A DNA stretch of 21,951 nucleotides from a virus. The position numbers were made by a program, and so were the translations under genes. Location of the stretch: positions 1 through 21,951 of the IMG/VR virus record IMGVR_UViG_3300008416_000032; one strand, given 5' to 3'. Positions 1 through 21,951 of this stretch are shown one piece after another (positions within the stretch are counted from its first letter, which is position 1; every line of letters begins with the position of its first letter). A model generated the notes under the pieces. That model searched no databases, had not been told where the DNA came from, and was given only the letters and a program-made list of their open reading frames with translations.

Positions 1-1
1 C

Positions 2-394
2 TGGCGGCTGCCGTTGCACTTTTTTGCCACCGCTAAAGCGAACGGTGCCCGATTTTATCACTACTCCGAAGTTGTCGGTGTTCACAAATCCAACGGGACA
101 GTCACGGGAATCCGCATCTTTGACCATAAAAACCACAATGGCCTTGATAATCGCAAATCTAACTTGCGTTTATGCACTCAAGCCCAAAACATACGTCATC
201 AAAAACCCCAAACAAGGAAAACATCATCAAAATACAAAGGTGTCTCTTGGGATAGGGCGAAATGGTGTGCCTACATAAAATATCAACGAAAAACAATACA
301 TCTTGGAGCGTATCACAATGAAATTGAGGCAGCTAAAGTCTATGACGCAAAGGCTTTAGAATTGTTTGGTGAGTTTGCGTGTACGAATTTTTGA
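2..394 (+). CDS. HNH endonuclease with AP2 domain, 5' partial
   Basis: The frame is open to the left edge, so the gene or fusion continues outside the window. The C-terminal part is typical of phage HNH/AP2 homing endonucleases: an HNH-like block DHKNHNGLDNRKSNLRL, then an AP2 DNA-binding segment with SSKYKGVSWDR, W.AYI, LGAYHNEIEAAKVYDAKALELFG. Such proteins nick DNA and spread themselves or an intron. The oddity is the first 40 or so residues. Instead of the usual strands leading into the HNH block they read like a FAD-dependent glycerol-3-phosphate dehydrogenase (GANGARFYHYSEVVGV-like, GTVTGIRI). This may be a contig-edge chimera, or an insertion into a host-like gene. The AP2/HNH call is firm; the N-terminal origin is inference. 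Confidence 0.8.
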   Translation, partial: WRLPLHFFATAKANGARFYHYSEVVGVHKSNGTVTGIRIFDHKNHNGLDNRKSNLRLCTQAQNIRHQKPQTRKTSSKYKGVSWDRAKWCAYIKYQRKTIHLGAYHNEIEAAKVYDAKALELFGEFACTNF

Positions 395-406
395 GGGAGA
401 TACAGA

Positions 407-676
407 ATGAGCGAAGAACTAAAATTAGAAGTTTTTTTAATTCGCAAAGGTGGCGTCCCTTACGATTTTGTCGTACGAGGGAAGGGAAAGATGGGTAGTG
501 GTTTATCAGAAATTGATTGCAAGGAAATCATCCATCGTTGTGGCAGCCACAAGGCTTTGGTGGATGCGTGCAAAAAAATACATACGGCCATTGGCAAAGC
601 CGACCCCATAGAAATAGGCAATGCTTGCGCTCAATATGTGATACCCGCCCTTGCCGAAGTAAATAAGGAGAAATAG
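407..676 (+). CDS. small phage hypothetical protein
   Basis: This 89-residue protein is preceded by GGGAG nine bases before the ATG. It has no recognisable domain. The C-terminal half (IIHRCGSHKALVDACKKIHTAI) looks like one amphipathic helix region, a layout common in accessory proteins of phage early operons. It lies 12 bases after the HNH/AP2 gene and two bases before the next gene, so it is probably in the same operon. No function is assigned. Confidence 0.75.
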   Translation: MSEELKLEVFLIRKGGVPYDFVVRGKGKMGSGLSEIDCKEIIHRCGSHKALVDACKKIHTAIGKADPIEIGNACAQYVIPALAEVNKEK

Positions 677-678
677 AT

Positions 679-1017
679 ATGAGACTTTCATGGAAAAAAA
701 CAAAAGAACTATGTATTGAGTTGTGGACTTGGTGTGCAAAAACGGGGAAGAATAAAGAGCAATGGCCAAAATGGAGGAAAAAGTACAAAGGTCATTATGT
801 AGAATCTGACTGTTGGTTTTGTGAATATGACCGACAACGCCGATTACGTACGCATAAAGATAGATGTTACTATTGTCCTTTTGTTGGCAGCATAGACCCA
901 GTTAACGTAGCATGCGTTGAAAACTCCTATTATGGAAAGTGGTGCGATGCCAAAAGCCCAGCAGGTCGCAAGAAATACGCCAAGCTGTTTTTGAAACAAA
1001 TCAAGAAATGTAAATAG
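679..1017 (+). CDS. Cys-rich phage protein, probable zinc binder
   Basis: The protein has 112 residues, with Lys/Trp-rich ends around a cysteine core: CWFC near residues 45-48, then CYYC near residue 63, then two further cysteines at about 78 and 88. The spacing fits a structural zinc site. The ribosome binding site AAGGAGAAATAGAT overlaps the end of the preceding gene, so the two are translated together. It resembles small phage proteins with a W.W helix and a C..C core that I know only as hypothetical. Function unknown. Confidence 0.75.
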   Translation: MRLSWKKTKELCIELWTWCAKTGKNKEQWPKWRKKYKGHYVESDCWFCEYDRQRRLRTHKDRCYYCPFVGSIDPVNVACVENSYYGKWCDAKSPAGRKKYAKLFLKQIKKCK

Positions 1018-1029
1018 AGTAAGGAGATT

Positions 1030-1056
1030 ATGCGGAGAAAAGAGAGGAAGTTATGA
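1030..1056 (+). CDS. 8-codon leader mini-ORF
   Basis: An ATG sits behind AAGGAG and opens an eight-codon frame (MRRKERKL) whose TGA overlaps the ATG of the next gene as ATGA. The peptide is unlikely to matter. The arrangement would deliver ribosomes to the start of the gene at 1053 by termination-reinitiation. Seen in sequence; the coupling role is inference. Confidence 0.35.
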   Translation: MRRKERKL

Positions 1057-1436
1057 ACAATCTAATAATCAAAAATGTGGAAAAGCAGACCATCAGGAGG
1101 GCAAAAGCTGAAGTTGCAAGGCTGCGTATGTTGGCCGAGCGAGAACCGAACAATCGAATAAGGAATTTAATCCTTGTCCAACTACGGAAGGCTCGTTTCT
1201 GGCACGATGTAGCCGAAAGTGCCATTATTGACCGAAGTGCGATTGTGCGATACGAGAACAACGAGAAGTTGCGAAAGAAGGTCAAGTTGGCGATTGCTAC
1301 TATTGTTGCCGCAGTCTTGTTGGCTATATTGTTTTTTACAAACGGCTGTATCTCGAACACAGTAGATGGTTTTCGCAAGGATGTCAACCGATGGACAGCT
1401 ACGCCAGAACACCATCAAAAAGGAGAGAATCCGTGA
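1053..1436 (+). CDS. membrane-anchored protein with entericidin-like tail
   Basis: The protein has 127 residues: a charged, helical, cytosolic N-terminus (about 1-85), one hydrophobic segment (about 86-105, LAIATIVAAVLLAILFF), then a cysteine in FTNGCISNTVDGFRKDVNRW. The NTV.GF.KDV.R pattern after the cysteine resembles the mature part of entericidin-type lipoproteins. The hydrophobic stretch is far from the N-terminus, so processing as a lipoprotein is doubtful and a single-pass membrane protein is likelier. The start is supported by GAGAGGAAG and by the overlapping mini-ORF. It may act at the cell envelope; no function is proven. Confidence 0.7.
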   Translation: MNNLIIKNVEKQTIRRAKAEVARLRMLAEREPNNRIRNLILVQLRKARFWHDVAESAIIDRSAIVRYENNEKLRKKVKLAIATIVAAVLLAILFFTNGCISNTVDGFRKDVNRWTATPEHHQKGENP

Positions 1437-1691
1437 AAGCGGCTCACGAAAGGACGCCCAAACGGTGATGGGATGGCCAGTAACCTTCTGGAATTAAATT
1501 AACACCGTGACCAGCCCGGGAGAGCAGCGGGCATTATTGAAAAGTGAATAACGAGGCGGCGGCGTGGGCAGCATCACGTTAAATTGCTGTTGTGGTAAGA
1601 CACAGGGGCAGAAATGCCTGTCAATAAAATCCAGTGGGCAATCCATCCTGCCCGCCTCGGCAATTATAGGGATTATAGAAAGGAAAAAATA
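1437..1691 (+). ncRNA. structured intergenic RNA, leader of the gene at 1692
   Basis: This 255-base gap holds several nested helices. Helix 1462-1467 pairs with 1503-1508 (ACGGTG/CACCGT), and 1514-1518 pairs with 1528-1532. A long closing stem joins 1552-1557 to 1654-1659 and 1566-1571 to 1648-1653 (CGAGGC..GGGCAG with CTGCCCGCCTCG, one bulge). Inside it, 1602-1610 folds on 1615-1621. A possible alternative start for the downstream gene, ATG at 1614, lies in that last hairpin. A GTG behind AAGGAG at 1433 opens an 11-codon frame. No promoter is evident. It is probably a cis-acting leader; the family is not recognised. Confidence 0.45.
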
Positions 1692-1877
1692 ATGATGGGA
1701 CGTGATGAAGCAAAAAAATGGCTAAGTGTTTTACATAATCTTTTATCGGATGTATCAACTGATGTAAGCTGTTTGCTTCCAATAGTTACAGATTTTAAGA
1801 AAAACGTTATGTCTCAACTTGACGATGCTGTGAAAGTAGCAACAAAAGCAAAGCATCTTTTAGAAAGACTTAAATAG
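1692..1877 (+). CDS. small helical phage protein
   Basis: The protein has 61 residues beginning MMGRDEAKKWL and is almost entirely predicted helix (LLSDVSTDVSCLLPIVTDFKKN, QLDDAVKVATKAKHLLERL). This suggests a short coiled coil or helical hairpin. The start follows AAAGGAAAAAATA. The frame stays open upstream to an ATG at 1614, which would add 26 residues including IQW and YRDY. That start has only a weak AGGGG signal buried in a hairpin, yet the added residues match the micro-ORF at 11498. Function unknown. Confidence 0.65.
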   Translation: MMGRDEAKKWLSVLHNLLSDVSTDVSCLLPIVTDFKKNVMSQLDDAVKVATKAKHLLERLK

Positions 1878-1893
1878 CAACTCCTCCACGAAA

Positions 1894-1931
1894 GAGGTCA
1901 TCGGATACCCTCCGCCGGTGGCCTCTGTTTT
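1894..1931 (+). terminator. hairpin with short U-tract after the gene at 1692
   Basis: GAGGTCATCGG (1894-1904) pairs with CCGGTGGCCTC (1915-1925) over 11 positions with two G-U pairs, followed by TGTTTTG. The U-tract is short, so it may be a partial terminator or an attenuator inside the operon. A competing short hairpin (CCTC..GAGG) lies just upstream. Confidence 0.5.
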
Positions 1932-1946
1932 GAAAGGTGATATGAG

Positions 1947-2360
1947 ATGAGAGCAAGAGAAGAGCAATATAAAGCCGAACTCGAATGGATTGATTCTCAT
2001 TTATTCCAAGATGTAGACACGAAGGCAACACGAGATTTCATTAAAAACCCCGAATCGATAGAAGCCAAGAGGCTTTTGCGCATCTGCGAACTAATAGACA
2101 AGGAAGCTGAGGTTGGGCGGCTGAGAGAGGCGTTAGAACGTATCCAAACTTGGGCAAATGCTTATCCATTAGACGTATTTCAAAAACCTGACTTGAAAAA
2201 AGCACATGAGGTATTAAAGGCTGCGGGTATGACGCTTGATGCGATTTCTGCTGATGTTATGCGTCATGTATTAGATGGTGTAAAAGATATAGTTGACGAA
2301 GCCCTGAGTCTTGGCGGCGACAAGGATGGTGGAGGAACGGATGCCTCCCGTCGCCATTAA
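1947..2360 (+). CDS. phage hypothetical protein, helical
   Basis: The protein has 137 residues. The middle segment ERIQTWANAYPLDVFQKPD, then KAHEVLKAAGMTLDAISADVMRHVL, has the character of a conserved small phage protein that I cannot tie to a function. The C-terminus is a low-complexity Gly/Asp tail. The ATG at 1947 follows GAAAGGTGAT. A two-codon frame, ATG AGA TGA at 1942, overlaps it by ATGA and may help reinitiation. Confidence 0.75.
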   Translation: MRAREEQYKAELEWIDSHLFQDVDTKATRDFIKNPESIEAKRLLRICELIDKEAEVGRLREALERIQTWANAYPLDVFQKPDLKKAHEVLKAAGMTLDAISADVMRHVLDGVKDIVDEALSLGGDKDGGGTDASRRH

Positions 2361-2374
2361 AGGAAGGATAGATT

Positions 2375-2608
2375 ATGGATTACGACGAGAAATCTGAACT
2401 GTTTTATAGAGAAACGGGCATTTGGCCTCCAGGCCGAGATATGCCTGCTGCTATGTGTGGCGGTGAGAACGAAGAAATGGTACGCAGCCGAGCATATCAA
2501 TCTTGGTGTAAACTCAAAGCCGAAAACGACCGTCTAACAGAAGTCCTCAAAAACTACGGTTGCTGCAAGCAGCGCATAGAAGGGATAAAGCAGAACAATG
2601 AGTTGTGA
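2375..2608 (+). CDS. small phage hypothetical protein
   Basis: The protein has 77 residues with a well-placed AAGGAAG site. The N-terminal half has the pattern FYRETGIWPPGRDMPAAM followed by a helix with R.RAYQSWCKLKAENDRL. Small proteins with a Y..TG..PPG.D motif are common in phage early regions. Nothing catalytic is visible. The last 11 bases overlap the next gene. Confidence 0.7.
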   Translation: MDYDEKSELFYRETGIWPPGRDMPAAMCGGENEEMVRSRAYQSWCKLKAENDRLTEVLKNYGCCKQRIEGIKQNNEL

Positions 2609-2786
2609 TGGTCTATATATCTGCCTTGACTGCTACGAACGCTTTGACCAGCTATTTAACGAACGAGGCTTAAAGCCGCCCATTTGTCCTTGTGGCAGCG
2701 ATAATGTTATGAATTATGAAGCCTACCAAGAGAACGAGTTATTGAACGAACAAGAAAAATGGGCTGAAAGCTGGAATGGTTGGTAA
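2598..2786 (+). CDS. small zinc-ribbon-like protein
   Basis: The protein has 62 residues with two cysteine pairs: CLDC near residues 9-12 and CPCG near residues 31-33, around YERFDQLF. This matches a minimal zinc ribbon. The C-terminus is acidic and Trp-rich. The ATG lies inside the end of the preceding gene, which suggests coupled translation. No specific role can be named. Confidence 0.7.
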   Translation: MSCDGLYICLDCYERFDQLFNERGLKPPICPCGSDNVMNYEAYQENELLNEQEKWAESWNGW

Positions 2787-2795
2787 GGAGAAACC

Positions 2796-3092
2796 ATGAC
2801 AATCGAAGACCAATACAAGCGCCTGCACAACAGGGCTACTTTCTTTGCCTTAGCGTGCTGTTTCTTGATTTTCGCTTTGTTCTTACAGCTTTACGTTGCC
2901 AGAACCGGAATCAGCGCTTACGAATATGGCCGAGATTACATACCGACCATCACGCAGTTGCAGCAGGCTTTGATAGACACAGGCATGGAACGTTATAATC
3001 CAGGCAAGGCTGATGGAGTGGTGGGGAAACGGACAATTGCAAGTTGGGAGAACTACATTTTTGACGTTTATGCAGGAGCATGGAATGACTAA
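2796..3092 (+). CDS. membrane-anchored peptidoglycan-binding-domain protein
   Basis: The protein has 98 residues. Residues 1-15 are charged, and residues 16-35 form a hydrophobic anchor (FFALACCFLIFALFLQLYVA). Residues about 50-90 carry a PG_binding_1-like repeat: TQLQQALIDTGMERYNPG, then KADGVVGKRTIASWENYIF. The DG..G..T pattern is the hallmark of that fold, which docks on the cell wall. With an N-terminal anchor and no catalytic domain, a role in lysis or in holding cell wall near the membrane is plausible, but it could equally modify the envelope. RBS AAGGAG at 2785. Confidence 0.75.
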   Translation: MTIEDQYKRLHNRATFFALACCFLIFALFLQLYVARTGISAYEYGRDYIPTITQLQQALIDTGMERYNPGKADGVVGKRTIASWENYIFDVYAGAWND

Positions 3093-3378
3093 AATCAATT
3101 GGGAAAATATATGCAAAGGTTGTGGTGAGTGCTGTGGGCCAGTACCGTTCCCGCCAGAGTTTCTAATGCAGAATACCCATAAATACCAAGAGCAACCTAT
3201 TGAGTTAAGTTCGATATTCGCAGGCGTAATTGTTCCTATTACAAAAACTCTTTGTTGTGTTTTTCTTAACAAAAGAACAAAAAAGTGTGAAGTATATCCA
3301 GATAGACCAAATGTTTGCAGACTTCAAGGTACAATCCCAGAACTACCTTGTCCAAAACTCGCCGAGGAAAAGAAATGA
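3085..3378 (+). CDS. YkgJ-family cysteine cluster protein
   Basis: The protein has 97 residues. The cysteine pattern is that of the YkgJ/UPF0153 family: CKGCGECCG at about 9-17, then CCVFLN at about 58-63, C.VYP.RP.VCRLQGT at about 69-84, and LPCP near the end. Family members bind metal (zinc or an iron-sulfur cluster has been proposed). They occur in bacteria and occasionally in phages, with no firm function. The ATG follows CAGGAGCATGGA and overlaps the end of the previous gene. I would not call a substrate. Confidence 0.85.
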   Translation: MTKINWENICKGCGECCGPVPFPPEFLMQNTHKYQEQPIELSSIFAGVIVPITKTLCCVFLNKRTKKCEVYPDRPNVCRLQGTIPELPCPKLAEEKK

Positions 3379-3479
3379 GATACTTCATCGCCTATTTAGT
3401 CCTTGCGATACCCGCCCTTATGTTTGTGGTCTCGTGCAGGATATTGAGCAAGAGGAAGCCTTATGACAGAAGAATTTGA
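3375..3479 (+). CDS. 34-residue membrane peptide
   Basis: The ATGA overlap with the preceding stop and GAGGAAAAG upstream support translation. The peptide has one hydrophobic segment (FIAYLVLAIPALMFVVSC) and a basic tail (SKRKPYDRR). VVSC resembles a lipobox, so it could be a lipoprotein with a very short mature part. More simply, it is a single-pass micropeptide. Its closeness to the peptidoglycan-binding membrane protein makes an envelope or lysis role possible but unproven. Confidence 0.55.
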   Translation: MRYFIAYLVLAIPALMFVVSCRILSKRKPYDRRI

Positions 3480-3609
3480 TTTACAAGACCTACTTGAAGA
3501 GGCAAGGAAAGAGCCATACTCGGATTCATGGTATAACGAATATCTAAACGACTTATGGGACGAAATGGATATGGAACGCAGGCAGGAAGAAAGGAACAAG
3601 CATGATTAA
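3463..3609 (+). CDS. 48-residue acidic protein
   Basis: The start codon follows GAGGAAGCCTT. The product is strongly acidic and aromatic (FDLQDLLEEARKEPYSDSWY, then DLWDEMDMERR). It overlaps the membrane peptide in another frame at its start and the next gene by eight bases at its end, so it is embedded in a coupled chain. Small acidic phage proteins often bind host nucleic-acid enzymes, but nothing here shows that directly. Confidence 0.6.
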   Translation: MTEEFDLQDLLEEARKEPYSDSWYNEYLNDLWDEMDMERRQEERNKHD

Positions 3610-4087
3610 GGAAATGAAGAATTTAGCAGCAGGAACTGAAGTCAAAGGTTTCCCGCTACTAATTAAGACCGCTCGAAAGACGTTCAAGGACGCTGAGGAC
3701 AATGTTTGGCAGGAAGTCGTCTTTATGGATTCATCCGGTGAGATTACTGGCCATATTGCTATGGAGGGCAACGTGCCTTGGAAGTCTAAAGATAACTTAT
3801 GTATCATGGAAGCTACCATACAAGACACCGATGAACGAGGCAGGCAAGGCATAAAACTTGTGGTGACGGATTGTTTCGATACCGCCACGCCATTTACGTA
3901 CGACCAAGGCCAAGAGATGCAAGCCGGAGACTGGAAGAAGATGCACGAGGACGAGATTAAAGGAAAAATCAGGCATGGCATAGTTTGTGCTATGATACAA
4001 GCACCTAACAATAAACCCCCAACTGCAAATGACCCAAAAACTGAAGAATATATTAACGCATGGGTAGATTTTATTATTAAAGATTAA
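3602..4087 (+). CDS. OB-fold nucleic-acid-binding protein, probable
   Basis: The protein has 161 residues. Residues 5-100 read as an OB-fold of the tRNA_anti/YhaM-N type: opening strands G.EV.GFPLLIKTARKTF, then NVWQEVVFMDSSGEITGHI, later DERG.QGIKLVVTDCF. The rest is a charged tail (HEDEIKGKIRHGI, TEEYINAWVDFI). It sits directly upstream of an SSB-like gene and a NinB-like gene, which fits a single-stranded-DNA-handling role in replication or recombination. RBS AAGGAACAAGC. The fold call is by pattern only. Confidence 0.6.
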   Translation: MIKEMKNLAAGTEVKGFPLLIKTARKTFKDAEDNVWQEVVFMDSSGEITGHIAMEGNVPWKSKDNLCIMEATIQDTDERGRQGIKLVVTDCFDTATPFTYDQGQEMQAGDWKKMHEDEIKGKIRHGIVCAMIQAPNNKPPTANDPKTEEYINAWVDFIIKD

Positions 4088-4099
4088 AGGGAGAATGAC

Positions 4100-4678
4100 A
4101 TGAACTTTCAAGCAGTAGAATCAGGCAGAGGCAACAAAGTAACGATGTTCGGAGTTTTCATGGAGATTGGCGGGGTTCAATATACGCCCCAACAAAAGGC
4201 TAAGTCTATATGTAAAATAGCTGATGATAATGGCGTTTCTCATAACGTCCATATTTATCAAGGTACGGGACAATTGCCACAACCAGCCCAACTCCAACAA
4301 AGACATTCATTTAGCTTGTCCACGTTTGAGGGCAATTATCAGGGCAAGCCCTATACGGGCTATTCTGGTTTTTGGCAGGATAACGCTCAGACACGACAAC
4401 AAGCCCCACCACAGGCTCCACAAGCCCCTCAGCAGCCCGCTGGAGCAACGAACGCCCCCAAAGAGGTAGATTGGGACGCTAAAGACCTTAGAAACGCCAG
4501 AATGAACGGATTGAACAATGCTACTGCTATGATAACGGTCTTAGCTGAAATCCTCAAAGATGCTAATATGTTAGACAAAAAAGCAATTGAGGATGCTGCA
4601 AGTTACTTCGTAGACTACATTTATAACGGCAGACCTCAAGACGAACAGCAAGTAGATGATTCACAGATTCCTTTTTGA
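4100..4678 (+). CDS. single-stranded DNA-binding protein (SSB-like)
   Basis: The protein has 192 residues. It opens with an OB-fold-like segment (about 10-90: NKVTMFGVFMEIGGVQYTP, VSHNVHIYQG), followed by a Pro/Gln-rich linker (about 98-118). The last residues, DDSQIPF, match the acidic tip by which bacterial SSBs recruit partners (D-D-x-I-P-F). A helical region (about 130-175) between linker and tip is unusual for a plain SSB and may be an additional partner domain. RBS AGGGAGAATGAC. It probably coats ssDNA during phage replication with its neighbours. Confidence 0.7.
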   Translation: MNFQAVESGRGNKVTMFGVFMEIGGVQYTPQQKAKSICKIADDNGVSHNVHIYQGTGQLPQPAQLQQRHSFSLSTFEGNYQGKPYTGYSGFWQDNAQTRQQAPPQAPQAPQQPAGATNAPKEVDWDAKDLRNARMNGLNNATAMITVLAEILKDANMLDKKAIEDAASYFVDYIYNGRPQDEQQVDDSQIPF

Positions 4679-4686
4679 GGTAGAAA

Positions 4687-5112
4687 ATGCTAAAGCCAAA
4701 ATTTCACGCAAAGATATTAAAAGGCGGTATACTTTCGATTGACGATTACCAATCCGAGCAATGGATAGCATATCTTGAAGGATTGGAAGGCCAAGAGGTC
4801 GAAGTAATAGTCCAGAAGCGCCAAGAGTCTAAGACCTTGCCTCAGTTGGCTTACTTTCACGCTGTGGTGTGCCCGATAGCAAGTGAGGCATCCGGTTATA
4901 CATTAGCAGAGGTAAAGGGGCTGCTCAAAGGGGAGTTCTTGACGAAGTATGTTAGTAGTCCGACCGGCAAGGAAGTTGCGTGGGTTCCGAGCTTGGCCGA
5001 TTTAAAGAAGGACGAAATGTCTAAGTTTATTGACGACTGTATAATTCTCGTAGCCCGTCACTGGTCTGCGGTCGTCCCCCCCCCAGACGGGGTAAGCTAT
5101 TTGGAAAAATAA
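4687..5112 (+). CDS. NinB-like recombination protein
   Basis: The protein has 141 residues. The middle block QLAYFHAVVCPIASEASGYT, then EVKGLLKGEFLTKY, and the later DEMSKFIDDCI match the NinB (Orf-like) family of lambdoid phages. Those proteins bind ssDNA and SSB and help load recombinases. Immediate neighbourhood with an SSB-like gene supports this. The 3' end contains a run of nine C (5076-5084) coding VVPPPDG; the frame is intact, but this run is a likely place for sequencing indels. It is the last gene before the RNA-rich region. Confidence 0.65.
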   Translation: MLKPKFHAKILKGGILSIDDYQSEQWIAYLEGLEGQEVEVIVQKRQESKTLPQLAYFHAVVCPIASEASGYTLAEVKGLLKGEFLTKYVSSPTGKEVAWVPSLADLKKDEMSKFIDDCIILVARHWSAVVPPPDGVSYLEK

Positions 5113-5122
5113 TATTTTTCTT

Positions 5123-5151
5123 TTGACGTCCAAGTTCATTTATGTTAGATT
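5123..5151 (+). promoter_or_regulatory. sigma70-type promoter for pseudoknot RNA A
   Basis: TTGACG at 5123-5128, a 17-base spacer, and TAGATT at 5146-5151. The predicted start at about 5158 coincides with the first base of the pseudoknot helix. Confidence 0.7.
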
Positions 5152-5157
5152 GTGATT

Positions 5158-5248
5158 ATGGTAGTCAAAAACGATAGTTCAATATGGTTAAATCCCCCGA
5201 AGTCCCAGCCTCTATCGTTTGCGGCTACCATGCTTTGGGGGATTTTTT
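5158..5248 (+). ncRNA. pseudoknot leader RNA A with U-tract
   Basis: Two helices interleave. Helix 1 pairs 5158-5164 with 5225-5231 (ATGGTAG/CTACCAT) and 5169-5177 with 5212-5220 (AAACGATAG/CTATCGTTT). Helix 2 pairs 5190-5198 with 5237-5245 (AAATCCCCC/GGGGGATTT) and runs into a T-tract. The strand order 1-2-1'-2' is an H-type pseudoknot; read alone, helix 2 plus the T-tract is an intrinsic terminator. It starts at the promoter's +1 and ends 20 bases before the RBS of the gene at 5269. It could be an attenuator, a riboswitch-like leader, an antitermination element or a stand-alone small RNA. Confidence 0.65.
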
Positions 5249-5268
5249 GTTTTGAAAGGAGAAAGCAA

Positions 5269-5715
5269 ATGTGTCTAAGAGAAATATGGTCAGATGATAA
5301 AATGAATAAATGGCTGAATGGGCAACCAGATGTTATTGAAGTTGTTAAGGCAGTATCGGAGGGTAGCAATCATTGGCTATCATATCACAGATTAGTCCAA
5401 TGTGTTGCGGGTTACAGCAAAGCAAATTATATCCCTAAAATTATAACTGACGACGAATCAATGTATTTTGCTGGTTATCATTTTTTCACAAAAGAATCAG
5501 TTGACAGTCGTTCAAAAGAGGGCGACCCAATAACGCCTTTAATTAAATGCTTAGTCAAAAAAGATTGGATAACGGCAATCGGCAATCAATGGAGTTGGGC
5601 TACTGTTCTTGTTGCCAGTGAAGCAGTTTTTCCTCATTACCCTGAAACAGAAGCCCGCTACGAGGATTTACCAAAAGAAGTACCTCTAAAAAAAGAAAAT
5701 GTTACAACTACATAG
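5269..5715 (+). CDS. phage hypothetical protein under leader RNA A
   Basis: The start is the ATG behind AAAGGAGAAAGCAA. The frame remains open back to 5152, but that part is the leader RNA. The 148-residue product starts MCLREIWSDDKMNKWLNGQP, is soluble, and has aromatic stretches (YFAGYHFFTKES, NQWSWATVL) and an acidic/Lys tail. I do not recognise a family. It is the only gene between the two pseudoknot RNAs, with its own promoter, so it is probably controlled by RNA A. Confidence 0.7.
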   Translation: MCLREIWSDDKMNKWLNGQPDVIEVVKAVSEGSNHWLSYHRLVQCVAGYSKANYIPKIITDDESMYFAGYHFFTKESVDSRSKEGDPITPLIKCLVKKDWITAIGNQWSWATVLVASEAVFPHYPETEARYEDLPKEVPLKKENVTTT

Positions 5716-5945
5716 GATAAAAAACCTAACTAACCTACTGGTCGGCGGTCGGCGTGGTGTGAACACGCAGACGGCCATTGGAAAGCAGAATAAGACCCAG
5801 CTTCGGCTAAGCACAAGAAGGTATCTCAATTATTCTCACCAGCGTTTCTTGTGCGGTCGTCTTAAGGGTAGTTTTTCGGTTGACTTTCAACCGAGCAGGT
5901 AGGGGCTGGACGCAGCCAATCCTGCACCGCCGTCCAGTTTTGAAG
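5716..5945 (+). ncRNA. structured 3' region ending in a terminator
   Basis: After the stop of the gene at 5269 there are about 230 bases with no convincing ORF but many helices. Examples are GCACAAGAA 5811-5819 with TTCTTGTGC 5846-5854 (9 bp), TCGGTTGA 5876-5883 with TCAACCGA 5887-5894 (8 bp, three-base loop), a short AGC-UUCG-GCT hairpin near 5800, and the terminator at 5906-5941. It may be a structured 3' UTR or an RNA processed from it. There is no promoter of its own. Not matched to a known family. Confidence 0.45.
5906..5941 (+). terminator. intrinsic terminator
   Basis: CTGGACG (5906-5912) pairs with CGTCCAG (5931-5937), with a small inner GCAG/CTGC pairing, followed by TTTTGAAGTTTT. 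It separates the transcript of the gene at 5269 from the next promoter at 5961. Confidence 0.65.
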
Positions 5946-5960
5946 TTTTATTTATTTTCC

Positions 5961-5989
5961 TTGACATCCCGCCGTGGTTAAGATAGTGT
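5961..5989 (+). promoter_or_regulatory. sigma70-type promoter for pseudoknot RNA B
   Basis: A perfect TTGACA at 5961-5966, a 17-base spacer, and TAGTGT at 5984-5989. The predicted start at about 5996 is one base before the first helix of RNA B, the same geometry as at 5123. Confidence 0.7.
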
Positions 5990-5995
5990 GAAGAT

Positions 5996-6084
5996 ATGAC
6001 AGTTAGACGAACAATTTGTTCAATGCTTATAAGCCCTGGGTGCAATTCCTCTGTTCGTCTTGCTGTCAGCCTGGGGCTTTTTTT
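5996..6084 (+). ncRNA. pseudoknot leader RNA B with U-tract
   Basis: Same architecture as RNA A, 840 bases downstream. Helix 1 pairs 5997-6002 with 6063-6068 (TGACAG/CTGTCA) and 6005-6013 with 6052-6060 (AGACGAACA/TGTTCGTCT). Helix 2 pairs 6031-6040 with 6070-6079 (AAGCCCTGGG/CCTGGGGCTT, two G-U pairs) and ends in seven T. The helix sequences differ from RNA A, but GTTCAAT before helix 2 and CCTCT before the helix 1 return strand recur. No gene follows for about 275 bases, so RNA B may be a free small RNA rather than a leader. Confidence 0.65.
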
Positions 6085-6359
6085 GTGTCCAGATGTAGCA
6101 TCAGCCCTACAGCCCTGCGGGGAGGCTGATAGCAGAGCCGGAGGCATCAAAGACCGGCAAACAGAGTTAGACATGGAAGTTACCCGTTTCCATGCCATTT
6201 GACTCAAAGTAGGTTCGTGTAGTTGGGAGCCACTGTTCCCCTAAATGGTGAGAAGACCTATGCTTATACCGAAGCCGACCGACCGTTGCCGAGGATTAGT
6301 CCTTTTTATAAGGGCTTTCCCTCCGCGCTCTCTCCCATTACCGAGGACGAGGATAGGTT
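6085..6359 (+). other. gene-free structured stretch downstream of RNA B
   Basis: I see no convincing gene here; a TTG-started frame at 6223-6405 lacks a ribosome binding site. Hairpins are frequent: ATCAGCC/GGCTGAT around 6100-6127, CATGGAA/TTCCATG around 6173-6195, TAGGT/ACCTA enclosing 6210-6262, AGGA/TCCT plus five T near 6294-6307, and AGGG/CCCT at about 6311-6322. It may be the 3' part of a longer RNA that reads through the terminator of RNA B, or a leader for the gene at 6360. Confidence 0.3.
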
Positions 6360-6482
6360 ATGGTTAGAATACGAAAACATCATAACAATAAAGGTTTTCA
6401 ACTAATAAGAAAAGGCACTACTCACAAACTGATTGAGAGATTAAGAAAAAAATATGTGGTGCGTAGAAAAAAGAGCAGTTGA
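6360..6482 (+). CDS. 40-residue basic protein
   Basis: ATG behind a GAGGATAGG-like site. The product begins MVRIRKHHNNKGFQLIRKGT, continues THKLIERLRKKY and ends in a run of basic residues; net charge is very high. Small basic proteins with an R.HHNNKG opening are familiar to me in phages as hypothetical. It may bind nucleic acid. Its end overlaps the next gene by 29 bases if that gene starts at 6454. Confidence 0.5.
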   Translation: MVRIRKHHNNKGFQLIRKGTTHKLIERLRKKYVVRRKKSS

Positions 6483-6912
6483 AGTTATGGAGAGAGAAAG
6501 ATGGGGAACTGAACCGAAATGTCCCCATTGTTGGAGTTTTAATGTAAGAAAAATAGTTGGTGATAATGGTTTAAGAAACGATAGGTTTTTGTGGCGGTGT
6601 AATAATTGTAATAAGCAGTTTACAGTGCGAATAGGGACGGTTTTTGAGGATTCTCGGTTATCTTTGTGGATATGGTTGTTTGCTTTTAGAAGGTACGATA
6701 TATTTGGGACAATAAATGCTCTTGAGATTTGCCGAGAATACCAAATTACATATAAATCAGCATTGTTGATGAAACATAAGATTTTAGAACAAAAAGATTT
6801 TTCAAATAGGCTGTCTGAGGCAATTCAGAAAACAAGAAATGCTATAGAGAGATTGAAATTCGACCTTGCTGTAGAAGAAAAAGTTTTGAAAATCTTAAAG
6901 AGAATAAAATGA
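6454..6912 (+). CDS. IS1595-type transposase zinc-ribbon domain protein, no DDE core
   Basis: The 152-residue product matches the N-terminal region of IS1595/ISXO2 transposases. It has AVEVMERERWGTEPKCPHCW, a second pair in WRCNNCNKQFTVRIGTVFED, then SRLSLWIWLFAF and a helix-turn-helix-like EICREYQITYKSALLMKHKIL. The catalytic DDE domain that should follow is missing; a Lys/Glu coiled-coil tail ends the protein. It is either a truncated element or a phage-adapted DNA-binding protein. The clean ending suggests adaptation. The residues before Met-12 align with the family, so I prefer 6454 over 6487 although no strong RBS is seen. Confidence 0.75.
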   Translation: MWCVEKRAVEVMERERWGTEPKCPHCWSFNVRKIVGDNGLRNDRFLWRCNNCNKQFTVRIGTVFEDSRLSLWIWLFAFRRYDIFGTINALEICREYQITYKSALLMKHKILEQKDFSNRLSEAIQKTRNAIERLKFDLAVEEKVLKILKRIK

Positions 6913-7010
6913 CTCTATCCTGTTGAGTTACGAGGTCAAGCGTTGTCCTATTTCACTATGGGAGCCGTTTGCCGGTGTCGGCTGAAAATAAACCGGCATA
7001 AGTTAGCTGA

Positions 7011-7277
7011 ATGCATAAAACAGAATGGTATAACCAAATTGAAAAACCTGTGAGAGAGCTTGTTAAGCTATTAAGAAACTCAGGGTTTAATACTATTTGT
7101 TCTTGTGGGCATAAGAATCCTCTGCCGTATGTGCAGATGGAATGGTATGCGCCTGAGGATATAAAACGTCTTTATAACCTATTGTGGGACAATGGTCACA
7201 AAGACTTTGAATTACATCTATTTTGGCATAGTTCTGGAGTTGGGCGGTTTATGGAAGTTAAGTTACTTAAAATATAG
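7011..7277 (+). CDS. small phage hypothetical protein
   Basis: The protein has 88 residues: a helix (IEKPVRELVKLLRNSGFNT) followed by CSCGH and alternating strands (YVQMEWY, DFELHLFWHS, RFMEVKLLKI). This compact alpha-beta shape, with a GFNT..SCGH core, occurs in small phage proteins of unknown role. A 7-bp hairpin (TGCCGGT/ACCGGCA) lies just upstream at about 6969-6997, and no clear RBS is visible, so the start is uncertain. Confidence 0.6.
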   Translation: MHKTEWYNQIEKPVRELVKLLRNSGFNTICSCGHKNPLPYVQMEWYAPEDIKRLYNLLWDNGHKDFELHLFWHSSGVGRFMEVKLLKI

Positions 7278-7308
7278 AATGCCCAAGAAACTCGGTCTTA
7301 GGAAAAGA

Positions 7309-7671
7309 ATGGATTACACAGATGAATTTGAGACATTTTGGAAGGCTTATCCGAGCCGGTGGAATCGGGACATCCATAGTTATGTAAAGCGCAAGAAGTA
7401 CCCCGCTTTTGAGAAATGGCAAAAGTTGCCACAGGATATAAGGGACGATTGCCTTGCCAAATCTAAGCTAATAAAGGAAGCTGAAGGGACACCGAGAGAT
7501 TGCGTAACATGGCTTAATCAAAGAGGTTGGGATGATATAGAGTTGCCTAAAGCGAAATTAAAGCCTTTTCCAGCCAATATAGTACCGATTATGAAGGGTG
7601 TACCACAAGGCGACACCCGTAGTACCAGCGACAAAGTGAATGAACAACGTAGAAAAATGGGGATAAAATAG
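7309..7671 (+). CDS. phage replication-protein C-terminal-like protein
   Basis: The protein has 120 residues. The block FETFWKAYPSRW, then KYPAFEKWQKLPQDIRDD, and RDCVTWLNQRGWDD is the C-terminal motif of phage replication initiators and helicase-loader-like proteins (FW..YP, W.KL, P.TWLN...W.D). In those it follows a DNA-binding winged helix, which is absent here, so the protein is either a short stand-alone version or the remnant of a longer one. The ATG at 7309 follows AGGAAAAG; an ATG at 7279 would add ten residues. Its tail (RSTSDKVNEQRRK) is repeated at about 7888. Confidence 0.65.
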   Translation: MDYTDEFETFWKAYPSRWNRDIHSYVKRKKYPAFEKWQKLPQDIRDDCLAKSKLIKEAEGTPRDCVTWLNQRGWDDIELPKAKLKPFPANIVPIMKGVPQGDTRSTSDKVNEQRRKMGIK

Positions 7672-7692
7672 GGATGGTAAAGGAGAAAGAAA

Positions 7693-7878
7693 ATGGAATT
7701 TGAAAAAGACCTGAAAAGTTTAATAAATGTGCATTGTTTAGAAAATGAATCTAATACGCCCGATTGGATATTAGCTCAGTATATAAACAAATGTTTAATA
7801 GCATACAATACGGCAACCTTGCAACGTGATAATTGGTACGGAAGCCACCCAAGCCCAACAAAAAAGAAAGTTGTATAA
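7693..7878 (+). CDS. small phage hypothetical protein
   Basis: The protein has 61 residues behind AAAGGAGAAAGAAA. The pattern KDLKSLINVHCLENESNTPD, then WILAQYINKCLIAYNTAT and R..WYG is that of a widespread small phage protein of unknown function. It lies between the two copies of the RSTSDKV motif, so it may have been inserted or moved by a local duplication. Confidence 0.75.
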   Translation: MEFEKDLKSLINVHCLENESNTPDWILAQYINKCLIAYNTATLQRDNWYGSHPSPTKKKVV

Positions 7879-7940
7879 ATAACCCCCGCAGCACAAGCGA
7901 CAAGGTGAGAGAGCAGAGGCAAAAAGATGAAGGGAGAAAT

Positions 7941-8105
7941 ATGTTAGCCGAAGGACGGTCAAGAGATATGCTTAGTGAGTTGTTCAAAGTATGCGGGAGA
8001 TTTTTACACAAGGAAATATCTTTGGAGACATTCGCTGAAAAGACTGAAAGATTAGCCAAAGAGAAACTAAGGGCTGAAGGCAGAATCAAGCAAACCCACA
8101 GTTGA
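7941..8105 (+). CDS. 54-residue hypothetical protein after a repeated tail
   Basis: The ATG at 7941 follows GAAGGGAGAAAT and gives a short helical protein (MLAEGRSRDMLSELFKVCGR, then LETFAEKTERLAKEKLRAEG). The frame is open further upstream to 7833. Bases 7886-7930 of that extension encode NPRSTSDKVREQRQK, almost the same as the tail of the gene at 7309. The piece is thus probably the 3' end of a duplicated gene, of which only this downstream part keeps a start. Confidence 0.55.
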   Translation: MLAEGRSRDMLSELFKVCGRFLHKEISLETFAEKTERLAKEKLRAEGRIKQTHS

Positions 8106-8117
8106 AAGGGCAATGAT

Positions 8118-8474
8118 ATGGGATTACACCCAAACCAAGAGATTTTAGGCGCAGTTCAGTTAGGGACTTGTGCAGGGATAAATGATACTAACCCCTATCA
8201 ACCAGAGGATAAGAAGAAGTATTTTGGTTGGAAACAAGGCCATGAAAGGGCTATTGAAAACCACCAAGAATATCTGAGATGGAAAAATGCCCCTTGGTAT
8301 CGTAAGGCTATGTGTAAAATAGGGGCACATAAATATAGTCTCAAACGTATTCCAGGTAGGCCACATATAGACCCAAAAACAGGGAATATTGATGGTCGAA
8401 ACCCAATCATAAAGAAGTACACTTGTATTTACTGTCCTGATACTCGTTTTGTAGGGTTAGGAGGTTATAAATAA
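8118..8474 (+). CDS. phage hypothetical protein, Rmf-like segment
   Basis: The protein has 118 residues. An early segment NPYQPEDKKKYFGWKQGHERA resembles the NPY...W..G motif of ribosome-modulation-factor-like phage proteins, although the rest (CKIGAHKYSLKR, CIYCP) is different and carries a late C..C pair. No function can be stated with confidence. RBS AAAGGGCAATG; the next gene starts at the following base. Confidence 0.65.
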   Translation: MGLHPNQEILGAVQLGTCAGINDTNPYQPEDKKKYFGWKQGHERAIENHQEYLRWKNAPWYRKAMCKIGAHKYSLKRIPGRPHIDPKTGNIDGRNPIIKKYTCIYCPDTRFVGLGGYK

Positions 8475-8702
8475 ATGGATAAAGTCCCCCACTTATCACG
8501 CATAGACAAAGAAGCCCTTGTAGACAAGCTGACGGAAGAGATAGAGCAGTTGAAGGCAACAGCCAGATGTCCTTGTGGAGGTTGGTTAGAAGGTACTGGA
8601 TACGATAGAAAAGACCACACTGTAGTATTTGATTGTAATAAATGTGGCGCTCAGTTGCTTGTGGATGCGAAAGTATGGGAGCAAGTTCTGAAAGGAAAGT
8701 GA
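8475..8702 (+). CDS. small zinc-ribbon protein
   Basis: The protein has 75 residues. A helical start (DKEALVDKLTEEIEQLKATA) is followed by a two-knuckle zinc ribbon: CPCGG at about 32-36 and CNKCGAQL at about 54-61. Such helix-ribbon proteins are common in phage early regions and may bind nucleic acid or proteins. It begins directly after the preceding stop. Confidence 0.7.
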   Translation: MDKVPHLSRIDKEALVDKLTEEIEQLKATARCPCGGWLEGTGYDRKDHTVVFDCNKCGAQLLVDAKVWEQVLKGK

Positions 8703-8703
8703 T

Positions 8704-8880
8704 ATGAAGGACAAAAGCGTAATATATAAAGATGAAAGCGATGGACAGATGAAACAATGTTTCTGCGTAGGGCCAGAAAATTGCGAAGACAATAACTGCA
8801 CTTTAGTACAACGGTACAAAGAAGCACAGGCCAAGAAAGGAATCAATGGCAAAGAAAACAAACAATCCGGCCAAAGCTAA
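8704..8880 (+). CDS. 58-residue Cys-rich protein overlapping ninG-like gene
   Basis: ATG follows GAAAGGAAAGTGAT. Four cysteines lie in CFCVGPENCEDNNC, a tight cluster suited to one metal ion. The last 35 bases overlap the next gene in another frame, a longer overlap than usual here, so the true end of use may differ. No family recognised. Confidence 0.55.
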   Translation: MKDKSVIYKDESDGQMKQCFCVGPENCEDNNCTLVQRYKEAQAKKGINGKENKQSGQS

Positions 8881-9292
8881 GGCATGGAAATACTTTTCAC
8901 GGATGATAAGAGTTCGGGATTGTATCGCAACCACCAGATGCCCGTTTGTGGGAGTTTGCGTAACATGCCAAAAGCGTTATCATATAAAATCGTTGCAAGC
9001 TGGTCATTGTTTCCCGGGCCGAGCTAATGCACGATTGTTTCAAGAAAAGTTGGTAAATGCTCAATGTGTGATATGCAACGAGAGATTACATGGCCAGCTC
9101 AATAGATACAAAGAGGCTATGGTAAATAAGTACGGCGCAAGGAAAGTCGCCAAGTGGGAAATCGAAGGCAAGAAAGTAATCCACAATCGAGACATGGACT
9201 TTGAAGGTCGAGCCGAGGAATATAAAAAACGCACGAATATAATGTTAAAGCCATTTGGATATTCAAGCTACGACCAAATGTTGAAGAACTAA
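8846..9292 (+). CDS. NinG/Rap-family recombination protein
   Basis: The protein has 148 residues. It shows the NinG (Rap) HNH-like core: CVTCQKRYHIKSLQAGHC, then FPGRANARLFQEKLVNAQC, CNERLHGQLNRYKEAM, with paired C..C sites and the conserved AGH. Rap of lambda is a structure-specific nuclease that resolves recombination intermediates. It lies apart from the NinB-like and SSB-like genes but in the same orientation. RBS AAGAAAGGAATCA. The family call is good; activity is inferred. Confidence 0.8.
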   Translation: MAKKTNNPAKAKAWKYFSRMIRVRDCIATTRCPFVGVCVTCQKRYHIKSLQAGHCFPGRANARLFQEKLVNAQCVICNERLHGQLNRYKEAMVNKYGARKVAKWEIEGKKVIHNRDMDFEGRAEEYKKRTNIMLKPFGYSSYDQMLKN

Positions 9293-9310
9293 AGGCTGAA
9301 GGAGAATGAG

Positions 9311-9703
9311 ATGAACCGAAGAAGTTTTTTACAGATAATAGGGCTGAGTCCTGCAGGAATAACGAATCCTGCAAAACAAGAACAACCCAAAATACCCAAT
9401 CCTTTGTATAAAAATTTACACCCAGATAGGCTTGACAGAATACCTGAGCGTATTTATGCCGAACAATGGAAAGACCAAAACAAACGAAGGGCGGGCGTCA
9501 ACGATGGCTTCACATACTTAGAATGGATTTTGTGCCCTTCAAAACAACGCATTCCGGCTCCTGTTAGCGAACGAGATGCACAAGTTGCTGCGGCGGTAGT
9601 GCAATGGCTTGGGACTTGTTGTGGTTTAGGTTTTATGCAAAGCTGTGAAATCCGCATAGGAAAAGAACGCAAAAAAGAAAGAGGGCTAAAATTTGGCTCT
9701 TAG
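9311..9703 (+). CDS. hypothetical protein with RRSFL N-terminus
   Basis: The protein has 130 residues. The N-terminus MNRRSFLQIIGLSPAGI resembles the twin-arginine (RRxFL) start of exported proteins, but its hydrophobic stretch is short. The C-terminal block APVSERDAQVAAAVVQWLGT, followed by CCGLGFMQ, is a motif I know from phage hypothetical proteins (V.ERDA.VAA.VIQWLGT). A similar MNRR.FL start occurs at 15693. Whether the protein is exported, or the start is a shared fold, cannot be told. Confidence 0.7.
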   Translation: MNRRSFLQIIGLSPAGITNPAKQEQPKIPNPLYKNLHPDRLDRIPERIYAEQWKDQNKRRAGVNDGFTYLEWILCPSKQRIPAPVSERDAQVAAAVVQWLGTCCGLGFMQSCEIRIGKERKKERGLKFGS

Positions 9704-9726
9704 TAAGCCCTAAAAGGAGACCCAAA

Positions 9727-10215
9727 ATGAGCACTGGAGAAACAAGTTGTAAGCAATATGGTCAATGCGAACGGCCTGTACCAACAATAGGCAACAAAGA
9801 ACATTGCGACAAAGCATGTACGGGCTACGAGCCAAAGTGCAAGACTTGTGGTGGAAGTGGCGAAATAGAAAATCCTGTAAATGGTGGTGAAGGCAATAAA
9901 TGGGATTGCCCTGACTGCAAGCCAGCCGAGCCAGAGGGGAGCGAGTTTACAAAACGGATGCGTACAAAATATAAAGGAAGAGCATTTGCAGATTGTCGAG
10001 CTAATGAGGTTCTTGAGGATTTTAGTGAAGCCTGCGACATCATCGACCACAAAGACATTCTTTTGAAGAATCGCGAGAACGAGGTGATAGCATACAAGGC
10101 CGAGCTAAAGGATACAATAGCCAACCTTGATGCTGAATGTCGTGTATCTCAGATGTTGCTGGTTGGACAGAAGAAACTAAAGGCCGAGCTAAAGAAACTC
10201 AAGGAGCAACCATGA
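9727..10215 (+). CDS. zinc-finger protein with DnaJ-type CxxCxGxG motif
   Basis: The protein has 162 residues. Cysteines come in three groups: CKQYGQC near 8-14, then HC.KAC, then CKTCGGSGEI with WDCPDC at about 38-64. CKTCGGSG is the repeat used in DnaJ-type zinc fingers. The second half is a long helix (HKDILLKNRENEVIAYKAEL through LKAELKKLKEQ), probably a coiled coil. RBS AAAGGAGACCCAAA. Small phage proteins with such fingers are frequent and have no single role. Confidence 0.7.
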   Translation: MSTGETSCKQYGQCERPVPTIGNKEHCDKACTGYEPKCKTCGGSGEIENPVNGGEGNKWDCPDCKPAEPEGSEFTKRMRTKYKGRAFADCRANEVLEDFSEACDIIDHKDILLKNRENEVIAYKAELKDTIANLDAECRVSQMLLVGQKKLKAELKKLKEQP

Positions 10216-10457
10216 AATACTTTAAACCAACGGAAAACACATTATTTTGGGCATACGAAGAAAAGTCAAGAATAGTCCACTATCACCATTTTAGTACCGG
10301 CAAGCCATTTAAAGTCGTCAAGTACACCGGCAACAAGGAAGAGACGCCGAACTGCCTGATAGCCATTGACCCGACAGACCCAGAGCATCCGTTTACTTTG
10401 AAGCTGGCGGATTGGCGTTTCCTTCCAGCGCCTAAGAGTTTTTTCGAGAAGAGATAA
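10212..10457 (+). CDS. small phage hypothetical protein
   Basis: The protein has 81 residues, starting at the ATGA overlap with the preceding gene, behind AAGGAGCAACC. It is rich in aromatic residues and short strands (YFKPTENTLFWAYEEKSRIV, FKVVKYTGN, FTLKLADWRFLPAP). It resembles a small beta barrel or SH3-like fold, but I do not recognise a family. Confidence 0.65.
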   Translation: MKYFKPTENTLFWAYEEKSRIVHYHHFSTGKPFKVVKYTGNKEETPNCLIAIDPTDPEHPFTLKLADWRFLPAPKSFFEKR

Positions 10458-10468
10458 GGAGATAAAAA

Positions 10469-10732
10469 ATGAAATTGGAAATTGGTGGGTCAACTGAGCA
10501 AAAAGATGTAATCATAAAAATATGGTTAGAGAAATGGGAAGATATTGTCGAAGTTTGGGCGGAGACTGAGAAAGACTCACATGTTATTATGTCCTTTTGG
10601 CCTAATGGACACTATTTTAGAGCTTGCTCAATCCCTAAAGATTTTGGACTTGCTGTGGATAAGTACGGGAGAATTGAAGAGAAAACCGGCACAATTATAT
10701 ATAATGTGGTTAAATGCAATATAGTTAAATGA
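10469..10732 (+). CDS. small hypothetical protein
   Basis: The protein has 87 residues behind AAGGAGATAAAAA. It alternates strands and short helices (DVIIKIWLEKWEDIVEVWAE, HVIMSFWPNGHYFRA, TIIYNVVKCNIVK). No motif of known function is present, and it carries no cysteine cluster, unlike many of its neighbours. Confidence 0.65.
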   Translation: MKLEIGGSTEQKDVIIKIWLEKWEDIVEVWAETEKDSHVIMSFWPNGHYFRACSIPKDFGLAVDKYGRIEEKTGTIIYNVVKCNIVK

Positions 10733-10777
10733 CACCGTGGAATCAGGCCAGCAGCTGTTGTTTCCAGTTGGAAAGGA

Positions 10778-10963
10778 ATGATGATAACAAGGTTTAAGTG
10801 TGTTGTTTGTGGCAAATTGACTGCAGGTAGAATGCCTCGTGAAAGTTGGGAGAGCGGGGACGCTACAGCCAGATTCCCAAGGCGACACAAAAATAAAGAG
10901 GGCGAACCATGCCCAGGTAATATTATAGAAGCTGAATGGGTAGACCAAGCCCTAAAAAAATAA
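10778..10963 (+). CDS. small zinc-binding-like phage protein
   Basis: The protein has 61 residues. RFKCVVCGKLTAGRMPRES, later CPGNIIEAEWVD, gives a C..C knuckle with a third cysteine and nearby histidine (RRHKNKEGEPC). This sequence style (CGK..AGR.P, PG.I.EAEWV) is known from small phage proteins. The two consecutive ATGs leave the exact start open; AAGGA suits the second. A hairpin with a TGGAA/TTCCA stem lies just upstream. Confidence 0.7.
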   Translation: MMITRFKCVVCGKLTAGRMPRESWESGDATARFPRRHKNKEGEPCPGNIIEAEWVDQALKK

Positions 10964-10992
10964 TGCAGAAAACCGAAAGGAGGTGATGCCAA

Positions 10993-11088
10993 ATGGCTCA
11001 TCCGAGCATAGAGAAGATTCGTTATGAGCAAAGAATGAAAGCGGGCGGTTGGGCGGGCATTAGGAAAATAAATATATTATTCTCTTGA
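10993..11088 (+). CDS. 31-residue micro-protein
   Basis: The ATG follows a near-perfect AAAGGAGGTGATGCC site, among the strongest in the window. The peptide starts MAHPSIEKIRYEQRMKAGGW and is basic. Its stop TGA is part of the -35 box of the ncRNA promoter. The RBS strength is the main evidence for translation. Confidence 0.55.
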   Translation: MAHPSIEKIRYEQRMKAGGWAGIRKINILFS

Positions 11089-11112
11089 CATCTTTGGCAA
11101 ATAGTCTATTAT
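11085..11112 (+). promoter_or_regulatory. sigma70-type promoter of the 347-nt ncRNA
   Basis: TTGACA at 11085-11090, a 16-base spacer, and TATTAT at 11107-11112, with a start predicted around 11118, where the first helix of the RNA begins. Confidence 0.7.
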
Positions 11113-11117
11113 GACTA

Positions 11118-11464
11118 TTACATCCTCCGGCTGGTTACGGCTGGAGCCTCCAGATTCTTCGGACTCTGGAGTATTGTAATGCGGGAACAGGACGTATTTG
11201 GCTGAGCAAGCGTTTGTACGCCCTGAACTCTATGAGATGGTGCTGTTGAGCTTAAGCCAATAGCGGAGAAAACTAACTTGGTTAGCCCGTTATTGTCGGC
11301 AGCACCAAAGGAATTAACATACTGCAAGGATGGAAAAACAGTATGATAGACTTATCTACCAAGTGTAGAAAAAGAACTTTTGTCGTTATGCGGCAATTGC
11401 AGAGTAAAATGCGGTCAGCTTCGTCTAAGTCCAACCTTAGATTATAAGTTGGCCGCTTTTTTTT
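11118..11464 (+). ncRNA. large structured ncRNA, about 347 nt
   Basis: This promoter-to-terminator unit has no credible ORF and contains ordered helices. A three-way junction closes with ATTACA 11117-11122/TGTAAT 11175-11180. It encloses CTCCGGCT/GGCTGGAG (11125-11146) and a UUCG-capped hairpin (11148-11171). Then come CAGG.CGTA/TACG.CCTG near 11189-11226, GGTGCTG/CAGCACC near 11239-11305 enclosing CAATAGCG/CGTTATTG and CTAAC/GTTAG, a 7-bp CATACTG/CAGTATG hairpin at about 11318-11345, and the terminator. It lacks tmRNA, 6S and RNase P hallmarks. By location it resembles the large phage RNAs (GOLLD, ROOL) but is shorter. Family unknown. Confidence 0.65.
11411..11464 (+). terminator. intrinsic terminator of the ncRNA
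   Basis: GCGGTCAGCTT (11411-11421) pairs with AAGTTGGCCGC (11446-11456) with two G-U pairs. The apical loop folds again (TCTAAG/CTTAGA), and eight T follow. Its loop sequence 11430-11439 is perfectly complementary to 11480-11489 downstream. Confidence 0.8.
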
Positions 11465-11497
11465 ATAATACAGTTAATTTAAGGTTGGATAAGGCGT

Positions 11498-11614
11498 ATG
11501 CAACAAAAGCGACAAGACGAGAGCGGACTTGACCGGAGTTTGTGTCGTGCCAATGCGGATATACAATGGCTGAGTGTACCACCTGTCAAGAGATATAGGG
11601 ATTATAATAAATAA
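11498..11614 (+). CDS. 38-residue micro-ORF with IQW..YRDY motif
   Basis: ATG behind TAAGG. The product starts MQQKRQDESGLDRSLCRANA and ends DIQWLSVPPVKRYRDYNK. Its end matches the peptide encoded at 1626-1685 (IQWAIHPARLGNYRDYRK): IQW, P and YRDY-K are shared, as is a 13-base identity (TATAGGGATTATA). Recurrence of the reading frame near two structured RNAs suggests a real conserved peptide. No known family. Confidence 0.45.
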   Translation: MQQKRQDESGLDRSLCRANADIQWLSVPPVKRYRDYNK

Positions 11615-11739
11615 CCTTGCTCCCCTGTATGCAGGATAAAGCTAATAGGGTTTAATCCGTATAAACTCGTTGGAAAAGGAAGGTTAGATGAACGGTTAAC
11701 AAGTAGAGATTGTTAGTTTGTCAGTCCGTATAGGCTAAG

Positions 11740-12057
11740 ATGAGAGAAACAAGTATAAACCAGCCCGATTTAGAAGATTTGAAGACTTACGGCAACAAAG
11801 GCAAAGCCAGCCAGGAGGATTACACAGCAGGGATAATAAGTGCCATAAGAGGTTGTTTGGACGAATCTTTGCATCTTTTCGAGCATGTTGAACCGAGAGG
11901 TGAAGCCCAAAAATCTACAAGAGACAAGGCTTTTGAGGTTATAGATTTAACATCAAAGACGTATTTAGCAGATATGGAGGCAGCATTTGGAATTAAAAAG
12001 TACGCCCCTCCCACGCATATCATCGAAGAAGGGGCGATAGTGTGTGAGGCTCAATAG
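11740..12057 (+). CDS. phage hypothetical protein
   Basis: The protein has 105 residues. The central part (QEDYTAGIISAIRGCLDESL, then TRDKAFEVIDLTSKTYLADM) is helical, and the C-terminus (PTHIIEEGAIVCEAQ) is short. No clear RBS precedes the ATG; the 125 bases upstream hold further pairing (TAACAA/TTGTTA with an outer ACGG/CCGT, near 11690-11732). It converges with the minus-strand operon; a GAGGCT/AGCCTC hairpin without U-tract spans 12046-12061. The coding call rests on composition. Confidence 0.55.
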   Translation: MRETSINQPDLEDLKTYGNKGKASQEDYTAGIISAIRGCLDESLHLFEHVEPRGEAQKSTRDKAFEVIDLTSKTYLADMEAAFGIKKYAPPTHIIEEGAIVCEAQ

Positions 12058-12084
12058 CCTCGGCTCACCAACACAAGTTAATTC

Positions 12085-12270
12085 TTAGTTTTTAGTTTTA
12101 GCATCTGGATTAATCAATAAATGAGCTTTGCTTGTGATATATTGCTCAATATCAGAGAAATCCACAGCTTTACTAATTCGATACCACTTGCATTGGTTCC
12201 GAGCGCAAGGATGATATTTGCAGAGTTTCGGGGATGAACAGCATTTTGGGTTTTTGGATCGTGTTATCAT
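12085..12270 (-). CDS. small Cys-rich protein, last of minus operon
   Basis: The protein has 61 residues read from the minus strand, behind GAAAGGAGCTAAAAC. Cysteines and a histidine cluster in CCSSPKLCKYHPCARNQCKW, which suggests one or two metal sites. The tail (VDFSDIEQYITSKAHLLINP) is helical. No family recognised. It is the distal gene of the operon starting at 13583. Confidence 0.65.
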   Translation of the reverse strand: MITRSKNPKCCSSPKLCKYHPCARNQCKWYRISKAVDFSDIEQYITSKAHLLINPDAKTKN

Positions 12271-12365
12271 GTTTTAGCTCCTTTCGGTCCATATCAGGCT
12301 ATTTAGGGTTACGAGCTTCGCTTCTAAGGGACGAACGGCCTCGGTTTAGTGTTAGACTACCCTTG

Positions 12366-12536
12366 TTATTGAACTACGCCGAGATATACAGCTAAATCTT
12401 GTAAATTGCGTATCCAATATGCCTTATTGTCAATATCGGCAATTAGTTTTCGTGGCGTTTTTTCAAGAGGTTTGGTGTGGATAGCTTGATTTAGTGTTAA
12501 ATATGCTTGTCGTACTTGTTTTTTCGTTGCTTTCAT
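12366..12536 (-). CDS. 56-residue protein, paralogue of 13180-13341
   Basis: ATG behind ATAAGGAGTTATAGCA on the minus strand. The product starts MKATKKQVRQAYLTLNQAI; its core KPLEKTPRK and IDNKAYWIRNLQDL is almost identical to the product at 13180. The two genes flank the tRNA and the gene at 12656, so a local duplication is clear. Basic and helical, possibly nucleic-acid binding; no known family. Confidence 0.7.
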   Translation of the reverse strand: MKATKKQVRQAYLTLNQAIHTKPLEKTPRKLIADIDNKAYWIRNLQDLAVYLGVVQ

Positions 12537-12573
12537 TGCTATAACTCCTTATCTTGAACAGCATTATAGTTAA

Positions 12574-12644
12574 GGCCGTCGGAAAGACTCGGACTTTCAT
12601 CTCTGGCTTACAAAACCAGCGTTCTACCGTTGAACTACGGCGGC
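12574..12644 (-). tRNA. tRNA-Thr (anticodon TGT)
   Basis: Read on the minus strand, the cloverleaf is complete. Acceptor GCCGCCG/CGACGGC (one C-A mismatch), D arm GTTC..GAAC, anticodon stem CTGGT/GCCAG with loop TTTGTAA (anticodon TGT, reads ACA), variable loop AGAT, T arm GAAAG-TCCGAGT-CTTTC. Total is 71 bases with discriminator C. CCA is not encoded. The T loop has C in place of T at position 55, and the acceptor mismatch is unusual, so the tRNA may be weak or edited. It lies inside the minus-strand operon. Confidence 0.9.
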
Positions 12645-12655
12645 TCGGTGGATTC

Positions 12656-13030
12656 TTAGTCTTCACGTTCTGGTGGTTGGCGTTTTTTGACATCTGCGAT
12701 AAACTCATCGGGCTTATATTCTTTTTGTTCTTTGCCTCGATGATATTTTCGGCCAATGATTTGCCAGTCTTTGATGATATACATACCATTATCGCCGTTA
12801 TCACAATCAAGATGGTCTAAAGTATCAATTCCGATACCAGTTGTGCCGCCAACGAAATTAGCGATAACTTGGCACAGACGCGCCCAGCCGTAACAATCAT
12901 CATCTGGTGGCCTATGGCCTAATTCTTTGCATACAGCAAGAAAACCCTCAACGCTGTCTTGACCACCGTTCCAGTGAAGGTAAACACCAATACGTTCTTC
13001 TTCTGTTGTGATTACTGCTCGATTACCCAT
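12656..13030 (-). CDS. conserved phage protein of unknown function
   Basis: The protein has 124 residues on the minus strand, starting MGNRAVITTEEERIGVYLHW. The motifs YLHWNGGQDSVEGFL, CYGWARLCQVIANF and GIDTLDHLDCDNGDNGMYII are those of a protein seen in many phages and some bacteria with no assigned role. The Asp/Asn-rich DCDNGDNG loop could bind metal. RBS GAAAGGATAAATC, directly preceded by an interleaved-helix RNA element. This is one of the better conserved small genes here. Confidence 0.8.
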   Translation of the reverse strand: MGNRAVITTEEERIGVYLHWNGGQDSVEGFLAVCKELGHRPPDDDCYGWARLCQVIANFVGGTTGIGIDTLDHLDCDNGDNGMYIIKDWQIIGRKYHRGKEQKEYKPDEFIADVKKRQPPERED

Positions 13031-13049
13031 GATTTATCCTTTCAAACAA

Positions 13050-13135
13050 GCAAGCCCGCTGTTCAGGGCGAAGACAGGCTAACGAATTGACCCTTACTGG
13101 GCGAGCTTGCGTTTTTTCGGTTGTTTGCCTGTCTT
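13050..13135 (-). promoter_or_regulatory. third interleaved-helix (pseudoknot-type) element
   Basis: Helix 1 pairs 13071-13079 with 13127-13135 (AAGACAGGC/GCCTGTCTT). Helix 2 pairs 13050-13059 with 13101-13110 (GCAAGCCCGC/GCGAGCTTGC, one G-U). The order 2-1-2'-1' is an H-type pseudoknot on either strand. On the minus strand it ends directly before the RBS of the gene at 13030, the same position RNA A has before its gene. On the plus strand helix 2 is followed by GTTTTTTC, so it could also serve as a terminator for rightward transcripts. Confidence 0.5.
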
Positions 13136-13179
13136 AATCCCATAGGGCAGAGGCTTCGTAAAGCCCCGCCCTGCGAGAT

Positions 13180-13341
13180 TCATTTTATGACGTCAAGATA
13201 AACGCCGAGGTCTTGCAAATTGCGTATCCAATATGCTTTATTATCAATAGCAGCAATTCGCTTTCGGGGTGTTTTTTCAAGAGGCTTGTCATGGATAGCT
13301 TGCAGTAAAGTTAAATAAGCGTTTCTGATTTTTCTGTTCAT
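13180..13341 (-). CDS. 53-residue protein, paralogue of 12366-12536
   Basis: Minus-strand ATG behind GAAAGGAAGACAGGCT. The product starts MNRKIRNAYLTLLQAIHDKP and shares KPLEKTPRK and IDNKAYWIRNLQDLGVYL with the gene at 12366. The nucleotide sequences are also close over the shared core. The copies differ mainly at the two ends. Function unknown. A GGGC..GCCC hairpin with an inner GGCTT/AAGCC stem (13143-13171) lies downstream of its stop. Confidence 0.7.
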   Translation of the reverse strand: MNRKIRNAYLTLLQAIHDKPLEKTPRKRIAAIDNKAYWIRNLQDLGVYLDVIK

Positions 13342-13366
13342 AGCCTGTCTTCCTTTCAAATAGTGG

Positions 13367-13516
13367 TTAAGAGTTTTGAATTTCTATAGTTTCGGGAGTT
13401 GGTTCAAGACCTTCGGTGTCTGGCTCAGTTTGAAGAGAATCGCAAGGGCCATAAATAGCGTGAAAAGCTCCACACTGAGGGCAATAATCGGTAGGTTGGT
13501 TTGATTGTGTTTTCAT
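13367..13516 (-). CDS. 49-residue CxxC protein, first of minus operon
   Basis: Minus strand, ATG behind AAAGGCAGGCTAAA; an in-frame ATG eight codons earlier is less likely. The product starts MKTQSNQPTDYCPQCGAFHA, with one C..C knuckle, a further cysteine (GPCDS), and an acidic Thr/Pro/Glu-rich tail. It is a half zinc ribbon or a redox-type CxxC. It is the first gene after the promoter at 13583. Confidence 0.6.
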   Translation of the reverse strand: MKTQSNQPTDYCPQCGAFHAIYGPCDSLQTEPDTEGLEPTPETIEIQNS

Positions 13517-13554
13517 TTTAGCCTGCCTTTCGTTTGTCATAATTGACTACATAT

Positions 13555-13583
13555 ATCTTATCGGCATAATAGATAGTTGTCAA
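13555..13583 (-). promoter_or_regulatory. promoter of the minus-strand operon
   Basis: On the minus strand: TTGACA at 13583-13578, 17-base spacer, TAAGAT at 13560-13555. It faces away from the promoter at 13661, with an AT-rich stretch of about 75 bases between them. Confidence 0.75.
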
Positions 13584-13660
13584 CAGTAAAGTTTAGACTA
13601 TTTTCTAAGTGTAGGTAAAATAACAGCTTACAAGCGAAAAAACTTTAATATTTATTTATC

Positions 13661-13689
13661 TTGACAAAACCTGAAAGATAGTTTGTAAT
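13661..13689 (+). promoter_or_regulatory. promoter of the rightward packaging operon
   Basis: TTGACA at 13661-13666, 17-base spacer, TGTAAT at 13684-13689. It leads the gene chain towards terminase and portal. Confidence 0.7.
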
Positions 13690-13706
13690 GATTTGAAGGA
13701 TTCAAG

Positions 13707-13832
13707 ATGAGAATAAAGTGCAAGAACTGCCACAAGTCAAGAAACGAAAAGACCATGATATACTCAGTTCCCGAAGACTCATATTATTGCAACCAATCCT
13801 GCAAGGACGAACATGATGGGATTAAACGATGA
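13707..13832 (+). CDS. 41-residue treble-clef-like zinc protein
   Basis: ATG behind GAAGGATTCAAG, the first gene after the rightward promoter. It begins MRIKCKNCHKSRNEKT and later has YYCNQSCKDEH: a C..C plus C...C arrangement, as in small MYND or treble-clef-like fingers. It ends with an ATGA overlap on the next gene. Confidence 0.65.
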   Translation: MRIKCKNCHKSRNEKTMIYSVPEDSYYCNQSCKDEHDGIKR

Positions 13833-13969
13833 AACAAAGACAATCCCAAAGGCTCGACGAATACCACGGTCGAAAGATAGCAAACGAGTCTAAAAACCTA
13901 CCAGGACACGAAGAACGGATGAAAGAACACATAAAACGAGTGCAAGAGGCAAATAATGGCAAAGCATAG
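13829..13969 (+). CDS. 46-residue basic helical protein
   Basis: Translation is coupled by ATGA to the preceding stop. The product (MKQRQSQRLDEYHGRKIANE, then HEERMKEHIKRVQEANN) is charged and helical. There is no motif. It overlaps the next gene by 14 bases. Confidence 0.55.
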   Translation: MKQRQSQRLDEYHGRKIANESKNLPGHEERMKEHIKRVQEANNGKA

Positions 13970-14153
13970 CCTATCAATCAATACGTTTGACGACATGGTG
14001 GAAACTATTGAGTTTAAATGTGATAATAAGGTAATTAGGACGATTATAGGCGATGGTAATATTCAGGGAAAATGTGTTTGTGGCAGAGATTTTACAACAA
14101 CGGGCGATTATAAAAACAAAACTATACTAAAAGTGGGTGATAATGGCAGGTAG
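13956..14153 (+). CDS. small protein with CVCG motif
   Basis: The protein has 65 residues and starts within the previous gene behind AAGAGGCAAATA. It consists mostly of strands (LSINTFDDMVETIEFKCDN, IRTIIGDGNIQGKCVCGRDF), with a CVCGRDF knuckle and a third cysteine. A half zinc ribbon is possible. Its end overlaps the next gene by 11 bases. Confidence 0.6.
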   Translation: MAKHSLSINTFDDMVETIEFKCDNKVIRTIIGDGNIQGKCVCGRDFTTTGDYKNKTILKVGDNGR

Positions 14154-14526
14154 GCCAAAAAAGTCATTTAGTATTGAAGAAGTAACAAGAATGGAGCAAT
14201 TAGCCTATGAGGGTTGCCAAAACGGGACCATTGCTAATATCACTGGTACGGCTATAAACACACTTGTTAGACATTTTGGACGATTATTGACGAAAAAACG
14301 ATGTGAACGTAAGCAATGGCTTCGTAAATGCCAGAACGATTTATCCAAAACTAACCCTGCAATGGCTATTTTCTTAGGTAAAAACGAGCTTGACCAAGTA
14401 GATAAGCGTGTTATTGAGGCAGAAGTCACGGAACAGCAAAGACTTACAGAGGCCGAGACGGCTGAAGCTCAAAGAATCTCTAACATCTTGAACTTAGAGC
14501 AGGCAAGGAAGGGAAAGGCGGGTTAG
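14143..14526 (+). CDS. probable terminase small subunit or HTH DNA-binding protein
   Basis: The protein has 127 residues from MAGRPKKSFSIEEVTRMEQL. A helix-turn-helix lies at about 8-45 (EGCQNGTIANITGTAINTLV). Then comes a basic region (RLLTKKRCERKQWLRKC) and KTNPAMAIFLGKNELDQVD, with a Gln/Glu-rich helical tail. The AGRPKK start, HTH and NPAMAIFLGKN segment are typical of phage terminase small subunits. These recognise packaging sites and assemble with the large subunit, found here 2.4 kb downstream. Other HTH proteins remain possible. Confidence 0.65.
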   Translation: MAGRPKKSFSIEEVTRMEQLAYEGCQNGTIANITGTAINTLVRHFGRLLTKKRCERKQWLRKCQNDLSKTNPAMAIFLGKNELDQVDKRVIEAEVTEQQRLTEAETAEAQRISNILNLEQARKGKAG

Positions 14527-14527
14527 A

Positions 14528-14998
14528 ATGGCATATAAGGACAAAGCCAAGCAGAAAGAGGCTAACAGACTGGCTCAGGCAAGGTTCAAAGCCAAGTCAA
14601 AAGGTATTACCAGCGGTCAGGGTATTACCAAGGGTATTACCAGCACAAAACGAGGCAAGGACATCAAGTGTTTCGAGGACTTACCGCCTGATGTTCAAGA
14701 GACTATCAATATGATGAGCCGACGTGACGGCAAGATAGACCCGATAGTCAAGGCCAACAGGACAGCCATTGCTGTAAACTATCAGCATCTATTCCCTGAG
14801 AGCTATGAGCCTGGCCCCATGGAGATAACAAGGGCCGAGGCCATAGTTATGACAGCCAGTGAGCGAGCCAATTACAAGCCAGCCTCAGAGCTAGGCAAGG
14901 GCGAGTTTAATCATGTTAGCAAGCCAGGCGATGCTGACTATGACGGCATCTGTACGCCTGAATGGATAAAAGAAAGGAAGGCGGGGGCCTCCGCATGA
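14528..14998 (+). CDS. basic phage protein with tandem GIT repeats
   Basis: The protein has 156 residues. The start AYKDKAKQKEANRLAQARFK is strongly basic and is followed by a short repeat (KGITSGQGITKGITS) encoded by three copies of GGTATTACCA at 14603, 14621 and 14633. A mixed domain follows, ending GICTPEWIKERKAG. Phage proteins with this YKDK.KQ.E..R.A..R opening are common next to terminase genes. The role is unknown; the repeat number may vary between relatives. Confidence 0.65.
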   Translation: MAYKDKAKQKEANRLAQARFKAKSKGITSGQGITKGITSTKRGKDIKCFEDLPPDVQETINMMSRRDGKIDPIVKANRTAIAVNYQHLFPESYEPGPMEITRAEAIVMTASERANYKPASELGKGEFNHVSKPGDADYDGICTPEWIKERKAGASA

Positions 14999-15078
14999 AC
15001 ACGAAGACCCCCAAAGGGGCGGTGGTGGCTAAAGTCATTAGGCTCACCGACATTTTTATGATTTTTGGGAAGCGTTAA
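14995..15078 (+). CDS. 27-residue coupled micro-ORF
   Basis: It starts at an ATGA overlap and encodes a basic, then hydrophobic peptide (MNTKTPKGAVVAKVIRLTDI). Coupling and placement inside an operon support translation, but the peptide is short and carries no motif. Confidence 0.4.
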   Translation: MNTKTPKGAVVAKVIRLTDIFMIFGKR

Positions 15079-15088
15079 GATAGGTAAG

Positions 15089-15337
15089 ATGAAGTTATTT
15101 AGCAGAATACTAAAGTTACGTGAGAGGCAATTGATTAACGACAACGTTAAGTCTGTTTTACATTTCAAGCCTGACAGATTTTTTGATTTATTTAATGGGC
15201 TTCAGATGATGACTCGTCCCGCTTTTAGTATGCCCCAAGTTACGTGGGATTTTTGGTTACACGAGATAATGCCGAAGTTTGTTAAGGGTGACAGTTTGTT
15301 TATTTTGGGATATGAGGTAAGGATAAGAAATGGCTGA
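15089..15337 (+). CDS. small phage hypothetical protein
   Basis: The protein has 82 residues, starting MKLFSRILKLRERQLINDNV behind GATAGGTAAG. The middle (FKPDRFFDLFNGLQMMTRPA) is hydrophobic but not a membrane span; the end (SLFILGYEVRIRNG) forms a strand. I do not recognise it. It overlaps the following micro-ORF by eight bases. Confidence 0.6.
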   Translation: MKLFSRILKLRERQLINDNVKSVLHFKPDRFFDLFNGLQMMTRPAFSMPQVTWDFWLHEIMPKFVKGDSLFILGYEVRIRNG

Positions 15338-15425
15338 CAACATAACCAAATTATCGACTAAAGTCATGGGTATAGTCAACGAGTACATTGACGCTGGCAT
15401 GACCACTGAGGAGGTTTTGTCGTGA
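15330..15425 (+). CDS. 31-residue micro-protein
   Basis: The ATG follows GAGGTAAGGATAAGA. The peptide (MADNITKLSTKVMGIVNEYI, then TTEEVLS) is an amphipathic helix. Its RBS and tight spacing are the main support. Confidence 0.5.
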   Translation: MADNITKLSTKVMGIVNEYIDAGMTTEEVLS

Positions 15426-15469
15426 GTACAATAAGAACAATTAGGAAAAAAATGAGCAAAGGAGAAACA

Positions 15470-15703
15470 ATGAACAATCAATCTATAGCTGATTTTGAGA
15501 GCGAGATACTTAGTGTGTGCGGTAAATACGAGAAGAAAATGCCACACGCTTGTTTAGTTGGGGTTTTAACTGTAGTTACGCATATGTATATGGACGCCCA
15601 ACTTAGTAATGCTGATTTCTACGAAAGCCCTGTCTTAAAAGGAAGGAAAGCTTCGCCCGTACCCGCCGAGGCGGTAAGTGGAGGCGAGTCATATGAACCG
15701 TAG
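15470..15703 (+). CDS. small helical phage protein
   Basis: The protein has 77 residues, starting MNNQSIADFESEILSVCGKY at the ATG behind AAAGGAGAAACA. A GTG at 15422 in the same frame would add 16 residues but lacks so good a site. The body is helical (PHACLVGVLTVVTHMYMDAQ) with a disordered end. Unknown function. The next gene's ATG lies within its last codons. Confidence 0.65.
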   Translation: MNNQSIADFESEILSVCGKYEKKMPHACLVGVLTVVTHMYMDAQLSNADFYESPVLKGRKASPVPAEAVSGGESYEP

Positions 15704-15974
15704 GGGCTTTTTAAGTAAGATATGTGGATTGATACCCTTTGGGGTGGGTTTGTCCGTTGTGGGCGGCGTGCGTGCGTCTAAGGGGCAACGTGAGGCGACG
15801 TATAGTCAATCAAGCAGTTCGTCAACTTCTGCGAGTGTTTCCGACCTTGAATCTTGTAAGCCAAATTGGGATGCTGTAGGTTGCAAGGGTTGTTTTGTAG
15901 GATGTGGTCAGTTTGATGACTGCACGGCCACGTTAAATAGGAGAATTAAAAATGCCAAGAAAGAAGAAAGTTGA
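15693..15974 (+). CDS. small protein with Tat-like signal and Cys cluster
   Basis: The protein has 93 residues. MNRRGFLSKICGLIPFGVGL begins a plausible twin-arginine signal: RRGFL, a hydrophobic segment of about 14 residues, then a V-R-A-S cleavage-like site near 29. A Ser-rich linker follows (SQSSSSSTSAS), then a cysteine-rich mature part with CKPNWDAVGCKGCFVGCG and DDCTAT. Tat export carries folded, often metal-bound proteins, so a cysteine cluster behind a Tat signal is coherent. It is unusual within a pre-terminase phage operon. The start follows GGAGGCGAGTC. Confidence 0.65.
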   Translation: MNRRGFLSKICGLIPFGVGLSVVGGVRASKGQREATYSQSSSSSTSASVSDLESCKPNWDAVGCKGCFVGCGQFDDCTATLNRRIKNAKKEES

Positions 15975-16122
15975 ACCCCGTCGCAGGGAGGTATGCAATT
16001 TCATTGTTAGTGGCGACGTGAATTTCGATGATTTTGTTTGTACCAAGTGTGGTAAGTCGATTAAGTGGGTAGGTCGTCACGGTTTATGTTGTGGTATCAA
16101 GTATGGGGTTAAGCAAAGATGA
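15952..16122 (+). CDS. 56-residue zinc-knuckle protein
   Basis: ATG behind TAGGAGAATTAAAA. A basic start (MPRKKKVEPRRREVC) leads to FVCTKCGKSIKWVGRHGLCC, a four-cysteine treble-clef or ribbon layout. The basic N-terminus plus zinc finger hints at nucleic-acid binding. Confidence 0.65.
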   Translation: MPRKKKVEPRRREVCNFIVSGDVNFDDFVCTKCGKSIKWVGRHGLCCGIKYGVKQR

Positions 16123-16316
16123 TGGATGATTGGCAAAAATCATTGCATGAGAGATTAGTAGAATTTATTGGTGATACGGGCGAATTTACTGAAAGCAAAA
16201 ATCCTATAAGTCTCAGCATAAACATAAAAGAGGCTTATGTTTTAATAAAAGCACTGGAGGCCCAAGAGAAATTTGAAAATCCGATGATGATTGTGGAAAA
16301 AAAAGATGACATGTGA
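16119..16316 (+). CDS. small phage hypothetical protein
   Basis: The protein has 65 residues beginning MMDDWQKSLHERLVEFIGDT at an ATGATG that overlaps the previous stop. Charged helix ends surround a strand (PISLSINIKEAYVLIKALEA). No family known to me. The next gene starts inside its last codons. Confidence 0.6.
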   Translation: MMDDWQKSLHERLVEFIGDTGEFTESKNPISLSINIKEAYVLIKALEAQEKFENPMMIVEKKDDM

Positions 16317-16578
16317 AAATTGCAGATTTTGGGAAGAGGACAAATCAGGCAAGCCTACTAATGGTGTGATTATGGGTTATTGTCACCGCAACCCTCCAGC
16401 AGCTATGGCCTGCGTAGTGCCTAAGCTTCAACGGGTCACAAACAAGATGATACCTACATTGATAGAGGTGACGGTTTGGCCGAAGACAATGGTTGCTGCT
16501 TGGTGCGGTGGTTTTGAAGTAAAAAAGAAACCGACTGGTTTGTTAGAGACAAAGAGAATCACAAATGACCGAGATTGA
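16306..16578 (+). CDS. phage zinc-binding protein, CRFWE family style
   Basis: The protein has 90 residues. CENCRFWEEDKSGKP, then GYCHRNPPA, and a late WPKTMVAAWCGGFE follow a pattern frequent in small phage proteins (C..CRF, G.CHRNPP, P.T....WCGEF), where four cysteines and a histidine bind one metal. It overlaps both neighbours. The start is the ATG at 16306, inside the previous gene. Confidence 0.75.
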   Translation: MTCENCRFWEEDKSGKPTNGVIMGYCHRNPPAAMACVVPKLQRVTNKMIPTLIEVTVWPKTMVAAWCGGFEVKKKPTGLLETKRITNDRD

Positions 16579-16750
16579 AAGACTTCAGCACAAGCTCAAG
16601 AAAGCCAATGACGAATACCACAACGCTGTGGATGAAGTTTTGACTTCTGGCGTACTTTACGTGGAGCACAAGTGTGTGATAGCTTCCAAGGCGTCTACGA
16701 TATTTAGATTGATGGAAGAGATTTTAGTTTTTCCATTGAAGGAGAAATAA
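16565..16750 (+). CDS. small coiled-coil protein
   Basis: The protein has 61 residues. It begins MTEIERLQHKLKKANDEYHN, a heptad-like helix, and continues with a second helix (VIASKASTIFRLMEEIL). It may form dimers. No known family. It ends one base into the next gene. Confidence 0.6.
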   Translation: MTEIERLQHKLKKANDEYHNAVDEVLTSGVLYVEHKCVIASKASTIFRLMEEILVFPLKEK

Positions 16751-16953
16751 TGAGTTTTTTGAAACCCAAGACAATACCCCAGCCTTCGGTAGCCGAGCCG
16801 GAACCGGCGCCACTTGAGCTTGTGTCCGAGACCTCTGAAGACGTTAAGCAACAAGAGGCACGAAAGCGTCGGAGGCGAAGTGGTCGTGGTCGCACGGTTG
16901 TAACCGGCGAACTTTCACCGGAAGTTGTAGGGAAGAAGACTTTACTCGGATGA
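16750..16953 (+). CDS. small basic protein preceding terminase
   Basis: The protein has 67 residues. A Pro/Glu-rich start (SFLKPKTIPQPSVAEPEPAP) is followed by a basic run (ARKRRRRSGRGRTVVTGELS) and GKKTLLG. The pattern RRR.GR..T..TG.....KTLLG is a well-known small protein found next to head-tail genes of podo- and siphoviruses, probably disordered and virion-associated. RBS GAAGGAGAAATA; its stop overlaps the terminase ATG. Confidence 0.75.
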   Translation: MSFLKPKTIPQPSVAEPEPAPLELVSETSEDVKQQEARKRRRRSGRGRTVVTGELSPEVVGKKTLLG

Positions 16954-18581
16954 ACATAACCCCTCAAAAACTTGCACAAGTCAACGCCGGATATTGGGCT
17001 ACTCTTAACGAGATTAAGCTCCAACGGTCGGTGTATACTTTTTATAACCACGAATACCAAGTCGAGCCGATGGGAAACAATTGCAAGCGGGTATGTTACA
17101 TGAAGGCTACTCGTGGCGGTTTTAGTGAAATAGAGATACTCAAAAGTCTTCATGGCATGATATACGGTCGTTACCAAGAGGGTGTTTTATATTTATTTCC
17201 CACCACCGATGACGTTAACGAATTTAGTAAAAGTCGTTTTGCCCCGTTGCTTTCTTCTAACCGGTTAGCCATAGGCCAACATGTTAAGAGTGGTGGCAAG
17301 GGAACTGACACGGCTTCTTTGAAGAAGATAAATAAGGCTTTTTTATATTTACGAGGCGCGCGTTTAAGTGAGAAACGTGGGGAACAATCCGAATCTTCCA
17401 AGATGAAGAGTATTGGAGTTGATAAGATAGTTTTCGACGAAGTTGACCACATGGACGAAGAGGTCATCGCCAAGGCTCGTGGTCGTTATTACGACTCTCC
17501 TTGGCAGGAAGAAGTCTTTATTGGAAACCCAATTATTCCAGGTCTTGGTATTGACCAGCAATGGCAGAAGTCAGACCAACGACATTGGTGGAGGGAATGC
17601 GCATCTTGTGGTAAATATACTTGTGCGGAACTATTCTTTTTTGAAGACCCCGAAAGATGTATAGGTGTTAGGGCCGATGGTAAGGGTTACATAGCTTGCA
17701 AGAATTGTGGTCGGGAAGTCTTTATCAAAGACGGCCAATGGCAACCGGAACTAAAAGATAATACAAACTACATGAAAGGTTACAGGTGGTCTCAGTTAAC
17801 AAGTGCAGTTTGTGACCCGCTTGACATTTTACGTGATTTCCGAGAGCCGCCCGAAGGTAACATTGCTGATGTTTACCGATTAAGGTTAGGTCTTCCTTAT
17901 ATCGCTGACGAAGACAGATTAGTGGAATCTCAAGTATATGAATGTTGTGGGATGGAAGAGATGCATCCTTCCCATGAGGGTTCGTGTGCTATGGGAGTTG
18001 ACGTTGGCAAGATAAAGCACATTGAAATAGGCATTAAGACGGGCAAAGAACAATATCGATTATTGAAGATTGCGAGATTATCTTCGTGGGATGACATACA
18101 TATCTTAGCTCGAAAATTCCACGTTAAGAGTTCTGTTGTTGATATACGTCCTTACGAGGACAGCGCAAGAGACTTTCAAACTAACGCAAGGAAATATGGC
18201 AACAAGGTATTTTTGTGTGAGTACAAGGAAAACACACCACGAGGCACGATTTATAACGATAAAACCGGAATAGTTAGTGTTCATAGAACCGAGATATTTG
18301 ACGCAACTCACCGAATGGTTGTTACTCCTGGCATGTTGACTATCCCTCGATATTGTCTTGAGATTAAAGAGTTCGCAAAACAAATGTGCGGGGCGTACAA
18401 GATATTGGAGACCAACAAAAAAACAGGTACGAGCGTATATCGGTACAAGGGTAGTAATGAGCATTATCGAAACGGCTTGAATTATTTTAAGTTGGCAGCA
18501 GATAGATGTCGGATAGTTCGGGCGGGAACTCATAAGACTAATAAACAGACAACAGTAATAAGCGATTATGCCAAAATTTAA
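16950..18581 (+). CDS. terL: terminase large subunit, GpA-like
   Basis: The protein has 543 residues. It is the ATPase/nuclease motor that cuts and packages phage DNA. Seen: a deviant Walker A, KATRGGFSE at 52-60; Walker B VDKIVFDEVD at about 157-166; a GNP coupling motif near 192; and a zinc site CASC (217-220) with CKNC (250-253), typical of the lambda GpA branch. The nuclease shows D351 in MGVDVG, D398 in VVDIRPYED, and a late acid near 518 (YFKLAAD). Length fits the family. It starts at an ATGA overlap and is followed by two small genes, then the portal. Confidence 0.9.
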   Translation: MNITPQKLAQVNAGYWATLNEIKLQRSVYTFYNHEYQVEPMGNNCKRVCYMKATRGGFSEIEILKSLHGMIYGRYQEGVLYLFPTTDDVNEFSKSRFAPLLSSNRLAIGQHVKSGGKGTDTASLKKINKAFLYLRGARLSEKRGEQSESSKMKSIGVDKIVFDEVDHMDEEVIAKARGRYYDSPWQEEVFIGNPIIPGLGIDQQWQKSDQRHWWRECASCGKYTCAELFFFEDPERCIGVRADGKGYIACKNCGREVFIKDGQWQPELKDNTNYMKGYRWSQLTSAVCDPLDILRDFREPPEGNIADVYRLRLGLPYIADEDRLVESQVYECCGMEEMHPSHEGSCAMGVDVGKIKHIEIGIKTGKEQYRLLKIARLSSWDDIHILARKFHVKSSVVDIRPYEDSARDFQTNARKYGNKVFLCEYKENTPRGTIYNDKTGIVSVHRTEIFDATHRMVVTPGMLTIPRYCLEIKEFAKQMCGAYKILETNKKTGTSVYRYKGSNEHYRNGLNYFKLAADRCRIVRAGTHKTNKQTTVISDYAKI

Positions 18582-18765
18582 GAACGAAGAAAACATTAAA
18601 GATAAGATTGTCGAATGTCACCGAAGAGGTGTTTGTGATAGTTATGGCAGGTCGGTAAAGATAACTAATTGTGCCGGTCAGGGAGTATTTATCGCAAGAC
18701 CCAGACGATTATCTTCGGTAGTTCAGACGTATATCTACAAAGATGGTGGAATGGTCTTAAAATGA
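18568..18765 (+). CDS. small basic hypothetical protein
   Basis: The protein has 65 residues and overlaps the terminase end by 14 bases. It opens MPKFKNEENIKDKIVECHRR; the rest is strand-rich (GRSVKITNCAGQGVFIARPR, VVQTYIYKDGGMVL). No domain recognised. Being between terminase and portal, it may belong to head assembly, but nothing shows this. Confidence 0.6.
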   Translation: MPKFKNEENIKDKIVECHRRGVCDSYGRSVKITNCAGQGVFIARPRRLSSVVQTYIYKDGGMVLK

Positions 18766-19010
18766 AAGAATGTTACTGGTGCAAAAAGTCTTGTCCCGAT
18801 GATGAAGTTGGCAGTTTTGAAGTTGAGCCTGATAGTGATAAGGAACTTGGATGGATATGTGACCATTGTGTCCTCGCCTTTGACGGAAAGTGTGATTGTG
18901 AAGAATGCAGGGCAGATTTTAAGGCAGCGCAAGAAGCAATCAAAAGATATTATTTAGCTCATCCACCCAAAAGGGGTTTGGTAGCAAGATTTCGTATGAT
19001 TTTTGGTTAA
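18762..19010 (+). CDS. small Cys-rich zinc protein
   Basis: The protein has 82 residues, starting MKECYWCKKSCPDDEVGSFE at an ATGA overlap. The cysteine pairs CYWC, WICDHC and CDCEEC give a double zinc finger, followed by a helix (FKAAQEAIKRYYLAH) and a basic tail. Zinc proteins between terminase and portal are not part of the standard set, so this is likely an accessory gene. Confidence 0.65.
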   Translation: MKECYWCKKSCPDDEVGSFEVEPDSDKELGWICDHCVLAFDGKCDCEECRADFKAAQEAIKRYYLAHPPKRGLVARFRMIFG

Positions 19011-19015
19011 GAAAA

Positions 19016-20671
19016 ATGGCTGATGAAAGAGCAATAGAAGTAATTAAGGAACAGGAGCGCGAAGAGCAGAACGCTTCTAACTTCCGCAACTTATATCAGG
19101 AAGTTGCAGACCACATGCTCCCGCGCGAGAACCAGATAATAGGAGTTCGCACACCAGGTGAGGACAAATCACAACAGATTTTAGACCCTACGGCAATGCT
19201 TGATTTACAGGACATGGCTTCGGGTTTATCTGCTGCCTTCTTCCCGCCAGGAGAACTCGCATTCGGCCTTACTGTTAAGAACAGGGAAATTGCGAACATG
19301 GATGTGGTTAAGCGCTATCTTGCGTTTGCCACCCAGATTACGCACGATGAGCTTTTTGCCTCCAATTTCATGCTGCAACTGAATGAAACACTTTCCTCAT
19401 TGATAGGGTTTGGTACTGGTTGTCTTTTTTCTGAATGGAATCTCGGTCTCAATTTTAAAGATTGGGACATATCCTTTTATACTATCAAGCAAAACAGTGC
19501 AGGTCTTGTAGATACTCTCATATTAAAATACCCGCTTACCGCAAGACAAGCTGTTCAGGAGTTCGGGGAAGACAATGTGGGTGAAAAGGTTCTTTTGGCT
19601 TTCAAAAATCCTGAAACAATCTCTAAACCATTTGATTTTATCCATCGAGTTGGGCCAAGAGCGGAACGAAATCGGAAATTTACTGACTTCTTGAATATGC
19701 CTTGGGAATCTCTTTACGTAAACATCGAAGACCAGATTATTATAAAAGGTATCGACCCGAAAGGTATGGATAACGAAGGTGGTTTCGAGGAATTCCCATA
19801 CTCAGTACCGAGATGGAAGAAATCGTCCAATGAAAAATACGGTAGAGGTCAGGGGACTATCGCTTTATCGGTGTCTAAAGAACTCCAACAGATGCACTCT
19901 GATTTTATCGAATGCGGTAACAAGTGGAACAATCCACCGAGGGAAGTTCTTGATAACGCAGTAGAGGGCAGGGTAGATGTAAGGCCTGGCGCTGACAATC
20001 GTGTAACGGCGATGAACTCGATAAGAGCCATAGACGACGGGATTAGGGGGAATTTTCCCATAACGAAAGATATGCTCGAATTTGAGCAGGGTATAATTCA
20101 CAGAATCTTCTTCAAGGATGTTTTTGCGCCGTTAGCAGAATTGACTGGCGATAGACGCACAACGCTTGAAATTAGTGAAAGAATAAAACAAGCGGCAAAA
20201 AAACTTGGCGCTCCTCTCTATCGACTCCAAAGCGAATTGCTTACTCCTAATATCACAAGGGATGTATTACTTCTGATTAGGAACGGTGTAATACCACCCC
20301 CGCCTGTGGAACTTCAAGGGCAGGGTTTTGGTATCGAATATATTAGCGAGCTTGCCTTGGCAATGCGAGACCAACAGGCGAGAGGGTTTGTACGATTTGC
20401 CGACCTCGTATCTGCGCTTGACCCCGTATTCCCAGGTGCGAAGGACATTATAAATATCGACAGGGCGTTACCTGATATTGGCTTTACGTTTGGCATGAAG
20501 GTGGAACATCTTTCAACGAAAGAAGAGATTGCGGAAACAAGACGGGTTCGTGCAGAGCAATTGGCCGAGAAGCAGGCTATAGAAGCGGCTCAAGTTGCCG
20601 CTCAAGGTTATGGCCAGACCACGAAGGCTCCCGAAGAGGGGTCTTTGGCAGAAATTGTTACAGGAGTATAA
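19016..20671 (+). CDS. portal, T7-type head-to-tail connector
   Basis: The protein has 551 residues and matches the head-to-tail connecting protein family (podoviral portal, dodecamer at the head vertex). Seen: the N-terminal FRNLYQEVADHMLPRENQI; DPTAMLDLQDMASGLSAAFF, the classic block that precedes FPPGELAFGL; then GTGCLFSEWN, later PRWKKSSNEKYGRG, RRTTLEISERIKQAAKKLG and the C-terminal FTFGMKVEHLSTKEEIAETR. Length is normal for the family. A T7-type portal next to a GpA-like terminase is a mosaic combination. Confidence 0.9.
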   Translation: MADERAIEVIKEQEREEQNASNFRNLYQEVADHMLPRENQIIGVRTPGEDKSQQILDPTAMLDLQDMASGLSAAFFPPGELAFGLTVKNREIANMDVVKRYLAFATQITHDELFASNFMLQLNETLSSLIGFGTGCLFSEWNLGLNFKDWDISFYTIKQNSAGLVDTLILKYPLTARQAVQEFGEDNVGEKVLLAFKNPETISKPFDFIHRVGPRAERNRKFTDFLNMPWESLYVNIEDQIIIKGIDPKGMDNEGGFEEFPYSVPRWKKSSNEKYGRGQGTIALSVSKELQQMHSDFIECGNKWNNPPREVLDNAVEGRVDVRPGADNRVTAMNSIRAIDDGIRGNFPITKDMLEFEQGIIHRIFFKDVFAPLAELTGDRRTTLEISERIKQAAKKLGAPLYRLQSELLTPNITRDVLLLIRNGVIPPPPVELQGQGFGIEYISELALAMRDQQARGFVRFADLVSALDPVFPGAKDIINIDRALPDIGFTFGMKVEHLSTKEEIAETRRVRAEQLAEKQAIEAAQVAAQGYGQTTKAPEEGSLAEIVTGV

Positions 20672-20672
20672 A

Positions 20673-20828
20673 ATGGCAGAAGAAACAATCCAAGAAGCGA
20701 TAGATGAAGTTGACGGCAGGACATTGCTTGGAAAGAGATTAAAGGCAATAGAGGAAACGCAGGAGAAAATCTTGCAGACATTAGCCGAACATCAGAAAAG
20801 AATTGAAGATTGCAGTATTCGCAGGTAA
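20673..20828 (+). CDS. 51-residue coiled-coil protein
   Basis: The start ATG follows CAGGAGTATAAA. The whole product is an acidic/basic helix (MAEETIQEAIDEVDGRTLLG, then KAIEETQEKILQTLAEHQKR) ending in a cysteine-containing tail. It could be an assembly or accessory protein that oligomerises. It follows the portal stop by one base. Confidence 0.65.
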   Translation: MAEETIQEAIDEVDGRTLLGKRLKAIEETQEKILQTLAEHQKRIEDCSIRR

Positions 20829-20832
20829 TAAG

Positions 20833-20964
20833 ATGGCCAAGAAACTTACAGTTAAAAAAGCAAAGAAAATTCTCAGGCATGGTTCTGTTCGAGGTAAGAA
20901 ACTTACCGCCAAGCAAAAGCGCCTGTTTGGCGCGAGGGCAGGCGGTCAGAAATTAAGAAAATAA
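20833..20964 (+). CDS. 43-residue basic phage protein
   Basis: It begins MAKKLTVKKAKKILRHGSVR. The pattern KA.KIL.HG.VRGK.LT.KQK.LFGA.AGG is shared with small proteins seen near structural genes of many phages, of unknown role. Only the position behind the portal hints at a head function. Weak RBS. Confidence 0.65.
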   Translation: MAKKLTVKKAKKILRHGSVRGKKLTAKQKRLFGARAGGQKLRK

Positions 20965-20966
20965 TA

Positions 20967-21203
20967 ATGAGAGTAAGAATACTTCAAACTTTCGATTATG
21001 AATGGGTGGATGTTACAGTACGAAGCAGTGTAGAATGTTGTGGTTGCGGGTTGGTTCACAAAGAGGATTACAAGATTGTAGATGGCGAAGATGGCAAACA
21101 TATTCTTCGCCAGTCAATTACAAACAAGAGGGCTACGGGCAATGCTCGTAGGTCAATGAAAGCCAGAAAAGAAGGTGTTTTTGCTAAAAGTAGGAAAAAA
21201 TAA
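20967..21203 (+). CDS. phage protein with CCGCGLVH motif
   Basis: The protein has 78 residues. Strands (VRILQTFDYEWVDVTVRSS) lead to ECCGCGLVHKEDYKIVDGED, then a basic tail (RATGNARRSMKARKEG). DCC.CGLVH with a following DG is a recurrent motif in small phage proteins near the portal; two cysteine pairs with the histidine could bind a metal. It overlaps the next gene by one base. Confidence 0.65.
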   Translation: MRVRILQTFDYEWVDVTVRSSVECCGCGLVHKEDYKIVDGEDGKHILRQSITNKRATGNARRSMKARKEGVFAKSRKK

Positions 21204-21457
21204 TGCCCGACGAACAGCAACTAACAATAGCAGCTTACAAGGATGTCTTTTCGGCTGATGATGCCAAGGCCAAACGGGTGCTTGGAGACATATCTAAGTT
21301 TTGTTTGGAGAACGCAGATATATATGTTGAAGGTGACGGCAGAAAAACAGACTATAATCTTGGTGCTAATTCGGTTATAAGGCACATTAGGTGGATGTTA
21401 AAACGTAAGACAGAACAAAAACAGGAAACAGTAATTAGCGAAAGGAAAATCCTATGA
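21203..21457 (+). CDS. Bbp19-like small phage protein
   Basis: The protein has 84 residues. YKDVFSADDAKAKRVLGDIS followed by KFCLENADIYVEG, later DYNLGANSVIRHIRWML resembles the small Bbp19-type proteins found between portal and scaffold or capsid genes (Y..VF.......VL.DL..FC, then a GANS helix). Its role is unknown. A polar tail overlaps the next gene. Confidence 0.6.
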   Translation: MPDEQQLTIAAYKDVFSADDAKAKRVLGDISKFCLENADIYVEGDGRKTDYNLGANSVIRHIRWMLKRKTEQKQETVISERKIL

Positions 21458-21951
21458 CAGAAGCAGCGTCTGAAGCGCAGGTAGCGAGCGAGGCGGGGAA
21501 AGTCTCCGCAGAATCGTCTGCCGAACAGGTAGCGCAAGAGCCGCAAACATTCATAGATGCGGAAGGAAAATTCTTAGCAGGATGGAAGGAACATTACGTA
21601 CCGGAAGAAATGAGGGCTGATAAAGTTTTTGATACTTTCGATGATGTTGGTGGTGGGCTAAAGATGTTAGGTAGCCTTCAGAATATGATAGGCAAGAAAG
21701 GTGTTATCATACCTGGCGAAGCGTCTCCGCCTTCTGAGTGGGATAATTTTCATCGAGAAATGGGTAGGCCGGATACGAAAGACTTATTTCAAATGAAAGT
21801 CGCTGATGATTTAACTGAGGTTTACGACAAGAATCTCATGGCCGAAGCGAGGGACATTTTCTTCGAGTTAGGTTTCGACCAAAAGAAAGTCGACAAGCTA
21901 TGGGAGTTTGAAGAAAAACGAATCAGGGCTGGTTTGAAGGCTATTGCCAAT
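21454..21951 (+). CDS. probable capsid scaffolding protein, 3' partial
   Basis: The reading frame runs off the window after 166 codons. The N-terminus is an Ala/Glu-rich flexible segment (TEAASEAQVASEAGKVSAES). Next come FAGW-like FLAGWKEHYVPEEM, then helices with LKMLGSLQNMIGKKG, IPGEASPPSEWDNFHREMGR and QKKVDKLWEFEEKR. The sequence IG.KG...PGE....EW..F...GRP is that of phage scaffolding proteins, which guide capsid assembly inside the procapsid. A major capsid protein gene is expected just beyond the edge. ATGA overlap with the previous stop. Confidence 0.7.
   Translation, partial: MTEAASEAQVASEAGKVSAESSAEQVAQEPQTFIDAEGKFLAGWKEHYVPEEMRADKVFDTFDDVGGGLKMLGSLQNMIGKKGVIIPGEASPPSEWDNFHREMGRPDTKDLFQMKVADDLTEVYDKNLMAEARDIFFELGFDQKKVDKLWEFEEKRIRAGLKAIAN

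Follow-up and report, generated by a model that had tools for sequence, protein, structure and literature searches.

The window examined here, a virus record of 21,951 bases, encodes a terminase large subunit (positions 16950–18581) and a head-tail adaptor (phrog_332, 19016–20671) and holds, at 11085–11464, a genuine structured noncoding RNA (ncRNA) gene of about 350 bases that falls outside the catalogued RNA families. The following features were assigned to this gene:

11085–11112, plus strand: putative sigma-70-type promoter, TTGACA-16-TATTAT (consensus match only)
11116–11230, plus strand: 5′ structured domain, consisting of a three-way junction with a UUCG-capped arm (11116–11181) and a hairpin (11183–11230) (MFE fold)
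11239–11306, plus strand: nested helix domain, GGTGCTG/CAGCACC around CAATAGCG/CGTTATTG (MFE fold and comparison with the related contig L025)
11351–11374, plus strand: hairpin H1, CUU A UCUAC CAAGU GUAGA AA AAG (R1 covariance model, 55.5 bits over 11351–11403; covariation in 102 matches)
11375–11403, plus strand: linker and hairpin H2, apex GUCG-UUAUG-CGGC (R1 model; near-identity in contigs L025 and L122)
11411–11464, plus strand: intrinsic terminator, GC-rich 11-bp stem followed by U8 (sequence and fold)

The promoter matches 11 of the 12 consensus positions and places the predicted transcription start at about 11116–11119, which is the position of the first helix; promoter-like sites are no more frequent in this region than expected by chance (3 vs. 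3.6 expected). The segment 11116–11470 was found to fold with an MFE of −125 kcal/mol, compared with −93.4 ± 5.35 kcal/mol for 100 shuffles (z = −5.9, none of the 100 being as good), and its minus strand folds far less well (z = −2.8). The computed fold contains the three-way junction and all the nested helices, with GGTGCTG/CAGCACC paired at 11239–11245/11300–11306 and the innermost helix CTAAC/GTTAG located inside CAATAGCG/CGTTATTG. The long loop of the terminator caused the terminator scan to miss it. The ncRNA region contains no credible ORF. All of this agrees with the earlier note, which had inferred from the letters alone a highly structured RNA without an ORF, a promoter whose start coincides with the first helix, these same helices, and a terminator with an 11-bp stem and eight T. 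An Rfam search, proposed in that note, was run and returned no family at gathering score or at E<1 for the window ncRNA; the Rfam covariance models of GOLLD, ROOL, tmRNA, 6S and RNase P RNA gave no match there either, in keeping with the note's exclusion of the last three classes. A tRNA-Thr (tgt) gene follows the ncRNA at a distance of 1.1 kb but is encoded on the other strand (12574–12644, minus strand), and the approximately 270 nt that separate the next ORF from the terminator (11470–11740) contain no credible gene and could leave room for a second RNA.

Among related phage contigs retrieved via TerL, L025 has a homolog of the same architecture, including the GGTGCTG/CAGCACC helix, the conserved segment and the terminator. 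The nested helix of L025 is altered on both sides, with pairing kept by compensatory changes. Contig L122 shares 95% identity with the window over 11346–11406, followed by a terminator-like sequence, and has a different 5′ half. Terminator-like ends are visible in both contigs, H2 is almost identical among all three sequences, and no similarity to the 5′ domain (11116–11230) was found in L025 or L122. Since L025 and L122 both share the 3′ module, this module represents the conserved part of the window RNA; the rest of the RNA, i.e. the 5′ domain and the GGTGCTG domain, may contain further modules. The absence of an Rfam match, the homolog in L025 and the recurrence in L122 support the view expressed in the earlier note of a structured phage ncRNA outside the known classes in a GOLLD/ROOL-like setting. 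The likeness to GOLLD and ROOL is that these, too, are phage ncRNAs of large size that occur near tRNAs and whose 5′ part is modular; however, the window has no match in Rfam and its conserved core is much smaller. Out of reach of the sequence-only reading was that the conserved part forms a unit of its own, for which a partner can be recognised, namely the PDC-M04 (RlfA/RlfB) gene pair.

This unit comprises 53 nt (11351–11403; R1 E-value of 1e-10) and is composed of H1, a linker of 4 nt (mostly 4–5 nt across the loci) and H2. In general, H1 has an outer helix of at least 3 bp, formed by the flanks CYUA (5′) and AAARG (3′), an internal loop with A opposite A-N, an inner helix UCURC/GYAGA and a loop CANGY, and H2 is a stem of about 8 bp whose upper part includes CGU/GCG. 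The R1 covariance model, built on 30 sequences, yields 102 matches in 100 loci. In these matches 93.6% of the cells are paired (80.4% in shuffled alignments), two-sided changes number 250 (82.7 shuffled) and are seen at 14 of the 16 pairs, and the covariation score reaches 0.364, compared with 0.160 for shuffled data (0 of 500 as high) and at most 0.125 when slid. The 1.96 Mb of fetched sequence contains 129 distinct H1 matches vs. 0.7 in mononucleotide shuffles; however, most loci in this set were retrieved by the H1 pattern itself. Because the loci were chosen by pattern, the informative features are the unfixed ones, that is, the covariation of the outer helix, H2 and synteny. The variation within H1 is largely G-U or compensatory, which points to RNA. 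In Rfam scans of the window and about 45 other unit-bearing loci the unit itself was never matched; none of the DUF3800-I to -XI models matches it, the DUF3800 RNA matches in these loci sitting at other positions, and no mention of the motif sequence was found in the literature as far as open-licence papers are concerned. As judged from sequence comparison only, the two-hairpin unit is a new RNA element with covariation that is not represented in Rfam.

The distribution of the unit was established by exact-pattern scans of viral contigs (at least 119 contigs in the last scan), BLAST against named phages and the covariance model, the scans and the model together placing it in about 100 otherwise dissimilar phage loci. 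The carriers include Staphylococcus kayviruses (>200 records, phage K among them), a Twort-like phage, E. coli phages P1/P7, B. subtilis phage phi3T, a Vibrio phage, Geobacillus phages and many metagenomic phages. In cellular genomes the unit was detected in 0 of 348 and in 2 of 349, one of the two being within a prophage; the multi-genome search used stricter filters, and weak matches can be missed. A BLAST search of plasmids and E. coli genomes with the consensus unit gave nothing convincing. The units are intergenic and mostly oriented as their neighbouring genes. A tRNA gene is found within 150 nt of 17 of 101 units (6.4 expected), and the tRNAs near the unit are almost exclusively on the same strand (76 vs. 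1 opposite). Beyond the window, the module is embedded in ncRNA/tRNA regions of phages, among them the tRNA/lncRNA region of phage K, which is transcribed according to RNA-seq data (PMC9241854), a paper in which lnc001 and lnc002 are seemingly interchanged between the text and Table 1. In the same phage, a stretch between the unit and tRNA-Met (about 1565–1630 of L070) was noticed by eye to resemble a tRNA, having a T-arm and an acceptor stem of 7 bp, though it is not called as one. T4 rnaC/rnaD were set aside, as no unit is present in the tRNA region of T4.

In phage P1, the unit lies convergent to, and just past, rlfB in the gene pair rlfA (DUF3800)–rlfB. The sRNA predicted there spans about 52912–52975 on the P1 minus strand. 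PADLOC identifies RlfA as PDC-M04A (1e-95) and RlfB as PDC-M04B (3.5e-52); PDC-M04 is a candidate defence system only, and its defence role rests on database candidacy. Loci found by RlfA/RlfB homolog searches in viruses and Pseudomonadota were then scored by R1 without filters, and 8 of 8 clear rlfB lineages proved to have a convergent unit, encoded on the strand opposite to rlfB, at the 3′ end of that gene (P1, 40.0 bits; L248, 39.6; L302 and L301, 33.5 each; L300, 31.1; L284 and L286, 27.6 each; L285, 20.3). An independent PDC-M04B search of 398 Bacillota genomes gave 5 loci, every one of them with a convergent unit (28.1 to 19.5 bits), so that the unit occupies the rlfB 3′ end in 13 of 13 clear rlfB lineages or loci of viral, Pseudomonadota and Bacillota origin. 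Some of these matches, such as those in L285 and L311 (19.5 bits), are individually weak, and no unit was found in L287, where the RlfB match is partial (E = 7.7e-4). Gene order in the annotated loci thereby establishes strict synteny of the predicted unit with PDC-M04. In the reverse test, performed on DUF3800 genes at large, the unit occurred in just 1 of 28 cellular DUF3800 loci, itself an rlfAB module; hence the link of the unit is with the RlfA-RlfB pair, and DUF3800 genes in general were dropped as its partner.

In several modules (P1, L302, L301, L308) H1 is immediately preceded by a promoter-like sequence, which is convincing in the last three and not in L248 or L285; the unit is therefore probably a stand-alone sRNA of approximately 60–70 nt in these modules. 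The outer helix is CUC/GAG with A-N in the complete modules and CCU/AGG or CUU/AAG with AA in most phage orphans, so that system-linked and orphan units differ somewhat in sequence, which weighs against their equivalence. RlfB itself has no Pfam match, and its AlphaFold model (pLDDT 83) gave no significant match in PDB (all E>0.1). The entry of highest probability (0.54) in this fold search was the colicin E5 tRNase, and the entries further included HigB and colicin D; such model-based resemblance is a lead only, a mere hint of an RNase.

The genes on either side of the units are co-directional, and a stop codon often immediately precedes the unit; TerS/TerL and late regulators are among the neighbours, and a U-tract follows H2 in 23 of 101 cases (9.9 expected). 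These observations would suit a cis-acting element, one that works on host RNA polymerase as a PUT-like antiterminator or influences transcript stability or termination in many phage untranslated regions, the link with rlfAB being one use among several. However, in the 13 rlfAB loci the unit is always opposite to the rlfB strand and often promoter-proximal, a terminator is located about 10 to 60 nt downstream of it in the window, L025 and L122, and R1 finds nothing in the genome of HK022, which speaks against a PUT antiterminator. A cis-acting role is therefore considered unlikely, albeit the most plausible of the alternatives. The notion that the unit is a terminator itself was rejected, the U-tract being present in just 23/101.

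None of the 48 other unit-bearing phage records tested has RlfB, which makes their copies of the unit orphans; DUF3800 is absent from 18 of 19 unit-bearing phage records tested, the exception being P1. No rlfA-rlfB pair was seen beside the window unit when the flanking ORFs were read by eye, and the window copy is an orphan unit, not a PDC-M04 system. Structure, conservation, phage enrichment, synteny with rlfAB and orphan status are thus established, all on sequence evidence. We favour, as somewhat better than evenly supported, the reading in which PDC-M04 has an sRNA component so far unrecognised, namely this unit, and in which the copies carried by phages serve as RNA decoys or as mimics of an antitoxin. 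That the proteins bind the RNA, that RlfAB act in defence and that the phage RNA is a decoy are inferences, and there are no binding, toxicity or defence data. RlfB and/or RlfA would bind the unit sRNA as the antitoxin or cofactor of an RNase-type effector, and phages without rlfAB would make the same RNA, alone or inside larger ncRNAs together with tRNAs and other RNA modules. The phage-made RNA would saturate the RlfAB proteins of the host and so blunt the defence, in parallel to Racrs in the case of CRISPR-Cas and to abiF RNA in the case of AbiF. It cannot be shown that the host of the window phage has PDC-M04, since that host is unidentified.

The coexistence in P1 of rlfAB and the RNA, together with an annotated C1 operator (Orlf) between repL and rlfA, leaves some room for a different role, in which the orphan RNA would assist, or act as antitoxin to, something that the phage itself encodes, e.g. 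in regulating the phage's own RNase, and would not be an anti-defence decoy. This seems less probable still than a cis-acting element, because the other unit-bearing records lack RlfB and no protein family shared among the neighbours of the units was found.

Mimicry of the Cas12a repeat by H1, i.e. an RNA anti-CRISPR of the RacrV-A kind, was the first idea drawn from UCUACCAAGUGUAGA, and the inner stem UCUAC/GUAGA of H1 is that of the Cas12a repeat. The pseudoknot of Cas12a repeats has a consensus of 5′ AAUU and 3′ U, which is not met by H1 with its CYUA/AAARG outer helix. Carriers of the unit include phages that infect S. aureus, E. coli and B. subtilis, species in which Cas12a is not known to be typical. 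V-A Racrs do exist and work (PMC10651486), and DUF3800, for which an RNase H fold is predicted, has been linked before with ncRNAs and with a Cas12a2 branch (PMC10910872). However, the outer helix of the unit covaries, H2 is part of the unit as well, and the unit accompanies rlfAB, not cas12a; on these grounds and that of host range the idea was dropped and is held to be very improbable. The decoy reading has a parallel in the Racrs, which are solitary phage copies of a defence-system RNA, often behind a promoter, directed against the host system (PMC10651486). Unlike in that case, the RNA mimicked by the unit belongs to RlfA/RlfB (PDC-M04) and not to a CRISPR array, and the inhibition is inferred.

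A second parallel is offered by abiF RNA (RF03085), a demonstrated antitoxin that binds AbiF and neutralises its toxicity in trans (PMC12373285). It is likewise a small hairpin RNA beside a toxin gene, and its orphan copies adjoin the unit in phages without AbiF: abiF RNA was detected next to the unit in L118 and L167 and more weakly in L082, and no Abi_2/AbiF protein was found in the L118 and L167 records. In all three loci the abiF RNA or look-alike directly follows the unit, as was also seen by eye in L131 and L132. However, abiF RNA differs from the unit in sequence, structure and partner, and it lies upstream in the abiF transcript, whereas the unit is convergent with rlfB. By analogy, the proposed mode would resemble those of Racr RNA anti-CRISPRs and abiF antitoxin RNA, the unit itself belonging to neither family. 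The DUF3800-I to -XI RNAs of Rfam are comparable in being sRNAs that adjoin DUF3800 genes, and orphans of these, too, occur near the unit, namely a DUF3800-VIII RNA above its Rfam cut-off in phi3T and, in a noncoding region of phage K (L070 2171–2307, plus strand), a DUF3800-I RNA of 43.4 bits, just under the cut-off of 44.2; no DUF3800 protein is present in the phi3T or phage K records. The unit, unlike these RNAs, escapes their models and is tied specifically to the RlfA-RlfB pair.

Taken further, PDC-M04 would be a three-part RNA-controlled antiviral system composed of an RNase-like RlfB, an RlfA with the DUF3800 RNase H fold and an sRNA of approximately 60 nt. Phages infecting several bacterial phyla or more would then broadly carry the lone sRNA, joined to other orphan RNAs of antitoxin type in modular ncRNA arrays, as an RNA-based counter-defence arsenal; the case for this wider picture appears evenly balanced. 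The tie between an unassigned phage ncRNA and a specific gene pair makes its function testable in phage P1 and E. coli K-12, brings an RNA into a candidate defence system so far annotated as two proteins, and could account for some of the noncoding RNA that phage tRNA regions contain, e.g. that of phage K. It also suggests that phages commonly use decoy RNAs against defences other than CRISPR.

Several loci (L215, L116, L155, L185, L188, L196, L106, L079) have two copies of the unit, those of L215 (1442–1524) being only 59 nt apart and resembling antitoxin repeat arrays. One spacer of a Pseudanabaena CRISPR array (L107 2591–2614) contains H1. In L138, a 92-kb phage contig with >20 tRNAs, the unit is located immediately upstream of a permuted tmRNA, and GOLLD RNA is present as well.
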